64,000 nt of DNA from Gemmatimonadota bacterium (GTDB taxonomy: Bacteria > Gemmatimonadota > Gemmatimonadetes > Longimicrobiales > Gaopeijiaceae): assembly GCA_030428885.1 (NCBI GenBank), contig JAUIEJ010000008.1, forward strand, positions 62,001-126,000, given 5' to 3'. Positions within the stretch are counted from its first letter, which is position 1; every line of letters starts with the position of its first letter. This document shows, in pieces, positions 1 through 64,000 of the stretch. A program made the position numbers and the translations under genes. Below the pieces are notes generated by a model. That model made no database searches, had not been told where the DNA came from, and saw only the letters and a program-made list of their open reading frames with translations.

Positions 1-3000
1 GATCGGGCACGATCCCGTGGCGACGAAACGCCTCCACGAAGGCCACCCGGTAGTGATAGGGATCGTCGGGCACCAGGTCGAAGTCGGCGGTGAGGATCGC
101 CCGGAGGTACTCGAAGAAGGTCAGGTCCACCGGGGGCGTGTAGTCCAGGGCCCGGATGCAGATGTTGAGCACGTGGCTCGCCGACTTGGCGGCTTCCTTC
201 GCCATGCGTTCCACCAGATCGGGCGAGATGGCGCCGTCGGGGAGCACGCCGGAGCCGCCGGTGCTGAGCCGCAGCAGGTCGGCGGTGCGGGTGCGGTAGA
301 TGGCGAGGAAGGCGTCGAAGACCGCCGCCACGAGAATCGCTCCCCGGGCGTGGGGTGACGTGAGGCGCTCCAGGGCCGCGGGGTCCGGGGCACGGCGCGT
401 CCAGGAGCCGTTCTCCATGCGTCCGATGGCGTCCCGGAGCGCCCCCCGTCGGCCGGTGGCCTGGCCGAACTGCACTGCCAACTGGCCGAGTCGGGACTCG
501 GTCTCCAGGTCGCCCCGGGTCCGGGCGATCTCGCTGCGGAGCACGTCCTCCATGGCGAAGTGCTGCATGAGGGCCACGATGTCGGCGAACGCTTCGTGGA
601 AGGCCAGGACGTCGGGGTTGGTGGGCTCCCGGAACCGGGCGTGCATGCCGTCCAGGAGCGCGTGGGTCGTCTCGTGGGCGACGATGTCGTGGGAGAGACA
701 GGTGTAGACCCGCGTGCCCGGGACCACGGTGGCGGGGTCCGACGAGGTGGCGTCGAAGTAGCCGAACTCCAGGGCCACCTCGTCGGGGCTGTAGTAGGCG
801 TTGGCCTGGTGGTGGGCGTGAGGCCGGATCTTCAGGCGCTGGACGAACGTCCGGTCGTCGGTCTCGTCGTCGGGATTCGGCGCCGCCCGCCAGAGGGCCG
901 GGCGGCCCGTGGCCCGCTCGAAGTGTTCGATGGTCTTCATGGCCACGGCGTAGACCATCTGCTGGTGGAACTGGGGATTCCCTTCGGAGGGCGACCACCC
1001 GTCCCGGGCCAGGAGCCGAGGGTCGTCCAGATCGACCCCCCGGTGGCGATGCCCTGCGGCGTCGTAGTCGTAGACCGCCAGGTACTCGCCGATGGGACCC
1101 CGGTTCAGGGACTCCCACCGCACCGCCAGGGTGGCTTCGTTCACCCCCGCGGTCTCGAACCGGCCCGAGAGGCTGGGGTCCACGGCGTAGACTTTGAGAC
1201 GCCGGGTCGACGGAGAGGTGACGGGCGGGGCCGGGTCACACGCCCGGGGTGCTTCCCGCACCACCGTGTCGGGGGTGGGGCGGGGCGACGAGCCCACGAT
1301 GGTGCGGTAGCGCCCGGCCAGGTGCCGCCTCAGGGTGCGCGACGCGCCCGGGTCCTCGATGAGGGCGTCCAGGAGCCGACGCAGGGTCGATCGGGCCGAG
1401 CGGGGATCGCCCAGGGTCGAGAGATCGTGGACGTCCGACGGATCCGCCACCAGCTCCTGGACGTGGGGATTCAGGATCCAGCGCTGCGCCAGTTCGACGT
1501 TGAACATGCGCTCCCGGGGCGACACGTCGTCGATGCCCAGTCCCGTGAGCACCCGGAGCAGAGGTAGCCAGTCCGAATCGGAGTCGGTCTTCGGGAGGCT
1601 CAGCGCTGGTTGGATCGCCAGGGCGGCGTGGGCTCGGAGCACGCCCCACCCCACCCGGTCGGGATCGAAGGCGCGGCCGAGTCCGTCGGCCGTGGCCGCC
1701 GTGAACTTCAGGGCGTGGCGCACGGCCTCGACCCGCCGCCAGTCCCGGGGCAGCCGGTCCTTGTACTTCTCGTACCAGAGGGCCACCGCCGCCGCCACCT
1801 GGGGCGTGGCCGACGAGGTGCCGCCCCCGTCCATGCGCACCTTGTCGCCGCAGCCGAAGAGCGCCCAGGGCACGTTGGGCGAGTACGCCGCCATGGCCGC
1901 GAACATCCGGCTGCCCGGGCCGAAGTTGCCCTCCATGGTGAAGCCGCCCAGGTCGGTGTAGGGGCGGTGATCGGCCATCATGCCCGTGACGCCGATCACC
2001 CGTCCGTAGCGGGCCGGATAGACCAGTCGCCGGGTGGGCAGACCCCCCACGTTGTTCCCCGCCGCCGTGACTACACAGACCCCCGCTTCGTAGGCCCGGT
2101 CCACCGTGTCGCGCCACGTCTTCGAGGGGAGCCCCCCCATGCTCATGGACACCACGTCGCAGCCGGCGGCGATGGCGTGGTCCAGGGCGCGCGCGAAAGC
2201 GCTGGTCTTCAGGAGCACCACCGAGTCGGCGATGCGAAGGGGCACGACGTCGGCGTGGGGCGCGCCCCCCAGGTAGGCGTCGGCGAGGGCGGGGGAGCGG
2301 CCTCCCGCCAGGATCCCCAGCGTGCCCGTGCCGTGGCCCGTGTTGTCCAGGGGCCACGCCGACCCGTCGGGGTCGTGGGCGCTGGTGGGGTCGGCGTCGT
2401 CTTCCACGAAACTGCGCTCGAGGTCCCGGAGCACCCGCTCGGGGACCGCATCGTGGGCCCGGTCGTAGCCCGTATCGAGGTGGGCGATCCGGGTGCGGCG
2501 GCCCCCGAACGCCACGGCCTCCTGGGCGCGGCGCAATTGGGAGTACGCGTCGCCCAGGTGCCAGCCGTCCACATCCCCGCTGGCCTGGCCCCCGTCGTTG
2601 TTCTGGGGCCGGGCGTCGCAGTCGCCGTCGGCGGCCAGGCCCCGGTCGGGCGCGCGCTCGTGGGGCCGGAGATACACGGAGTGGACCAGGTCCGGCTCGA
2701 CGTGGAGCACGTCGGCCGGGGCCACGCCGAGCTGATCGGCGACCCGGGCGTGGGCCAGGTCCCAGGGCGTCTCGGCGCCGTGGGGGAGGTCGGCCAGGTA
2801 CCAGCGGGGCGTGTCGGCTGCGCTCAGCTCTCCGCTCCGGCCCCGCTCCTCGAAGAGCGGGCGAAGATGGGTGCGCCCCCCCGCGGCCCCCAGCGCCGCC
2901 GACGGTCGCATCTCCACGATGACGCGAGTGGGGGCGGCTCCTTCGGGAGGGGCGGTCCCCAGACGCTCGAGGTCGGGGCGCGGAGGGCGGCTCCTGCGGG

Positions 3001-3013
3001 CTCGATCGGCCAT
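1..3013 (-). CDS. Subtilisin (S8) plus HExxH metallopeptidase fusion, partial
   Basis: This frame is open from the ATG at 3013 to the left edge, giving at least 1004 residues with the C-terminus outside the window. The N-terminal half is a subtilase: Asp180 in AHLDTG, His227 in NTGHGTGT, oxyanion Asn320 in TAAGNN, and catalytic Ser400 in GGGTSSATP. The C-terminal half carries a gluzincin-type zinc site: His780-Glu781-x-x-His784 (AHETTH), then Glu807 in HEAFADI 23 residues on, the spacing and sequence style of thermolysin-like M4 peptidases. Residues about 440-640 match nothing I recognise. No signal peptide is visible (the start is MADRARRSRPP), so it is probably cytoplasmic or exported by another route. 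I read codons directly from about 1834 down to 1021 and found no stop. Two complete catalytic sites in one chain is unusual. Confidence 0.85.
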   Translation of the reverse strand, partial: MADRARRSRPPRPDLERLGTAPPEGAAPTRVIVEMRPSAALGAAGGRTHLRPLFEERGRSGELSAADTPRWYLADLPHGAETPWDLAHARVADQLGVAPADVLHVEPDLVHSVYLRPHERAPDRGLAADGDCDARPQNNDGGQASGDVDGWHLGDAYSQLRRAQEAVAFGGRRTRIAHLDTGYDRAHDAVPERVLRDLERSFVEDDADPTSAHDPDGSAWPLDNTGHGTGTLGILAGGRSPALADAYLGGAPHADVVPLRIADSVVLLKTSAFARALDHAIAAGCDVVSMSMGGLPSKTWRDTVDRAYEAGVCVVTAAGNNVGGLPTRRLVYPARYGRVIGVTGMMADHRPYTDLGGFTMEGNFGPGSRMFAAMAAYSPNVPWALFGCGDKVRMDGGGTSSATPQVAAAVALWYEKYKDRLPRDWRRVEAVRHALKFTAATADGLGRAFDPDRVGWGVLRAHAALAIQPALSLPKTDSDSDWLPLLRVLTGLGIDDVSPRERMFNVELAQRWILNPHVQELVADPSDVHDLSTLGDPRSARSTLRRLLDALIEDPGASRTLRRHLAGRYRTIVGSSPRPTPDTVVREAPRACDPAPPVTSPSTRRLKVYAVDPSLSGRFETAGVNEATLAVRWESLNRGPIGEYLAVYDYDAAGHRHRGVDLDDPRLLARDGWSPSEGNPQFHQQMVYAVAMKTIEHFERATGRPALWRAAPNPDDETDDRTFVQRLKIRPHAHHQANAYYSPDEVALEFGYFDATSSDPATVVPGTRVYTCLSHDIVAHETTHALLDGMHARFREPTNPDVLAFHEAFADIVALMQHFAMEDVLRSEIARTRGDLETESRLGQLAVQFGQATGRRGALRDAIGRMENGSWTRRAPDPAALERLTSPHARGAILVAAVFDAFLAIYRTRTADLLRLSTGGSGVLPDGAISPDLVERMAKEAAKSASHVLNICIRALDYTPPVDLTFFEYLRAILTADFDLVPDDPYHYRVAFVEAFRRHGIVPD

Positions 3014-3121
3014 GACGTCCTTCCCGGGTGGGCGCGGGGGCGGGCGCCGCCGGAGGAGGCGACGCCACCCTTCGAACATGCCCGCAGTCCGCGAAGGCTG
3101 TCCAGCGAAACGACCGACGCC

Positions 3122-3844
3122 CTACGACTCCCGGTACCGGTCCATCACCTGGTCGGCCTGGTCGTCGGACAGCGGCTTGACCGCCTCCCGCACCGTCACG
3201 CCCGACGCCCGGTCGGCTCGGGGAAGCATCCATCGGTACACGAGGTCCGGGCGCCGCTTGCCGGTGTCCCGGAGCACCCATCCCACCGCCTTGCGAATGA
3301 AGAACTCCCTCTCGCCCAGCATGGCGTCGGCGTACCGCGTGAACCGCGGCCAGTCGCCCCCGCCGTCCCGGAGGGGGCGCAGGTGGGTGAGGAGTGCCGA
3401 GCGGCGGATCCAGAAGTCATCGTCGGTTGCCCAGCGGTCCAGAATTGCTTCCTGGTCGGGGTGTCGGGCCAGGAGGGGACCGGCCACGTCCACCGCCAGG
3501 GCGTCGACGTACGCCCAGCTTCCCGCTTCCCGAAGCATGGTCTCGACCCAGGCCAGATCGTCGGGCACGAGATCGGCGACCCGGGCCACGGCCATGTGGA
3601 CCGCGGCCATGCGCAGCTCGTGGACGGGCTCGGCCCAGAGGGTGGCGATCCCGTCGACCAGGGCGTCGTGGCCCAGGGGACGCGCGCCCTTCAGGGCCCT
3701 CTTCGCGGCCGCGCGGATCGTGGGGACCGACGCGCCCCAGAATTCGAGATGGCTCTTGAGATACCGCTTCTCGTTCACGGCCCGCTCGGGGTCGCCGGCG
3801 GCGCGGAGTTCGGTTCGGAGGGCGGCGAGGTCGAGGGGTGTCAT
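3122..3844 (-). CDS. DNA alkylation repair protein, AlkD-like
   Basis: The 240-residue all-helical product matches the AlkD/DNA alkylation repair HEAT-like family. These glycosylases excise alkylated purines without base flipping. Recognisable pieces are the early KSHLEFWG, the helix containing AWVETMLREAGSWAYVDALA, FWIRRSALL, and the late EFFIRKAVGWVLRD, which place the conserved Trp/Asp surface of the family. Length is normal. The start ATG at 3844 gives MTPLDLAALR; an upstream extension would run through the intergenic operator region and is unlikely. It is divergent from the ArsR-SRPBCC pair with about 88 bp between start codons, so both could respond to a shared stress signal, but that is inference. 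Confidence 0.85.
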   Translation of the reverse strand: MTPLDLAALRTELRAAGDPERAVNEKRYLKSHLEFWGASVPTIRAAAKRALKGARPLGHDALVDGIATLWAEPVHELRMAAVHMAVARVADLVPDDLAWVETMLREAGSWAYVDALAVDVAGPLLARHPDQEAILDRWATDDDFWIRRSALLTHLRPLRDGGGDWPRFTRYADAMLGEREFFIRKAVGWVLRDTGKRRPDLVYRWMLPRADRASGVTVREAVKPLSDDQADQVMDRYRES

Positions 3845-3916
3845 GGCCACGCAAGCTCTGCGTCCCGCCTCCCCCTGTCCATCCCGGGACCGGCACCCTG
3901 GACATCGTATCGATGA

Positions 3917-3932
3917 TCGACAATATTGATGA
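3917..3932. promoter_or_regulatory. Imperfect palindrome, candidate ArsR operator
   Basis: TCGACAATATTGATGA is a 16-bp imperfect palindrome (12 of 16 positions symmetric) centred on AATATT. It is an AT-rich island in GC-rich DNA and directly abuts the ATG of the ArsR-type regulator at 3933. No Shine-Dalgarno sequence precedes that ATG, so the message may be leaderless or the operator may overlap the translation start. ArsR proteins commonly bind such AT-rich dyads in their own promoters. Confidence 0.45.
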
Positions 3933-4250
3933 ATGACGATATTTGAGGTGGTAGCGGAACCGAATCGACGTCGGATTCTGGACCTGCTCCGGGAAGGGGA
4001 ACGCCCTGCCGGTGACCTGGTGGCCGCGTTGGACGTGGGGCAGCCCACGGTCTCCCGTCACCTTCGTGTGTTGAGGGAAGCGGGCCTCGTGGCCGTGCGT
4101 CCCGACGCGAATCGTCGGCTGTACCGGCTCCAGCCCGAACGCCTGGTCGAACTCGAGCGCTGGATCGAGCCCTATCGTCGGTTCTGGGGCGGCCGCCTGG
4201 ACGCCCTCGAACGTCACCTCGACACCCTCTCTTCTCCCGAGTCCCCATGA
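3933..4250 (+). CDS. ArsR-family winged-helix regulator
   Basis: This is a 105-residue protein made almost entirely of one winged helix-turn-helix domain. It opens with MTIFEVVAEPNRRRILDLL, typical of the ArsR subgroup paired with SRPBCC proteins. The recognition helix is QPTVSRHLRVLREAGLV (about residues 39-55) and the wing is VRPDANRRLYRL. No metal-binding ELCVCDL-type Cys motif is present, so it is probably not a metalloid sensor. Its TGA overlaps the next ATG as ATGA at 4247-4250, so the two genes are translationally coupled. Autoregulation through the palindrome at 3917-3932 is likely but inferred. Confidence 0.88.
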   Translation: MTIFEVVAEPNRRRILDLLREGERPAGDLVAALDVGQPTVSRHLRVLREAGLVAVRPDANRRLYRLQPERLVELERWIEPYRRFWGGRLDALERHLDTLSSPESP

Positions 4251-4765
4251 AACCCGCTCATCCCTTCGGCGAAGTGGTGCAGGACGCCCATCGTGTCGGC
4301 CTTCGCTTCGTGCGAGATCTCCGTCACCCGCCCGAACGGGTCTGGCAGGCCCTGACCGCCTCCCAGGACCTCCGCCACTGGATGCCCTGCGACATCGTGG
4401 GACCCCGGGAAGCGGGGGCCGTCGTCGAGGTGCCCTTCTGGCCCGAGGTGGTGGAGAAGTACGGACTCGACGACGCCGCGCTGGCCGGGGAGATCCTCGT
4501 GTGGGAGCCCCCGACGCGGTTCGCCTGGCGGTGGGATACCGACACGCTGCACTTCGATCTGGAGGCCACGGCCGAGGGGACTCGCCTGACCTTCACCACG
4601 TGGATCGGCGGGGGGCCCGGCCTGCCCCGGATCGCGGCGGGGTACCACGTCTGCTTCGACCTGCTCGTGGCCCGGGTGGGAGGGGCCGACCTCCGGGTCG
4701 CCGACCAGGATCCCTCCGCCTACGAGGATGCGTACGGGGAACGCTTCGTCGGTCCCGGAGGCTGA
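4247..4765 (+). CDS. SRPBCC (AHSA1-like) domain protein
   Basis: The 172-residue product belongs to the START/SRPBCC superfamily, AHSA1-like branch. Markers are the first strand LRFVRDLRHPPERVWQAL followed by LRHWMPCD, the middle strand FAWRWDTDTLHFDLEA, and LTFTTWIGG before the long C-terminal helix. This fold holds a hydrophobic cavity and often binds small organic ligands. The specific ligand here cannot be read from sequence. The coupling to ArsR (ATGA overlap) is a very common two-gene arrangement in bacteria. The gene ends only 16 bp from the convergent dehydrogenase/hydratase gene. Confidence 0.85.
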   Translation: MKPAHPFGEVVQDAHRVGLRFVRDLRHPPERVWQALTASQDLRHWMPCDIVGPREAGAVVEVPFWPEVVEKYGLDDAALAGEILVWEPPTRFAWRWDTDTLHFDLEATAEGTRLTFTTWIGGGPGLPRIAAGYHVCFDLLVARVGGADLRVADQDPSAYEDAYGERFVGPGG

Positions 4766-4781
4766 CGGCCCCCGCCGCCCC

Positions 4782-6875
4782 TCACACCTTCATGGTCTTC
4801 GCGTACTCCGACCCCACGGCGCCCTTCCGGCACACCGGGCCCGCCAGGAAGTCCGCCGCGATCCGGGCCTGGAGGTCCAGGGCTTCGTCGACGCCCACGT
4901 CCGTGGCCGCCTGGACGCAGGCCAGGATCGCCTCCCGGCCCGCCTCCATGGCGGGCGAGTCGGCGTCGTCCACCGACGGCACCAACGCGCCCAGACCTTC
5001 GAGGGGACCCTCTTCCACGGGGCGTCGACCGTCGTCGCCCCCCGCCCCGGCCGAGGCCAACCTCCAGGCGGCGGCCAGGGCGTCGTCCATGGGCCCGCTG
5101 TGGTCCACGAGCCACCCCCGGGCGTCTTCGGCCTTCACCGGGCGGCCGGTGAGGAGCATCTCCAGGACGCGGCGCCGGCCCTCGGCGTCGGTGCGACGCA
5201 GGGGCCAGTGGCAGGCCTCCATGCCCGGCACCACGGGCAGCGTCACCTCGGGCCAGCCGAAGCGCACGCCGTCCACGGCCACCAGATGGTGGCAGTGCAT
5301 GAGGAGCTCCAGCATCCCGCCGAGGCAGCGCTTGCCGCCGACGAACGCGACGGAAGTGCGGAAGTCGTGGTGGAGCCTCCGGGCCGTGCGTGACCACGTC
5401 GTGGTGATGGCCAGCCCCGCCTCCGGGTCCTCCAGCGCCGCGAAGAACTCGCCCGTGTCGGCCCCCACCATCTGGGTGGAGAGGTGGAAGTCGCCGGTGA
5501 CGATGAGGGCGTCGATTCCTTCGTCCTTCAGCCAGTCCAGGGCCCGGTTGAGCTCGGCGTCCACGTCCCAGTTGTAGCTCTCCCGGGAGAGGGTGACCAC
5601 GCCCACCGTCCCGTCGTGTTCGGCGTTGACGTAGAGCTGCTGCCACTCGGGAGAATCCACGGCGTCGAGGGCGTCGGGGAACCAGGCCGTCCCCTCGGCC
5701 GCCGACGGGACGAACTCGTGGTACCGCGCCACCGTGGCACGCACCGCATCGGGCCCCTTCTCCCGCATCATGGCGAGGATCCCCGTCCGGAACTGGGCGC
5801 AGAGCTCGCCCATGGCATTCACGTGGGTCAGGTGGCCGCGATTCTCCTTCAACATCAGCGACGTCATCTGGAAGAGGGGCCCCAGGATCCACGTCTCGAA
5901 CTCGGCCTCCCCTTCGGCCCCCAGTCCCCAGTCCACCAGGGGACGGAAGTGATTCGGCGGGTACCAGTTCTGGCCGGTGTCCTTCCGCTCCACCAGGTCG
6001 GGCGTCGGCGTGAAGAGCGGACCGTACTCCTCGGCCAGGTGGTGGAGGCACGACCAGGTGAGGAAGTCGGCGCCCTTGGCCCCGATGGCGTCGTGGGCCC
6101 GGAACGGATTGGGTCCGACGAGTTTGCGGACGAACTTGTCGACCTTCCAGTACGGCATGTTGGAGGCGCCGTGGTAGCGCAGGGCCGCCAGGGTCACGCC
6201 GCAGAACAGCACGTCGAGAATGAACGACCAGTCGTCGCTCACGGGGACCGGCAGCAGTCCCAGTGCCCACAGCATGCGGGTCACATCGCTGGGGGACTCC
6301 TCCACGATCTCGAACACCTTGTTGATCTCGTGGGGAAACGCGGGATGGGCCACACCCACGCCGAGCTCCCGGGCCGGGAAACCCGAGGTCACCGAGCGGA
6401 TCTCGATGTCGGGGAAAGCGGCCCGGAACAGGTCGTAGTGGGCCCGCTTCACGTCGAGGATCTCGGGGATCGCCTCCAGCAGGAAGCGAGGCTTCATGGC
6501 CCGGAGCTCGTGGGGCAGCGTGGTACCGTCGTACGTCAGGCGCACGATGGAGGCCATGATGGCGTTCGCCCGGGCTTTGCCGAATCCGGCCACCAGCCCG
6601 TCGTACTTGGCGCCGATGCCGTCGGGGGCCCCGGGAAAGTCCAGGGCCACCACCGGCACGCCGTAGTCCACGAGGCGCGAGGCGAACTGCATGGTCTTGC
6701 CCGCCCCCACGATACCGTTGGCGCCGGAGATCACCATGGCCCCCCGATCGCCCGGGGGGCCGAACACGGCGTCCACGGCGGCGGCGGCGTCCACGGGCAG
6801 GCGTCCGTTCCGGAAGATCTCCAGGACCGATCCCAGGCCCAGGGTTTCGAGGGTGGGGGTGCGGAGAGCGTTCAT
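4782..6875 (-). CDS. 3-hydroxyacyl-CoA dehydrogenase/enoyl-CoA hydratase fusion
   Basis: The 697-residue protein has an N-terminal 3-hydroxyacyl-CoA dehydrogenase part and a C-terminal enoyl-CoA hydratase/isomerase part. The order is that of FadN-type enzymes, opposite to FadB/FadJ. The NAD-binding loop is ISGANGIVGAGK (Gly51, Gly54, Gly57). LLEAIPEILDVKRAHY and VTSGFPARELG match the family. The crotonase part shows VGVVTLSRESYNWD, CLGGMLELLMHCH and GWPEVTLPVVPG, with the usual AFxAGAD segment diverged to HLSTQMVGAD. The start ATG at 6875 shares its A with the stop of the thiolase gene (TGATG), so the pair is a coupled operon for fatty-acid beta-oxidation. A longer N-terminal reading into the thiolase is an artefact. 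Confidence 0.85.
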   Translation of the reverse strand: MNALRTPTLETLGLGSVLEIFRNGRLPVDAAAAVDAVFGPPGDRGAMVISGANGIVGAGKTMQFASRLVDYGVPVVALDFPGAPDGIGAKYDGLVAGFGKARANAIMASIVRLTYDGTTLPHELRAMKPRFLLEAIPEILDVKRAHYDLFRAAFPDIEIRSVTSGFPARELGVGVAHPAFPHEINKVFEIVEESPSDVTRMLWALGLLPVPVSDDWSFILDVLFCGVTLAALRYHGASNMPYWKVDKFVRKLVGPNPFRAHDAIGAKGADFLTWSCLHHLAEEYGPLFTPTPDLVERKDTGQNWYPPNHFRPLVDWGLGAEGEAEFETWILGPLFQMTSLMLKENRGHLTHVNAMGELCAQFRTGILAMMREKGPDAVRATVARYHEFVPSAAEGTAWFPDALDAVDSPEWQQLYVNAEHDGTVGVVTLSRESYNWDVDAELNRALDWLKDEGIDALIVTGDFHLSTQMVGADTGEFFAALEDPEAGLAITTTWSRTARRLHHDFRTSVAFVGGKRCLGGMLELLMHCHHLVAVDGVRFGWPEVTLPVVPGMEACHWPLRRTDAEGRRRVLEMLLTGRPVKAEDARGWLVDHSGPMDDALAAAWRLASAGAGGDDGRRPVEEGPLEGLGALVPSVDDADSPAMEAGREAILACVQAATDVGVDEALDLQARIAADFLAGPVCRKGAVGSEYAKTMKV

Positions 6876-8068
6876 CACGAAACCTCGAAGAGGGCGGCGA
6901 TTCCCACGTCGCCGGCGGCACATCCGAAGAGGAGCACCCGGCCTCCGCCGCGCTCCACGGCTTCTTCCAATCCCTCGATGAGGGACCGGGTCAGGGTCGG
7001 GCCCTGGGGGTGTCCCCAGACCAACGAACACCCCGTCTCGTTGATGCCCTTCCAGTCCACGCCCGTCTGTCGCTGGAACACCGCGTCGTTCACCGCGAAG
7101 GGATTGTGGTTCTTGAAGACCGCCACGTCGTCGAGGGACATCCCCAGACGATCCATGAGGCGGTTCACGGCGATGCCTGGGGCCTCGGGCATGAGCGACG
7201 GCTGGGCCCGGGCCTCGGCTTTGCCCACGAGGCGGATGGAGATCTCGGGGCGGGGGCTCAGTTCCTTCGCCCGCTCCTCGGTGGTGACCAGGAGGCACGC
7301 CATCCCGTCCGACGCGTGGGTCTGGGTGCCGCTGGTCACGCAGGTATCGAGTTCGCGCTGGGACCGGAGCATGCCCAGGGAGACGGGGCGGACCCCCGCG
7401 TCGTCGTCGATGGTGCCCAGCGGCCGTCCCTGGACGGTCAACACGTCGAAGGGCACCACGAACCGGTCGAGGAATCCCCGCTGCTTCGCGGCGAAGTACT
7501 GCTCGTGCCGGAGGAGGGCGATCTCGTCGGTCTCACTCCGGTGGAGGCCGTACTTCCGCGCCGTCATTCCGGCCGCCGCGATCATGGCCTTCCCGGTGGC
7601 CGGGTCGAATCCGAAGTTGTCCCACACGTCGGCGATGGCCTGGGTGCGCTCGTAGGAGCGCCGCTCGGGAAACACGCCCACCGGGGAATCGGAGGTGCGG
7701 TCGAAGGTGAGCACCCCCACGGTGTCGTGGGACCGGGCCTCCACCGTGGCCGCTCCCATGAGGACGGCCTGGAGGCCGGTGGCGCAGGCCTGCTCCACGT
7801 GGAAGCCCGGAATGCGGTGGCCCATGATGCTGGCCACCATGGGCGCCGTCCAGAACTTCCAGTGCCACGGCACGGTGGATCCCAGGACCAGATAGTCCAG
7901 CTCCCGCTGGGGCACGCCCCGGAGTCCCAGGATCCGCCCCATGCTCTCCCCGGCGAACTGTCCGATGTTCACCTCGGCCAGAGCCGAGGTCTGCCAGGCC
8001 GGAAAGTAGGAGGTGCCCCAGGTACCGTAGGGAATCCGGGCCCGGGGAAAGAGGGCGGGTGAGCTCAT
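6875..8068 (-). CDS. Thiolase family acyl-CoA acetyltransferase
   Basis: The 397-residue protein has the full thiolase set: nucleophile Cys95 in EQACATGL, Asn in NHNPFAVND (the position of the classical NEAFA loop), His in GHPQGPT (usually GHPxGASG), and the second Cys in FGCAAGD (usually CxGGG). All four catalytic residues are kept although three surrounding loops differ from biosynthetic thiolases. That points to a distinct subfamily, most likely a degradative 3-ketoacyl-CoA thiolase given its neighbour. It starts at ATG 8068 (MSSPALFPR). It is followed without a gap by the dehydrogenase/hydratase, completing the last three steps of beta-oxidation. Confidence 0.88.
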   Translation of the reverse strand: MSSPALFPRARIPYGTWGTSYFPAWQTSALAEVNIGQFAGESMGRILGLRGVPQRELDYLVLGSTVPWHWKFWTAPMVASIMGHRIPGFHVEQACATGLQAVLMGAATVEARSHDTVGVLTFDRTSDSPVGVFPERRSYERTQAIADVWDNFGFDPATGKAMIAAAGMTARKYGLHRSETDEIALLRHEQYFAAKQRGFLDRFVVPFDVLTVQGRPLGTIDDDAGVRPVSLGMLRSQRELDTCVTSGTQTHASDGMACLLVTTEERAKELSPRPEISIRLVGKAEARAQPSLMPEAPGIAVNRLMDRLGMSLDDVAVFKNHNPFAVNDAVFQRQTGVDWKGINETGCSLVWGHPQGPTLTRSLIEGLEEAVERGGGRVLLFGCAAGDVGIAALFEVS

Positions 8069-8106
8069 GGACGCGCCGCGGTGGGTGGAGTCGGAATCGG
8101 AGTTCG

Positions 8107-8646
8107 CTAACCTACCGCGTCGGGGCGGGGATGATCCACCCGGCGGAACCGATCGTCGCCCAGGAGCGCCTCGAGCTCGCCGTGGGCCCTGCGGAGGACT
8201 CCGACCCACGGAGACGCCTGTCCCTTGCGCAGGACCTTCCGGGCCACGGGACGCCCTTCGAAGAGGGGCAGGATGCTCCGCCCGTAGAGCTCCACGCATC
8301 GCAGGAGCAGGCCCGGGTCCACCGCTTCGGCTTCGTCTCCGTCCCGGGCCAGCATCCAGGTGAAGTCGGGGCCGTGGGGCAGCAGGTGCCACCCCTGTCG
8401 CTGGATGCCCAGCGCGGCGTACTGCTCGCCGATGGCCCCCAGGGTCCAGGCCTCACCCGACACCACCGCGTCGGTCAGCCGTCCCGATTCCAGGGGAATG
8501 ACGGCACGGAGGAAATCGGCCAGCAGCGGTTGCCCGTGGGGATGGACCCGGGGGTTGAGGGCCGGCCCGCCGGGCCCGTGGATCCGGATGACGTCGGCGA
8601 TCCAGGGCCCGGAGACGAAGGTGCCGGTTTCGAAGAGCCGGGTCAC
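8107..8646 (-). CDS. Hypothetical protein coupled to serine hydrolase
   Basis: This is a 179-residue protein I do not recognise. The GTG at 8646 overlaps the stop of the upstream serine hydrolase as GTGA, which supports this start over longer readings. It has no signal peptide or membrane segment. Visible features are the N-terminal LFETGTFVSGPWIADVIRIH, a Trp-rich GEAWTLGAIGEQ and GWHLLPHGPDFTWML stretch, and a C-terminal basic region with ARKVLRKGQ. Codon use is like its neighbours. Context suggests cotranslation with an exported hydrolase, yet this protein appears cytoplasmic, so the link is unclear. Confidence 0.7.
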   Translation of the reverse strand: MTRLFETGTFVSGPWIADVIRIHGPGGPALNPRVHPHGQPLLADFLRAVIPLESGRLTDAVVSGEAWTLGAIGEQYAALGIQRQGWHLLPHGPDFTWMLARDGDEAEAVDPGLLLRCVELYGRSILPLFEGRPVARKVLRKGQASPWVGVLRRAHGELEALLGDDRFRRVDHPRPDAVG

Positions 8647-9938
8647 CGGCCGCGCCGGGCACCGCCGTCGACGATGGCCTGGTAGACCAGGTTGCGGAGC
8701 GTGACGTGGTCGTCGAGGCCCGGAGCCGGGAGGACCTGGGTGAAATAGACCACCACCAGGTCCTCGGTGAAGTCGCCCCAGTAGGTCGAGTGGTAGGCGC
8801 CGCCCCAACTGAACTCGCCCATGGATCCCAGCCGCCCCCGGGCGCCGAGATCCCGGACGACCTGGAACCCCAGGCCGAACCCCTGGCCGGGACCCATCAA
8901 GTCCCCCACGTGGTTGGCCACCATGAGTTCCACGCTCTTGGGCGACAGGATCCGACGCCCCTCGAGTTCTCCTCCGTTCAGGATCGCCTGGAGAAAGCGG
9001 GCGTAGTCCCGGGCCGTGGACACGAGCCCCGCTCCGCCGGAGAAGCTGGCGCGGGGTCCCTCGAGATAGAGGCCCTGCCCCCCCTGCCAGCCGCCCCCCT
9101 CGGGGGCCCGCTCCAGGGGATCTCCCCGCGACCCCGCGTAGACCACCGCGAGGCGCTGGGCCTTCTCCGGCGGAACGAAGAAGTGGGTGTCGACCATGCC
9201 GAGCGGTTCGAAGACGCGCGTCCGCAGGAACGCGTCGAGGGGCAGGCCCGACGCCGCCTCCACCACGGCCCCCAGAATGTCGGTGGAATAGCCGTAGACG
9301 AAGCGCGCGCCGGGCTGGCTCTGGAAGGGGAGGGCGGCCATGCGCCGCACCGTTTCTCGCACCGGTTCATCGCGATCGGCGAAGTACCACCCCTGGATGC
9401 CGGCGGCCTCCCATCGATCGGAGGCCAGGCCCGTGCCGTAGTCCACGCCGGCGGTGTGGGTGAGGAGATCGCGGAAGGTGATGGCCCGATTCGCCGGCAC
9501 CACGTCGTAGCCGCCGTCGTCGCGACGCACGGCCACGGTGGTCTCGGCGAACTCCGGGAGCACGGTGGCCACGGGGGCGTTGATGTCGAGGGCGCCCTCC
9601 TCCTGGAGCATGAGCACCGCCGTGGACACGATGGCCTTGGTCTGGGAGGCGATGCGGAAGAGGTCGTCGGTCTCCATGGGGTCGGCGGCCTCCCGGTCCC
9701 GGAATCCGAAGGACTCCAGATAGGCGATCTCGCCTCGACGCATGACGAGAGCCACCGCGCCGGGAAGCCGACCTTCGTCCACGTAGGTGTCGAAGGCGCG
9801 GGTGAGGCGCTGGAGACGGTCCGACGAGAGGCCTACCGACTCCGGGGCCACGAGGGACTGGGTCGCGGCCGGGGCGGGCGCCAGGACGCATGCGGCGACC
9901 AGGGCAGCGACGAGGGTGTGGGAGCGGAAGGGGCGCAT
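8643..9938 (-). CDS. Exported serine hydrolase, beta-lactamase (class C/esterase) family
   Basis: The 431-residue protein has a signal peptide (hydrophobic core LVAALVAACVLAPAPA, cleavage probably near residue 27 after AATQ). A beta-lactamase/PBP4*-type domain follows, with Ser98-x-x-Lys101 (SQTK) as nucleophile motif, Tyr217-Ser218 (YGYSTD) as second motif, and a C-terminal third-motif region near GGAYHSTYW. Length and the DDLFRIASQTKAI context fit periplasmic esterases and D-aminopeptidase-like enzymes more than true beta-lactamases. It is divergent from the FG-GAP gene at 10025. Its stop overlaps the next start (GTGA). The substrate is unknown. Confidence 0.88.
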   Translation of the reverse strand: MRPFRSHTLVAALVAACVLAPAPAATQSLVAPESVGLSSDRLQRLTRAFDTYVDEGRLPGAVALVMRRGEIAYLESFGFRDREAADPMETDDLFRIASQTKAIVSTAVLMLQEEGALDINAPVATVLPEFAETTVAVRRDDGGYDVVPANRAITFRDLLTHTAGVDYGTGLASDRWEAAGIQGWYFADRDEPVRETVRRMAALPFQSQPGARFVYGYSTDILGAVVEAASGLPLDAFLRTRVFEPLGMVDTHFFVPPEKAQRLAVVYAGSRGDPLERAPEGGGWQGGQGLYLEGPRASFSGGAGLVSTARDYARFLQAILNGGELEGRRILSPKSVELMVANHVGDLMGPGQGFGLGFQVVRDLGARGRLGSMGEFSWGGAYHSTYWGDFTEDLVVVYFTQVLPAPGLDDHVTLRNLVYQAIVDGGARRGR

Positions 9939-10024
9939 GGGCGGTCTTGGATCGAGGGCGGCGACGGCGCAATCTACGGGGAACCCTTCGATACCGCCGC
10001 TCTCTTCTCTGCTCTGGAGGATCC

Positions 10025-11152
10025 ATGTCGCCCGGTCGCCGTCTGGCCCTTCTCGCGTCGGCCGTCCTGGTCGTCGGTCCCCAGCCCTCCGCCGCTCAGG
10101 GGCGAAGCCTCACCACCCACGACCGCCTGATCTTCGGGTCCGAAGAGGATCTCACGGCGGGGGTCGCGTTCGCCGACGTCGATGGAGACGGCGACCTCGA
10201 TGTCGTCTGGGCCAACGGTCGCCACTGGCCCCAGCTCAACGAGGTGTACCTCAACAACGGGTTCGGGCGATTCACCCTGGGGTACGCCGTGGGGCCGGAG
10301 AAGGCGACGACCTACGCGGTGCCGGCGGGTGACCTGGACGGCGACGGCGACGTCGATCTGGTCGCGGGCAACGACATGGCCGAGAACCACGTGTACCTGA
10401 ACGACGGTTCGGGGCGTTTCTCCCTGGCGTGGTCGGTGGGCCCGGAGGTGGAGCCCACCCGGAGCGCCCGCCTCCACGACCTGGACGGCGACGGCGATCT
10501 CGACGTGCTCTTCACGAACCGGGGGGCGGCCAACGGCTTCCATCTGAACGACGGCACGGGCCGTTTCGGACCCAAGCGCCCCTTCGGCGACCCGGACGGA
10601 TCGACCATCGCCGTGGGTATCGGCGATCTCGACGGCGACGGCCACGCCGATCTGGTCCTGGCCAATCGGGACGGTCAGGCCAATCAGATCCTGTTGAACG
10701 ACGGCGCCCTGGGATTCTCCGACGTCCGGACCTTCGGCACCGGCAGCGACGAGACCCGGGCCGCGGAGGTGGCGGACCTGGACGGTGATGGGATCCTCGA
10801 CATCGTGGTGGCCAACATCGGTGAGCCCAACGCCGTCTACCTGGGCCGGGGCGACGGCACCGTCGACGAGGGTGTGACCTTCGGGGGCGACGATGGGTCA
10901 TTCGCCCTGGCGACGACCGACCTGGACGGAGACGGCGACCTCGACGTGGTGGTGGCCAACGTCGGGGGTCCCAACGCCCTGTACATCAACGACGGGTCGG
11001 GCCGGGGGTGGACCGAGCACCGCCTGGACGACGGGTCCGAATCCACCTACGGCGTGGCGGCCGCCGACCTCACGGGCGACGGATTTCCGGACGTGGGGTT
11101 CGCCCATTCCGGGGCGGTGAACCGGGTGTTCCTGAACGTCCCCGGGGGGTGA
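10025..11152 (+). CDS. Exported seven-repeat FG-GAP/VCBS beta-propeller
   Basis: The 375-residue product starts at ATG 10025 behind a good ribosome site (ctctggagg). It has a signal peptide ending near SAAQG (about residue 25). It then has seven copies of an FG-GAP/VCBS unit of about 48 residues. Each holds a calcium-loop core of the form DxDGDGxxD (for example DVDGDGDLD and DLDGDGDVD; the last is degenerate, DLTGDGFPD) and an N-x-x-Y/F-LNDG-x-G-x-F strand. Seven units predict a closed seven-bladed, Ca-binding propeller of the integrin-alpha type acting outside the inner membrane. No catalytic domain is attached. Confidence 0.88.
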   Translation: MSPGRRLALLASAVLVVGPQPSAAQGRSLTTHDRLIFGSEEDLTAGVAFADVDGDGDLDVVWANGRHWPQLNEVYLNNGFGRFTLGYAVGPEKATTYAVPAGDLDGDGDVDLVAGNDMAENHVYLNDGSGRFSLAWSVGPEVEPTRSARLHDLDGDGDLDVLFTNRGAANGFHLNDGTGRFGPKRPFGDPDGSTIAVGIGDLDGDGHADLVLANRDGQANQILLNDGALGFSDVRTFGTGSDETRAAEVADLDGDGILDIVVANIGEPNAVYLGRGDGTVDEGVTFGGDDGSFALATTDLDGDGDLDVVVANVGGPNALYINDGSGRGWTEHRLDDGSESTYGVAAADLTGDGFPDVGFAHSGAVNRVFLNVPGG

Positions 11153-11153
11153 G

Positions 11154-11489
11154 CTACTTGCGCCCCTTCCGGCCCTTCTTCGGCTTCGGAGGCGGTAGCG
11201 CCGCCCGGGTGATCCGCACCAGTTCGCTGAGCCAGGGCCCGTCTTCGATGCGGTCTTCGATGAGGAAGCTCGGCTTCGCCCCGGGGTAGGCCGGGGCTTC
11301 CACCGGATCGCCGATGAAGGCACGACCGGCGTCGGTGGGCTTGATGAAGAGGCGGTCGTCGCACACCAGGGCCACCAGCGTGCCCCGGCTGTAGACGCCA
11401 TACTCGCCGAACATCTTCCGGAACGTCAGGTCGCAGTCGGCGTCGAACTGGTCGACGACGAACTGCACGAAGTCGAGTGAAGAAGCCAT
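11154..11489 (-). CDS. TfoX N-terminal domain protein
   Basis: The 111-residue protein consists of a TfoX/Sxy N-terminal domain: FRKMFGEYGVYSRGTLVALV then LFIKPTDAGRAF and a YPGAKPSF segment. A very basic tail (PKPKKGRKGRK) could contact nucleic acid. In gammaproteobacteria TfoX promotes competence. Stand-alone N-domain proteins like this one are widespread in other phyla and mostly uncharacterised, so a competence role is not implied. It ends 1 bp from the convergent FG-GAP gene and starts 49 bp from the divergent amidohydrolase. Confidence 0.85.
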   Translation of the reverse strand: MASSLDFVQFVVDQFDADCDLTFRKMFGEYGVYSRGTLVALVCDDRLFIKPTDAGRAFIGDPVEAPAYPGAKPSFLIEDRIEDGPWLSELVRITRAALPPPKPKKGRKGRK

Positions 11490-11538
11490 GGCGGGAAGAT
11501 AGCTGGCCGGACGCCGATCCGCCGGTCACATTGGCGCC

Positions 11539-12816
11539 ATGCGAATTCTCTTCCCGGCCGTGCTCCTCCTGTGGATCGCGGCCACCGGCCCCGTGGCGGC
11601 CCAGGAGCCCACCCCGCCCCTCCTGATTCGCGACGTCACGCTCATCGACGGCACCGATGGGCCCCCTCGCCCCCACCACGACGTGATGGTCCGGGACGGC
11701 CGCATCGAGACCGTCGCCCCGACGGGTGGGTTCGACGCGTTCGAGGGCCGGGTCATCGACGGTTCGGACCGGTTTCTGATCCCGGGCCTCGTCGACGCCC
11801 ACGTCCATCTCGCCGGGGGGCGTCGGGCCGCTGCGGAACAGCAACTCCGGTGGCTGCTGGAGGGTGGGGTCACCTCGGTGCGGGACATGGCCGGCGACGC
11901 CCGCATGCTGGCCGGACTGCAGCAGTCGTTGATCACGGGAGAGATCTCCGGACCCCGGCTCGACTACGTGGCGCTGCTGGCGGGCACGGCGTTCATGTCC
12001 GATCCGCGGCTGCAGGCCGCCACGCGAGGATACGCCGAAGGGGAGTCCCCCTACATGATCCCGGTGAACGAGGACACCGACGCCGGCGCGGTGGTGCGTC
12101 TCGCCAAGGGCACCGGGGCCACCGGCGTGAAGTTGTATGCGGCGTTGGACCCCGCCCAGGTGGAGGCGCTCACCGCGGCCGCTCACGAGGTGGGACTGCA
12201 GGTGTGGGCCCACTCCGCGGTCTTTCCGGCCCGCCCGGTGGAGATCCTCGAGGCGGGCGTCGATGGGGTGTCCCACGCGCCGTACGTGATCTGGGACGCC
12301 GCCGAGCCCACGCCCGACTTCACGCTCCGCGCCGTGGGCGACTTCCAGGGCGTCCCCCCGGACGGGGCCGCCATGGATCGGGTGGTCGACGCCATGGTCC
12401 GGGCCGGCACGGTGTTCGACCCCACGCTGTTCGTCTTCGAACGGCAGGCCGAGGCCGACGACGACACGGCTCGGGCGCGGGCCGCGTGGGGCGCCGCGTT
12501 CACCCGGAGGGCCCACGAGGCCGGTGTGATCATCGCCGCCGGAACCGACAATGCCGGCGCGCCCCTGGCCGGGGCCTGGCCCCACGTGCACGAGGAGATG
12601 GAACTGCTGGTCGAGCGAGCGGGCCTGTCGCCGCTGGACGCCCTGAGAGCCGGGACCCGGGGAGGCGCGGCGGCCCTGGGAGATCTGGCCCATCGCGGCA
12701 CCGTCGAGCCGGGCAAACTCGCCGATCTGGTGCTTCTGTCGGCCGATCCGACCCTGGACATCGCCCACTCCACCGCCATCGAACGGGTGTTCCAGGGCGG
12801 TCGGGTGGTGCGGTAG
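11539..12816 (+). CDS. Exported metal-dependent amidohydrolase
   Basis: The 425-residue protein has a signal peptide (MRILFPAVLLLWIAATGPVAAQ) and an imidazolonepropionase/prolidase-like amidohydrolase domain. The binuclear metal site is complete: His88-x-His90 in DAHVH, Lys198 (bridging carbamate) in GVKLY, His225 in VWAHS, His246 in GVSHA, and Asp337 in AAGTDN. This subgroup hydrolyses amides such as Xaa-Pro dipeptides or N-acyl amino acids, but the substrate cannot be fixed from sequence. It is directly abutted by the isochorismatase-like gene (stop TAG then ATG with no gap), so the two are probably one transcript. Confidence 0.88.
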   Translation: MRILFPAVLLLWIAATGPVAAQEPTPPLLIRDVTLIDGTDGPPRPHHDVMVRDGRIETVAPTGGFDAFEGRVIDGSDRFLIPGLVDAHVHLAGGRRAAAEQQLRWLLEGGVTSVRDMAGDARMLAGLQQSLITGEISGPRLDYVALLAGTAFMSDPRLQAATRGYAEGESPYMIPVNEDTDAGAVVRLAKGTGATGVKLYAALDPAQVEALTAAAHEVGLQVWAHSAVFPARPVEILEAGVDGVSHAPYVIWDAAEPTPDFTLRAVGDFQGVPPDGAAMDRVVDAMVRAGTVFDPTLFVFERQAEADDDTARARAAWGAAFTRRAHEAGVIIAAGTDNAGAPLAGAWPHVHEEMELLVERAGLSPLDALRAGTRGGAAALGDLAHRGTVEPGKLADLVLLSADPTLDIAHSTAIERVFQGGRVVR

Positions 12817-13389
12817 ATGACCCCCGGGGGACTCCGCCTCGACCCGGCCGCCACCGCGCTCCTGGTGGTGGACGTCCAGACGGGAATGGTGGAATCGGGT
12901 CCGTGGGAGATCGACCGGGTTCTCGGCAACATTGGGGCTCTGATCGACACCTGCCGGGAGGTGGGGGTGGAGGTCGTGTTCGTGCAGCACGACGGAGCGC
13001 CGGGTGAGCTCGAGGAGCCCGGCTCGCCCGGGTGGGAGATCCACCGATCGGTGGCCCCGAAACGGGGCGAACGGGTGGTTCGGAAGAACTACAACAGTGC
13101 GTTCCGACACACCGACCTGCGGGCCCATCTGGACGGGAGAGGGATCGGGACATTGATCATCGTGGGAATCCAGACGGAGTACTGCGTGGACACCACCGTG
13201 CGGGTGGCTTTCGAATTCGGGTATCGGGTGCTCGTCCCCGAGTTCACGAACACCACGCTGGACAACGGCGAGGTGTCTGCGGCCACGGTCCACCACCTGG
13301 TGAACGGGCGGATCTTCTCGGGACGGTTCGCCGAGACCCCGTCGGTGGCGTCCGTGCAGGCCGCGCTGGACCCGGGCGGCGCCGTCTGA
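12817..13389 (+). CDS. Isochorismatase-like cysteine hydrolase
   Basis: This is a 190-residue single-domain protein of the cysteine hydrolase family (nicotinamidase, N-carbamoylsarcosine amidase, isochorismatase). The triad is Asp19 in LVVDVQ, Lys90 in RKNYNSAF, and Cys123 in GIQTEYCVDTT, followed by the family motif TVRVAFEFGYRVLV. The IQTEYCV loop, rather than the VxTxxCV loop of nicotinamidases, fits the general amidase-like branch. It is cytoplasmic (no signal peptide). It begins immediately after the amidohydrolase stop codon and so is probably in an operon with that exported enzyme. Confidence 0.88.
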   Translation: MTPGGLRLDPAATALLVVDVQTGMVESGPWEIDRVLGNIGALIDTCREVGVEVVFVQHDGAPGELEEPGSPGWEIHRSVAPKRGERVVRKNYNSAFRHTDLRAHLDGRGIGTLIIVGIQTEYCVDTTVRVAFEFGYRVLVPEFTNTTLDNGEVSAATVHHLVNGRIFSGRFAETPSVASVQAALDPGGAV

Positions 13390-13432
13390 CGGGGTCGCGC
13401 GGCACGGCCCTCTCGCTCATCTTGGCGGGGTC

Positions 13433-13750
13433 ATGACTCCCGACGCCTCCCGCCCCGATCATTCCCCTCGCGCCCCGGACCCCGGCGGCGGCCTGAAGAT
13501 CGCCGGCCTGGCGCTGCTGGCCTGGGCGGTCATCGGCCTCGCCCTCCGCGTCACCTCGGGCTTCGAGTTCGACGAGGAGCTCTTCGTGCTGGCCCTGCTG
13601 GCGCCGGCGGCGGTGGGCATCGCCCTCTCGGTGAGGGCGTTGCTGCGGTCGTCCGACAAATTCCTCTCCACTCTGGGCCTGATCATCAACGTCTTCCTGG
13701 TGATGGGGGCCTTCTTCCTCTGGATTTCAAGTCGGGGCGCCGCCCCCTGA
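13433..13750 (+). CDS. Small three-helix membrane protein
   Basis: The 105-residue protein is not recognised. After a Pro/Asp-rich cytoplasmic leader of about 20 residues it has three hydrophobic helices, around residues 21-38 (IAGLALLAWAVIGLAL), 48-67 (ELFVLALLAPAAVGIALSV) and 79-98 (TLGLIINVFLVMGAFFLW). The topology resembles generic inner-membrane accessory proteins. It stands alone between the isochorismatase-like and Spy-like genes. Confidence 0.75.
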   Translation: MTPDASRPDHSPRAPDPGGGLKIAGLALLAWAVIGLALRVTSGFEFDEELFVLALLAPAAVGIALSVRALLRSSDKFLSTLGLIINVFLVMGAFFLWISSRGAAP

Positions 13751-13775
13751 CCTCACCCGATCCCCTGTGGACCTC

Positions 13776-14309
13776 ATGATCCGACGCACCGCCCTCGCCG
13801 CCCTCGCCGCCGTCGTGATGGCGGCCCCGGCCGCTGCACAGCACGACCACGGAAGTCACGATCACACCTCGCCGTACGTGGACTTCCTGGATCGTGAGAT
13901 CAAGGCGCTCTCGGCAGACGACGTGGAGGGGCTCCGGAGCGGGATGGGTCTGGGCTTCGCTCTCGCTGCCGAGCTCAACGGGCATCCGGGCCCGAGGCAC
14001 GTCCTGGACATGGCGCCCATGTTGTCGCTGACCGACGATCAGCGGACGGCCACCCAGGGCGTCTTCGACGAGATGGATGCCGCCGCCCGGGCCATCGGCG
14101 AGGAGATCGTCGCCCTGGAGCGGGAACTCGATCAGGCCTTCGCTCAGGCGACCCTCACCGAGTCCCGATTGGACGAGTTGGTGGGCTCCATCGCCGAAGC
14201 GCGAGGGCGTCTGCGGATCGTCCATCTCCGGGCCCACCTTCAGATGCTGCCCATCCTCACCGACGAGCAGCGGGCCGCGTACGATCAGGCCCGAGGGTAC
14301 GGCGGCTGA
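13776..14309 (+). CDS. Spy/CpxP-like periplasmic LTxxQ protein
   Basis: The product is about 177 residues from ATG 13776 (a GTG three codons upstream is the alternative). It has a signal peptide ending in APAAAQ, then a His/Asp-rich stretch HDHGSHDH that could bind metal, then a helical domain with two LTxxQ motifs (LSLTDDQR and PILTDEQR). Those motifs are the signature of the Spy/CpxP/ZraP family of periplasmic chaperones and envelope-stress sensors. The long central helix (EEIVALERELDQAF) fits the family cradle. The stop overlaps the start region of the SGNH hydrolase gene. Confidence 0.82.
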   Translation: MIRRTALAALAAVVMAAPAAAQHDHGSHDHTSPYVDFLDREIKALSADDVEGLRSGMGLGFALAAELNGHPGPRHVLDMAPMLSLTDDQRTATQGVFDEMDAAARAIGEEIVALERELDQAFAQATLTESRLDELVGSIAEARGRLRIVHLRAHLQMLPILTDEQRAAYDQARGYGG

Positions 14310-15034
14310 AACTCAGCCCCGTCGAGGTCCTCCTCGGGCCGGTCCTGATCTGGCAGGGGCGGCAGGTGCGGCGTCGCACGCCCCGCCTTCCCGAACCGGA
14401 GGGCCCCCGCACCGGTCGGGCCGGTGCGGGGCCACGCTTGCGACTGCTCGTCGCCGGGGATTCGTCTGCGGCCGGCGTCGGGGCGGGATCGTGGGAGGCC
14501 ACCCTCACAGCCGTGCTCGTGGCGCGCCTCACGGAACGCTTCTCGGTGGCATGGCGGTTGGAGGCGGCCACGGGGGCGACCACTCCCGACACCCTCCGTC
14601 GCCTCGAAGCCCAGGAGGGAGAACGCTTCGACGTGCTGGTGACGGCCTTGGGTGTGAACGACGTCACCCGCGGTACCGAAACCGAGGTGTGGCTGGACCA
14701 TCAGCGCCGCCTCTTCGCCCTCGCCCGGGAGCGATTCGGCGTGCAGGGTGTTGTGGTCTCGGGCCTGCCCCCGGTGGGATCGTTCCCCGCCCTGCCGTGG
14801 CCGCTCCGACCCTGGCTCGGCCGTCGCGCGCGGCGATTCGACGCGGCCCTCCGGCGGGAGACCGCCGCCCACCCGTGGGCCCGGTACGTCGACCTGAACG
14901 TCTCGGACGACGTGTCCGACATGGCGTCGGACGGCTTCCATCCCGGTCCGCCCATCTACGCGGCGTGGGCCGCGGGAGTGGCCGACGAGATCGAGTCGTG
15001 GGCCGGGTCGTGGGTGGGAGACCCGCTACCGTGA
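14306..15034 (+). CDS. SGNH/GDSL-type hydrolase
   Basis: The domain has block I VAGDSSAAG (Ser nucleophile), block III GVNDV (Asn), and block V DGFHP (Asp/His pair), placing it with SGNH esterases. The conventional start would be GTG at 14366. However, the frame upstream encodes LLGPVLIWQGRQVRRRTPRLPEP, which matches the amphipathic N-terminus I know from this family, and it stays open back to a CTG at 14306 that overlaps the previous stop (CTGA). I therefore extend the gene to 14306, with a CTG start as the likely explanation. It ends in a GTGA overlap with the next gene. Confidence 0.75.
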   Translation: MKLSPVEVLLGPVLIWQGRQVRRRTPRLPEPEGPRTGRAGAGPRLRLLVAGDSSAAGVGAGSWEATLTAVLVARLTERFSVAWRLEAATGATTPDTLRRLEAQEGERFDVLVTALGVNDVTRGTETEVWLDHQRRLFALARERFGVQGVVVSGLPPVGSFPALPWPLRPWLGRRARRFDAALRRETAAHPWARYVDLNVSDDVSDMASDGFHPGPPIYAAWAAGVADEIESWAGSWVGDPLP

Positions 15035-16398
15035 CCCGGGCCGCCGTCCGATGGCTCGCGGGGGTGGGGATCCTGGCCCTCGCCGCCTGCGGGCCCGCGG
15101 CCGATCCCCCCGCCCTGCTGCTCCGTGGCGTCCAGGTGATCGACGGGACCGGGGCGCCGCCGACGGGACCGGTCACGGTGATCGTGCGGGACGGGTGGAT
15201 CGACGGCGTCGTGGCCGACTCCTCGGTGCAACCGGCCCGGGGGGACCGGGTCATCGACCTTGCGGGGCGCACGGTGATCCCCGGGTTCGTCGACCTCCAC
15301 GTGCACTTCCCCCCGGACTCGTCCGTCCAGGACGCCATGCTCCACCGGCTGGCGGAATGGGGTGTGACCACCGTGCTGAACCCGGGGGCCCGGGTCGGTT
15401 CGGGCGTGGAGCTGCGAGATCGTCGCGCGATCGGTTCTCCCCGCATCCGCACCGCAGGGCTGATCCTCGAGAACGCCGTGGGCCGGGAGGGTCCTCTCGA
15501 CTGGGCCGTCCTCGTTGCCGACTCCGTCGACGTGCGGGAGGCGGTCCGGGCCCAGGTCGCCCAAGGCGTCGACTTCGTGAAGCTCTATGCGGGACTCGGG
15601 CCCGATCTCGTGGCCGCGGCGGTGGCCGAGGCCCGGAGCGCCGACGTGCCGGTGATCCTCCACGCCGGAGCCACGGGGTGGCGGAGGGCCGCCGAACTCG
15701 GCGTCGACATGCTCGTCCACGCCGGGTACAGCAGTCCCATGGAAGAGCTGATGGACGTGCCCGACCCGGCGCCGTTGAGCGACCCGGAGTGGTACGCGGC
15801 CTACGCCCGGGCCCCGGAGGGACGCCCGTTCGCCGACGTGGCGCGGACGCTGATGGAGCGGGAGGTGGTGATCGTGCCGACCCTCTCCATCATGCAGGCC
15901 GCCGCCTTCGCCGACGACCTCGACCTGCTGGCGTCCCTCCGCCCCGAACTCGCCCCGGAGCGGGACCTGCCCGGGTGGTGGGGCGAGGGGTGGGAGCGGG
16001 TGCACCCCCAGCGCGGCGAGGTGAGCGGCGAGGAGGCGGCACTCCTGAAGGAGGTCTATTGGCCGGCGCTCCTGGACATCCACCGGGCGTGGTGGGAGGC
16101 GGAGGTGGAGATGGGGGTCGGGACCGACGTGGGGAACCCGTGGATGACGCCCGGCGTGTCGTTCCACCACGAGTTGGCGCTCTACGCCGAGGCCGGGATC
16201 CCGCCCCTGGAGGTCCTGGCCATGGCGACGCGGAACGGTGGCCGAGCCCTGGGGCTGGAGGAGGAGATCGGCGTCGTCGCGCCGGGCTTCCGGGCCGACC
16301 TTGTCGTCCTGACCGACGACCCGTCGACCGACATCGCGGCCACCCGCTCCATCGAGCTGGTCCTCGTCGACGGCCGGGTGGTCGTGGATCGCCGATGA
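15031..16398 (+). CDS. Amidohydrolase lipoprotein
   Basis: The 455-residue product starts at GTG 15031, inside a GTGA overlap with the SGNH hydrolase. It has a lipoprotein signal (GILALAAC, lipid-bearing Cys20). The amidohydrolase metal site is His90-x-His92 in DLHVH, Lys184 in FVKLYAG, His211 in ILHAGA, His230 in LVHAG, and a late Asp in GVGTDVG. It resembles the exported enzyme at 11539 in fold and metal ligands but is membrane-anchored and only distantly similar. The substrate is unknown. Anchoring implies action at the periplasmic face of the inner membrane or on the outer membrane. Confidence 0.88.
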   Translation: MTRAAVRWLAGVGILALAACGPAADPPALLLRGVQVIDGTGAPPTGPVTVIVRDGWIDGVVADSSVQPARGDRVIDLAGRTVIPGFVDLHVHFPPDSSVQDAMLHRLAEWGVTTVLNPGARVGSGVELRDRRAIGSPRIRTAGLILENAVGREGPLDWAVLVADSVDVREAVRAQVAQGVDFVKLYAGLGPDLVAAAVAEARSADVPVILHAGATGWRRAAELGVDMLVHAGYSSPMEELMDVPDPAPLSDPEWYAAYARAPEGRPFADVARTLMEREVVIVPTLSIMQAAAFADDLDLLASLRPELAPERDLPGWWGEGWERVHPQRGEVSGEEAALLKEVYWPALLDIHRAWWEAEVEMGVGTDVGNPWMTPGVSFHHELALYAEAGIPPLEVLAMATRNGGRALGLEEEIGVVAPGFRADLVVLTDDPSTDIAATRSIELVLVDGRVVVDRR

Positions 16399-16416
16399 GG
16401 GTATCGTGCGGCGACT

Positions 16417-17607
16417 ATGCGTCTTCTCGCCGCCATCGCCCTCGTCCTCGCCGCCTGCGAGCCCGCCGAGCCCCCTCGGTTCACTACGAGCGACAGCGCG
16501 GGCGTCGCCATCGCCGTCTCCCGCTACTCTGCCTGGGACGCCGACCCCGTCGCCCGCTGGGTCGTGGACACGGTGCCCCGCCTGGACCTCACCACCACCG
16601 GCACCGGCCCGGAGCACGAGTTCTACCGGGCGGTGGACGGCGCGGTGCTCGACGACGGGCGCATCGTGGTGGCCGACGACGGATCCACCCAGATCCGCAT
16701 CTACGCGCCCGACGGGCGATTCGTCGCATCGACGGGTCGGGAGGGCGAGGGCCCGGGCGAGTACGAGCAGATCTCCACTCTGGAGGTGCTGGGCGGCGAC
16801 ACCCTCGGGGTGTTCTCCTGGCCCGATCGGTGGACGGTCCTGGCGCCGGACCTCACGGTCGCGCGCATCGCGAACCTGGGCGTCCGGGCGTGGTCGCCCA
16901 TGGCGCTGCCCGACGGGAACGTCGCCACCTTCGAGGCGTTCGCCTCCATGCTGGAGCACGAGGGCGGCAACGGACTGATCCGGCCGCCGGCGTCGGTGGT
17001 GCGCCGCGACGCCGAGGGGCGTGTGGTCGACACCCTCTGGACGGGGCCGGGGCACGAGGAGTTCATGATCACCGACGGGGAGCAGCGCTCGGCCATGCGG
17101 CCCCTCTTCGGCCGGGGACCCGCCTTCGACATCCGCGACGGAGTCCTCTACGTCGGCACCTCCGATGCCCTGGCCTACGACATGATCGACGTCGACGGCG
17201 CGGTGCTTCGCCGCGTGCGGGTCCCGTCCTACGACCTCTCCGTCTCGTCCGAAGCCGTGGAACTGGAGCGGGAGTCCTACCTTCCCGAGGGACCGGTGCC
17301 CCCGGCCTATCGGGAGCGGGTGGCCATGTTGCCCGCCCCCGACACCCGCCCGGCCTACCGCGACTTCTTCATCGACACCGAGGGCCACCTCTGGGCCGGC
17401 GCGCTCCGCACCCGCACGACCCTGGACGACCCCTGGCCCTTCGAGGTCTTCTCGCCCGAGGGCGAGTGGCTGGGCACCCTCTCCCTTCCCCCGCGCTTCG
17501 AGGTGTTCGAGATCGGCCTCGACTACGTGCTGGGGAGCCGTCGGGACGCCCTCGACGTGGAGCACGTGCAGCTCCTCCCCCTTCGGCGCGGCTCGGGCGG
17601 GAGCTGA
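16417..17607 (+). CDS. 6-bladed beta-propeller lipoprotein
   Basis: The 396-residue product has a short lipoprotein signal (MRLLAAIALVLAAC, Cys14) followed by NHL/6-bladed propeller repeats. The hallmark is a strand like IRIYAPDGRFVAS followed by GREGEGPGEYE, which recurs in the two other propellers in this window (GGGPGEF and GEGPGEL). Later blades include TLEVLGGDTLGVFS and VFSPEGEWLGTL. Function is unknown; such lipoproteins are abundant in Gemmatimonadota and Bacteroidota. It follows the amidohydrolase by 18 bp and may be cotranscribed. Confidence 0.8.
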   Translation: MRLLAAIALVLAACEPAEPPRFTTSDSAGVAIAVSRYSAWDADPVARWVVDTVPRLDLTTTGTGPEHEFYRAVDGAVLDDGRIVVADDGSTQIRIYAPDGRFVASTGREGEGPGEYEQISTLEVLGGDTLGVFSWPDRWTVLAPDLTVARIANLGVRAWSPMALPDGNVATFEAFASMLEHEGGNGLIRPPASVVRRDAEGRVVDTLWTGPGHEEFMITDGEQRSAMRPLFGRGPAFDIRDGVLYVGTSDALAYDMIDVDGAVLRRVRVPSYDLSVSSEAVELERESYLPEGPVPPAYRERVAMLPAPDTRPAYRDFFIDTEGHLWAGALRTRTTLDDPWPFEVFSPEGEWLGTLSLPPRFEVFEIGLDYVLGSRRDALDVEHVQLLPLRRGSGGS

Positions 17608-17613
17608 CGATCC

Positions 17614-18672
17614 GTGGTTCCCGGGACTCCTCTCGCGGCCCCCGAACACCAGGGCGTGACGCTGCATCGGGACCCGGACGCGGGCTACACCGGCATCCTC
17701 GCAGTGCACAGCACGACCCTCGGCCCGGCGGTGGGGGGGACCCGCCTCTGGACCTACCCCGACCTCGACGCGGCGGTGGCCGACGCCCTGCGCCTCTCCC
17801 GGGGCATGAGCTACAAGAACGCCCTGGCGGGGTTGCCGTTCGGTGGGGGCAAGGCGGTGGTCCTGGGACCCCCTCCCCGTGATCCCGCCGCCCGGATGCG
17901 CCTCTTCCGCGCCCACGGCCGGGCCATCGAGAGTCTCGGCGGACGGTTCGTCACGGGTGAAGACGTGGGCACCACACCCGACGACATGGAGACCATCGCC
18001 GCCGAGACCCGGTACGTGGCGGGGCGAACCCAGGGCATGGGAGATCCCTCGCCGTTCACCGCCCGAGGTGTGCTCCGGGCCATGGAGGCCGCCGCTGACA
18101 TCGTGTGGGGCGACGCGGATCTCGGGGGACTCCGCATCGCCGTTCAGGGGCTCGGGCACGTGGGTACGTCGCTGGCCGGGCTCCTTCACGAGCGGGGGGC
18201 CCGACTCGTGGTGGCCGACGTGGATCCCCACCGGGCGGACCGGGCCCGGAGCATGTGGGACGCCGAGGTGGTGGCGCCCGACGACATCCTGGGGGTGGAG
18301 GCCGACATCCTGGCACCGTGCGCCCTGGGCGGGGTGCTCGATGCCGCCACTGTGGAGCGGGTGCGTGCCGGCGTGGTGTGTGGGGCGGCCAACAACCAGC
18401 TCGCCACCGCGAATGTCGACGCCCGTCTACAGTCCCGGGGGATCGCCTACGTGCCCGACTACGTGGCCAACGCCGGCGGGGTCGTCTCGGGCTCGGTGGA
18501 CATCGCCGGCTGGGACCGGAACCGCATGGAGAGGGCCCTGGACGGGATCGCCGATACGGTGCGGGCGGTTTTCGCCCGGGCGCAGGGCGAGGCGATCCCC
18601 ACCGGGCAGGCGGCGGATCGCCTCGCCGAGGAGCGCCTCAGGACCGAGGCCGGGGCCCCACCCAGCGAATGA
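17614..18672 (+). CDS. Leu/Glu/Phe/Val dehydrogenase
   Basis: The 352-residue protein is an NAD-dependent amino-acid dehydrogenase of the leucine dehydrogenase type. Lys68 in GMSYKNA (substrate carboxylate) and catalytic Lys80 in PFGGGKAV sit at the same numbers as in Bacillus leucine dehydrogenase. The Rossmann loop is VQGLGHVGTSLA with acidic VADVD after the second strand, and NNQLATANVD plus PDYVANAGGVV complete the family core. It starts at GTG 17614, 6 bp after the propeller gene. It oxidatively deaminates branched-chain or related amino acids to 2-oxoacids; exact specificity is not readable. Its 3' end overlaps the convergent lipoprotein gene by 35 bp. Confidence 0.9.
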   Translation: MVPGTPLAAPEHQGVTLHRDPDAGYTGILAVHSTTLGPAVGGTRLWTYPDLDAAVADALRLSRGMSYKNALAGLPFGGGKAVVLGPPPRDPAARMRLFRAHGRAIESLGGRFVTGEDVGTTPDDMETIAAETRYVAGRTQGMGDPSPFTARGVLRAMEAAADIVWGDADLGGLRIAVQGLGHVGTSLAGLLHERGARLVVADVDPHRADRARSMWDAEVVAPDDILGVEADILAPCALGGVLDAATVERVRAGVVCGAANNQLATANVDARLQSRGIAYVPDYVANAGGVVSGSVDIAGWDRNRMERALDGIADTVRAVFARAQGEAIPTGQAADRLAEERLRTEAGAPPSE

Positions 18673-19018
18673 CCGTGGCCGACGAGTAGATCTTGTCGTC
18701 GGAGTCCTCGCCCGAGGCGTAGCGCTGGGACATGTGGATGATGAGGGCGTCGCCCCCGGCCCGACACGCCTCCACCTTCATCTCGGGGAGCAGTTCGGAC
18801 ATGTTGGCCCCGTCGAACCACCCCGATTCTCCTTCCAGGATTCCGAGCTCCTCGTACTCCCGGTCGGGGATGCCCGTGGTGTAGACCTCGATGGCGCAGT
18901 CGTCGGGCCGGGGCGGATACGGGGTGCCGGTGGGGGTGAACCAGGCGTGGGCGCAACCGGAAAGAACGAAGGCCCCCGAGAGGGCGGCGAGCGTCAGGGT
19001 CGTGCGACGGCGATCCAT
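18638..19018 (-). CDS. Small lipoprotein, unknown function
   Basis: This 126-residue protein from ATG 19018 has a lipoprotein signal (GAFVLSGC, Cys22). The mature part contains CAIEVYTTGIPDREYEELG and a C-terminal VEACRAGGDALIIHMSQR, a pattern seen in small envelope lipoproteins of the RcsF-like or DUF type that form one compact alpha/beta domain with paired cysteines. I cannot name the family with certainty. It converges with and overlaps the dehydrogenase gene by 35 bp. Confidence 0.75.
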   Translation of the reverse strand: MDRRRTTLTLAALSGAFVLSGCAHAWFTPTGTPYPPRPDDCAIEVYTTGIPDREYEELGILEGESGWFDGANMSELLPEMKVEACRAGGDALIIHMSQRYASGEDSDDKIYSSATVIRWVGPRPRS

Positions 19019-19237
19019 CGGAACGGCTCCGCGGTTGGATTGTGAATCGTCGGGGCCCAGGAATCGCAAGGGATGTGCCCGCGAACGAATCCCCGAATTA
19101 TCGCGGAATCGGGCCACGGAGGGGAGGTCTTCCGGCGGCGAGGTGTCCTCGCTGGAGGACGCCCCACGGACCGCCGGGACACGGGGGATTCGGCCGGCGA
19201 CCTTGCCGTGCCGCAGCGTGGGCGCACAATTGGGCCG

Positions 19238-19726
19238 ATGATCCGTCGCTTCGTGGTCCTTCTCGTCGGCCCCGCCGCCGTCGCCGCCCTGGCGGGGTGC
19301 GCCGCAACCACGGGAGAGGTCGTGGCCCCCTGTCCGGAGTCCCGGATCTCGGTGGACTCCCTCGCGGCCCTCGACCTCGACGAGCTGATTCCCATGGGGC
19401 TCGACCCCCGACGGCTTCCCCGGACCTCGACCGTGGCACCCGCGCTCGTGAACCGTGACCACATGGCCCGGGCCGTGACCCGGGAGTACCCCGAACACCT
19501 GCGCAGAGCCCGGGTCGGCGGTGTGGTTCGTGTCGGGATTCTGGTGGCGGACAACGGGGTGCCCCTGGACGTGCGGGTTCTTCAGTCGAGCAACCAGCCG
19601 GAGATCGATGCGGCGGCGCGCCGCGTCGCCCGGATCGCGCGGTTCCGCCCGGCCCTGGATGGCGACTGTGCCATACCGGTCTGGGTCGCGTTCCCCATCA
19701 GCTTCCGGGTCCTGGGTCACCCATGA
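19238..19726 (+). CDS. TonB C-terminal domain lipoprotein
   Basis: The 162-residue product from ATG 19238 has a lipoprotein signal (AAVAALAGC, Cys near 24). It has a C-terminal TonB-like domain: YPEHLRRARVGGVVRVGILV, DVRVLQSSNQPEIDAAARR, ARFRPAL and WVAFPISF. It lacks the usual N-terminal membrane anchor and Pro-rich spanner of a true energy-transducing TonB, so it is unlikely to drive transport. Its TGA overlaps the permease ATG (ATGA at 19723), so the two are coupled. Earlier in-frame starts would add a non-membrane leader and are unlikely. Confidence 0.82.
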   Translation: MIRRFVVLLVGPAAVAALAGCAATTGEVVAPCPESRISVDSLAALDLDELIPMGLDPRRLPRTSTVAPALVNRDHMARAVTREYPEHLRRARVGGVVRVGILVADNGVPLDVRVLQSSNQPEIDAAARRVARIARFRPALDGDCAIPVWVAFPISFRVLGHP

Positions 19727-22155
19727 GCCCCATGGAGGCGCTCCGACACGCCGCCCGGGGCCTCCGCCGACGGCCGGGCTTCACGGCCCTCGCCGTGGGC
19801 CTGGTGGGGCTCGGGATCGGGGCCGTCACCGCGGCGTGGACCGTGCTGGACCGCTCGGTGCTTCAGCCGCTGCCGGTGGACGATCAACACGGGGTCGTGG
19901 TGGCGTGGATCGACCACGTGGCCCGGGGCTTCGATCATTTTCCGGTGACCGTCCCCCTGTTCGAGGAGTTGGAGGGTGGAGGGGCGCCGGGGCTCGCCGG
20001 GGTCGCGGCCGTGTCGTCGTCCGGCGCCGGCCGGGGCATCGTCGAGGGCGACGAGGGACCGTGGACCGTGTCATGGTCCCGGGTCCTGGGCGACTTCTTC
20101 GGGGTTCTGGGGACCGATGCCGAGGTGGGCCGGACATTGCGGCTCGACGACGACGTGCCCGCGCCGGCCGAACGGGCGGTGGTGATTTCCCACGGACTCT
20201 GGACCCGTCGGTTCGGGCGCTCTCCCGACATCGTGGGCACGACCCTCCGCACCCGGCTCGGCACCTACGTGGTGGTGGGGGTCATGCCGGCGGCGTTCGA
20301 CTACCCCCGGGGAACCGAGGTCTGGGCGCCCACGCGGCCGGCGTACCCGGAGTGGGACGCCGAGCGGCCCTTCCTGGAGCTCGACCTGATCGCCCGCCTC
20401 GCCCCCGGCGTGGGGCCGGCGACGGCCGCCGATCAGTTGGCTGCCGCGAGCCGGGCGACCCCCGACCTCGCCGGGTTGTACGAGGGGTCGGCGCCGGTGA
20501 TTCGATCGTTCGAGACCGTGCTGCTGGGCGACCTCGGTCCGACCCTGGTGGTGCTCTTCCTCGGGGCGCTGCTCGTTCTCGGGGTAGCCGGCCTCGATCT
20601 GGGCAACGTCGCCCTGGTACGGGCGGTGGACGATGCCCGGGCGTTGTCGGTGCGGCGGGCGCTGGGCGCCGATGGCCGGCGGCTCCTGGGTGAGGCCGCG
20701 GCCGAGGCCGGCGTGCTGGCGGTTCTGGCGGTGGGCGCGGGCCTGGCCCTCGGGGCGGTCGCCGTCTCGGTCCTCCTCCCCCTGGCACCGTCGGAGCTGC
20801 CCCGACTTCACCAGGTGGAGGGACTCACGGCAGGTGCCGTGATCCTGGCTCTCGCGGTGGGTGTCGTGGTGGTGGGCACCGCGGTGGTGCTGCCCCGGTG
20901 GATCGCGCTTCGCCGGGACCCGGCGGTGGTGGTCCGATCGACGCGGACGACGACGAGCCGGGGTGGGGATCGGGTCCGGGAGGGCCTGGTCGTGGCCCAG
21001 ATCGCCCTGACCGTCTGGGTTCTGGCGTCCGGAGCCCTGCTGGTCCGGACCGCCCACAATCTCCAGCGTCTCGACCCCGGCTTCGCGCCCGAGGCCCTCT
21101 CGGTGGTGGCCCTCACCTACGACGAGGGGGGCGTCCTGGCGCCTCCCGGTTCGGCCGACCTGCTCCGGGCCGCGGCGGCCGAGATGGCGCGGCATCCGGG
21201 AATCGTGGGGGCGACGCCGGTCCAGATGCCTCCGCTCCCCGGCGCCGGGGCCTGGCAGACGATCCTGAACAAGGAAGGTCAGACCCCCGAGGAGGCCGGT
21301 GACGAGAACGTCTACGTCTTCATGGAGTTCGTCGAATCCTCGTACTTCGACCTGCTGGGAGCCCCGGTCCTTCGAGGTCGAGCCCTCACCGAGGCGGACC
21401 GGGTGGGGGCCGCGCCGGTGGTGGTGGTCAACGAGGCCACCGCCCGGCGCTATTGGCCAGGGGAGGAGGCCGTGGGTCAGCGCATCACCACGGGACTCCC
21501 GGGTGTGGAGGGGACGTCCATGACGGTGGTGGGCGTGGTGGGGGACACCCGCTACGGGGCCCTCACCGAACTCCAACCCACCGCGTACTTCCCCCTGGCC
21601 CAGGTCGACGGATTCCGCTCTCAGTACCTGTTGGTGCGGACGGCCGCCGGTGCGCCCCCCCTTCTCGAGGCCGCCCGGGAGGCGTTGGCGGCCGAGGCTC
21701 CGGGCGTGCGGGCCATGGCGGTGGAACGGGTGGCAGAGCGCCTGGCCGCACCGCTGGCGGGCCCCCGCTTCTCGGCCCTCCTCTCCACCGTGTTGGCCGT
21801 GACGGCGCTGATCATCGCGGTGGCGGGGGTCTACGCCATGATGGCGTTTCTGGTGCGGAGTCGGCGGCGGGAGATCGGCGTGCGCCTCGCCTGTGGGGGA
21901 ACGCCGTCGTCGGTGGGCGGCCGTGTGATCGCCCGGGGGCTGACCCTGGCCGCCGTCGGGTCGGCCATCGGCGCGGCGGGCGCCGCCTGGAGCGGACGGG
22001 CGTTCGAGTCCCTGCTATTCGGCGTGTCGGGAGTCGACCCCGGAAGCCTGGGCGCGGGCATGGCGCTGGCGTTGGCCGCCGCCGCCCTGGCCTGCATCAT
22101 CCCCGCCCGCCGCGCCGCCGGCGTCGATCCCGTGGAGGTGCTCCGGGCCGAGTGA
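19723..22155 (+). CDS. MacB/FtsX-like ABC permease, ADOP type
   Basis: This 810-residue protein is built as two tandem MacB_PCD-FtsX halves, the ADOP (duplicated orphan permease) design. An N-terminal transmembrane segment (about 18-40) and periplasmic domain with VISHGLWTRRFG and VVGVMPAAFDYP lead to a first FtsX block (VLFLGALLVLGVAGLDLGNVAL), which is followed by a second copy. The end has RREIGVRLACGGTPSSV and PARRAAGVDPVEVLRAE. There is no ATPase gene nearby and no N-terminal permease prefix domain, unlike the three PadR-linked relatives in this window. Coupling to the TonB-C lipoprotein suggests a joint envelope role. Confidence 0.88.
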   Translation: MSPMEALRHAARGLRRRPGFTALAVGLVGLGIGAVTAAWTVLDRSVLQPLPVDDQHGVVVAWIDHVARGFDHFPVTVPLFEELEGGGAPGLAGVAAVSSSGAGRGIVEGDEGPWTVSWSRVLGDFFGVLGTDAEVGRTLRLDDDVPAPAERAVVISHGLWTRRFGRSPDIVGTTLRTRLGTYVVVGVMPAAFDYPRGTEVWAPTRPAYPEWDAERPFLELDLIARLAPGVGPATAADQLAAASRATPDLAGLYEGSAPVIRSFETVLLGDLGPTLVVLFLGALLVLGVAGLDLGNVALVRAVDDARALSVRRALGADGRRLLGEAAAEAGVLAVLAVGAGLALGAVAVSVLLPLAPSELPRLHQVEGLTAGAVILALAVGVVVVGTAVVLPRWIALRRDPAVVVRSTRTTTSRGGDRVREGLVVAQIALTVWVLASGALLVRTAHNLQRLDPGFAPEALSVVALTYDEGGVLAPPGSADLLRAAAAEMARHPGIVGATPVQMPPLPGAGAWQTILNKEGQTPEEAGDENVYVFMEFVESSYFDLLGAPVLRGRALTEADRVGAAPVVVVNEATARRYWPGEEAVGQRITTGLPGVEGTSMTVVGVVGDTRYGALTELQPTAYFPLAQVDGFRSQYLLVRTAAGAPPLLEAAREALAAEAPGVRAMAVERVAERLAAPLAGPRFSALLSTVLAVTALIIAVAGVYAMMAFLVRSRRREIGVRLACGGTPSSVGGRVIARGLTLAAVGSAIGAAGAAWSGRAFESLLFGVSGVDPGSLGAGMALALAAAALACIIPARRAAGVDPVEVLRAE

Positions 22156-23838
22156 TCACCCCTCCACCGTGAAGCCGAACATCATGCCGGCGTGGAGGTG
22201 CTCGGCGATGTGGCAGTGGAGCATCCATTCGCCGGGGTTGGACATCTCCACGAGCACGTCCATGGTGGAGCCCACGGGGACGATGGCCGTGTCCTTCCAG
22301 ACCAGATTGCGGTTCTCCACCCCGTCCATGGAGAGCACCAGGAAGCGCTGACCGTGGATGTGGATGGGGTGATTCATGGGGTGGAACGACTCCGGGGTGT
22401 TGAACACCCGGATCTTCACAACGTCGCCCTGCCGGAACGTCCAGTGGATGTCGCCGTTCTCGGCGCCCGTGGCCGAGTCCCTCAGCACCCACTCCACCTG
22501 CTCGGCCGTGGACAGCCAGTTCATCATGGGCATGGCGTCGTTCCACTCCATGGGGGGCACGTAGAGCGTGTCCATTTCCATGGATTGGACGATGGGGAGC
22601 GGCAGATCCTGCACCCGCACCGTGGTCACCAGTTCGTGGTCGGGCTCCCGGTCGAAGTGCTCCCGGAAGGCGTCGATGTCGGCCTGGACCGCCGTGTGCT
22701 CCCGGAGCGACACGAAGGCCTCGCCGAGGTCGTCGGCCACGGGCTCGTCCAGGACGGTCACCCGGGAGAGGGTGTCGACCTCGGGGTAGAACGTGCCCCG
22801 GAAGTGGTTCACCGCCTGGATCGAGTTGGCGATGGCCACCTCGCCGGGTTCGTCGAAGCGCACGTCCACCACGTAGCGCTCGGCGGGGGCGATGACCACG
22901 CTCTCCACCCACTGCTCCCGCTCGTACCGACTCACGTCCGAGGCCAGGATCTTCACCCGGGCGCCCCCGAAGGTCACGTTGAACGTCCGGCTGTTGGCCA
23001 CGTTGGTGAGGTAGAATCGCACGACCTCGCCCCGTCGCACCTCCAGGGCGTGATCGGTGAGGCCGTTCACCATGAGGACGTTGCCGAAGCGCCCCATGAG
23101 AGCATGGGTAGGGGACTCCTGGCCCCAGGGAATGGGCCCCTGGGCGTCGAGGAGCATGTCGTCCAGGACGAACACCTCCTCCCGATTCGTGGGACCGTAG
23201 TAGTCGGGGTCGGGAGAGGTCACCAGGAGGTTGCCGAACAACCCGAGATCCTGCTGCACGTCTTCGCGCACGTGGGGGTGGTACCAGAACATACCGGCGT
23301 CGGGGACGTTGACCTCGTAGGTGAAGCTCTCGCCGGGACCGATGGGGTCCTGGGTCACGCCGGGCACGCCGTCGAAACGGTTGTCGATCCGGATCCCGTG
23401 CCAGTGGATCGTGGTGGGCATCTGGATCTCGTTGGTGACCCGCACCACCACCGTGGCTCCCTGGGGCGCCTGGATGAGAGGACCCGGGTACTGGCCGCCG
23501 TATCCGAACATCACCATCTCGTGCCCGGCGATGGTGCGCCGCACCATGGACACGGGCAGATCGAGGGTGTCGCCGTCGGCCATGGCCACCAACTCCGACG
23601 GTCGGGCCTCGGGGAGCATGGCCGGGTCCATGCCCATGCCCGGCAGGAAGGGCCCCACCACCGGGACGGCCCCTTCCAGCCCGGGCAGCATGGGCATCTC
23701 CATGTCCATGGGGGGCATGCGCCAGCCCCCGGCCATGTCCATGGGCATGGCGTGGCCGCTGTGGTCCATCTGGGCCTGGAGCGGGAGAGCCGCCGCCAGG
23801 GCCAGGGCGGACACGGCGACGTTCCGGGTGCGACGCAT
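22156..23838 (-). CDS. Exported multicopper oxidase
   Basis: The 560-residue protein has a signal peptide (ALALAAALPLQAQ) and a Met/His/Asp-rich leader of about 50 residues (for example MPMDMAGGWRMPPMDMEM) that could bind copper. Three cupredoxin domains follow. Copper ligands are His145-x-His147 (HWHG), His187-x-His189 (YHPH), the HPMNHPIHIHG cluster, and His541-Cys542-His543, His547 and axial Met552 near the C-terminus. The set is complete for types 1, 2 and 3 copper. The Met-rich leader suggests a CueO/CopA-like role in copper tolerance rather than lignin-type laccase activity. It is the last gene of the LVIVD operon. Confidence 0.9.
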   Translation of the reverse strand: MRRTRNVAVSALALAAALPLQAQMDHSGHAMPMDMAGGWRMPPMDMEMPMLPGLEGAVPVVGPFLPGMGMDPAMLPEARPSELVAMADGDTLDLPVSMVRRTIAGHEMVMFGYGGQYPGPLIQAPQGATVVVRVTNEIQMPTTIHWHGIRIDNRFDGVPGVTQDPIGPGESFTYEVNVPDAGMFWYHPHVREDVQQDLGLFGNLLVTSPDPDYYGPTNREEVFVLDDMLLDAQGPIPWGQESPTHALMGRFGNVLMVNGLTDHALEVRRGEVVRFYLTNVANSRTFNVTFGGARVKILASDVSRYEREQWVESVVIAPAERYVVDVRFDEPGEVAIANSIQAVNHFRGTFYPEVDTLSRVTVLDEPVADDLGEAFVSLREHTAVQADIDAFREHFDREPDHELVTTVRVQDLPLPIVQSMEMDTLYVPPMEWNDAMPMMNWLSTAEQVEWVLRDSATGAENGDIHWTFRQGDVVKIRVFNTPESFHPMNHPIHIHGQRFLVLSMDGVENRNLVWKDTAIVPVGSTMDVLVEMSNPGEWMLHCHIAEHLHAGMMFGFTVEG

Positions 23839-23843
23839 GGCTC

Positions 23844-24446
23844 TCAGCCTCCGCCCCCGTAGCCCCACGCCGCGCAGTTCTCCTGCTGCAGCGGGCCGTG
23901 CCCCGCCATGGTGTGCATCATCCCGCTCCGGGACATGCCCCGGGTCACCACCGGGCCCTGCCAGCGGGCGGGACCCGCGTCGGAGGCCAGATGGGCCGGG
24001 TCTTCCAGGGTCACGATGGCCAGGAACTTGTTCCAGACCACCCGGCCGCTGAACGCCACGCCGGGCTCCAGAACGCCGGCGAACGAGATCTCCGAGAGAT
24101 CGGACTTGGTGAACCACACGGCCCACGCCTGCCCGCCGGGGGCTTCGGGGAGGTTTCGGAGGCGCAGGTGCACGTCGTAGGCGTAGCTGCCGTCGGAGCT
24201 CACCGCCACACCGAAGGGAGAGCGGGCGAAGGTCACGGCGGCCTCACCCTCGAGCCGCGCCGTGCCCGGCACGTTCCTGGTGGTGACCATCTCGAACGAG
24301 TAGTACTCGGGGGGCTCGGGGTTCGCGCACATCACGGGGTCCGGCGCGGCCCCCTGGGCGCTCTTCGCCCAGGCCCCCAGGGCTCCCAGCCCCACGCACG
24401 CCGCGGCGATCCACCACCGCACCATGCGGTCGTCCCGAACCCTCAT
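23844..24446 (-). CDS. Exported unknown protein in multicopper oxidase operon
   Basis: The 200-residue product starts at ATG 24446 in an ATGA overlap with the LVIVD gene (a second ATG at 24425 is possible). It has a signal peptide (IAAACVGLGALGAWA). The mature part is beta-rich: VHLRLRNLPEAPGGQAWAVWF and KFLAIVTLEDP faintly resemble the C-terminal domain of anti-sigma-K-type proteins. The tail SRSGMMHTMAGHGPLQQENC carries Met and His residues that could bind copper. Its stop lies 5 bp before the oxidase start. Family not identified. Confidence 0.75.
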   Translation of the reverse strand: MRVRDDRMVRWWIAAACVGLGALGAWAKSAQGAAPDPVMCANPEPPEYYSFEMVTTRNVPGTARLEGEAAVTFARSPFGVAVSSDGSYAYDVHLRLRNLPEAPGGQAWAVWFTKSDLSEISFAGVLEPGVAFSGRVVWNKFLAIVTLEDPAHLASDAGPARWQGPVVTRGMSRSGMMHTMAGHGPLQQENCAAWGYGGGG

Positions 24447-25837
24447 GCGCCCCCGCCCGGCACCGCCTCGGGGGCGGCGTCCGCGTCATCGAACGTGATG
24501 GGCCGGCGAGCCGGCGCATCCCAATCCTGGGCCGAAGAGATGTTCGGGAAGCCCCACTGCTCACCGTTCCAGCCCTGGAAGCCGTCCATGCGGAAGGTCC
24601 AGAGGCCGGTGCTCATGTCGCTGATGACGATGAGGCCGTCCTCGTTGCGCACGTCCACGCCGAAGGCGCCGTTGAACATGGAATAGCGGTCGGTGTTGGG
24701 CGGGCCGATGTAGGTGTCGTAGTAGCCCACCGTCACGGGGTTGAGCGGGTCCTGGAGGTTGAAGATCTGCAGCCCGTCGAGGTACCCCGACACGAACACG
24801 TAGGGCCAGCGCACCTCGTGATTGTGCACGAGGTTCTTCCAGTTGGCGGTGAAGGCCGACACGGGGCTCGAGATGTTCTGGCGCTCCCCGTCCAGGGCGG
24901 GCTGGAGGTCGAAGATCCGCAGCGGCGCGTACTGGTACTCGGTCTCGGCGATGACGTACCGGCCGTCGGGGCTCGGCGTGAACGTGTGTCCGTAGCTCAC
25001 GCCCGAGACGTTGGTCAGGGTGATGCGGAGCTGGGGGTCGGTGACGTCGCTCACGTCGTAGATGTAGTACCCGCCGGTGCCCCCGCCGTAGAAGCGGTCC
25101 TCGTCGGTGTCGGGATGGTAGCCCACGTAGAAGTCGTGGTAGCCGCCCGAGCCGTCGGCGGACCCCACCGGCACCATCCCCACCCGGGCGTTTTCCAGAT
25201 CCCCGTCGACGATCATGCCCAGGTCGTAGACCAGGGCCCCGGGGGCGCGAGCCGTGGTGAAGAGGTACACCCGTCCATTGGAGTGCTTGTAGATGAAGAT
25301 GTTGTGGAAGCCGCCGGGCATCTCGGGCTCCCGGATCCGGGCCACCTCTTCGACGGTGGAGGCGTCGGGCAGTCCCGTGACGTCGAGGACCACGGCGCCG
25401 AGGTCGGTGTCCGGTCCCCCCTGCCCGAACTGGAGCGACTGCACCACGTAGTAGCGGTCGTTCCACTTGAAGTGCTTCACGTCCATCCCGCCGGTGCGCT
25501 GGTGCAGGTCCTGATCCTCGATGCGCCACTCGTAGAGCAGCTCGGGCTTCTCCGGGTCGGCGATGGAGATGATGTCGAGTCCCTTGGGACCCTCGAAGCC
25601 GTACACCATGCGCGAGATGTAGGCGAAGGGCCGGTTCATCTCCTGCTCCACGTCCATGTCGGCCACCGAGAGCCGGGGGCCGAGGGGCAGATGGCCCAGC
25701 ACCTCGATGTTGTCGCTCCCGCGATTCATGGGACTCCACGGCACCTGCTCCTGAGCGGAAACGGCGGCAGGCGCCGAGGCCGCGAGGACGGTCGCGGCGG
25801 CAATCACGAGGGTGGGGCGGAGGAAGACGGACGTCAT
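24443..25837 (-). CDS. Exported LVIVD-repeat beta-propeller protein
   Basis: The 464-residue protein from ATG 25837 (MTSVFLRP) has a signal peptide ending near AVSAQ and LVIVD-type repeats. Each has a strand like LDIISIADPEKPELLYEW, VVLDVTGLPDAST or LQIFNLQDPLNPVTVGYY. About six units predict a propeller. His-rich loops such as YGHTF and LVHNHEVRWPYVFVSG recur in this family. It is the first gene of a tight three-gene operon with a small exported protein and the multicopper oxidase, so a scaffold or partner role for the oxidase is plausible but unproven. Confidence 0.85.
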   Translation of the reverse strand: MTSVFLRPTLVIAAATVLAASAPAAVSAQEQVPWSPMNRGSDNIEVLGHLPLGPRLSVADMDVEQEMNRPFAYISRMVYGFEGPKGLDIISIADPEKPELLYEWRIEDQDLHQRTGGMDVKHFKWNDRYYVVQSLQFGQGGPDTDLGAVVLDVTGLPDASTVEEVARIREPEMPGGFHNIFIYKHSNGRVYLFTTARAPGALVYDLGMIVDGDLENARVGMVPVGSADGSGGYHDFYVGYHPDTDEDRFYGGGTGGYYIYDVSDVTDPQLRITLTNVSGVSYGHTFTPSPDGRYVIAETEYQYAPLRIFDLQPALDGERQNISSPVSAFTANWKNLVHNHEVRWPYVFVSGYLDGLQIFNLQDPLNPVTVGYYDTYIGPPNTDRYSMFNGAFGVDVRNEDGLIVISDMSTGLWTFRMDGFQGWNGEQWGFPNISSAQDWDAPARRPITFDDADAAPEAVPGGGA

Positions 25838-25948
25838 ACGCGGGACTCCGGAACGGGAAGGAAGCGACCGGGCCATGATGGGCCGGTCGCGGCGGGAGGG
25901 GCAAGGACGTCGCTCGGTGCAGGAGGGGCCGGTGGGTCGTCGCTTCGG

Positions 25949-26058
25949 GGCGAAGTCCCCGCCAGAACCGGGGACGGCCCAGGATTCCGGATTGGCGTCG
26001 CCATGCGGTGTGGATTCCCCAACCCGTGGTCCGAGGTGCTTCCGTTGGGGACTTCGCC
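25949..26058. repeat. 12-bp inverted repeat in 270-bp intergenic region
   Basis: GGCGAAGTCCCC at 25949-25960 is perfectly inverted as GGGGACTTCGCC at 26047-26058, 86 bp apart, between the LVIVD operon start and the M28 stop. The left copy also sits in a small local hairpin CTTCG-GGG-CGAAG (25943-25955). The region must hold the operon promoter, but I cannot place clear -35/-10 boxes. Confidence 0.4.
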
Positions 26059-26108
26059 TCGGCCAACCGCCGAATGGGTCGCCTCGGGCTCCCGCTACGG
26101 CCGCTCGA

Positions 26109-27848
26109 CTATCGCCGTTCGCCCAGCACCGCGTACAACGTCAGGCGTTGGCCGTCCCGCTCCACCACCACCTCGACCCGGTCGCCCGGGGCGGCGTCCC
26201 GCAGGCCGTAGGTGAACGCGTAGAGGTCGGTGACCTCGGTGTCACCGAACCGCACGATGACGTCGCCGCCCCGGAGGCCGGCACGCTCGGCCGGGCTGCC
26301 TTCCCGCACGCCGGAGAGGGGCACGCCGTAGTCCGCAGGGGCCATGTCGGGAATGCTGCCGAAGTAGGGGCCGTAGCCCCGGCCGCTGCCTTCCCCCTCG
26401 GCGGCGGGTGCGGGAGGCTGGCTCTCCACCGGCGTCAGGTCGGCCACCCGGGCTCCCGTGCCCGCGAGCGTCCCGGCGATGTCGGCCACCAGGTCGGCGA
26501 TGCGGTCCAGCCCCTCGCCGTTGATGGTGTCCCAGTCGTCCACCGGGCGATGGTACTCGGTGTGGGTGTTGGTGAAGAAGTGCAGCACCGGAATGCCCAC
26601 GCCGTAGAACGAGCTGTGGTCGGAGGGCCCGTACCCGTCGGGGAGGAGGCCCAGTTGGAACGGCGTGTCCCGGGCCTCGTTCACCCCGCGCACCAGGGAC
26701 TCCCATTCCGGCGCCGTGACCATGCCGTAGACCGTCAGCGTGTTGTCCCGGAGACGGCCCACCATGTCCATGTTGAGCATGGCCACGGCGTCGTCCACGG
26801 GCACCGTGGGGTGGCTCACGTAGTGGGCGCTGCCCAGGAGTCCCCGTTCTTCGCCCGAGAACGCGATGAAGAGGACGGGACGCGCGGGAGTGGGGCCGTC
26901 GGCCAGTCGTTCCGCCGCCTCCAGGAGCGCCGCCGTGCCGCTGGCGTTGTCGTCGGCGCCGTTGTGGATGTCCCGGGAATCGGGATCCAGGGATCCGGCG
27001 CCGCCCCGGCCCAGGTGATCGTAGTGGGCGCCGAGGATCACCACTTCGTCGGCGCGGTCGGGGTCCGAGCCCGGGAGCAGCGCCACCACGTTGCGCGCTT
27101 CGCCCATGGCGGCCTCAACGGCGGCGGCGACGGTGGCGGTCTCCCCCGCCTGGGCCGCCGTCCGGATTGCGTCGGCCCGTGCGCCCCGGGCTTCCAAGGC
27201 GGGGATGGGGACGAAGGGGCGCCGTTCCCCGTCGAACTCCGGAAGGTCGGTCCCCTCGGGGGACAGGAGGATCACCGCCGCGGCTCCGCGACGGGCCGCC
27301 AGCGAGGCCACGAAGTGGGGATCGTCGGGGAGCGAGCCGCCGGTCGCGTCGGCCGCCGCCAGGTCCAGAACCACGATCCGGCCCTCCAGCGCTGCGGCGG
27401 CCTCGCTGGAGTCGGGCGGAAGGGTGGCGCCGGCGTAGACCAGGGCCGCCTCGACCCGCCCCGAACCGGAGAAGCCGAAGGGGGCCCAATCCGCGCCGGG
27501 CGCCGTCTCTTCTCCCGCCATCACCAGCGCGTTATCGTCCCCGAGGCGGCTCCCCGTGCGCACCTCGAAAGGTTGGAGCCAGTCGCCGTCGGCGCCGGCC
27601 GGTTGCAGTCCCGCGGCCTCGAAGCGATCGACGATGTAGGTGGCCGCACACCGCTCACCCGGGCTCGCCACGTCGCGGCCCTCCAGGGCGTCGTCGGCAA
27701 GATAGCGCACGTGCTCCATGGTCCCGGTCGACTCTCCCGTGAGCGTGGCCGGATCGGGGCAGCCGGCGTCCGCCGTTTCGGGGCCGCCGCAGGCCGTGGC
27801 GGCCGCAGCGAATACGATGCTCATCGCAACCGAGGAAGTCTTCGACAT
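26109..27848 (-). CDS. M28 metallopeptidase lipoprotein with PA and PDZ domains
   Basis: The 579-residue product from ATG 27848 has a lipoprotein-type signal (VFAAAATACGG). An inserted PA domain spans about residues 100-260, the M28 zinc aminopeptidase core follows, and a C-terminal PDZ domain is at about 480-579. Zinc-site signatures are GAHYDHLG, NGADDNASG, AFSGEERGLLGS, MLNMDMVG, and the final His in FFTNTHTEYHRPVDD. The PDZ part shows YGVPLSGVREGSPAERAGLRGGD. The domain order is that of exported bacterial M28 aminopeptidases. It is divergent from the PD40 propeller, and the two start codons overlap (CATG at 27846-27849). Confidence 0.9.
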   Translation of the reverse strand: MSKTSSVAMSIVFAAAATACGGPETADAGCPDPATLTGESTGTMEHVRYLADDALEGRDVASPGERCAATYIVDRFEAAGLQPAGADGDWLQPFEVRTGSRLGDDNALVMAGEETAPGADWAPFGFSGSGRVEAALVYAGATLPPDSSEAAAALEGRIVVLDLAAADATGGSLPDDPHFVASLAARRGAAAVILLSPEGTDLPEFDGERRPFVPIPALEARGARADAIRTAAQAGETATVAAAVEAAMGEARNVVALLPGSDPDRADEVVILGAHYDHLGRGGAGSLDPDSRDIHNGADDNASGTAALLEAAERLADGPTPARPVLFIAFSGEERGLLGSAHYVSHPTVPVDDAVAMLNMDMVGRLRDNTLTVYGMVTAPEWESLVRGVNEARDTPFQLGLLPDGYGPSDHSSFYGVGIPVLHFFTNTHTEYHRPVDDWDTINGEGLDRIADLVADIAGTLAGTGARVADLTPVESQPPAPAAEGEGSGRGYGPYFGSIPDMAPADYGVPLSGVREGSPAERAGLRGGDVIVRFGDTEVTDLYAFTYGLRDAAPGDRVEVVVERDGQRLTLYAVLGERR

Positions 27849-29019
27849 GGTCCGTTCGTCTCTCCGTCGTTCCGCCTTCATGGTTCTCGGTGTCCTCACC
27901 GGGGCGCTCACCGCCTGCGGGGGGGGCGACGCCCCCGATCCGGAGTCCATGGACGAATCCACGGACGCTCCGACGGCGGTGGCCTCGCCGGGCGGATTCA
28001 TGGTCGAGGCGGGTCAGCCCTTCGACGCCGATCCCCGGGAGGCTCGCCTCCGGAATGTGCGGCAATTGACCTTCGATGGGGAGAACGCCGAGGCGTACTT
28101 CTCCTTCGACGGCACCCAACTGGTCTTCCAGCGGACCGAAAACGCCGAAGGGGCCTGTGACCGGATCTGGCGGATGGATCTCGCCACCGGTGACACCACT
28201 GCGGTTTCGAGCGGCGACGGACGGACGACCTGCTCGTACTTCTACCCGTCCGACGACCGGGTCATCTTCGCCTCCACCCACGCCGAACTCGACGTCTGCC
28301 CGGCCCCGCCGGACATGCGCATGGGCTACGTGTGGGCCCTGTATCCCGAATACGACCTCTGGCTGACCGATCCCGACGGTGGGAACCCGGTGCGCCTCAC
28401 CGACACGCCCGGGTACGACGCCGAGGCCACCATCTCGCCTCAGGGCGATCGCATGGTCTTCACCTCGGTCCGGGATGGTGATCTGGAGCTGTATTCGGCC
28501 AATCTCGACGGTACCGACGTGGTCCGCCTCACCGACCGGATCGGCTACGACGGCGGCGCCTTCTTCTCGCCCGACGGCTCGAAGATCGTGTGGCGCGCCC
28601 ACTATCCCGAGTCCGAAGAGGAGATCGCCGACTACCAGCGGCTCCTGTCCGAGGGTCTGATCCGGCCGTCGGAGCTGGAGATCTACGTCATGGACGCCGA
28701 CGGATCCAACATTCGGCAGGTCACCGACAACGGCGCCGCCAACTTCGGTCCCTTCTGGCACCCCGACGGCGAGCGCATCATCTGGTCGTCGAACATGGGC
28801 GATCCGTCGGGGCGGGAGTTCGACCTGTACATGATCAACGAAGACGGCACCGGTCAGGAGCAGATCACCCACACGGGCGACTTCGACGGGTTCCCCATGT
28901 TCAGCCCCGATGGCCGCTACCTGGTGTGGGGCTCCAATCGGAACCCGTCCCACGACGGCAACACCAACGTGTTCATCGCCGAGTGGGTGGAGACGCCGGA
29001 GGCCGGCGCGGGGATGTGA
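27847..29019 (+). CDS. TolB-like PD40 beta-propeller lipoprotein
   Basis: The product is about 390 residues. The ATG at 27847 gives MVRSSLRRSAF and a lipoprotein signal ending GALTACGG. It has about five PD40 repeats (YFSFDGTQLVF, TISPQGDRMVFTS, FFSPDGSKIVW, FWHPDGERIIWSS, MFSPDGRYLVWGS), as in the C-terminal domain of TolB. There is no N-terminal TolB domain and no attached peptidase, although such propellers often serve as substrate gates. GAGGAAG 8 nt upstream is a good ribosome site and supports this start. The M28 peptidase is the immediate divergent neighbour. Confidence 0.85.
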   Translation: MVRSSLRRSAFMVLGVLTGALTACGGGDAPDPESMDESTDAPTAVASPGGFMVEAGQPFDADPREARLRNVRQLTFDGENAEAYFSFDGTQLVFQRTENAEGACDRIWRMDLATGDTTAVSSGDGRTTCSYFYPSDDRVIFASTHAELDVCPAPPDMRMGYVWALYPEYDLWLTDPDGGNPVRLTDTPGYDAEATISPQGDRMVFTSVRDGDLELYSANLDGTDVVRLTDRIGYDGGAFFSPDGSKIVWRAHYPESEEEIADYQRLLSEGLIRPSELEIYVMDADGSNIRQVTDNGAANFGPFWHPDGERIIWSSNMGDPSGREFDLYMINEDGTGQEQITHTGDFDGFPMFSPDGRYLVWGSNRNPSHDGNTNVFIAEWVETPEAGAGM

Positions 29020-29045
29020 CGAGGCGCGTCGCAGCCGAAGTTCTT

Positions 29046-29080
29046 GGGGGGCGGGTCGCCGGTGGGGCGGCTCGCCCCCC
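29046..29080. terminator. Strong GC hairpin between convergent genes
   Basis: GGGGGGCGGGTCG (29046-29058) can pair along all 13 positions with CGGCTCGCCCCCC (29068-29080), using two G-U wobbles, around a 9-nt loop. It lies between the convergent stops of the PD40 propeller and the Nudix gene, the expected place for a bidirectional terminator. There is no clear U-tract on either side, so intrinsic termination is only probable. Confidence 0.5.
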
Positions 29081-29086
29081 GGCGCG

Positions 29087-29698
29087 TCAGGGGGGGCCGA
29101 GCCGGGCCAGGAAGTCCTGGAGGATCCGGTAGGTGAGCCCCCACACCACATCGTCGTGGACCCGGAGGGCCGGAAACACCCGCGGTCCTCCCGGCAGCGC
29201 CATCTCCACCTCGTCGTGTACCGCCGGATCCCGGAGGACCTCCAGGGGAGTCCAGTGCACCTGGGCCACTTCGGGTGAGGCCACGCGGGCCGTCGTCCCT
29301 GCGGGCACACCGAAGACGAAGGGTGAGATGCGGATCTTCGGAAGCGGCGCGCTCCGGGGGGCGACCCGGGGCAGGCTTCCCAGAGGGCCCACGGCGGCGT
29401 CGGCCCGGGGTGGAAGCACCACACCCGTCTCCTCCCGGGTCTCCCGCACGGCGGTGTGGATCAGGGAGGGATCGTCGGCGTCGCGCCGGCCTCCGGGGAG
29501 GGCCATGTGGCCGGACCAGGGATCCCGGGGATGCCGGGCCCGCTTGATGAGAAGCACCTCCAGGTCTTGAGGCTGACCGCGCAGAACCACCGCCACCGCG
29601 GCCTCGATGTCCACCTCGGGATCGTGGGGCGGGTCGTCGGGATCGGAGGCGTAGGCCGCCAGGGCCTCCCGCACCGCGTGGAGCCGGGGATCGTCCAT
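29087..29698 (-). CDS. Nudix hydrolase, CoA pyrophosphatase-like
   Basis: The 203-residue protein has a Nudix box starting MALPGGRRDADD and running through AVRETREETGV, in the arrangement of the NudL/CoA diphosphatase subgroup. A preceding LLIKRARHPRDPWSGHMALPGG carries the subgroup pattern. A C-terminal FPALRVHDDVVWGLTYRIL closely fits the UPF0035-type extension seen in these enzymes. The likely reaction is hydrolysis of CoA or related dinucleotides to phosphopantetheine and 3',5'-ADP. It is cytoplasmic and single-domain. Confidence 0.85.
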   Translation of the reverse strand: MDDPRLHAVREALAAYASDPDDPPHDPEVDIEAAVAVVLRGQPQDLEVLLIKRARHPRDPWSGHMALPGGRRDADDPSLIHTAVRETREETGVVLPPRADAAVGPLGSLPRVAPRSAPLPKIRISPFVFGVPAGTTARVASPEVAQVHWTPLEVLRDPAVHDEVEMALPGGPRVFPALRVHDDVVWGLTYRILQDFLARLGPP

Positions 29699-29768
29699 GG
29701 CGGAACGTGGCCGACCCGGCCACTCACCTCAAGGGGGTCTCGCTGCCGGTCGATCCTTCGAGGCAGCC

Positions 29769-31241
29769 ATGACGCACCCTACCGCTGAACCCGAATCCGA
29801 TCTCGATCGCCGGCTGCGCCTCGCGGTGCTGCTCGTGGTGGCCGTGGCGCTCTTCGCCGCGGCCCTCTCCATCGTCGACCACGCCTTCATTCCCCCGGAC
29901 GATGCCCTGCGGCACGCGGCCACGGCGGTGGCCGATCAATCGTATGAAGAGGTGGTGCTCTTCGACGCGTCGATCCCCGCCGAAGACTCCACGCCGGGGT
30001 GGCACGGGATCCTGCGAGCCATGCACCGGGCCTTCGGGCTCGACCAGTTCGCCCTGGTGAGCTTCTCGGTGGTGTTCTTCTTCGCCGTGTTCACCCTGAC
30101 GCCTCTCTTCCTGCTCCGGCGCCCCGAGGCGTGGGCCATCGTGTTGCTCCTGGCCATCGTGGCCAATCCCGGCTGGCCGGTGCGCCTGGCCCTGGGGCGG
30201 CCGTTCCTCTTGTCGGCGGCCGCCGTGCTGGTCTTCGTGCTGGCGTGGGAGCGACTCCTGGCCGATCCCCGGTCCCGGTCGGGGCTCGTCCTCTGCTTCG
30301 CGGCGGCAGCCCTCACCACCTGGATCCACTCGACCTGGTTCCTGCTCCTGGCGGCGCCCATGGCGGCCTTCGTCACCGGCCACCGCCGAGCGGCGGCATC
30401 CCTGCTCGGGGCGGTGGTGGCGGGCATCGTGGTGGGGGCGATCCTCACGCTCCAGCCTCTCACGCACCTCACGTACAACGTGGTGCACGTCTGGAAGACC
30501 ATGGGCACCACGCCGGGCCACCTGCGGGTGTCGGAACTCCAGCCCTTCACCGGGGACGGCGCGTACGTGTCGGGAGCCCTGATCCTCCTGGTGGCGTGGG
30601 CCTCACTACCCGAATTGAAGGCCATGAGCCTTCGCCACGTGGGGGTCACGACGGCCCTGGCCGGGTGGGTCCTGGCCTTCACGGCCAGTCGGTTCTGGTC
30701 CGACATCGGATTGCCGGCCCTTCTGGCCCTCTCCGCCCTCCTGGTCCAGCGCATCCTGGAGGCCCGACTTCCGTCCCGGGCGCCGGCTCGCGCGGTCCTG
30801 GTGGTCGCGGTGGCGGCGGCTCTCCACTTCTCCATCACGGCCAACCACGGCCGCCGGTGGGAGAGTTCGCCCCTCCCCCGCATCGCCTGGTTCGCCGAGA
30901 GCCCCGAGGGCGCCGACTGGCTTCCCGGAGCCGGAGGCATCGTCTACAGCCCCGAGATCCGGGTCTTCTACAGCATGTATCTCGTCTGGCCCGACGCCCC
31001 GTGGCGCTACGTCCGGGGCCCGGAACAGGGCATCATGCCCCGGGAGCACCTGGCCGTGCTCCACGACTTCGAGGAGCGGGGTACCTGGGACGCCCTCCAG
31101 CCCTGGGTCGACGCCCTGCGGCCCGAGGATCGCCTCATCGTCGACGCGGCGGGCCGAGCCCTCCCCGCCTACCCGGGGACCCAGGTCCAGCCACTCCCCC
31201 ACGGCCTCGCCGTGGTGCGACTGGAGCCCGGCCGCCGCTAG
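29769..31241 (+). CDS. Polytopic membrane protein, possibly GT-C-like
   Basis: The product is about 490 residues from ATG 29769, with roughly ten hydrophobic helices. The first loop after helix 1 reads FIPPDDALRHA with adjacent Asp44-Asp45. An acidic pair in that loop is what GT-C glycosyltransferases (dolichol-phosphate-mannose and Arg/Asp-type) use as catalytic base. A large C-terminal soluble part (about 400-490) contains GIVYSPEIRVFYSMYL. The family assignment is tentative; it could equally be an uncharacterised membrane protein. It converges with the NTF2-MBL gene, their stops overlapping by 4 bp. Confidence 0.7.
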   Translation: MTHPTAEPESDLDRRLRLAVLLVVAVALFAAALSIVDHAFIPPDDALRHAATAVADQSYEEVVLFDASIPAEDSTPGWHGILRAMHRAFGLDQFALVSFSVVFFFAVFTLTPLFLLRRPEAWAIVLLLAIVANPGWPVRLALGRPFLLSAAAVLVFVLAWERLLADPRSRSGLVLCFAAAALTTWIHSTWFLLLAAPMAAFVTGHRRAAASLLGAVVAGIVVGAILTLQPLTHLTYNVVHVWKTMGTTPGHLRVSELQPFTGDGAYVSGALILLVAWASLPELKAMSLRHVGVTTALAGWVLAFTASRFWSDIGLPALLALSALLVQRILEARLPSRAPARAVLVVAVAAALHFSITANHGRRWESSPLPRIAWFAESPEGADWLPGAGGIVYSPEIRVFYSMYLVWPDAPWRYVRGPEQGIMPREHLAVLHDFEERGTWDALQPWVDALRPEDRLIVDAAGRALPAYPGTQVQPLPHGLAVVRLEPGRR

Positions 31242-32605
31242 GAAGGCGTGCGACGCTGGGCCGTTCTCAGGGCGTTGAGCGCGTGGAAGCCCCGGACCAT
31301 GGATTGGAATCCGGCAGGGCCGGGGGGCATGAAGCGCTCGGGTAGGGCCAGGTCCTCACCGACGCGGAGGGGTGACCAGCCGAGCTCCAGGGCCGCGTCC
31401 ACGGCCCCGTCCAGCCACTCTCCGTAGGCCCGCGCCTCGGCGAGAATCGCCGTGGCCTCCACGGGTGCGAGGTGGCCGGGCACGAGAAGCCGGGCCCCCA
31501 TCTCCTCGACCGTCTCGACGAGACGGAGCCAATCCCGGGCGTCGCCGGTCCACAGAAGGGGGACCTGGGCGCGGGTGAGGAGGTTGCCGGTGAACGCCAC
31601 GCCGGCGTCGGGCACGTGGACGAGGACATCGCCTTCGGTGTTCACCGGTCCGACGTGGAGGAACTCGACGATCCGCCCGCCCAGATCGATCTCCATGCGG
31701 TGCTCGAACACCTGGTCGGGCCCCCGGAATTCGGCGTCTGCGAAGAGTTCGGGCTTCCCCGTGAAGTGTCGGAGCACCGCCACCTCGGTGGCGAACTCCT
31801 CCGGGGTCCGCTCGTGGCTGGTGTGGCCCAGGATCGTGGTTTCGGGGCCGAACGCGGCGTTGCCGAAGGTGTGGTCCCCGTGGGGGTTCGTGTTCGCGAG
31901 CCAGCGAATGGGGAGGTCGGTGATGGTCCGGACGAGTCGGATCGCCTCGTCGGCCAACTCCCGGGTGATGTGCGCGTCCACCACGAGGGCGGCCTCCTCC
32001 CCGACGACGAGACCGATGTTGTTGACGGCCCCCCGATCGCCCCGCAGCACCCAGACGCCCGGGGCCACCTCCTCCGGGAGGAGGGACGCGTCGGTGGGAT
32101 CCAACGGGGGCGGGAAGAACGGTGTGGGGGCGTCGGCGAACTCGCCGAGCCAGCGCGGCTGCTGGTGCCAGACCTTGTTCACGATCCGCCATCCCAGGTC
32201 GGTCTTCAGGATCGTCAGATAGTCGACGTACCGAACCGAGGGCCACTCCAGAATCACCTTGGCCGTCGCCGCACTCCCGGCCACGTCGACGGAGACGACG
32301 TGGTTCCTTCGTTCGTCGACGTCGGCGGCGACGGGGCTCCGGGTGAACGTCGCCCACTCCTCGTAGGGCCGTTCCCAGTAGCCCCCGATGGCGGCGGCGA
32401 GCTGGGCGTTCGGATGGAATGCCCGGTCGAGGATCGCCCGATCGTGCCCGTCCACCGCGGCGAAGTAGTCCTGGACCACCCGTTCGATCTGGGCGCGGTC
32501 CGAGGTGGGGGGGACGCCCTGGGCCCCCACCAGGGCGGGGAAAGCCGCGAGAGCGATTCCGGTGAGGGGGACTCGAACGGCTCGGGCGGGTCGGGGAGGC
32601 GTCAT
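31238..32605 (-). CDS. NTF2-like domain fused to metallo-beta-lactamase fold
   Basis: The 455-residue exported protein has a signal peptide (LTGIALAAFPALVGAQ). The first domain (about 36-160) is an NTF2-like/lumazine-binding fold: QIERVVQDYFAAVDGHDRAILDRAFHPNAQL. The second (about 185-400) is a metallo-beta-lactamase fold: AALVVDAHIT, then TNPHGDHTFGN, ILGHTSHER, PVNTEGDVLVH and LLVPGHLAP. The usual first zinc ligand of the HxHxDH motif is Asn here (N-P-H-G-D-H), so the metal site may be altered. The substrate is unknown. It is divergent from the exported protein at 32758. Confidence 0.82.
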   Translation of the reverse strand: MTPPRPARAVRVPLTGIALAAFPALVGAQGVPPTSDRAQIERVVQDYFAAVDGHDRAILDRAFHPNAQLAAAIGGYWERPYEEWATFTRSPVAADVDERRNHVVSVDVAGSAATAKVILEWPSVRYVDYLTILKTDLGWRIVNKVWHQQPRWLGEFADAPTPFFPPPLDPTDASLLPEEVAPGVWVLRGDRGAVNNIGLVVGEEAALVVDAHITRELADEAIRLVRTITDLPIRWLANTNPHGDHTFGNAAFGPETTILGHTSHERTPEEFATEVAVLRHFTGKPELFADAEFRGPDQVFEHRMEIDLGGRIVEFLHVGPVNTEGDVLVHVPDAGVAFTGNLLTRAQVPLLWTGDARDWLRLVETVEEMGARLLVPGHLAPVEATAILAEARAYGEWLDGAVDAALELGWSPLRVGEDLALPERFMPPGPAGFQSMVRGFHALNALRTAQRRTPS

Positions 32606-32757
32606 GGAAGGCCAGGTTCGGCGGAAGAACAGGTCCGGGGTCGTCCGTTGGACGCCCGCCGCCCGTGTTCTTTTCCCGGAAGGGGGAGCCGGGAAGAAAC
32701 CGGGGGCCCCCTTCGTCCAATCAGCGTCGAATCAACCTCAGACGATGGGAGGAAGGG

Positions 32758-33480
32758 ATGCGAACCACGACCGGAAACCTCACCCTGATCACCGCGGGAA
32801 TCCTCACCCTGGGCTCGCCGTTGGCCGGACAGTCCGCGTTCAAGCTGGGTCCCCTGGACGGGTATCTCATGCCGGAAGCCGAGGAGATTTCCCTGGCTCG
32901 CAGTGCGGGGCCGGACAACGTCCGGGAAGGCGCGACGATCCTGGTCCTCGACGCCTCGGGCGAGTACAGGACAGCCGTGGACGGCGAAAACGACTGGACC
33001 TGCTTCGTCGGGCGGGCCTGGACCGGTCCGGCCCCGGTGGTGGACGGGCGGCGGGTCCTGGTGGAGCGCCACGTGGACCCCATGTCCCGGGGGCCGCAGT
33101 GCTTCAACGCCGCCGCCACGAACACGGTCCTGGAGTGGCACCGGCTCACCACCCGGCTCCTCTTCCAGGGCCACGACACCCACCAGGTGGAAGATCGGGT
33201 CCAGGAGGCCCTCGACCGCGGCGATCTCGGCGTCCCTCCGGTGGGCGCCATGTCGTTCATGTTGTCGCCCCGGTCCCACCTGAACCAGGTCGTCGGCCGG
33301 TGGCTGCCCCACTACATGTTCTACACGCCCTACGTCACCAGCGGGTCGTACGGCGACGACGGAATCTCCGGGGAGCGTCCCTTCGTCACCGATGGGGGAG
33401 GGGTCTGGGCCATCACCACCGTGGTCGCCCCTGCCTGGTCCGACGGAACCCCGGTGGGGGGCGACGGGCCGTTGCCTTGA
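32758..33480 (+). CDS. Exported protein of unknown function
   Basis: The 240-residue protein from ATG 32758 has a strong ribosome site (gatgggaggaaggg) and a signal peptide (LTLITAGILTLGSPLAGQ). The mature part has two Cys in similar contexts (DWTCFVG and GPQCFNA) that could form a disulfide. Other visible segments are LVERHVDPMSRGPQ, LGVPPVGAMSFMLSP and HYMFYTPYVTSG. I do not recognise a family. It ends about 57 bp before the PadR gene and the palindromic operator lies in that gap. Confidence 0.78.
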   Translation: MRTTTGNLTLITAGILTLGSPLAGQSAFKLGPLDGYLMPEAEEISLARSAGPDNVREGATILVLDASGEYRTAVDGENDWTCFVGRAWTGPAPVVDGRRVLVERHVDPMSRGPQCFNAAATNTVLEWHRLTTRLLFQGHDTHQVEDRVQEALDRGDLGVPPVGAMSFMLSPRSHLNQVVGRWLPHYMFYTPYVTSGSYGDDGISGERPFVTDGGGVWAITTVVAPAWSDGTPVGGDGPLP

Positions 33481-33506
33481 CTTTCTAGGTATCGGCCGCC
33501 AACGTC

Positions 33507-33527
33507 TTGCCTAGACTTCCTAGGCAA
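33507..33527. promoter_or_regulatory. Perfect 8-bp-arm palindrome, candidate PadR operator
   Basis: TTGCCTAG and CTAGGCAA are perfect inverted arms around ACTTC, 11 bp upstream of the PadR start. A related half-site (CTTTCTAGG) lies at 33481-33489, and TTGACT at 33477-33482 could be a -35 box, though no convincing -10 follows at the right distance. PadR proteins typically repress their own operon through such dyads. Confidence 0.6.
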
Positions 33528-33537
33528 AGGCGATTCC

Positions 33538-33870
33538 ATGGCCCGATCCGGCAAGGGACTGCTCCACGGCACCCTCGACACCCTGATCCTCCGGACCGTG
33601 TCCGAGGCTCCACGGCACGGCTATGCCATCGCCCGCTGGCTCGAGGAACGCACCGACGAGGCGATCCGCGTCGAGGAGGGGTCCCTGTATCCCGCGTTGT
33701 ATCGACTCGAGAAGCAGGGTCTGCTCCGCTCCGAGTGGGGACGTTCGGAGCTGGATCGACGGGCGAAGTTCTACCACCTCACCGAGAACGGCCGGCAGCG
33801 ACTCGCGGCCGAGACCCGGGCCTGGAGCGAGTTCAGCGAGGCCGTGAGCCGCGTGCTGCGGCCGGGCTGA
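33538..33870 (+). CDS. PadR-family transcriptional regulator (module 1)
   Basis: The 110-residue PadR winged-helix protein shows the family start LLHGTLDTLILRTVSEAPRHGYAIARWL, recognition helix region VEEGSLYPALYRLEKQGLL, wing SEWGRSELDRRAKFYHLT and a short C-terminal dimerising helix. It is the two-helix short type found next to ADOP permeases. The permease follows after 7 bp, so the gene pair is one operon. Autorepression through the palindrome at 33507-33527 is expected. Confidence 0.9.
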   Translation: MARSGKGLLHGTLDTLILRTVSEAPRHGYAIARWLEERTDEAIRVEEGSLYPALYRLEKQGLLRSEWGRSELDRRAKFYHLTENGRQRLAAETRAWSEFSEAVSRVLRPG

Positions 33871-33877
33871 GTCGACC

Positions 33878-36550
33878 ATGGGGCGGATGGGACGCAGGCC
33901 GCCGGTGGAGGCGGAGGTCGACGAGGAGATGGAGTTCCACGTCGAGATGCGGGTGCGGGAATTGGTGGCTCGGGGATGGGACCCCGAAGAGGCTCGAGCC
34001 GAGGCGATCCGGCGCTTCGGCGACCTCGAACGCGTGAAGGACGACTGCCGGACGCAGGGGCGGAGGAGGGACGGGCGGATGAGACGGCAACGGTGGTTCG
34101 ACGAATTGCGGCAGGACCTGGGGTTCGCGGTGCGACAGCTCCGCAGAGCCCCGGGATTCTCCGCCGTGGTGGTGGTGACGCTGGCCCTGGCCATCGGCGC
34201 CACGTCGTCGGTGTTCAGCGTGGCCGACGCCGTGGTCCTGCGACCCCTTCCGTTTCCCGAGTCGGATCGGCTGGTGGCCATCTGGACCCGCTACCTCCCG
34301 GCGTCGGGCTTCGACATCGAGAAGTTCGCCCTGTCGGGACCCGAGGTCCTGGATCTTGCCGACACCTCCGAGGCCCTCGAGGATCTGACGGTCATGGGCG
34401 GGGGATCCCGCACCCTCACGGGGGGCGGCGCCGATCCGGAGCGACTGGGCGTCGGGTTCGTGTCGGCGTCATTCGGCGCGGTGCTGGGCGTCGAGCCTGT
34501 GGTGGGCCGGTGGTTCGGCCCGGACGAGGACGTGCCCGGCGCGACGCCCGTGGTGGTGCTGGCCCACGATCTCTGGCAGAGCCGCTTCGGAGGCGATCCC
34601 GATCTCGTGGGGCGCACCGTGGAGCTCGACGGGGGGGCGGTGGAGGTCGTGGGCGTCATGCCGCCGGGATTCGACTATCCGTCGGGGCGGCAGGCCTGGC
34701 TTCCCATGGGACTCGATCGGTCCAACGAAGGGGGGCGGGCATCCCATGGCTACTCGGTCCTGGGACGGCTGCGGGACGGGGTTTCCCTGGACGCGTTCGA
34801 CGCGGAGCTCGAGCGCTTGAATGCCGGGTGGGGGGCGGAGTACGAACACAACGCCCATCACTTCCTCTGGGCCCAGAGCCTCAAGGACGAAGAGGTGGCC
34901 GACGCTCCCCGCACCCTGGCCCTGCTGGCGGCGGCGGTGGGGTTGGTGCTCCTGGTGGCGTGCGCCAACGTGGCCAACCTGCTCCTGGCCCGGAGCGAGC
35001 GGCGCATGGGAGAAGTGGGGGTCCGCACGGCTCTGGGTGCCGATCGGGGCCGGATCGTGCGACAGCTCGTGACCGAAAGCCTGGTGCTGGCGGGGCTCGC
35101 CGCCGTCCTGGGCCTGGCCCTGGGCGGTGTGGGCACCCGGGCCCTCCTGGCCATCCATCCCGAGGCGCTCCCGCGCCTCGACGGTGTGGGTGTGGACGGG
35201 CGGGTGCTGGGCTTCACCGCCCTCCTCGCCGCCGTCACGGCCCTCCTGTTCGGTGTCGGTCCGGCGCTGTGGACCGGACGCCGGGCCCTGGGGTCGGTGG
35301 CCGGGGGCACGCGGGGGTCGACGGCGGGTCGCGGTCGGTCGTTCCTGCGTCGGGGCCTCGTGTCGGCGGAGGTGGCGTTCAGCCTCACGGTGGTGCTGTT
35401 CGCGGCGCTCACCGCCCGCAGTCTGGTGGGACTGGTGGGCACCGACCCCGGCTTCACCACCCGGGACGCCGCCACGGTCCGGGTGAGCCTGCCTACCGGG
35501 ACGTACTCGGAAGGCGCCCAGCTTCCCGGCGCGTTCGACGATCTCCGACGGCGCCTGGCGACCGTCGGGGGGGTGCGATCGGTGGGGGCGGCCAACGGGC
35601 TGCCCTTCGCCGGCGTGGCGTCGCGATGGGACTTCGTGCTGGATGATCGGCCGCCACGGGAGGAGGGGACGCCGGCATGGAACGCCCGGGTCACCATCGT
35701 GACGCCCGGATATCTGGAGACCCTGGGCATCCCCCTGCTCCGGGGCCGCAGCTTCACCGACGCCGACGGCCCCGACGATGCCATGGTCGGCATGGTGAGC
35801 CGGTCCATGGCGGACCGGACCTGGCCCGACGCCGATCCCCTGGGCAAGCGGTGGGGCTACGAGCGCACGGACAGTACCGGGGCCACCGTGGTGGAGTGGA
35901 TCACCGTGGTGGGGGTGTTCGCCGATCAGTTCGCGAACCGGATCGGCGAGGAGGTCGTACCCGAGGTCTATCTGCCCCACGCCCAGGTGGGCATCAGCGG
36001 GTACGGGTGGTCCCGGGCCATGAGCTTCGTGGTGGCGTCGGACCGGCCGGCGAACGCCATCCTGCCCGAGGTCCGGGCGGCGGTGGCGGCCTTCGACCCC
36101 GACCTGCCCCTCTACTCGGTGGGGACGCTCCAGGGCCTGCTGGACACCTCGCTCCAGCAGCCTCGGCTCACTGCCAATCTCCTGGGTTCGTTCGGGCTGC
36201 TGGCCCTGCTCCTGGCCGCCGTGGGGCTGTACGGGGTCGTGGCGTACGCCGTGGCGGGCCGCACCCGGGAGTTCGGCGTGCGTCGGGCCCTGGGCGCCCC
36301 CCGGGGCGAGGTCACTCGTCTCGTGCTCGCCGAGGGAAGCGGCCCGCTTCTGGTGGGCGTGGCCGTGGGCCTCGCCGTGGCGGCGTTCGGCGTGCGCCTG
36401 GTGGAGGGCCTGCTGTACGGCGTCGAACCCCTCGACCCCCTCACGTTCCTCGGGGTGAGCGCCCTGCTGGTCGGTGTGGGACTGCTGGCCAGCGTGATTC
36501 CCGCCCTGCGGGCCACGGCGGTGGCGCCCACGGAAGCGCTGCGGGAGTAG
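33878..36550 (+). CDS. ADOP permease with prefix domain (module 1)
   Basis: The 890-residue protein starts with a permease prefix domain (VDEEMEFHVEMRVRELVARG then EAIRRFGDLERVKDDCR, about residues 13-58). A first transmembrane segment follows, then a MacB_PCD domain (VVVLAHDLWQSRFGGD, VVGVMPPGFDYPSG), an FtsX block (VLLVACANVANLLLARSERR), and a second full copy ending TREFGVRRALGAPRGEV and IPALRATAVAPTEALRE. It is the typical duplicated orphan permease without its own ATPase. In the family the partner ATPase is encoded elsewhere or is not required. Directly behind PadR. Confidence 0.9.
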   Translation: MGRMGRRPPVEAEVDEEMEFHVEMRVRELVARGWDPEEARAEAIRRFGDLERVKDDCRTQGRRRDGRMRRQRWFDELRQDLGFAVRQLRRAPGFSAVVVVTLALAIGATSSVFSVADAVVLRPLPFPESDRLVAIWTRYLPASGFDIEKFALSGPEVLDLADTSEALEDLTVMGGGSRTLTGGGADPERLGVGFVSASFGAVLGVEPVVGRWFGPDEDVPGATPVVVLAHDLWQSRFGGDPDLVGRTVELDGGAVEVVGVMPPGFDYPSGRQAWLPMGLDRSNEGGRASHGYSVLGRLRDGVSLDAFDAELERLNAGWGAEYEHNAHHFLWAQSLKDEEVADAPRTLALLAAAVGLVLLVACANVANLLLARSERRMGEVGVRTALGADRGRIVRQLVTESLVLAGLAAVLGLALGGVGTRALLAIHPEALPRLDGVGVDGRVLGFTALLAAVTALLFGVGPALWTGRRALGSVAGGTRGSTAGRGRSFLRRGLVSAEVAFSLTVVLFAALTARSLVGLVGTDPGFTTRDAATVRVSLPTGTYSEGAQLPGAFDDLRRRLATVGGVRSVGAANGLPFAGVASRWDFVLDDRPPREEGTPAWNARVTIVTPGYLETLGIPLLRGRSFTDADGPDDAMVGMVSRSMADRTWPDADPLGKRWGYERTDSTGATVVEWITVVGVFADQFANRIGEEVVPEVYLPHAQVGISGYGWSRAMSFVVASDRPANAILPEVRAAVAAFDPDLPLYSVGTLQGLLDTSLQQPRLTANLLGSFGLLALLLAAVGLYGVVAYAVAGRTREFGVRRALGAPRGEVTRLVLAEGSGPLLVGVAVGLAVAAFGVRLVEGLLYGVEPLDPLTFLGVSALLVGVGLLASVIPALRATAVAPTEALRE

Positions 36551-36616
36551 GGGAGACGCCGCCGGCCTCCTCTCGCTGGCATTCAGGTGCTAGCATGCCG
36601 GCATGACGACCCATCC

Positions 36617-37270
36617 ATGCGTCGAGGGCCGGCTGCCGTGACCTGCCCCCTCTGTGCGAACCCCGACGCCCACGACTTCGCCCGGGCCCACGGTCGCCTG
36701 TATTTCCGCTGCCCGGGATGCTTCCTGACGTTTCTCCATCCCGACGAGCGGCTGGACGCCTCGGCGGAGCGGGCCCGGTACGAGACCCACGACAACGATC
36801 CCTCCGACGCCGGCTACCGGGCCTTCCTGCGGCGCCTGGCCGACCCGCTCATGGCGCGCCTCACGCCGGGGATGGAAGGGCTGGACTACGGGTCGGGCCC
36901 GGGTCCCACGTTGTCGCTGATTCTCCGGGAGCACGGGTTCGAGACCACGGACTACGACCCCTTCTTCGCTCCCGACCCGGCCCCCCTCCAGCGCACCTGG
37001 GACTTCGTGACCTGCAGCGAGACCGCCGAGCACTTCTTCGAGCCGGGGCGGGACTTCGCGACGCTGAGCGGGCTGGTGCGCCGCCCCGGTTGGCTGGGCG
37101 TCATGACCCGGTTGCTCGACTACGACGACGCCTTTCCGTCGTGGTGGTACGTCCGGGATCCCACCCACGTCTCCTTCTACCGTGCCGAGACCTTGGAGTG
37201 GATTGCAGCGCGCCACGGGTGGGGCCTCGAACGGCCCCGGGAGGACGTGGCCCTGTTCAGTCGTCGGTGA
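36617..37270 (+). CDS. SAM-dependent methyltransferase with zinc ribbon
   Basis: The product is about 217 residues, starting at ATG 36617 or GTG 36638. It opens with a small zinc-ribbon-like pattern (CPLCANPD and RCPGC) and continues with a class I methyltransferase domain: SAM loop LDYGSGPGP, motif II region TTDYDPFF, and DFVTCSETAEHFFEPG. The N-terminal C-x2-C pairs plus this fold are common in uncharacterised methyltransferases near glycan or tRNA-modifying genes. The substrate is unknown. Confidence 0.82.
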   Translation: MRRGPAAVTCPLCANPDAHDFARAHGRLYFRCPGCFLTFLHPDERLDASAERARYETHDNDPSDAGYRAFLRRLADPLMARLTPGMEGLDYGSGPGPTLSLILREHGFETTDYDPFFAPDPAPLQRTWDFVTCSETAEHFFEPGRDFATLSGLVRRPGWLGVMTRLLDYDDAFPSWWYVRDPTHVSFYRAETLEWIAARHGWGLERPREDVALFSRR

Positions 37271-37282
37271 CGTGGACCGCCC

Positions 37283-38584
37283 TCAGCCCGTAGGGCCCGG
37301 CGGTTCGAGCCGGTAGCGCACGATGCGCTGGACGTCGAGTTCGTCGCGAGTGATGGCCCAGATGTAGTCACCCCGGATCACGGGGCGGGGGTAGAGGCGC
37401 ATCTCTTCCGGGGCCGGCACACGGCCCACGTAGGTGCCGTCGACCTCGAAGATGTCGAAGGCGTTGGGCGCGCTCCACCGCTGCTCGACCGCATCGGGGT
37501 CGGTGGGGTCGTAGTCGGGGTCCTCTCCTTCCACGCCCGGTAGTTCCACCACGACCCAGATCCGGCCGTCCTCGGCGGGGAGGATCTGCTCGTAGTAGGG
37601 CTTCACGTCGGGAATCGCCGGCCCGTTCCAGCGCCAGTTCGGGTCGGTGAACCGCATGTTGCGCGTGGCCGATGCCTCGGCCTCGTCCTTCTCGCCGGGC
37701 ATGACCCGGGCCGGCTCGGCGCCGCGCTCGATGCGGAGCCAGGCGCCGGGGCGGAGCAGGGTGAAGGCGTACCGGTTGCTGATGCCGTGGATGAAGAAGC
37801 CGTCGGGGTGGTAGGCCGTCTGCTCGTCGGGGGCGAAGGGCACGCCGTTCATGGACACGCTCGTGCCTCCCTCCGACTCCATGCGGGCCTCGATGCGGGG
37901 CGCGTCCCACCCGGCGTCGGGTGCCTCCAGGGTGTCGGCGATCGACCCGTCGGGGGCGACGCGCTGCAGTCCCATGCGCCACTCGCTCACGTCGACGTCC
38001 CGATCCATGAGCACCGGCGTGAGGAGGGTGTCTCCCGCCGCTCGAACCATGGGGTTGCTCGTGTTGAAGCCCCCGGCGATGACGGGCCAGGTCTCGAGGG
38101 GCTCACCCGAGGCTGCGTCGAAGAGCTGGAGGCGGGCGTTGCCCGGATCCCGGACGGCGAGGCGCCCGTCGGAGAGCATGGCCATGCCTCCATCGGGCTG
38201 GCCGAACTCGCCGGGGCCGCCTCCGTCGCGGCCCAGGGTGCGCACGTACGATCCGTCCGGCGCGAACACCCGGACCGCCAGCGCCTGACCGTCCATGACG
38301 AAGATCCGCCCGTCCGGCCCCACGGCCATGGACCGCAGGTTGCCGAAGATCTGTTCCTCGGGCCCGTCGAGCACGCCGATGGTGATCTCGGGCACGAGGC
38401 GCCCCTCCCGGCCGCCCCACGCGCTCCCCGACACCGTCCGCACCACCAGGGTGTCGCCGATGGAGTCCAGCTCCACGGAGGCCGACTCCGACGACGTACC
38501 GCTGCCACCGCAGGCGGCGAGGCCGGCGGTGATGAGGGGGATGGCGAGCGCCGCGGCGATGCGGGTAGAACGAATCGACGTCAT
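37283..38584 (-). CDS. 6-bladed beta-propeller lipoprotein
   Basis: The 433-residue product has a lipoprotein signal (LITAGLAACGG) and 6-bladed propeller repeats. The first blade shows LRSMAVGPDGRIFVMD, VRVFAPDGSYVRT and GRDGGGPGEFGQPDG, the same G-x-GPGE signature as the propellers at 16417 and 51790. Later blades include SDGRLAVRDPGNARLQLFD, AEDGRIWVVVE and IFEVDGTYVGRV. Its closest-looking neighbours in the window are the other two, suggesting paralogs. Ligand unknown. Confidence 0.82.
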   Translation of the reverse strand: MTSIRSTRIAAALAIPLITAGLAACGGSGTSSESASVELDSIGDTLVVRTVSGSAWGGREGRLVPEITIGVLDGPEEQIFGNLRSMAVGPDGRIFVMDGQALAVRVFAPDGSYVRTLGRDGGGPGEFGQPDGGMAMLSDGRLAVRDPGNARLQLFDAASGEPLETWPVIAGGFNTSNPMVRAAGDTLLTPVLMDRDVDVSEWRMGLQRVAPDGSIADTLEAPDAGWDAPRIEARMESEGGTSVSMNGVPFAPDEQTAYHPDGFFIHGISNRYAFTLLRPGAWLRIERGAEPARVMPGEKDEAEASATRNMRFTDPNWRWNGPAIPDVKPYYEQILPAEDGRIWVVVELPGVEGEDPDYDPTDPDAVEQRWSAPNAFDIFEVDGTYVGRVPAPEEMRLYPRPVIRGDYIWAITRDELDVQRIVRYRLEPPGPTG

Positions 38585-38653
38585 GGACCGAGGGGTGGGG
38601 GGATCAGTAGGGTCGCGTATCTGAGACGGACGAGAGCGCCCGGACGTTGCGTT

Positions 38654-39358
38654 TCAGACCCCGATCCGATCCGGGCCCCAGATGAGCTTGTGGAGTTGGA
38701 GCTGGAATCGCGCCGGCAGGCGGTCCTCCAGGATCCACTCCGCCAGGCCCTCGAGATCGACGGCGCCCCACACCGGCGAGATGAGCAGGGCGCCGAGACG
38801 ACTTTCGGTGACGGCCGCGTCGAGCCCCCGCTCCCGGATCGTGTCGCGGGCCCATTCGTAGTCTCCCCGATCGGCCACCACGAACTTCACCTCGTCCCGG
38901 GCCTGCAGGTGATCCAGGTTCGACCAGAGGTTGCGGTGTTCCTCGCCCGAGCCGGGGCACTTGAGGTCCATGATCCGGGCCACCCGGGGGTCGAGCCCCG
39001 AGATGTCGAAGGCCCCCGACGTCTCCACGAGCACCTCGAACCCCCGGTCCGCCAGTCGCTCGGCCAGGGGAAAGACGTTGGGGTGGGCCAGGGGTTCGCC
39101 GCCGGTGATCTCCACGAGGGGAGTCCCCACGGCCTCCACCTCGGCCACGATGGCGTCGAGGGTCATGCGCTCGCCGCCGTGGAACGCGTACTCGGTGTCG
39201 CACCAGACGCAGCGCAGGGGGCAGCCCGTGACCCGCACGAAGGTGCAGGGCAGCCCGGCCCGGGTGGATTCGCCCTGGATCGAGTGGAAGATCTCGGTGA
39301 TGCGCAGGAACGGCGCGGGCGGCTCCGGAGCCCGGGCGCTTTCGTCAGTGCCCGCCAC
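38654..39358 (-). CDS. queE: 7-carboxy-7-deazaguanine synthase
   Basis: This 234-residue radical-SAM enzyme has the QueE cysteine triad Cys46-x3-Cys50-x2-Cys53 (CPLRCVWC) behind IFHSIQGES. Other QueE marks are WCDTEYAFHGG, LVEITGGEPLAHP, LVETSG and IMDLKCPGSGE. It converts 6-carboxy-tetrahydropterin to 7-carboxy-7-deazaguanine in queuosine (preQ0) synthesis. Its start overlaps the end of the proline dehydrogenase gene by 14 bp, so it is cotranslated with an unrelated enzyme. The last queuosine gene (queG) lies 15 kb away. Confidence 0.93.
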   Translation of the reverse strand: MAGTDESARAPEPPAPFLRITEIFHSIQGESTRAGLPCTFVRVTGCPLRCVWCDTEYAFHGGERMTLDAIVAEVEAVGTPLVEITGGEPLAHPNVFPLAERLADRGFEVLVETSGAFDISGLDPRVARIMDLKCPGSGEEHRNLWSNLDHLQARDEVKFVVADRGDYEWARDTIRERGLDAAVTESRLGALLISPVWGAVDLEGLAEWILEDRLPARFQLQLHKLIWGPDRIGV

Positions 39359-40319
39359 CGCCGCCCTCCTGGCCGCCCTTCTTCTTCGGCCAGAGGAAGC
39401 CCAGGGGGGACTCCTGCACGACCGACCCGGCGAAGAACAGCATGTTCGCCGGGCGCTCCGCCAGGCGCCGCATGAGGTAGGGGTACCAGTGCTCGCCGAA
39501 GGGCACGTACACCCGGACCCGGAAGCCGTCGGCCACGAGCTGCTGCTGGAGGTCGCGGCGCACGCCGTGGAGCATCTGGAATTCGAACCGGTCCACGCCG
39601 TAGCCGTTGGACGCGTGATGGTCGACCGTGGCCTCGATCATGCGCTCGTCGTGGGTGGCGATGGCGGGGTAGTTGCCCTCGTCCAGGAGCATGCGCATGA
39701 GCTCCACGAAACTCCGGTCCACCTCTTCCCGGGCCTGGAAGGCCACCTCCGGAGGCTCGGCATAGGCCCCTTTGCACAGCCTCACCCGGGCCCCGAGCCG
39801 GTTCATGTGGGCCACGTCGCCGGCGCTCCGGCGCAGGTACGACTGGAGCACGACGCCGATGTTGCGCCGCCCGGAGTCCCAGAGCTTCTCGAACGCGTCG
39901 AGGGTGCGTTGGGTGTATTCGGAGGACTCCATGTCGAAGCGCACGAAGCTGTCGACTTCGTCGGCCCGATCGAGCACCCGACCCAGGTTCTCCCGGAGGA
40001 ACCGTTCGCTGATGTCCTGACCCAACTGGGTGAACTTGAGCGACACGTTCGCCTTCAGGTCCTGGGACCCGATGGCGTCGAGGACCCGGAGGTAGACGTC
40101 GGCGGCCTTTCGGGCGTTGGGCTCGTCGTGCACCGACTCTCCCAGATAGTTGCCCGTGGCCGTGAGTCCGGCGGCGTTGGCCTCCCGGATCGCCCCCACC
40201 AACGACTCCACCGTCTCTCCGGGAACGAACCGACGGCTCATGGCCTTGAGGGGCGTCTTGGTGACCACCGCCTTGGCGGCGCCGGAGTGGCTCAGGTAGA
40301 TCAGCGAATCGCGGAGCAT
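39345..40319 (-). CDS. Monofunctional proline dehydrogenase
   Basis: The 324-residue FAD enzyme is of the stand-alone proline dehydrogenase (PRODH/FadM-like) type. Typical segments are LKANVSLKFTQLGQD, FVRFDMESSEYTQRTLDAF, VVLQSYLRR, VRLCKGAYAEPPEV, IATHDERMIE, FEFQMLHGVR and the substrate-site RRLAERPAN. It oxidises proline to P5C, feeding electrons to quinones. A Gly/Lys-rich tail (KKKGGQEGGGGGH) is unusual. No P5C dehydrogenase gene is in the window. It overlaps queE by 14 bp. Confidence 0.9.
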   Translation of the reverse strand: MLRDSLIYLSHSGAAKAVVTKTPLKAMSRRFVPGETVESLVGAIREANAAGLTATGNYLGESVHDEPNARKAADVYLRVLDAIGSQDLKANVSLKFTQLGQDISERFLRENLGRVLDRADEVDSFVRFDMESSEYTQRTLDAFEKLWDSGRRNIGVVLQSYLRRSAGDVAHMNRLGARVRLCKGAYAEPPEVAFQAREEVDRSFVELMRMLLDEGNYPAIATHDERMIEATVDHHASNGYGVDRFEFQMLHGVRRDLQQQLVADGFRVRVYVPFGEHWYPYLMRRLAERPANMLFFAGSVVQESPLGFLWPKKKGGQEGGGGGH

Positions 40320-40326
40320 CGGATGT

Positions 40327-40722
40327 TCAGGAGTCGTCGGGTGAAGAAGCGGCGATGGCCTGTTCGAGCCACGCCTGGACCTGGAGCAGGGGGGTGTCGC
40401 CGGCCTGTCGGGTCACGCTCTCCCGGTCGGGGCCGGCCCAGAGGGTCGGGGTCTCCACGTGGCCCACGATGCCGAGTCCGGTACGGGCCCAACGGGGGAA
40501 CACCAGGTAGCCCTCCCAGGGCGCGCGGAGGTCGGGGGTCTTCTCGACCTCCACCGACACCGTGTACGGATGCCCGTCGAGCCCCTCGAAGGCGGGGGGG
40601 CGCTCGTGCACGCGAAAATACCCGCCGAGGGTCGCGTCGGGCGAGGCGTGGATGTCGGTCTCGTCCTCGACGTGGCCCGCAGCGTCCGGGGCGGGGGCGG
40701 GGTCGGAATCGGTGGTGCTCAC
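40327..40722 (-). CDS. Hypothetical protein upstream of proline dehydrogenase
   Basis: This is a 131-residue protein from GTG 40722 that I do not recognise. It has an Asp/Pro/Ala-rich N-terminal stretch, then a compact region with LGGYFRVHERPPAFEGLDGHPYTVSV and YLVFPRWARTGLGIVGHVETPTLW, and an acidic tail. No signal or membrane segment is present. It ends 7 bp upstream of proline dehydrogenase, so it may be the first gene of that operon. Confidence 0.72.
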   Translation of the reverse strand: MSTTDSDPAPAPDAAGHVEDETDIHASPDATLGGYFRVHERPPAFEGLDGHPYTVSVEVEKTPDLRAPWEGYLVFPRWARTGLGIVGHVETPTLWAGPDRESVTRQAGDTPLLQVQAWLEQAIAASSPDDS

Positions 40723-40821
40723 GCCGTCGAATGTAACCCCCGGGCGCGTGACGGGGCACGGTGAGCGGGAGGGGCGCGGACCCGGTGGCGCGGGGCGCTC
40801 CCGGGGGCGAGACTGTGGGCC

Positions 40822-41871
40822 ATGGATACCATGCGTGCAGCCGTCTTCCACGAGCACGGCGATCCCTCGGTGGTGGTGATGGAGGATCGTCCCGTACCGC
40901 GAGCGGGCCCGGGCGAGGTGCGCCTGCGGGTCCGGGCGGCGGCTCTGAACCACCTGGACCTCTGGGTGCGTCGGGGCATCCCCATCGAGACCACCATGCC
41001 CCACATCGGGGGGTCGGATCTGGCCGGCGTGGTGGAGTCGGTGGGTCTCGGGGTGCCGGAAGGGCTCGTGGGAACGCGGGTCGTGGTGGACCCCTCCCTG
41101 GGCTACGAGGACTTCTACGAGCGTCCGCCCCGGGGGGCGGCCTTCGAGGACCCGCCGCTGCGCCTCATCGGGGAGCACACGGACGGCGGGTTCGCCGAAT
41201 ACGCCGTGGTCCCGGCGGCGAACTGCCTCGACCTGCCCGACGGGTTTCCCTTCGAGGAGGCGGCGGCGGCGTCGTTGGCGGGAGTGACGGCGTGGCGGGC
41301 CGTCATGGAGCGCGGTGGACTGCGCCCCGGCGACTCGGTGCTGGTCACCGGGGGGTCGGGTGGGGTGTCGACCCTGGCGGTCCAGATCGCCCGCCGGGCG
41401 GGCGCCCGGGTCTTCGCCGTGACGTCGGGGGCCGACTCGGTGGAGCGACTTCTCGCGTTGGGGGCACATCGGGTCTACGACCGCACGGCCGAGGACTGGG
41501 TGAAGGGGCTCAAGGCCGACACGGGGCGCCGGGGCGTCGACCTCGTGGTGGATTCGGTGGGCGAGGCCCTGTGGGACGGCATCGTGCGGTCCCTGGGCGT
41601 GGGAGGGCGGGTGGTGTGCTACGGGGCCACCACGGGCCCTCGGGTCACGGCCGACCTCCGCCACGTGTTCTGGAAGCAGCTCTCGATTCTGGGCACCACC
41701 ATGGGCACCCCTGCCGAGTACCGGCGCGTCATGACCCAGGTGTTTCGTGGCGAACTGCGGGCGCCCATCCACGACGTGATGCCCCTGGACGAGGCCCGGG
41801 TGGCCCACGAACGGCTGGAGGCCGGCCAGGTCTTCGGAAAGCTGGTCCTCGTCCCTTCCGAACGAGCCTGA
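40822..41871 (+). CDS. MDR-family zinc-independent oxidoreductase
   Basis: The 349-residue protein belongs to the medium-chain dehydrogenase/reductase (quinone oxidoreductase-like) family. The N-terminal catalytic domain shows LNHLDLWVRRGIP and IGGSDLAGVVESVG, without the Cys/His zinc ligands of alcohol dehydrogenases. The cofactor loop is VTGGSGGVSTLAVQIARR, and GVDLVVDSVGEALW follows. Preferred cofactor and substrate are unknown. The MazG-like gene follows 2 bp after its stop, so both are one transcript. Confidence 0.85.
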   Translation: MDTMRAAVFHEHGDPSVVVMEDRPVPRAGPGEVRLRVRAAALNHLDLWVRRGIPIETTMPHIGGSDLAGVVESVGLGVPEGLVGTRVVVDPSLGYEDFYERPPRGAAFEDPPLRLIGEHTDGGFAEYAVVPAANCLDLPDGFPFEEAAAASLAGVTAWRAVMERGGLRPGDSVLVTGGSGGVSTLAVQIARRAGARVFAVTSGADSVERLLALGAHRVYDRTAEDWVKGLKADTGRRGVDLVVDSVGEALWDGIVRSLGVGGRVVCYGATTGPRVTADLRHVFWKQLSILGTTMGTPAEYRRVMTQVFRGELRAPIHDVMPLDEARVAHERLEAGQVFGKLVLVPSERA

Positions 41872-41873
41872 CC

Positions 41874-42194
41874 ATGGATCTTACCGAAGCCCAGCGCCGG
41901 GTCGACGCCTGGATCGGCCAGTTCGAGGAGGGCTACTGGCCCCCCCTGGCCAACCTGGCCCGCCTCACGGAAGAGGTGGGCGAGCTGGCCCGCCTCATGA
42001 ACCACAAGTTCGGCCCCAAGACGAAGAAGCCCGGCGAACCCGAGCAGGACCTGGCCCTGGAGTTGGCCGACGTGCTCTTCGTGCTCCTGGTCATCGCCAA
42101 CGAGCAGGGCATCGACCTGGCCGAGGCGCTGGAACGCACGCTGGAGAAGTACCGGGCCCGGGATTCGGAGCGGTGGGTGCGGAAGGAGGAGTAG
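41874..42194 (+). CDS. MazG-like nucleotide pyrophosphohydrolase
   Basis: The 106-residue protein is a single MazG-type all-helical NTP pyrophosphohydrolase domain. The metal-binding acid clusters are LTEEVGELARLM (E-E-x-x-E) and LALELADVLFVLLVIANEQG (E-x-x-D). Length matches small MazG-like or MazG-related house-cleaning enzymes. It hydrolyses nucleoside triphosphates, probably non-canonical ones. It starts 2 bp after the MDR oxidoreductase and converges directly with the ABC ATPase gene. Confidence 0.88.
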   Translation: MDLTEAQRRVDAWIGQFEEGYWPPLANLARLTEEVGELARLMNHKFGPKTKKPGEPEQDLALELADVLFVLLVIANEQGIDLAEALERTLEKYRARDSERWVRKEE

Positions 42195-43070
42195 TCAGGC
42201 GGACGCCCCCGTCATGGCGCTGAAGTACACGTCTTTCAGGTCCGGGCGAACCGCCTCGAAGTTGGGCCCCGGTGCCCCATCGGCGTGGACGTGGGCGATC
42301 GTACGGCCCGCGAGTAGGCGGGTCGAGATGACCCTGTGCTCCGCCTCGAGGCGCTCCAGTTCCCCGGCGGTCACCGTCCGGCGCCAGATCCGGCCGGCCA
42401 GTGCCTCGATGGCCTGGGGCGGCTCCGTCTCCAGGAGGATCCTCCCTTCGTGGATGATGGCCATGCGGGTGCACAACTCGGACACGTCTTCCACGATGTG
42501 GGTGGAGAGCAGGACCACGCTCCGCTCGCCCAGCGCACTCAGCAGGTTCAGGAACCGCACGCGCTCGGCGGGGTCGAGCCCGGCCGTGGGTTCGTCGACG
42601 ATGAGAAGGCGAGGATCGCCCAGAAGGGCGACGGCGACCCCGAAGCGCTGCCGCATGCCACCGGAGAACGTCCCCAGCTTCGAGCGTCGGACGTCCCACA
42701 GATTGGTCTGGCGGAGGAGCGATTCCACGACCTCGCGCCGGGCACTCCGGCCGGCGATGCCCTCGAGAGCCGCGAAATGCATGAGCATAGCCTCGGCGCT
42801 CACCCGGGGGTGCAGGCCGAAGTCCTGGGGCAGGTACCCGAGCACCTCGCGGGCGCGGCGGGGCTCGCCCAGCACGTCGATGTCGCCGAAGCGGATCGTC
42901 CCGGTATCGGGCTCCTGCAGCGTGGCGACGGTGCGCATGAGGGTCGACTTGCCCGCGCCGTTGGGCCCCAGCAGGCCGTACATGCCCGGGGGAATGGTCA
43001 GGGACACGTCGTCGAGCGCGCGGACGCCGTTGCCGTAGGTCTTGGACACCGACCGGATCACGAGATTCAT
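42195..43070 (-). CDS. ABC transporter ATP-binding protein
   Basis: The 291-residue ATPase has Walker A LLGPNGAGKST, Q-loop LPQDFGLH, signature TFSGGMRQR and Walker B RLLIVDEPTAGLD, followed by the switch His in LLSTHIVED. The YGNGVRALDDVSLTIPPG start and the fused downstream permease place it with Gld/ABC-2-type exporters. Its ATG overlaps the stop of the permease-peptidase gene as ATGA, so the two are translationally coupled and form one complex. Confidence 0.92.
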   Translation of the reverse strand: MNLVIRSVSKTYGNGVRALDDVSLTIPPGMYGLLGPNGAGKSTLMRTVATLQEPDTGTIRFGDIDVLGEPRRAREVLGYLPQDFGLHPRVSAEAMLMHFAALEGIAGRSARREVVESLLRQTNLWDVRRSKLGTFSGGMRQRFGVAVALLGDPRLLIVDEPTAGLDPAERVRFLNLLSALGERSVVLLSTHIVEDVSELCTRMAIIHEGRILLETEPPQAIEALAGRIWRRTVTAGELERLEAEHRVISTRLLAGRTIAHVHADGAPGPNFEAVRPDLKDVYFSAMTGASA

Positions 43071-46000
43071 GGCCGACCGCCCTCGGCGGAGGCTGCGGGG
43101 AGAGACATCAGGTTGTCGTTCGGGCTGACGTCGAGAAGGAGATGCCGGGGATCGATGCCGGCGTGGGCCGGCCGCACCGGAACCCGGATGGAAAGGGTCT
43201 GTGTGCCCGATCGGATGCGGTGCAGGGCGTGATGGAGGACTGCCGGCGGGCCCTCGCCCGGGTCGCCGAAGATCCCGATCTCGACGAGGTCGTCCATGGG
43301 TCGTTCGGTCTCGATCCCCGCCGTGTCCACCACGACCTTCCGAGCGGCGACTTCGAGGTCCACGCGCCACCCCCCGTCGGCCTCCGGCTCGGCGGCCACC
43401 GCCGTCGTCGACAGCGTCCAGTAGGTGTTTCGCTCGAGCAGGTCGCCGATCAGCGACTGGAGGGAGTCCGGGGTGACCGCGCGCAGCTCGCGGACGAGGT
43501 CGAGGGAGGTCGCGTACGGCGGCTCGCCCTCCGAGTCGTACCGTTCTCGCAGAGCCCGCCAGGCCGCGTCCACCGGGCCCCGGCCGACGTATTCCCGAAG
43601 CGCGTACATGGCGAACGGGCCCTTGCGGTACCCCTGGAACGAATCCGTCGCCCGCACGAGGGGCACGTCGGCGCGTGCCCGGGGCGTGAGGTACGACCGG
43701 CGCATGTAGTCGAGGAAGCTCGTGAGCTGGTCGGTCCCCAGCTCCGACTCGATGACCCCCATGGCGGCGTACCACGCGAAGCTCTCGCTCAGCAGGATCG
43801 CGCCTTCCATGACGGCGGGCGTCGGCTGGAACTGGTGGGCCACCTCGTGGGCGGTCACGGCGAAGGGCATGTCCACCCCGCGCGGGTCCCGGGCCGGATC
43901 GAAGTGGGAGAACATCTCCCGGTACCAGATCGTGGCCGAGGCGGCGTGCAGCGACCCTCCCTCGGCCGGGTACTCCACCATCTTCAGCACGTCGTAGGGG
44001 AAGGGCCCGAAGCGCTCGGTGAACTGCGCCAGGGACGCCTCCATGCTCCGCATCATGCGGTCGAGGTTGGCCGTGTGCTCCGGGTGGTGCAGGATCTCGA
44101 TGTCGACCCCGTTCCAGCGTCCGCGCCGCACTGCGTAGTCCGCCGAGAAGAGGGCGTATCCGTTTCCGACAGGCGCGTTGGTCTCGTAGCGGAAGTAGTC
44201 GCGTCCGTCGGCCGACCACGACTCCGCGAGGCGACCCGGGGCCACCGCCGTCTCGCCCGGCGCGGTCCCCATGGTCACCGACAGCCGGAGTTGGTCGCGC
44301 CCGTATCGATCGAAGGGTGCCGCGGGATCGTCCGGGGGCGGCAGCGGTCGCCGGGGGGGCAGGCCGTGTTCTCGCCGGGCCACGGGGTCGCCGAGTTCCC
44401 GACCGCGAAGGTAGCCGACCTGGGGGATCCAGTCGGCCGCCACGATGAAGCTGCCGTTGGGGACGACGGAGGCGAACGCACCGTCGGCCGAGAACCCCCT
44501 CGGCGCGTAGGTGACGGCCCATCGCATGGTCAAGGAGTCGCCCGGCTCGAGGGCGGGCTCGAGGACGACGACTCGGTGGCCCAGGACGTCGTCTTGCAGG
44601 GCGAGCCGAACGGTGCGGTCGAACTCCATGGGCCCGGTCTCCACGTTCGGCGATGTCGCGATCCGAAGGGTGTCCAGGGGGTGTCCCGTACGGTTCACGA
44701 GTTGGTGGGTGCCGGCGATCTCGGCCCTCCGCTCGTCGGGGTGGAGTTCCACGTTCAGGTCGGTGGCCACGAGGTCGGGCCGGGGCGCCCACGCGGAGGC
44801 ACCGTATCGCCGCTCGTAGTCCGCGGCCGCTGCCGCGGTTTCGTCGCTCGTGCGATAGGTGTTGAGGACGTTGGTGTTGTAGAACACGAACCCGCCCGTG
44901 GCGACGACCAGGCCGACGGATCCGGCCAGGATCCCGGCCACCGGGCCGTGAAGGCGCCGTTTCGCCGTGTGAAGCCGCGCCGCGAAGCCGGTGGTGGCGC
45001 CCCGCGTCCAGAGGAGGTGGGCCACGGTCCCCACCATCAGGGCCCCGGCGCTCCAGTAGAGATCGAACGCGAGGATCGGTGGCAGCCACGGGCCGAGGCC
45101 GGTCATGGTGGAGAGATGCCACGGGGGAGACCACCCGATGAGGAGGAGGGGGTGTTCGATCCCGAACAGCTCGCCGATCAACGGCGTCACCAGCAGGAGG
45201 GTGAGGACCGTACCCAGATGCTTCTGGTTCACGACGACGTGAGCGCACACCGCGACGAGTCCGAAGAGCGCCACGCGAACCATCCGGAGCCCCGATACGG
45301 TCGCGTAGAGGCCCAGGTCGAGGTCGGACCAACCGAGTCGGATCTGTGCCCCGATCCCGCCGAGGGTCAGAAGGCCCACGAGTAGTCCGAGCACGAGCCA
45401 GAGGGCCGTCACCTTTCCGGCGAAGAGGACGACGTTTGGAACGGGGGTCGTGTCGATGAGGGCCGCCAGGTTGGCGTCCCGCTCCCGCCACACGAGTTCC
45501 CCCGCGAGGAGGATCGGAAGAAGGATAGCCGCCAAAACCACCGGAGGAGGTGCTTCACCGGCCAGCGGGCCGAGAGTTCCCAGAACCAGTGGGGTGGTGG
45601 GGAGCACCGGCGTGCCGTTGGCGGCGCCCGCGAGGCCGCTGAGGGTGATGGCCGCCTGGCCGAGCACGAGGAGCGGCGCCAGCCACCACGTCCAGCGTGG
45701 GGCGATCTCCCGGAGGGAATCCCGGACGACGGCGGCGAACTGCCGCGCGCGCCCGGCGAGATCGAAGGTGCGGTCCGCCCGGGGCGACGACACGGGCTCG
45801 ACGCGGGGGTGGAGCGCCACATCGCTCTTCACGTCCGAGAGGGCACGACCGCGTGCGAGGGGCGTCTTCCGCCACCACGCCGCGACCCACGAACGGCGTC
45901 CGGGGTCGTATCGTCGGACCCCGATCGCCAGCGAGGCGCCCGCGACGGCGGTCCACAGGGCCCGGTTCCACAGCAGTGCCGGGGTCGCCACGGATCGCTC

Positions 46001-46774
46001 GTTCAGGTCCGTCGGCGACCAGGTCTGGGCCATCCAGTCGAGGGCGTTGAGACCCGTCGGGTCCAGGGCCCGGGCGAGATCCCAGCGGCCCAGGACGTCG
46101 CCGAAGTACGACTGGGTGAACTGCACGGTGACGAACAGGGCGACGACGCCGAGCCAGCTTCCGAGACCGTGGCGAACGGCCGTCGCGAGGGTGAACAGCA
46201 ACGCCGTGGCGATGAAGGCGTTGGGCAGCAGGATCAGCAGGTAGATGCGAGCGTAGCTTGCCAGGCGCACGGGCCCGAGCACGTCTCCTCCGATCTCCGG
46301 ACGGAAGAGGGGCACCAGCAGGTGGACGACGGGAACGACGGCCAGGAGGGCCGCTGCCACGGCCAGGGCCCCGAGAAACCGCCCGCCGACGTACGAGAGC
46401 CGATCGACCGGTGCCACCAGCATCAAGGGCTCGATTCTCGTGCGGATGTCGCGGGTGGCGGCGTCGCCCGCGACCGACGCCAGGATCAGCAGGGCCACCG
46501 ACCCCATGACGGCGGCGAACTGGGCGGCGAAGAGGGGCGCGCGATAGAAGACGTCGCGTCGCTGAGCATCGACGAGGTCGTCGGAGGCCACGCCCACGAG
46601 GGGAAGCATGAACAGCCCGAGCATCACCCACGTCGACGGGCGCCGGAGCTGCAGGGCGACCTCGAAGCGGAGCACTTCCCACAACGGCGGAGGTCGGTGA
46701 TCGATACGGGGACCCTTCAAGACCGCGGCTCCGGGGCTGTGGAGTGGGCGACTCGACGATGCAGTTTGCAACAT
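43067..46774 (-). CDS. ABC-2 permease fused to M1-type metallopeptidase
   Basis: The product is about 1235 residues from ATG 46774 (a longer reading from 46828 would cross the divergent promoter). The N-terminal half has two sets of transmembrane helices typical of ABC-2 permeases, including VMGSVALLILASVAGDAA and LLPILLAGELVWRERDANL. The C-terminal half (about 640-1235) is M1 aminopeptidase-like, with zinc site HEVAHQF (His976, Glu977, His980) and Glu997 in LLSESFAWY. The third ligand comes 16 residues after the second His, two fewer than the classical 18. Permease-M1 fusions are known, so the peptidase probably acts in the periplasm on the translocated substrate. Divergent from PadR module 2. 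Confidence 0.85.
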   Translation of the reverse strand: MLQTASSSRPLHSPGAAVLKGPRIDHRPPPLWEVLRFEVALQLRRPSTWVMLGLFMLPLVGVASDDLVDAQRRDVFYRAPLFAAQFAAVMGSVALLILASVAGDAATRDIRTRIEPLMLVAPVDRLSYVGGRFLGALAVAAALLAVVPVVHLLVPLFRPEIGGDVLGPVRLASYARIYLLILLPNAFIATALLFTLATAVRHGLGSWLGVVALFVTVQFTQSYFGDVLGRWDLARALDPTGLNALDWMAQTWSPTDLNERSVATPALLWNRALWTAVAGASLAIGVRRYDPGRRSWVAAWWRKTPLARGRALSDVKSDVALHPRVEPVSSPRADRTFDLAGRARQFAAVVRDSLREIAPRWTWWLAPLLVLGQAAITLSGLAGAANGTPVLPTTPLVLGTLGPLAGEAPPPVVLAAILLPILLAGELVWRERDANLAALIDTTPVPNVVLFAGKVTALWLVLGLLVGLLTLGGIGAQIRLGWSDLDLGLYATVSGLRMVRVALFGLVAVCAHVVVNQKHLGTVLTLLLVTPLIGELFGIEHPLLLIGWSPPWHLSTMTGLGPWLPPILAFDLYWSAGALMVGTVAHLLWTRGATTGFAARLHTAKRRLHGPVAGILAGSVGLVVATGGFVFYNTNVLNTYRTSDETAAAAADYERRYGASAWAPRPDLVATDLNVELHPDERRAEIAGTHQLVNRTGHPLDTLRIATSPNVETGPMEFDRTVRLALQDDVLGHRVVVLEPALEPGDSLTMRWAVTYAPRGFSADGAFASVVPNGSFIVAADWIPQVGYLRGRELGDPVARREHGLPPRRPLPPPDDPAAPFDRYGRDQLRLSVTMGTAPGETAVAPGRLAESWSADGRDYFRYETNAPVGNGYALFSADYAVRRGRWNGVDIEILHHPEHTANLDRMMRSMEASLAQFTERFGPFPYDVLKMVEYPAEGGSLHAASATIWYREMFSHFDPARDPRGVDMPFAVTAHEVAHQFQPTPAVMEGAILLSESFAWYAAMGVIESELGTDQLTSFLDYMRRSYLTPRARADVPLVRATDSFQGYRKGPFAMYALREYVGRGPVDAAWRALRERYDSEGEPPYATSLDLVRELRAVTPDSLQSLIGDLLERNTYWTLSTTAVAAEPEADGGWRVDLEVAARKVVVDTAGIETERPMDDLVEIGIFGDPGEGPPAVLHHALHRIRSGTQTLSIRVPVRPAHAGIDPRHLLLDVSPNDNLMSLPAASAEGGRP

Positions 46775-46784
46775 AAAGTACTTT
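46775..46784. promoter_or_regulatory. 10-bp perfect palindrome in PadR/permease intergenic region
   Basis: AAAGTACTTT is a perfect 10-bp palindrome in an AT-rich stretch between the divergent permease-peptidase gene and PadR module 2. If the permease starts at 46774, the palindrome ends right at its ATG. TTGACA at 46783-46788 overlaps it but has no well-placed -10. It is a candidate site for the PadR regulator encoded at 46852. Confidence 0.4.
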
Positions 46785-46851
46785 GACACAAGGCCGGTGG
46801 TCGGGGCCGACTGGACTTGCGTCGACATATATCGAATACCACAATAGGTAC

Positions 46852-47184
46852 ATGCCTCGACGCCGCTCTCCCTCCGTCGGCACCGTCATGGTGCTCCATG
46901 CCCTCGCCCGCGGGCACCGCTACGGCTTCGACATCCTGGAGCAAACGGGATTGACCAGCGGCACCGTCTATCCGGCCCTGGATCGTCTGGCGGCCGAGGG
47001 ATTGGCCGAGGCGGCGTGGGAGGATGCGGAGGTGGCCCACGCCGAGAAGCGGCCCCCCCGGCGGTACTTCGAGATCACGGCCCTGGGCAAGGAGGCCCTC
47101 ATCGAGGCGCTGGATCGCTACCGGGCCCTGGCGCCGTTGACCATTGACGGCGTGCGCTACCCCGGTGCCCCGGATCAGGCATGA
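46852..47184 (+). CDS. PadR-family regulator (module 2)
   Basis: The 110-residue PadR protein from ATG 46852 starts MPRRRSPSVGTVMVLHALARGHRYGFDILEQTG, then SGTVYPALDRLAAEGLAE, a long wing (EKRPPRRYFEIT) and a C-terminal helix. It overlaps the permease gene in ATGA (47181-47184). It may also control the divergent ABC permease-peptidase gene, since the two promoters share about 77 bp. Only distantly similar to the PadR proteins of modules 1 and 3. Confidence 0.88.
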   Translation: MPRRRSPSVGTVMVLHALARGHRYGFDILEQTGLTSGTVYPALDRLAAEGLAEAAWEDAEVAHAEKRPPRRYFEITALGKEALIEALDRYRALAPLTIDGVRYPGAPDQA

Positions 47185-49823
47185 CTCCCTCGCCGACCCC
47201 CCGTCTCATCCGGATCCTCCTGAGGGTGGGAGAATGGGTGGTGCCCCGGCACCGGCGCGGGTCCTGGCGGCGCCAGTGGGAGGCCGAGGTCGAGCACCGG
47301 CGTCGCATGCCGGGGGGCCGGCAAGGATTGGCGAGATTCGCGTGGGGCGCGGTGCTCCACGGGCTGCACGTGCGACGACGGGAGACGAGGATGACGGGAT
47401 GGACACGGGAGCTCGCGCAGGTGGCTCGGGGACTCCTTCGCAGGCCCGGGTTCTCCCTGGTGGCGGTGGCCACGCTGGCCGTGGGCATCGGGGCGGCCTC
47501 GGCCGTATTCAGCCTGGCCGAGGCTCTGCTCCTCCGTCCCCTGCCCCTTCCCGAGTCCCATGAACTCGTGCGGGTGCACAGCACCAACCGGGAGCGGGGG
47601 CACGGGTGGTTCTCCGTCTCGGTGCCCGATTTCGCCGGCCTCGAGGCCACAGGCGCGTTTCGGCAGCGGAGCTTCTACAGGATCGACCCCATGGACCTCG
47701 CCGGCGGCGGCGATCCCCTGAGGATCCGGGTGGCCTCGGTGTACGACGGATTCTTCGAGACGTTGGGGACCGCGCCCACGGCGGGCCGACTCCTGGGTGC
47801 CGACGACCAGCGTGCCGATGCCGCGCCGGTGGCGCTGATGGCGGAACGCATGTGGGTGGGCCGCTACGGGGCCGATCCCGGCGTGATCGGGGGAACCATT
47901 CGCCTCGATGGGCGGCCCCACACGGTGGTGGGTATCGTTCCGGACCGGGGCGCCTGGCCCGCCGATGCGGACATCTGGACGCCCCTGGCCTGGGGCGGGA
48001 CGCCGCCGGAATGGGCCGATGCCCGGAGCAACCACGCCTGGCAGGTGGTGGCACGCCTCGCCGACGGTCTGTCGGTCACCGAGGCCGACGAGCGGGTCCG
48101 GACGTGGTCGCGCACGGTCTACGCCGACCCGGACATCGATCCCCGGGACGTGGGCACCGAACTCCTCGCGGTGCCGCTCCACAGTTCCGAAGGCGGCGAC
48201 GACGCCGGCGCCCTCTTCGGTACGTTGGGGGCCGCCGTGGGGCTGGTGCTGCTCCTCGCCTGCATGAATGCCTCGGGACTGCTCCTGGGCCGGGGGATGG
48301 CCCGCGCCCGGGAGCTGTCGGTCCGCGCCGCCCTGGGCGCCGGACGGGCCCGCATCGCCGGACTGCTCCTGGGCGAGACGTTGGTCCTGGCCCTGGCGGG
48401 CGGAGCCCTGGGCGTCGTGGTGGGGGTGGTGGGGATCGGTCGGGCCTGGGAGGCCACGCCCCCGGCGATCCGCGATCTCGGAGACATCACCCTGAACCCG
48501 ACGGTGCTGCTGGGCGCCCTGGGGATCAGCGTGGTTGCGGCCCTGGTGGCGGGCGTCGTGCCGGCGTTGAAGGCCTCGCGAGTCCCCCTGGCCGAGGCCA
48601 TGAAGGACGGAGCCGCGGGCTCGGGTTCGGGCCGGGCGTCGACTCGCTTCCGCAGAATCCTGGTGGTGGGCGAGGTGGCGTTCTCCCTGGCCCTCCTGGT
48701 GGCCGCAGGGCTGGCGGTCACGGGGTTCCAGCGTCAGCTCACCACCGAGCCGGGCTTCGAGGCGGAGGGGCTTCTCACCTTCACCGTGCGACTACCCCAG
48801 TCCCGCTACCCCGACGACGAGGCCGTGGACGGGGTCCTGGGCGACGCCCTGGCCCGTCTCGAGGCCGTGCCTGGCGTTACGGGGGCCACGGCGACGTCTC
48901 GCCTGCCTCTGGGCGCCGGTGGCTTCTCCCTGAGCCGGGTGTTCGTCTTCGACGATGCGCCTCCGCCCGACGGCGCCGAATACCCCGGCTCCTGGATCGA
49001 GGTGGACGAGGGGTGGTTCGACGCCCTGGAGGTGCCCGTGGTGGAGGGGCGTGCCTTCGAGGAGGGAGACCGAGCCGACGCTCCGCTGGTGGCCATGGTG
49101 TCTCGGCGGCTCGCCGCCCAGATGGCACCCGACGGGTCGGTGGTGGGACGGCGGATCCGCTCCCGGTACGACGAGAACCTGCCCCGGACCGTGGTTGGCG
49201 TGGTGGACGACTTCCAGATCAACGGCGTCGCCCGATCGGTGCCGAACCCCGTGGTCCTCGTGCCTCGGAGTCAGTCGGTGCGGTCGAGCATGGCGTTCCT
49301 GGTGCGCACGTCGGGGGACCCCGGGGCGGTGGTCCCTGCGGTCCGCTCGGCCCTGGCCGACCTGGACGCCGACCTGGCGCTCCACGAGCTCCGAACCCTC
49401 CGGGACGCGCACGCCGCCGACCTCGCGGGCATCCGGTTCCTCACCACGCTGTTCGGCGCCTTCGGTACGGTGGCGCTGGTTCTCGCCCTGAGCGGCGTGT
49501 ACGGGCTGGTATCGCTCTCGGTGTCCCAGCGGACCCGGGAGATCGGCGTGCGCCGGGCCATGGGCGCCACCGCCGGGCGTGTGCGACGAGGGATCGTTCG
49601 GGAGAGCCTGGCCCTGGGACTCGCCGGCGTGGCTCTGGGACTCGGTCTGGCCTGGGTCGCCGCTCGGGTCCTGGCGTCGGGTATGGACGGGGTCGTGATC
49701 CCCGAGCCGGTCACCTTCCTCGTGGCCGGACTCGTCCTCACCGCCGGCGTGGCAGCGGGTTCGTGGATCCCGGCGCGGCGGGCCGCGGGCATCGCGCCGG
49801 TGGACGCGTTGCGGGCGGAGTGA
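47181..49823 (+). CDS. ADOP permease (module 2)
   Basis: The 880-residue duplicated permease has a short N-terminal basic prefix (GEWVVPRHRRGSWRRQWEAEVEHRRR) that differs from the module 1 and 3 prefix domains. A first membrane segment, MacB_PCD and FtsX blocks follow in two copies: VALMAERMWVGRYGAD, VVGIVPDRGAWPADADIW and LLLACMNASGLLLGRG in the first; VLSGSYGL-type SGVYGLVSLSVSQRTREIGVRRAMGAT in the second. It ends IPARRAAGIAPVDALRAE. No ATPase is adjacent on this strand; the divergent ATPase belongs to the other transporter. Confidence 0.88.
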   Translation: MTPSPTPRLIRILLRVGEWVVPRHRRGSWRRQWEAEVEHRRRMPGGRQGLARFAWGAVLHGLHVRRRETRMTGWTRELAQVARGLLRRPGFSLVAVATLAVGIGAASAVFSLAEALLLRPLPLPESHELVRVHSTNRERGHGWFSVSVPDFAGLEATGAFRQRSFYRIDPMDLAGGGDPLRIRVASVYDGFFETLGTAPTAGRLLGADDQRADAAPVALMAERMWVGRYGADPGVIGGTIRLDGRPHTVVGIVPDRGAWPADADIWTPLAWGGTPPEWADARSNHAWQVVARLADGLSVTEADERVRTWSRTVYADPDIDPRDVGTELLAVPLHSSEGGDDAGALFGTLGAAVGLVLLLACMNASGLLLGRGMARARELSVRAALGAGRARIAGLLLGETLVLALAGGALGVVVGVVGIGRAWEATPPAIRDLGDITLNPTVLLGALGISVVAALVAGVVPALKASRVPLAEAMKDGAAGSGSGRASTRFRRILVVGEVAFSLALLVAAGLAVTGFQRQLTTEPGFEAEGLLTFTVRLPQSRYPDDEAVDGVLGDALARLEAVPGVTGATATSRLPLGAGGFSLSRVFVFDDAPPPDGAEYPGSWIEVDEGWFDALEVPVVEGRAFEEGDRADAPLVAMVSRRLAAQMAPDGSVVGRRIRSRYDENLPRTVVGVVDDFQINGVARSVPNPVVLVPRSQSVRSSMAFLVRTSGDPGAVVPAVRSALADLDADLALHELRTLRDAHAADLAGIRFLTTLFGAFGTVALVLALSGVYGLVSLSVSQRTREIGVRRAMGATAGRVRRGIVRESLALGLAGVALGLGLAWVAARVLASGMDGVVIPEPVTFLVAGLVLTAGVAAGSWIPARRAAGIAPVDALRAE

Positions 49824-49836
49824 GCGAGGGCGACCC

Positions 49837-50484
49837 CTAGAACCCGATCCGGAATCCCACGTTGAGGACCGGCCAGTACCGGTAGTAGTCCTCGGTGTCG
49901 GCCAGGATGGAGAGGCGCTCCTTCTCCAGCTCCTGGTCGAAGTTGGGCTCCTCGGTGATGGCCCCCGAGCCCGTGAGTTCCACGTCGGGGTCGCCGGCGA
50001 ACGCGAGTCCCAGATCCACGTACATGTGGAACCCCTTGCTGCCCAGGCCTCCCAGGCCCATGCCCACGAAGGGGGCCGTCTCGGCGGCGACCAGGGCTCC
50101 CTCGAGGCGACCGGTGCCGGTGAAGGTCTCGTCGCCGATCTCCACCGGGTCGCCGTCCAGATCGCCGGCGAAACGGGTGTCGTCGGACCGGTACAACAGC
50201 CCCGCCATGATGCGGAACGGACCCGCCACCCGGATGTCCACGGCGCCGGTCACCAGCATGGGCGGTGGCTCGACCGTGTAGGTCTGCCCGCCCAGGTCCA
50301 CGTCGAACTCGAAGGGCAGGAATCCCACCCCACCCTTCAACGACAACTTGGGCGCCAGGGAGAGCACGAGGTCGCCTCCCAGGCCCGTGGAGCCGAACTT
50401 CGGCGCCACCGACACGCCCTGGGCCGCGACGGCCGAAGGACCGACGACGAGGAGCGTGGCGAGAGCGAAGGCACGGGTGCGCAT
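49837..50484 (-). CDS. Outer-membrane beta-barrel-like protein
   Basis: The 215-residue product from ATG 50484 has a signal peptide ending near AVAAQG. The mature part is beta-strand-rich: VSVAPKFGSTGLGGDLVLSL, KLSLKGGVGFLPFEFDVDL, FRIMAGLLYRS, GFHMYVDLGLAF and a C-terminal VLNVGFRIGF. Ending in an aromatic after alternating hydrophobics is the classic outer-membrane barrel terminus. Eight to ten strands are likely. Function unknown. Confidence 0.78.
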   Translation of the reverse strand: MRTRAFALATLLVVGPSAVAAQGVSVAPKFGSTGLGGDLVLSLAPKLSLKGGVGFLPFEFDVDLGGQTYTVEPPPMLVTGAVDIRVAGPFRIMAGLLYRSDDTRFAGDLDGDPVEIGDETFTGTGRLEGALVAAETAPFVGMGLGGLGSKGFHMYVDLGLAFAGDPDVELTGSGAITEEPNFDQELEKERLSILADTEDYYRYWPVLNVGFRIGF

Positions 50485-50519
50485 GGGGGGACCGGATCGA
50501 TGGGAAACAGATGTTTTGC

Positions 50520-51665
50520 TCAAGTATACATCCCGGCCAGAGCCCCGACCACCTCGTCGACCTCGTCGACGGTGTTGTAGACGTGGGGGCTGATGCGCAC
50601 GTGGCCGGGGCGGTGGTCCACCACGATGTCCATGGCGTCGAGGCGTCGCACCGCCTCGGCGGGATCGGCGTGGGCCACCATGACGATGCCCGACCGCCGC
50701 GCCGGGTCGTCGGCGGTGCGCAGCGTGAAGCCCTCGTCCCGGCACCGGGCCACCAGGTGTTCGGTCAGCCCCCGGCGTCGGTCGATGGCCGCGTCCCACC
50801 CCACCGACTCCAGGGCGTCCATGCCCCCGAGGGCCGTGTGGACCGTGGGCAGCGCCGGGGTCCCCAGTTCGAACCGTCGGGCGTCGCTCCGGAACCGGAA
50901 CCGGTCGATGTCGAAGCCGAACTGGTTCTCGGCGGCGAACCACGAGGTGAAGCGTGGCGTGAGTTCGGGAATCCGCTCCTCCCTCACGAACAGGTAGGCG
51001 AGGCCCGGGCCGCCGCACAGCCATTTGAGGGGTCCCGACGTGTAGATGTCCACGCCCGACGCGCCCACATCCACGGGGATCTGCCCCGCCGCCTGGTAGC
51101 CGTCCACCAGGCTCCACGCACCGGCGTCCCGGGCGATCCGGGCCAGGGCTTCGATGTCCTGGACGTAGCCGGTGGAGAAGCACACGTGGGAGGTGGCCAG
51201 GAAGAGGGTGCGCTCGTCCACGGCGTCGGCGAACTGGGCCGGGTCGATGCCGATGCCGTCGGGGCTCCGGAGCACCACCAGTTCAATCTCGGGCTTCACC
51301 CGCCACTGGTAGGCCAGGGTCGGAAAATCGAGCTCGGTGCACACCACTCGATTTCGCTCGCCCCGGGGCACGGCCTCGGCCACCACCGACAGCGCCGCCG
51401 ACGTCGAGGGCAGGAGGGCCGCCTCGGTGGGCCGGGCGCCGTGGAGGGCCGCCGCCCGCGTCCGCAGGGCATCCAACCGGCCCATCCAGTGTTCGTACCA
51501 CGCCGACGCCCCCATGGTGTGCCACCGGGCCCGAAAGTCGTCGAGGTATGCCTCGGCGTCGTGGGAAAGGGCGCCCAGGGAGCAGGAGTTGAGGTAGTTC
51601 CGGCGCCCCAGGATGGGGAACCGGGACCGGAGTCGGGCGACGTCGGTGTCGGCGAGGGCCGTCAT
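50520..51665 (-). CDS. Class V aminotransferase (PLP-dependent)
   Basis: The 381-residue protein is of the class V aminotransferase fold (cysteine desulfurase/kynureninase relatives). The PLP Schiff-base lysine is Lys214 in SGPLKWLCGG, with Asp188 in SLVDGYQ binding the pyridine nitrogen. LNSCSLGALS at the N-terminus and LGTPALPTVHTALGG match the kynureninase-like branch. The reaction is not fixed; the Cys-desulfurase loop is absent. It stands alone, divergent from the propeller at 51790. Confidence 0.85.
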   Translation of the reverse strand: MTALADTDVARLRSRFPILGRRNYLNSCSLGALSHDAEAYLDDFRARWHTMGASAWYEHWMGRLDALRTRAAALHGARPTEAALLPSTSAALSVVAEAVPRGERNRVVCTELDFPTLAYQWRVKPEIELVVLRSPDGIGIDPAQFADAVDERTLFLATSHVCFSTGYVQDIEALARIARDAGAWSLVDGYQAAGQIPVDVGASGVDIYTSGPLKWLCGGPGLAYLFVREERIPELTPRFTSWFAAENQFGFDIDRFRFRSDARRFELGTPALPTVHTALGGMDALESVGWDAAIDRRRGLTEHLVARCRDEGFTLRTADDPARRSGIVMVAHADPAEAVRRLDAMDIVVDHRPGHVRISPHVYNTVDEVDEVVGALAGMYT

Positions 51666-51789
51666 GGCGAATATGGGCGCGGAGCGGAGGTGGAGGGGCG
51701 GCGGGGCACCGAGGCAACGGTATGGGCCGGCGGCTGCGTCTCAACCCCGTGACCACCCGGCTGGATCCCCACACCGACCGAGGAATGAG

Positions 51790-53136
51790 ATGGATCGTCG
51801 TATCCGCACCGTGACCGCCGCCGCCCGTTCGCCGAGGGAAGGGCGCATCTTCCGCCTTCGCGCGGGCGCCCTGGCCGCCGGCCTCACTGCCGCTCTGACG
51901 GCCTGCGGCGGGGGCGAAGCCGGCGGGCCCGAGCCCGAGACCGGACTCGACGGCCCGGACCGGGAGCTGGCCCTGACCCCCGAGCCGGTGTTTTCGGTGG
52001 GGGGCTTCGATGCGCCGGAGTGGGCGACGTTCGGTTCGGTCTCCCAGGTGGCGTTCGACGGTCGGGGGCACCTCTACGTCCTGGACGGCCAGACGAACAT
52101 CGTCACGGAGATCGACGACCAGGGACAGTTCGTCCAGACCATCGGGCGCCCGGGCGAGGGGCCGGGCGAGCTCTCCCAGCCGTTCGCGCTCACGGTGACG
52201 GACCAGGGCGAAGTTGCGGTCTTCGACGTGGGACACCAGGGCTGGGTCGTGTACGGCCAGGACGGGGAGTACCTGCGCAACGTCCGCATCGACATGGGAG
52301 AGGTGGGGATCCCCGGCCGCCAGTTGACCGAACATCCCGACGGCGGCGTCGTGGGCCCCATCGGCGGTCGCATCCGGTTCGGTCCGGGCGGCGGCGGAGA
52401 CGAGGCCGAAGCCCCCTCCCGCCCCGTGGCCTACTTCGCCCTCGCCGAAGACGACTCCTCCCGGGTGCTCTACGATGCGTGGGACCTGCCGCCGGCGCCC
52501 GAGGGCGACCGGGAGAGCCTGGAGATGGGTGAGGGTCGATCGGTCCAGTTCCAGATGGCGGTCCTGCGGGCGTTCGAGCCGGAGATCTTCGCGTCGGCGG
52601 TGCCCGACGGCCGGGTGGCGGTGGTGGACTCCACAGGCTACCGCATCAAGTTCGTCGACGGGTCGGGCACGGTGGTGGACGTCCTGGAACGCCCGATTCC
52701 GCCCACCCCGGTGACTCCGGCCCTCCAGGAGATGGAGAAGGAGCGGCGTGCCGCCGAGATGGCCGAAAACAGCGGCGGGGGCATGACCATCATGGTGGGC
52801 GGCAGCGGGGGCGGTCAGGTCGACCCGGCGGCGGTGCGCCGCATGATGGAGGGGCGTCTCGAGTCCATGATCTTCGCCGAGGAGATCCCGGTGATCGAGC
52901 GCATGGCCGCCGACCGCGACGGTCGCATCTGGGTGCAGCGGAGCTCGGGCGAGCCGGGAGTGGACGGTCCCACCGACGTCATCACCGTGGACGGCCGGTA
53001 CCTGGGCACCATCCCGCCCACCGGTCTGCGCATCCCCGACGCCTTCGGGCCCAACGGGCTCTACGTCCGGGAGGAAACCGACGAGTTCGACGTGCCGACC
53101 CTCATCGTGGAGCGGGTGCCCGCCGACATCCGGTAG
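51790..53136 (+). CDS. 6-bladed beta-propeller lipoprotein
   Basis: The 448-residue product from ATG 51790 has a lipoprotein signal (AAGLTAALTACGGG). Propeller blades include VSQVAFDGRGHLYVLDGQ, IVTEIDDQGQFVQT and GRPGEGPGELSQP with the shared GPGE signature, then FALTVTDQGEVAVFD. A low-complexity insert (ENSGGGMTIMVGGSGGG) interrupts a late blade. It ends just before the strong hairpin at 53163. Probably a paralog of the propellers at 16417 and 37283. Confidence 0.82.
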   Translation: MDRRIRTVTAAARSPREGRIFRLRAGALAAGLTAALTACGGGEAGGPEPETGLDGPDRELALTPEPVFSVGGFDAPEWATFGSVSQVAFDGRGHLYVLDGQTNIVTEIDDQGQFVQTIGRPGEGPGELSQPFALTVTDQGEVAVFDVGHQGWVVYGQDGEYLRNVRIDMGEVGIPGRQLTEHPDGGVVGPIGGRIRFGPGGGGDEAEAPSRPVAYFALAEDDSSRVLYDAWDLPPAPEGDRESLEMGEGRSVQFQMAVLRAFEPEIFASAVPDGRVAVVDSTGYRIKFVDGSGTVVDVLERPIPPTPVTPALQEMEKERRAAEMAENSGGGMTIMVGGSGGGQVDPAAVRRMMEGRLESMIFAEEIPVIERMAADRDGRIWVQRSSGEPGVDGPTDVITVDGRYLGTIPPTGLRIPDAFGPNGLYVREETDEFDVPTLIVERVPADIR

Positions 53137-53162
53137 CGCCCCGTCGACCTGGCTTGCGCCCC

Positions 53163-53194
53163 GGGGGCGTCCTTCCGAAGAGAAGGGCGCCCCC
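53163..53194. terminator. Hairpin terminator after propeller gene
   Basis: GGGGGCGTCCTT (53163-53174) pairs with AAGGGCGCCCCC (53183-53194), 12 bp with one G-U pair, around an 8-nt loop, followed by a weakly T-containing stretch. It lies 27 bp after the propeller stop and before the next gene's ribosome site. Confidence 0.6.
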
Positions 53195-53264
53195 GTTGCG
53201 TTCGGGGCCGTCCGGCGGGAATCTCAAGCGATCCTCGTCGGCCGTCCCTCTTCCGGAGTCCTCC

Positions 53265-54371
53265 GTGCCCCAGGGCGTGAACAGCCGTCTCGTCGGGCAC
53301 CTCCGACAGCCGCTCCGGCTTCGGATGCAGCGGCGCCTGCGGGCGGCGTGGGTGCACGTGGCTGCCCTGGCCCGGGAGTTTCGGGGGCCCCTTCTGGGCT
53401 TCGCCGTGGCCACCATCGTGGGCGGCATGATCTACGGTGAGCTCCACGCCATGGCCCGGGGTCCGGCGGCGGCGATCCCCGTCTTCGACCGGCCCTACAC
53501 CATGCTCCAGCTCATGCTGCTGGAGGCGCCGGAAGACGTGCCGCCCGAGTGGTACCTGGCGGTGTTCTGGTACGCCATGCCCGCCATCTTCATCGTGCTC
53601 GTGGGGCTCGGCGCCGCCGACTTCCTCGACCTGTTCTTCAACCGGGAGGACGATCGTGACCGGTGGTCGGAAGCGCTGGCCATGACCCATCGACATCATG
53701 CGGTGGTGCTGGGGGCCGGAGGTGTGGGACTCCGGGTCGTCCGGGACCTCCGGGACATGGGAATGGAGGTCGTGGTGGTGGATCACAGTCCCGACCCCGA
53801 GGCCCAGGAGACCCTCTCGAGGCTGGGGACTCCGGTGGTGCAGGGCGACGCCCGTCTCGCCGGGACGCTGGAGCGCGCGGGCCTCCCCGCCGCCGACGTC
53901 TTCGTGGCGTGCACCGGCGACGACCGCATCAACCTCGAGGCCGCCATGAAGGTGCGGGAACTGAACCCCGACGTGCGGATCGTGGCCCGGGTGTGGGACC
54001 GGGGCATCGGCGACCAGATGGCCCGCTTCGGACTGGCCGACGAGGTGCTCAGCGCCGCCGACCTGTCGGCTCCCGCCTTCGCCGGGGCCGCCCTGGGCAT
54101 GGAGATCACCCAGACCGTGGAGGTGAACGGCGACGAGTATTCGACGCTGCGCCTCACGGCGGCGCCCGATTCGTTCCTGGTGCGCCGCCCCGTGGGGGAG
54201 ATCGAGCGGGCCAATCAGCTCGAGATCGTCCTCGTGGGGCACGCCGGGACCATGACCGTGGATCCCGAGGCCGACGTGCGCATCCAGGCCGGCGACGACG
54301 TGGTGGTCTTCGCCCGTCACGACCGGATCCTCGAGGTGGTGTCGAGGAATCGGAGGGGTCGATCGGGGTGA
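53265..54371 (+). CDS. RCK/TrkA-N domain membrane protein, channel-like
   Basis: The product is about 368 residues from GTG 53265 (GGAG six bases upstream). It has two hydrophobic segments (about 42-60 and 100-118) around a re-entrant-like stretch YTMLQLMLLEAPED, then an RCK N domain with VLGAGGVGLRVVRDL (Gly150, Gly152, Gly155) and Asp173 in VVVDHS, and a TrkA-C-like end (DVRIQAGDDVVVFARH). The fold matches two-helix K+ channel subunits, but the selectivity filter TVGYG is missing, so it may conduct poorly or act as a sensor. It overlaps queG in GTGA. Confidence 0.82.
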   Translation: MPQGVNSRLVGHLRQPLRLRMQRRLRAAWVHVAALAREFRGPLLGFAVATIVGGMIYGELHAMARGPAAAIPVFDRPYTMLQLMLLEAPEDVPPEWYLAVFWYAMPAIFIVLVGLGAADFLDLFFNREDDRDRWSEALAMTHRHHAVVLGAGGVGLRVVRDLRDMGMEVVVVDHSPDPEAQETLSRLGTPVVQGDARLAGTLERAGLPAADVFVACTGDDRINLEAAMKVRELNPDVRIVARVWDRGIGDQMARFGLADEVLSAADLSAPAFAGAALGMEITQTVEVNGDEYSTLRLTAAPDSFLVRRPVGEIERANQLEIVLVGHAGTMTVDPEADVRIQAGDDVVVFARHDRILEVVSRNRRGRSG

Positions 54372-55426
54372 GAGACGGCGGCGCCGACGCGCTGGCGCGG
54401 TTCGCGAAGCGTCGGGCGCGGGAGCTCGGCTTCGATGCGGTGGGGATCACCCGGGCCGCCCCTTCGGACCACGGCGAGGCGCTGGAGCGGTGGCTCGACG
54501 GGGGACTCCACGGCGCCATGGACTACCTGGCCCGCCCCGATGCGGTGGAGCGCCGGAAGGATCCCCGCCGGTCGTTCGAAGCCGCCCGGTCGGTGGTCGT
54601 GGTCGCCCATCACTACGGTACCGGCGGCGAACAGGACGAGTCCCCCGACCGGGGCATCATTGCCCGGTACGCCCGGGGTCGGGACTACCACAAGGTGGTG
54701 AAGGGGCGGCTGAGGGCGCTGCTGGCGGCGATGGATGAAGAGGCCCGGCGCCTGGGTTGGGCATCGGGGGTGGCGGGGCGGGCGTACGTCGATACGGGCC
54801 CCCTCCTGGAGCGGGAGCTCGGGCAGCGAGCGGGCCTCGGGTGGTTCGGTCGCAACACCATGCTCATCGATCCGAAGCGCGGGTCGTACTTCGTGCTGGG
54901 GGCCCTGTTGATCGACGTCGCGCTCCCCGCCGACCCCCCGTTCGAGGCCGACCGCTGCGGGTCGTGCCGGGCGTGCCTGGACGCCTGCCCCACGGGCGCG
55001 CTCCTGGGACGAGACGCCGACGGCGCCCCGGTCATGGACGCGACCCGGTGCATCTCGTACCTGACCATCGAGCTGCGAGGGCCGATCCCGGAGGAGTTGC
55101 GGGCGCCCATGGGCAACCGGGTGTTCGGCTGCGACATCTGCCAGGAGGTGTGTCCGTGGAACGGCGGCTTTGCGGTGGCCGCGGCCGACCCGGCGTACGC
55201 GGCGCGGGGGCCGGGGGAGCGGCCCAACGGCGTGGAGGTCTCACCCGACGTTACCGCGGTAACGCACCCCGGGACCGATTCGCCCCGGCTGGTCGACTTG
55301 ATGCGGATGACGCGGGAGGAGTGGGATGCGTTCTCGCGCGGGAGCCCGATCCGGCGAGCGGGCTACGAAGGGTTCCGGCGCAACGTGGCGGTGGCCTTGG
55401 GGAACTGCACCCCCCGCTCCTCTTGA
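54368..55426 (+). CDS. queG: Epoxyqueuosine reductase
   Basis: The 352-residue protein from GTG 54368 (GTGA overlap with the RCK gene) has the QueG plan: a cobalamin-binding N-terminal region with AYVDTGPLLERE (Asp142), GWFGRNTMLI, and a ferredoxin-like domain with two 4Fe-4S clusters from Cys197, Cys200, Cys203, Cys207 (CGSCRACLDACP), Cys228, Cys255, Cys258 and Cys262 (CDICQEVCPWN). It reduces epoxyqueuosine to queuosine in tRNA, the last step of the pathway. queE is 15 kb upstream on the other strand; the other pathway genes are not in this window. Confidence 0.93.
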   Translation: MRDGGADALARFAKRRARELGFDAVGITRAAPSDHGEALERWLDGGLHGAMDYLARPDAVERRKDPRRSFEAARSVVVVAHHYGTGGEQDESPDRGIIARYARGRDYHKVVKGRLRALLAAMDEEARRLGWASGVAGRAYVDTGPLLERELGQRAGLGWFGRNTMLIDPKRGSYFVLGALLIDVALPADPPFEADRCGSCRACLDACPTGALLGRDADGAPVMDATRCISYLTIELRGPIPEELRAPMGNRVFGCDICQEVCPWNGGFAVAAADPAYAARGPGERPNGVEVSPDVTAVTHPGTDSPRLVDLMRMTREEWDAFSRGSPIRRAGYEGFRRNVAVALGNCTPRSS

Positions 55427-55465
55427 TGGTCAAGGGGACGGTCGCTATATCTTGATCGTCAAGAT
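55422..55465. promoter_or_regulatory. Promoter with two palindromic PadR operators
   Basis: Two dyads precede PadR module 3: CTTGATGGTCAAG (55422-55434, 5-bp arms) and ATCTTGATCGTCAAGAT (55449-55465, 7-bp perfect arms), sharing the CTTGA-n3-TCAAG core. A plausible promoter fits between them: TTGATG (-35, 55424-55429) and TATATC (-10, 55446-55451) with 16-nt spacing. The first dyad covers the -35 and the second starts within the -10, a standard repressor layout. The queG stop lies inside the first dyad. Confidence 0.65.
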
Positions 55466-55509
55466 GTAGCGCCGGATCGGGTACGATCGAACGTGGGAGA
55501 GGGGCGAGG

Positions 55510-55845
55510 ATGGACGAGCTGAACACCGATGTGATCCAGGGTACCCTGGACATGATCATCCTGAAGACGGTGAGCTGGGCCCCGCTTCACGGGTATGGCA
55601 TCGCGAATCGCATCGAGGACGTTTCCGGAAGCGTCTTCAAGGTCAATCCCGGGTCGCTGCTCACCGCCCTTCGGCGGCTCGAGCGCGCCGGACTCCTCGA
55701 GTCCGAATGGCGCACGACCGAGAACTCGCGGAAGGCGAAGTACTATTCCCTCACCTCCGCAGGCGAGGCTCGACTCGCCGCCGAGCGGCGCGACTGGGAG
55801 CGTCGTTCCGGCGCCGTGACTCGACTCCTCGCAGCGGAGGGATAG
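55510..55845 (+). CDS. PadR-family regulator (module 3)
   Basis: This 111-residue PadR protein shows VIQGTLDMIILKTVSWAPLHGYGIANRIE, the recognition region VNPGSLLTALRRLERAGLL, wing SEWRTTENSRKAKYYSLT and a C-terminal helix rich in Arg/Glu. It is closer to the module 1 regulator than to module 2. The permease follows after 4 bp. Two palindromes with CTTGA cores and a good promoter lie directly upstream, making autoregulation very likely. Confidence 0.9.
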   Translation: MDELNTDVIQGTLDMIILKTVSWAPLHGYGIANRIEDVSGSVFKVNPGSLLTALRRLERAGLLESEWRTTENSRKAKYYSLTSAGEARLAAERRDWERRSGAVTRLLAAEG

Positions 55846-55849
55846 GCCC

Positions 55850-58474
55850 ATGCGCTTCTTCCGCACGTTGATCCAGGGCGTCCGCGACTGGCGGCGATCC
55901 GACGAGGTCGACCGCGAACTCGCCGACGAACTCGACCACTTCTACACCGAGGCGATCGATGACCTCGTGGCGCGGGGCCTGCCGCTCGCCGAGGCGCGGC
56001 GCCGAGTTCGGCAGACGTACGGCGATGAACTGACCGCACGAGAGGACGTGCGGGCCTCCCTGTGGGAGACCGGCCTTCGCGACCTGTCGGCCGACCTTCA
56101 TCTCGCAGTGCGCCGTCTTCGCCGGAGCCCCGGCTTCACGGCGGTCGTCGTGGTGGTTCTCGGTCTGGGGATCGGCGCCGCGACCCTGATCGTGAGCGTC
56201 GTCCGTCCGGTTCTCTTCGATGGACTGGGGTACCCGGACGCGGACCGACTCATCGCGATCGAAGACCGCTCGGACACGGGAGAACCCTTCCCCGTAACGT
56301 TCGGGACGCACGCCGAACTGCTCAGCCGGGCGACACTTCTCGACGGCCTCGCCGTGTACGCATCGTGGAACCCCACGCTCACCGGCGGAACCGAACCCGA
56401 ACTCCTTCAGGGCCAGCGGGTGAGCGGTGACTTCCTGGAGGTGCTCGGGGTCGCACCCCAGATCGGTCGCGGCCTGGACCCGGGCGGCGATCGGGTGGAC
56501 GGACCGCTCGAGGTCGTGCTGAGTCACGCGTTCTGGACGTCCCGCTTCGGGGCAGACCCGGAGGTGCTGGGCCGTGGCCTGGAGCTCGACGGCGTGGATC
56601 ACACCGTCGTCGGCGTGATGCCCCAGGGCTTCCGCAGTGTGGTCGGAACGGAAGCTCACCTCTGGGGCCTTCTACAGTACCCCTCCGTCGCGAGCTTCGA
56701 TGGGCCGCAGTGGGGGCATCACCTGGGGATGGTCGGGCGGATCCGAAGTGGGGTGGACATGACGGCCGTTCGCAGCGGACTCGCCGCCATCGCTTCAACG
56801 CCGACCGCCGACTTTCCGCGCCCGGAGTGGGCCGCCCTCGATCACGGCGTCGTCGTGACGCCGCTTCGCAGCTTCGTGACTGCGGATGGACGGACGACCG
56901 GTTTGATCCTGCTCGGCGCGGCCGGTCTGCTCCTGGTGATCGCGTGCGTGAATCTGTCGATCCTGCTGCTGTCGCGTGGCCTTCGTCGCGACAACGAGAT
57001 GGCACTGCGTACGGCGCTCGGTGCCGGCCGTGGGCGCCTGGTCCGGCAACTCACGACGGAGAGTCTGCTCCTCGCGGGTCTCGGTGGGCTGCTGGGCATC
57101 CTGGTCGCATTCGTCGGGATCGAGGCGACCACCGCCGTGCTGCCCGCATCGCTCGGCGGCCTCGGGTCCACCGGGGTGGACCTTCGGACGGTGTCCTTCG
57201 CGATCCTCGTCACGCTCGCCGTGGGGACGCTGGGTGGGGTCGTTCCGGCGCTCACGATCTCCCGACGACCGTCCATCGCCGGCGGGGCACGCGGGACGGC
57301 ACCGATGCGAAGGGTCGCCCGCGTCCTCATCGTGGGAGAGGTGGCGCTCGCGGTCGTACTGCTCATCGGGGCGGGTCTGCTGACGCGCACGATGCAGCGC
57401 CTCCTGTCCGAACCGTACGGCTTCGACCCGGGCGGCACGCTGGTGATGCAGGTGCGGGCGACGAGCGTGCCCGCCGGCGACGCGTCGGTGCACCAGTTCT
57501 GGGAGCGGGCGCTCGGTGCGATCCGGGACGTTCCGGGGGTCCGCTCCGCGGCGGTCACGACGCAGCTTCCGCTGAGTGGCGATCGTGACATGTACGGGGT
57601 GGTCGTGGACGGTACCGGGCGCACCAACGGCGCGGATGGTTCGGTTCTGCGCTACTCCGTATCGGCGGGGTACCACCGGCTCATGGGCATCCCGATTCGG
57701 GAAGGCCGGTCGTTGGCCGAGACGGATCGAGGGGACGCACCCCCGGTCACCGTCATCAGCGCCTCCCTCGCCCGATCGCTCTTCGGCGAAGGGCCTGCCG
57801 TGGGGCGACGGATCCGGATCGGGGCGAACAACACGGCGTTCACGATCGTCGGCGTGGCCGCCGACGTGCGTCAGGAATCACTCGCTTCCGATGTGACCGA
57901 CGCGGTCTACACGACGCCGGACCAGTGGCACTGGGCCGACCGGATCCGCTGGGTCGCGGTCGACCTGGCCGATGCCGAGGTCCTCGATCCGGTGAAGCGA
58001 GCCGTGTGGTCGGTGAACCCCAACCAGTCGATCGTACGGGTGGAAAGCCTCGATTCGGTTGTGCGCCGGTCTGAATCGCGTCGCAGGTTCGTCCTGACCG
58101 TGCTCGGCGTCTTCGCCGGCTTCGCCCTCGTACTGTCCGGACTCGGTCTCTACGGTGTGCTTTCCTCTCAGGTCGGGGCCCGCAGGCGCGAAATGGGGAT
58201 CCGAGCTGCCCTCGGAGCGACCCGCCCGGAGATCGTGACCCTCGTGGTGCGTCACGGCGTGGCGCTCGCGACCCTCGGCGTCGTGATCGGGCTTGGAGCT
58301 GCGATGCTGCTCTCTCGGGGTCTGACCTCGCTCCTTTTCGGTGTGTCGGCGATCGACCCCGTGACGTATGTCGCCGTCACCGTGTCGTTCATGAGCGTCG
58401 CGGCCCTCGCATGCTGGATTCCCGCACGGAGGGCCGCGACAGTCGATCCGCTGTCGAGTCTGGCTGCGGAATAG
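55850..58474 (+). CDS. ADOP permease with prefix domain (module 3)
   Basis: The 874-residue duplicated permease begins with a permease prefix domain (VDRELADELDHFYTEAIDDL then VRQTYGDELTAREDVR). Two MacB_PCD/FtsX copies follow: VVLSHAFWTSRFGADPEVL, VVGVMPQGFRS and LLVIACVNLSILLLSRGL; then MGIRAALGATRPEI and IPARRAATVDPLSSLAAE. Codon use looks slightly different from flanking genes (less CGG and GCC, more CGC and GCG), which could mean later acquisition. The end is followed by the ankyrin-hydrolase gene about 120 bp on. Confidence 0.9.
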   Translation: MRFFRTLIQGVRDWRRSDEVDRELADELDHFYTEAIDDLVARGLPLAEARRRVRQTYGDELTAREDVRASLWETGLRDLSADLHLAVRRLRRSPGFTAVVVVVLGLGIGAATLIVSVVRPVLFDGLGYPDADRLIAIEDRSDTGEPFPVTFGTHAELLSRATLLDGLAVYASWNPTLTGGTEPELLQGQRVSGDFLEVLGVAPQIGRGLDPGGDRVDGPLEVVLSHAFWTSRFGADPEVLGRGLELDGVDHTVVGVMPQGFRSVVGTEAHLWGLLQYPSVASFDGPQWGHHLGMVGRIRSGVDMTAVRSGLAAIASTPTADFPRPEWAALDHGVVVTPLRSFVTADGRTTGLILLGAAGLLLVIACVNLSILLLSRGLRRDNEMALRTALGAGRGRLVRQLTTESLLLAGLGGLLGILVAFVGIEATTAVLPASLGGLGSTGVDLRTVSFAILVTLAVGTLGGVVPALTISRRPSIAGGARGTAPMRRVARVLIVGEVALAVVLLIGAGLLTRTMQRLLSEPYGFDPGGTLVMQVRATSVPAGDASVHQFWERALGAIRDVPGVRSAAVTTQLPLSGDRDMYGVVVDGTGRTNGADGSVLRYSVSAGYHRLMGIPIREGRSLAETDRGDAPPVTVISASLARSLFGEGPAVGRRIRIGANNTAFTIVGVAADVRQESLASDVTDAVYTTPDQWHWADRIRWVAVDLADAEVLDPVKRAVWSVNPNQSIVRVESLDSVVRRSESRRRFVLTVLGVFAGFALVLSGLGLYGVLSSQVGARRREMGIRAALGATRPEIVTLVVRHGVALATLGVVIGLGAAMLLSRGLTSLLFGVSAIDPVTYVAVTVSFMSVAALACWIPARRAATVDPLSSLAAE

Positions 58475-58596
58475 GCCTCGAGTTCAGGGACCGGACGCTG
58501 GGTCCGGGGGGCATTGACCCCGATCCACGCCGGGGAAAGACTTCGACACACCCACCTGCGCCCCACCCTCCAGCGCACCCGGCCCTGGAGGGAGTC

Positions 58597-60222
58597 ATGC
58601 CCCGTCGTTCCGCCTCTCCCGCGCTCCTCACGGCGCCTATCCGTGCCGCCGCCCTCGTGTTCGTCGGGGCGCTCGCGGCCGCAGCGCAGGACCCCCCTGC
58701 GGTGGACCTCCATTGGGCGGCGCTGCAGGGAGACGTCGACGCGATCCGGGCCCACGTAGCGGCCGGTTCGGAGTTGGACCGGGTCGACGCCTACGGGTCG
58801 ACGCCGCTCCTGGTGGCCACCACGTTCGGCCATGCCGCCGCGGTGGACGTCCTGGCTGAGGGGGGTGCGGACCTGACCCTCGCCAACGCCGAAGGCTCGA
58901 TGCCGTTGCACGTGGCCGCCTTCCTGGGTCACGACGACGTTGCCGAAGTTCTGCTTCGGTCCGGCGCCGATCCGCACGTGCGGAACGACGACGGCGCGCT
59001 TCCGTTCGACCTCGCTGCCGTGCCCGTGGAGTACGACCGGGCCCTGCTCGACGAGCTTCGGGCCGGACTCGGTCCCCTGGGTCTGGATCTGGACGAGGAC
59101 GGGGTGGCCCGTGGGCGGGCCGAGATCGTGAAGCGGTTGCGTCGGCCCGCGGCCGAACTCGCCGGCGTGGACCCCCGGCCCGAGCCCCGAGGGGGATGGC
59201 CCACCTCCACCCCGGCCTCCCGCGGACTCGATCCCGACGCCGTGGCCCGGTTGTATGCCGACGCGGCTGATCTCGAGGCGATTCGCAGTGTGCTCATCGT
59301 CAAGGACGGCCATCTCGTGGCCGAGCAGTATTTCAACGGGGCCTCGGCGCAGGAGCCCTTCCTCGTTCAGTCGGTCACGAAGAGCGTGACGTCGGCCCTC
59401 GTGGGCATCGCCCTGGACCGCGGGTGTCTGGAGAGTCTGGACGAACCCATGCTCGACTTCTTTCCCGAGGAGGCCCGGCGGGTGCGGGACGAGCGGAAGC
59501 GGGAGATCACGGTGCGGCAGATGCTTCAGATGCGCGCCGGATACGGGTGGGAGGGGTCGGATTCGACGCGGTGGGAGGGGCTGATCTCCGGCGACTATCT
59601 GCCCCTCCTGGTGGACTTCCCGTTGCAGACCGACCCGGGAGCGGCCTTCGACTACAGCAACGTGACGTCCCACCTCCTGGCCGTGGTCGTGGCGCGGGCC
59701 TGCCACACCGACCTGAAGACGCTCGCCGACGAGGCCCTCTTCTCGCCGACGGGCATGCATCCCGGGGACTGGCGGGTGGATCGATACGGCTACCGCTTCG
59801 GACACGGCGAACTCCACCTCACGGCCCGGGACATGGCCCGATTCGGCCTTCTCTATCTCCATGGCGGCGTGTGGGACGGCCGACCCGTGGTGCCGGCCGA
59901 GTGGGTGGACGCCTCCCTCACGGCCTACTCCCGGGACATGGACACGGCGGGCCTGCGATCGGGAACCGTGGGCCGGTACTTCCGGGACGCGGGCTACGGC
60001 TACCAATGGTGGTCGGCGCGCGTCGGCGAACGGCGCTTCGACTTCGCCTGGGGTCACGGCGGGCAGATGATCGTTCTGCTCCACGACCTGGACATGGTGA
60101 TCGTGGTGACCAGCGACCCGTTCTACCGCCCGATCCGCGAAGACCACGAAGCGTGGACCCACGAGCAGGCGAACTTCAACCTGATCGGGAAGTTCCTGCA
60201 GTCCCTCGAAGGAGTCCTCTAG
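58597..60222 (+). CDS. Exported ankyrin-repeat serine hydrolase fusion
   Basis: The 541-residue product from ATG 58597 (ribosome site ctggaggga) has a signal peptide (ALVFVGALAAAAQD). About three ankyrin repeats follow at residues 36-140 (AALQGDVDAIRAHVAAGSELD; GSTPLLVATTFGHAAAVDVL; GSMPLHVAAFLGHDDVAEVL). A beta-lactamase-type serine hydrolase completes the chain, with Ser259-x-x-Lys262 (SVTK), Tyr353-Ser-Asn355 (DYSN) and His487-Gly-Gly489 (WGHGG). All three catalytic motifs are intact. Ankyrin repeats normally mediate protein binding, so this looks like a targeted periplasmic esterase or peptidase. Unusual domain pairing. Confidence 0.85.
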   Translation: MPRRSASPALLTAPIRAAALVFVGALAAAAQDPPAVDLHWAALQGDVDAIRAHVAAGSELDRVDAYGSTPLLVATTFGHAAAVDVLAEGGADLTLANAEGSMPLHVAAFLGHDDVAEVLLRSGADPHVRNDDGALPFDLAAVPVEYDRALLDELRAGLGPLGLDLDEDGVARGRAEIVKRLRRPAAELAGVDPRPEPRGGWPTSTPASRGLDPDAVARLYADAADLEAIRSVLIVKDGHLVAEQYFNGASAQEPFLVQSVTKSVTSALVGIALDRGCLESLDEPMLDFFPEEARRVRDERKREITVRQMLQMRAGYGWEGSDSTRWEGLISGDYLPLLVDFPLQTDPGAAFDYSNVTSHLLAVVVARACHTDLKTLADEALFSPTGMHPGDWRVDRYGYRFGHGELHLTARDMARFGLLYLHGGVWDGRPVVPAEWVDASLTAYSRDMDTAGLRSGTVGRYFRDAGYGYQWWSARVGERRFDFAWGHGGQMIVLLHDLDMVIVVTSDPFYRPIREDHEAWTHEQANFNLIGKFLQSLEGVL

Positions 60223-60971
60223 AAGACGTAGGCGATGGGCTGGAGGCGGGTCTTGGCGGCCTGCTCCATGAAGCGCGGGGTGTACGCCCGGATCTGACGG
60301 CCGCCGGCGTAGACCTCCACCATGTAGAGCTCATGGGGCCGGAACGTGCGCAGATAGTCCATGCCCCCCACCACGGGGGCTTCGTCGATCCACACCGACG
60401 GCGCCACCGCCCGTCCCCGCACCATGAAGCACTCGTTGGTCCAGGAGCTTCGGCAGGGCACGCGACTGAGGGCCGCCCGGGTGGCCACGAACTCCAGGAT
60501 GTCGTACTCCATGGACGTGGCGAGGTCGTTCCGGTCGAACGCCCGGACCGAGAATCCCGCGGCCTTGCGGCGGCTTTCGAAGCGGCTGGTGACCACGTTC
60601 AGGCCTTCCAGCAGAATGGGACGCGGAGCCAGGGTGAGGGTCACGGGAGCGCCGGCGCGTACGGTCGCGGTCCACACCAGGGTCTCGTAGCCCAGAAGCT
60701 CCGCTTCGAGGGTCACGTCACCCGGGGTCACCGACGGGATCTCGAACCGACCCGATGCGTTGGTGAGGGAGCCCCACTCCGACCCCTGGAACGACACGAA
60801 CGCGCCCACCAGAGGCTCGCCGGCCTCGTCCAGGACCGTACCCACGAGGTCGAAGGGCGCCCGATCGTCGACGTCCTGCGCCGCCATCTGGGCGGCGGAG
60901 AGCGCCATGGCGAGCAGGAGTCCCAGGCTCAACCACGCGGCCGCCACCGTGGGCCAATGCAACCGTCTCAT
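60219..60971 (-). CDS. CarboxypepD_reg plus plug-like exported protein
   Basis: The 250-residue product from ATG 60971 (GAGGAGG upstream) has a signal peptide (WLSLGLLLAMALSAAQ). A carboxypeptidase-regulatory beta-sandwich follows (LVGTVLDEAGEPLVGAFVSF through LEAELLGYETLVW), then a TonB-dependent receptor plug-like region (GLNVVTSRFESRRKAAGFSV and SVWIDEAPVVGGMDYL). No beta-barrel follows, so it is not a transporter by itself. Similar plug-only proteins occur in Gemmatimonadota and Bacteroidota. Its stop overlaps the convergent ankyrin-hydrolase stop by 4 bp. Confidence 0.78.
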   Translation of the reverse strand: MRRLHWPTVAAAWLSLGLLLAMALSAAQMAAQDVDDRAPFDLVGTVLDEAGEPLVGAFVSFQGSEWGSLTNASGRFEIPSVTPGDVTLEAELLGYETLVWTATVRAGAPVTLTLAPRPILLEGLNVVTSRFESRRKAAGFSVRAFDRNDLATSMEYDILEFVATRAALSRVPCRSSWTNECFMVRGRAVAPSVWIDEAPVVGGMDYLRTFRPHELYMVEVYAGGRQIRAYTPRFMEQAAKTRLQPIAYVF

Positions 60972-61159
60972 CGTCGCCTCCTCGTCGTCCTGGAGCCTCC
61001 AGCGGACTCCATACCCCCCCAGATGCAAGTCGCGTACCGGATCGCCGGGTCCGCAAGAATCCCCCGTTCGGCGCAGGATTCTGCGGCAGACGCGACCCGT
61101 CGATGAACAGTGGCCCCGGCGAGTGTCCCGAATGGAGGACAGGGCCGGGGTGAAGGGTG

Positions 61160-61199
61160 TTGACAGGATGGTCGAATCTCCAATACTTAGGACTCCTAA
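61160..61199 (+). promoter_or_regulatory. Promoter with MarR-type operator
   Basis: A perfect -35 box TTGACA (61160-61165) is followed after 16 nt by AATACT (-10, 61182-61187). Overlapping the -10 and start region is the 13-bp perfect palindrome TTAGGA-C-TCCTAA (61187-61199). It lies upstream of the exported protein and MarR operon and is the natural site for the MarR protein encoded in it. Confidence 0.65.
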
Positions 61200-61226
61200 T
61201 AATCACCCTGAACCCGAGGTACTCCC

Positions 61227-61967
61227 GTGCGCTTCTTCGTGCTTCCGGCCATCGTCATGGCGCTTCTCGCAACAACCACTTCAGGCGCCGCCCAGTCGCC
61301 CGTGCACCCCACGCCGGCGACGGCCGATCTCGACATCACCGGGGCCCGGGTGGAGTACCGTGCCGAACTCCAGATTCTGGTCTTCTCTCAGGACGTGGCC
61401 GGCCGGGCCGGAGCCACGACCCCCCCGGCTCGAGGGCAGATGGACGGCGCCCCGGTGCTGGGGTACGTCTTTCCCACCTCCCTCGCTCCCGAGGACGTGG
61501 GCTTCGCGCCGGGGGCCGGAGTCGTGGCGCTGGCGGCCACCTCTCACCCGGATTTCGACGACACTCCGCTATGGGACGAGGACGGCGACCGCGACTACGG
61601 CAACGACGGCGTCGTCTTCCACACGCATTGGGTCGTCCTCACGCCCGACGATCGAGTGCCCGGCGGTCTCGCGGTGAAGGAGACGCAACGGATCGAGCAG
61701 GAGTTGCCACCCACGAACCCGGGCATGCCCATGTACCTCGATTCTCCCGGCTTTTCCGTGGTCCTCGACGGTGCCACACTACGGGTGGTGGTGCCCCTGG
61801 ACAGGGTGTCGGGACGCCGGGACTTCGCATTCGACGCCGTGACCGCCTACATGGAGGTGAACACGTCGGACGACGCGCGCCCTCTCCTGGGGGTGTACCA
61901 CGTGTACGAGGTGTTCTCAGGCGACCTGAGCCTGCCCTATTCCGTGACGGAGATCGGCACGCGGTGA
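61227..61967 (+). CDS. Exported protein of unknown function, MarR operon
   Basis: The 246-residue product has a signal peptide (VLPAIVMALLATTTSGAAQ). The mature part has an N-terminal ITGARVEYRAELQILVFSQD, a His/Asp-rich centre (HPDFDDTPLWDEDGDRDYGNDG and FHTHWVVL) that could bind a metal, and late strands DAVTAYMEVNTSDD and VYHVYEVFSG. I do not recognise the family. It is cotranscribed with and overlaps the MarR gene (GTGA), so its level is probably set by that regulator. Confidence 0.8.
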   Translation: MRFFVLPAIVMALLATTTSGAAQSPVHPTPATADLDITGARVEYRAELQILVFSQDVAGRAGATTPPARGQMDGAPVLGYVFPTSLAPEDVGFAPGAGVVALAATSHPDFDDTPLWDEDGDRDYGNDGVVFHTHWVVLTPDDRVPGGLAVKETQRIEQELPPTNPGMPMYLDSPGFSVVLDGATLRVVVPLDRVSGRRDFAFDAVTAYMEVNTSDDARPLLGVYHVYEVFSGDLSLPYSVTEIGTR

Positions 61968-62656
61968 CGAGCGATTCCCTGGGCGAACGGCCGCCCGCTC
62001 CGGCGCGAGCCGCCGGGGCGGGCGGTCTGCCCGACGAAGAAGATGTGGGCCACCGCACCCTGGTGGCCCTCTCGAAGGTGGGTCTGGCCCTCCGGGAACA
62101 AGCCTGGAAGGAGTCCGTGCCCGCGGGCCTCAACCCCACCCAGGCCCAGGTGCTCGTGGTTCTGGGCCGGGCGCCCGGGTCGGGCATGCGCCTTTCCGCC
62201 ATCGCCGACCATCTGGGGGTCAGCGCCCCCACCGCCTCGGACTCCGTGTCGACGTTGGTCTCGAAGGGACTCGTGTCGAAGGGGCCGGCCCCGGACGACG
62301 GGCGGGCATTGGCGGTGATCCTCACCGCCGAGGGCGAGGCCCGGGCCCGGGAGATGGCCGAGTGGCCGGACCTGCTCCTCTCGGCCGTGGACGTGCTCGA
62401 GCCCGACGAGGAGGCCGTTCTCTTGAAAGGGCTTCTGAAGGTGATCCGGGAGCTCCAGGAGCAGGGGCGGATCGCCGCCTCTCGGATGTGCCTCACGTGC
62501 CGGTACTTCCGCCCCCACGTGCACGCCGATGTCCGGGCGCCCCACCACTGCGCGTTCGTGGACGCTCCGTTCGGCGACCGCGATCTCCGGGTGGACTGTA
62601 TCGACCACGAATCCGCGGATCCCACGCCCGGTCGGCCCGCACCGGTGGGAGTTTAG
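61964..62656 (+). CDS. MarR-family regulator with Cys/His-rich tail
   Basis: The 230-residue protein from GTG 61964 overlaps the exported-protein gene (GTGA). The central winged helix (about 55-125) has LSAIADHLGVSAPTASDSV as recognition helix and KGPAPDDGRALAVILTAEG as wing. It carries a C-terminal tail with Cys176-x2-Cys179 (MCLTCRYF), His185, His187, His194-His195-Cys196 and Cys212 (LRVDCID). That spacing suggests a zinc or iron-sulfur site, giving a redox or metal-sensing input to the DNA-binding domain. Its operator is the palindrome at 61187-61199. Confidence 0.85.
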   Translation: MTSDSLGERPPAPARAAGAGGLPDEEDVGHRTLVALSKVGLALREQAWKESVPAGLNPTQAQVLVVLGRAPGSGMRLSAIADHLGVSAPTASDSVSTLVSKGLVSKGPAPDDGRALAVILTAEGEARAREMAEWPDLLLSAVDVLEPDEEAVLLKGLLKVIRELQEQGRIAASRMCLTCRYFRPHVHADVRAPHHCAFVDAPFGDRDLRVDCIDHESADPTPGRPAPVGV

Positions 62657-63945
62657 CCCCTACCGACGCGCACCAGCGCGCGGATCAGGAGTCCCCCGCC
62701 CAGGAGTCCCGACCCCAGCAACCAGATGCCGGGCTCCACCCAGAAGGCCAGACCGACGCAGCCCAGGAGTCCCATGGACGGAATCCACGGGGGGAAGAGC
62801 CGCTGAGACCGGGGGAGCCGGAGGGCCGCCAGATTCGTGACGGCATAATAGACGAGCACCGTGAAGGCGCTGAACGACCAGGTGGTGCGGACATCGCCCA
62901 CGAGGCAGAGCGCCGCCACGGCCGCGCCGCAGGCCCACACCGAAGCCACGGGACTGGAGCGGGCTTCGTCGACCCGGGCCAGGGACTGCGGCGCGTCTCC
63001 TCGGCGAGCCATGGCCAGGAGCACCCGGGAGAGGCCCAACACCAGGTTCAACAGTACCCCGGCCATGGCGGCCACCGCCGCGACCGCCACGACGAGGCCC
63101 AGTCCCGGGCGGGCGAGGGCCTCGGCGACCGCCTCGAGAGGGGCCGCCGTCCCCACGGCCGCGGCACCGAACGCTTCGGCCCCCAGCACGCCGACGCCGG
63201 AGGCGGCCATGACCAGATAAAGCAGCGTCACGGCACCCACCGTGGCCACGATGGCCCGGGGGATGACCCGGCGGGGCTCCCGCACCTCCTCGCCCAGGGT
63301 GGCGACCCGTCCGTAACCGGTGAAGGCCACGAACATGAGGGCGCTGCCGTGGAGCAGGTCGCGGAGGGCGGGGGTGTCGGAGAGAGCCGGGAAGAGGGGA
63401 ATGAACCGCGCCCGTCCGTCCGTCAGGGCCACCGGGAGAGCAAACACCGCCAGGGTCAGGAGGCCGAGGAGCGCGAGTCCCACGACCACCGCGTTGCCGG
63501 TGTTGGAGCGGCGGATCCCGCCGGCCACGAAGGCTGTCACCCCGAGGGTCGCGATCACGGCCAGGGCTACCGACCCCCGGCCCGCCTCGGCGCCGGCGAG
63601 GTCGAAGAGATACCCGGCCAGCCCCAGCGCCGCCGTGGCGGCCGACGCGCTCTTGGCCAGCAGGAACATCCAGCCGGCGCTGAACCCCAGCCACGGGGTG
63701 AGCCACAGGTGGCCGTACTCGTAGGTACCGCCACTTACGGGATGGGCCGCCGCGAGTTGGGCGCTGGAGAGCCCGTTGGCGGCGGCTACCACGGCGGCGA
63801 TCGCCGTGGCCGCCAGCACCGTGGATCCGGCCACTCCCGCAGCGATCCCCACGCTCACGAACACCCCCGTACCCACCATGGATCCCAGCCCCAGGAGCAC
63901 GGCGCCCCAGAGGCCGACCTCCCGGCGAAGGCGGGACCCGGTCAC
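62653..63945 (-). CDS. APC-superfamily amino acid permease
   Basis: The 430-residue protein has about 12 transmembrane helices and the APC signature at the start (GLWGAVLLGLGSMVGTGVFVSVG), then SGGTYEYGHLWLTPWLGFSAGW and FTGYGRVATLGEEVREP. Length and pattern fit amino-acid/polyamine/organocation transporters. The start GTG at 63945 overlaps the stop of an upstream partial gene (GTGA). Substrate not determined. It converges with the MarR gene, the stops overlapping by 4 bp. Confidence 0.88.
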   Translation of the reverse strand: MTGSRLRREVGLWGAVLLGLGSMVGTGVFVSVGIAAGVAGSTVLAATAIAAVVAAANGLSSAQLAAAHPVSGGTYEYGHLWLTPWLGFSAGWMFLLAKSASAATAALGLAGYLFDLAGAEAGRGSVALAVIATLGVTAFVAGGIRRSNTGNAVVVGLALLGLLTLAVFALPVALTDGRARFIPLFPALSDTPALRDLLHGSALMFVAFTGYGRVATLGEEVREPRRVIPRAIVATVGAVTLLYLVMAASGVGVLGAEAFGAAAVGTAAPLEAVAEALARPGLGLVVAVAAVAAMAGVLLNLVLGLSRVLLAMARRGDAPQSLARVDEARSSPVASVWACGAAVAALCLVGDVRTTWSFSAFTVLVYYAVTNLAALRLPRSQRLFPPWIPSMGLLGCVGLAFWVEPGIWLLGSGLLGGGLLIRALVRVGRG

Positions 63946-64000
63946 CCGGTACTCCCGAGCGACTCCGCGAGGTGCAGCTTCATGCCCTCGTGGCTCGCCG
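63942..64000 (-). CDS. C-terminal fragment of upstream gene, partial
   Basis: The minus strand reads ASHEGMKLHLAESLGSTG then TGA, with the stop overlapping the permease start in GTGA, the same layout used by many gene pairs here. Only 18 codons lie in the window, so the product cannot be identified. Confidence 0.5.
   Translation of the reverse strand, partial: ASHEGMKLHLAESLGSTG

Follow-up and report, generated by a model that had tools for sequence, protein, structure and literature searches.

MBL-fold nucleases that are switched on by proteolysis were described in 2025 as common to several anti-phage systems, their activators being either trypsin-like proteases or caspases (PMC12799240). 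The MBL pro-nuclease of Hachiman, AVAST and canu becomes active once a partner protease has cut two gating insertions in it (PMC12799240). Peptidases of the S8 or zincin type are also found in the conflict operons known as S8/trypsin-NucA and zincin-associated systems, one type of which is coupled to a nuclease (PMC7159879).

Here we describe a gene at the edge of a 64,000-nucleotide stretch of DNA (the window) from a Gemmatimonadota bacterium, which encodes a subtilisin-type serine protease and a gluzincin-type metalloprotease in one chain. By analogy with the protease-MBL pairs, our best reading is that this fusion may have branched off from a new conflict module of the protease-MBL kind.

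Results

A single gene for two proteases

The fusion frame lies on the minus strand, begins with an ATG at window position 3079 or 3013 and exits the window at base 1. Since the window starts at base 62001 of contig C20, the missing C-terminus, which the sequence-only reading of this DNA had proposed to recover from an adjacent contig, could be read directly from the same one: the stop codon lies 595 bases beyond window base 1 (L004:9405). The complete gene (C20:61405-65079(-)) encodes 1224 aa if translation starts at the first ATG and 1202 aa if it starts at 3013. Neither internal stops nor frameshifts occur in the 1224-codon frame, a frameshift between the domains having been named earlier as one of two grounds for doubt. 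The ATG at 3013 has AAGGA upstream and matches the start of the relatives, and the numbering of the sequence-only reading, which counts from it, is therefore exact: Asp180, His227 and Ser400 of its complete subtilase triad are D202, H249 and S422 from the first ATG, while HETTH 780-784 and the third ligand E807 are H802-E803-H806 and E829. The fusion ORF and both active sites are far above chance expectation. Features are listed in Table 1, with residues numbered from the first ATG.

Table 1. Features of the fusion gene in window coordinates
Feature	Residues	Position	Strand	Basis or remark
Fusion gene, part within the window	1-1026 of 1224	1..3079	-	One open frame; last 198 codons before window base 1
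Likely start ATG	23 of longest frame	3011..3013	-	AAGGA Shine-Dalgarno just upstream; homologues start near
I9/pro-subtilisin-like N-terminal segment (TRVIVEMRPS...EPDLVHSV)	~51-138	2666..2929	-	Relative's model vs 4jp8
Peptidase S8 domain	194-479	1643..2500	-	PF00082 E 2e-25; Z 34 to subtilisins
Catalytic Asp	D202 (D180 from 3013)	2474..2476	-	Conserved 25/25
Catalytic His	H249 (H227 from 3013)	2333..2335	-	Conserved 25/25
Catalytic Ser	S422 (S400 from 3013)	1814..1816	-	Conserved 25/25
Linker joining the two protease domains, mostly helical	480-622	1214..1642	-	Relative's model: helices, low-confidence joints
Gluzincin-fold domain	from ~626	1..1204	-	Predicted fold; ~25 of its residues and the C-terminal domain outside the window
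HETTH zinc site and catalytic Glu	802-806	662..676	-	H, E, H invariant in 65 relatives
Third zinc ligand, Glu of HEAFAD	E829	593..595	-	Aligns with NE..SD of M4 peptidases

The serine protease half

The N-terminal half is a member of peptidase family S8 by its Asp-His-Ser triad and its subtilisin fold. The S8 profile search that had been suggested gave a clear match to PF00082, and the triad is kept in all 25 aligned fusions. The fold was taken from a predicted model of the close relative L026 (1183 aa; pLDDT 84.5, pTM 0.59), in which the arrangement of the domains over the full length is unsure because of the pTM. This model matched uncleaved pro-Tk-subtilisin (4jp8) with a Z of 34.0 over 350 residues, and since the alignment runs from model residue 3, the N-terminus resembles the propeptide of pro-subtilisin. 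The propeptide-like segment is present in the complete S8 fusions of the alignment; Pfam I9 did not match the window protein. A hydrophobic N-terminal segment was absent from all 25 fusions checked, which agrees with the earlier remark that no signal peptide is visible, and the fusion protein is read as cytoplasmic for this reason. A patatin match at residues 515-629 (E 5e-4, below the cut-off) was set aside as spurious, the stretch carrying neither GxSxG nor DGG.

The metalloprotease half

The metallo half is covered by none of the models in Pfam, NCBIfam, PHROGs or PADLOC. The M4 profile search that had been suggested gave no Pfam M4 match in the window protein and only one among the 65 relatives (E 0.0044), and Pfam M36 matched neither the window protein, nor the relatives, nor any other protein of the same genome. 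In a sequence-only search of the PDB the metallo half produced matches only at E 0.1-2, thermolysin standing at about 0.7. Alignment by hhalign with an M4 profile built from six genomes gave E 5e-5 at a probability of 67% and set NAYY against NAFW, HETTH against HELTH and HEAFAD against NESFSD (metallo half first).

A metallo-only model of the L026 relative (pLDDT 90.7, pTM 0.93) was closest to the M36 fungalysin 7qp3 (Z 23.8, 321 residues, 4.2 A), followed by thermolysin 5fxn (Z 19.1, 284 residues) and then by the M1 aminopeptidases as the next family (Z about 10). In the numbering of this model, H184, E185, H188, H210, E211, D215 and H292 are invariant in the 65 relatives, and these include the H, E, H...H, E, D of the HETTH...HEAFAD site from which a gluzincin had been proposed. 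The gluzincin identity of the second half is thus weak by sequence profiles and clear by predicted fold: with HExxH and a Glu ligand in a predicted thermolysin-type fold, it is a gluzincin of clan MA(E). M36 is the closest fold, yet the protein is a member of neither Pfam M36 nor Pfam M4, so that the earlier term "thermolysin-like" holds for the clan and the fold and fails for membership of M4. Whole-model searches matched no known fold to the last ~190 residues.

A large family, often fused to S8

The family to which the metallo half belongs is large and has no description in the model libraries used. Scanning a single genome for each species found at least 470 loci, and our search of the literature, thin on subscription journals and bioRxiv, found no description of the family. 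We analysed 94 loci, namely the best-scoring part of the scan together with plasmid and genome hits; since this sample is best-scoring and its seed consisted of eight rows, five of them fusions, the proportions given here are biased toward relatives of the window gene. The S8 fusion is present in 34 of the 94, in at least five phyla and with the same order and linker, which bears out the presence of both protease types in one chain. The fusion had been called uncommon; it is real, and its spread was understated, as it is present in dozens of species. Members not fused to S8 stand alone (~650 aa) or are joined to TPR-S (PF20308, L081) or to an LCAT-like lipase (L096:4480-5997), and one S8 fusion (L072) is also joined to a GDPD (glycerophosphodiester phosphodiesterase) domain (L072:7729-8730). 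An M14 carboxypeptidase adjoins one family member (L049:3114-5759), gluzincin domains occur in tandem in L067 and L091, and L084:1170-9482 holds two gluzincin and MBL pairs in tandem, one of them highly diverged. Phage contigs (L103-L130, up to 254 kb, and L150, LR756511.1, a 595-kb phage) encode proteins of ~370-600 aa with a distant gluzincin core (26-34% identity), HExxH...FHEAFxD being intact and no MBL gene adjacent.

In the tree the window protein falls within a clade of 18 rows (SH-aLRT 100), which spans Gemmatimonadota, Acidobacteriota, Thermodesulfobacteriota, Deinococcota and Actinomycetota. The S8 fusion label requires at least 5 changes on the tree. Distances between S8 halves and between metallo halves are correlated (Mantel r 0.65, a value reached by none of 2000 permutations), which indicates that the two halves evolved together. 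The distribution is wide and sporadic: about 8 of 200 Gemmatimonadota genomes carry the metallo domain, none of five congeners does, and many family copies are plasmid-borne (PLSDB). When the congeners were compared for an empty site, one flanking gene was found in 2 of the 5, with different surroundings. Directly upstream of the fusion lies an AlkD-like DNA-alkylation-repair gene (window 3122-4048 (-)), which like the fusion is missing from the five congeneric genomes.

The MBL-fold partner of the relatives

In most sampled species the family is coupled in an operon to an MBL-fold gene. An all-against-all ORF comparison, with a recount by profile, showed that in 70 of the 94 loci such a gene, on the same strand, immediately follows the protease gene, mostly no more than 30 nt from its stop. 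The partner carries the motifs THxHxDH, GDA and HHGSHNAT and is ComEC-like, its PADLOC matches include LmuA, RTasMBL and Avs1a, and the motifs are separated by two stretches of low conservation. These ComEC-like motifs were found in the partners of relatives; a comparison with ComEC of the window's own genome detected no MBL motif in the locus retrieved.

Upstream of the protease a patatin gene is present in 18 loci (15 of the 143 flanking proteins of MBL-bearing loci), and genes for Tle1-like/DUF2235 phospholipases also lie upstream in relatives. Models for E1-E2/JAB, NucC, RdrA and AbiEii match genes flanking the MBL-bearing loci, and a CBASS cyclase gene adjoins L008; since these defence genes are scattered, with one or two per model among the 143 genes, a defence island is suggested rather than shown. 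An E1-E2/JAB-like ORF (CBASS-type ubiquitin-like conjugation) is located 1.4-3.8 kb from the gluzincin gene in L007, L060, L061, L082 and L094.

The window's clade

Of the 94 loci, 24 lack the MBL gene: those of the window's clade, those of the L042/L051/L072 clade and three that are remote. For L027, L032, L033, L034 and L051 the contig ends too early for adjacency to be judged. The gene downstream of the window's fusion was considered as a partner and rejected, being convergent and unrelated. No MBL partner was found in the window's genome (95%-complete), either at the locus or genome-wide, and the genome-wide search was also negative in 14 of 16 other genomes with MBL-less loci and positive in 4 of 4 control genomes. 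The genomes of L031 and L046, which have MBL-less loci, encode an MBL homologue that is unlinked to the locus and may stem from a second module. The window's locus has no phospholipase and no defence-gene neighbours, and its flanks look metabolic. The flanks of the MBL-less loci are likewise mixed metabolic genes, and no recurring partner family of interest was found among 80 flanking proteins. Since the locus is without an MBL gene, we have not filed the window gene as a member of the protease-MBL class.

Discussion

The analysis supports the sequence-only reading of the gene as a whole: neither of the two findings named as refuting it, a frameshift or the want of a gluzincin in the second half, was borne out. 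Since the metallo family usually lies beside a gene of a DNA-cutting type, it may belong to an unrecognised, possibly anti-virus, system of cell control. By analogy with the described pairs, we infer that the family forms a conflict module whose MBL partner would be a target activated by cleavage. For the window gene in particular, the evidence is about evenly balanced for and against a soluble, cytoplasmic double-protease zymogen that would belong to such a module, probably anti-phage or abortive, with the protease of the window's clade as its probable effector.

On this proposal the chain would run from an I9-like propeptide through S8, a helical linker and a gluzincin domain (clan MA(E), M36/M4-like) to a C-terminal domain specific to the family. 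A trigger would remove the propeptide of S8, and the serine and zinc proteases might then activate one another or have a common substrate. Where the MBL partner is present it may be a pro-nuclease switched on by cleavage, as in the trypsin- and caspase-MBL pairs. In the window's clade the double protease would act alone in the cytoplasm, restrained by its propeptide, and since there is no MBL gene it is itself probably the terminal effector, degrading proteins of the cell or of the phage. The role of the window gene would then be either abortive-infection proteolysis or some other regulated proteolysis.

Other readings have to be weighed against this one. It is rather unlikely, though deserving of attention, that after loss of the MBL gene the fusion of the window's clade shifted to another intracellular role, such as regulated proteolysis or stress, with the MBL-bearing relatives alone serving defence. 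The clade of 18 rows is consistently without MBL, the genome-wide MBL search was negative in all but two of the 16 further genomes while finding its four controls, and defence neighbours are absent at MBL-less loci, all of which would fit such a shift; the clade is nevertheless sporadic over several phyla, as if by transfer, and a spread of this kind is more in keeping with a conflict gene than with a housekeeping one. We think it unlikely that the protein is an ordinary degradative or nutritional double peptidase that leaves the cell by a non-Sec route or upon lysis and has no part in conflict. The metabolic flanks of the window's clade, with no partner genes, would agree with that role, as would an I9-type propeptide, if the N-terminal segment is one, since this type is typical of exported subtilisins. 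It is opposed by the want of a signal peptide or hydrophobic N-terminus in 25 of 25 fusions and, among the relatives, by the MBL-fold gene in the operon in 70 of 94, by the fusion to TPR-S, a predicted intracellular sensor, and by CBASS genes nearby.

A role in the maturation of a peptide or protein (RiPP-like or cargo), in which S8 and gluzincin would process in succession and the MBL protein would be a hydrolase for tailoring, appears improbable. S8 maturases exist, the S8 half gives weak matches to the QhpE and PatA models, and there is a precedent in the FxSxx zincin peptide-processing systems (PMC7159879). Against this, only MBL and phospholipases recur as partner families among ORFs of at least 80 aa; phospholipases fit poorly with maturation, and the MBL protein has the motifs of nucleases of the ComEC type. 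Finally, that the assembly joined two unrelated genes has next to no probability and is refuted by the order and linker shared by 34 loci and by the co-divergence of the halves.

Returning to the conflict module, a more specific form of it, which we hold only tentatively, is that the gluzincin family, its S8 branch included, may constitute a third protease-MBL immune class, tied to phospholipases, and that in the window's clade, which is without the nuclease, the chain of two proteases would itself be the effector. If true, a zinc-protease family that is often fused to S8 would be a new class of MBL activator with ties to phospholipases, and a testable function would be available for many proteins annotated as "hypothetical" or only as "S8 family serine peptidase".

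Among described peptidases, the window fusion has the triad, the fold and perhaps the N-terminal propeptide fold in common with the S8A subtilisins and pro-Tk-subtilisin (MEROPS), and differs from them in having no signal peptide and in carrying a C-terminal second protease of a different catalytic type. The metallo half shares the gluzincin fold, HExxH with a Glu on the next helix, and an upstream NAxx with M36 (fungalysin) and M4 (thermolysin) of MEROPS; unlike these families it has no Pfam M4 or M36 match and no export signal, its spacing is longer, and an extra C-terminal domain of ~190 residues is present. Compared with the S8/trypsin-NucA and zincin-associated conflict systems, no NucA, vWA, MoxR or VMAP was seen here (PMC7159879).

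The described protease-gated MBL pro-nuclease pairs with which we compared the module are those of HamMAB Hachiman, Avs1, Lamassu LmuA and DRT RTasMBL, together with the canu caspase-nuclease (PMC12799240). Unlike in those pairs, a gluzincin, either fused to S8 or not, stands in place of a trypsin-like protease or a caspase, the gene order is protease then MBL, phospholipases are often upstream, and the window's clade is without MBL. As in those pairs, the relatives couple a protease gene with a ComEC-like MBL-fold protein, and TPR and defence neighbours occur. The poorly conserved stretches between the MBL motifs of the relatives are, moreover, like the gating insertions of HamM (PMC12799240).
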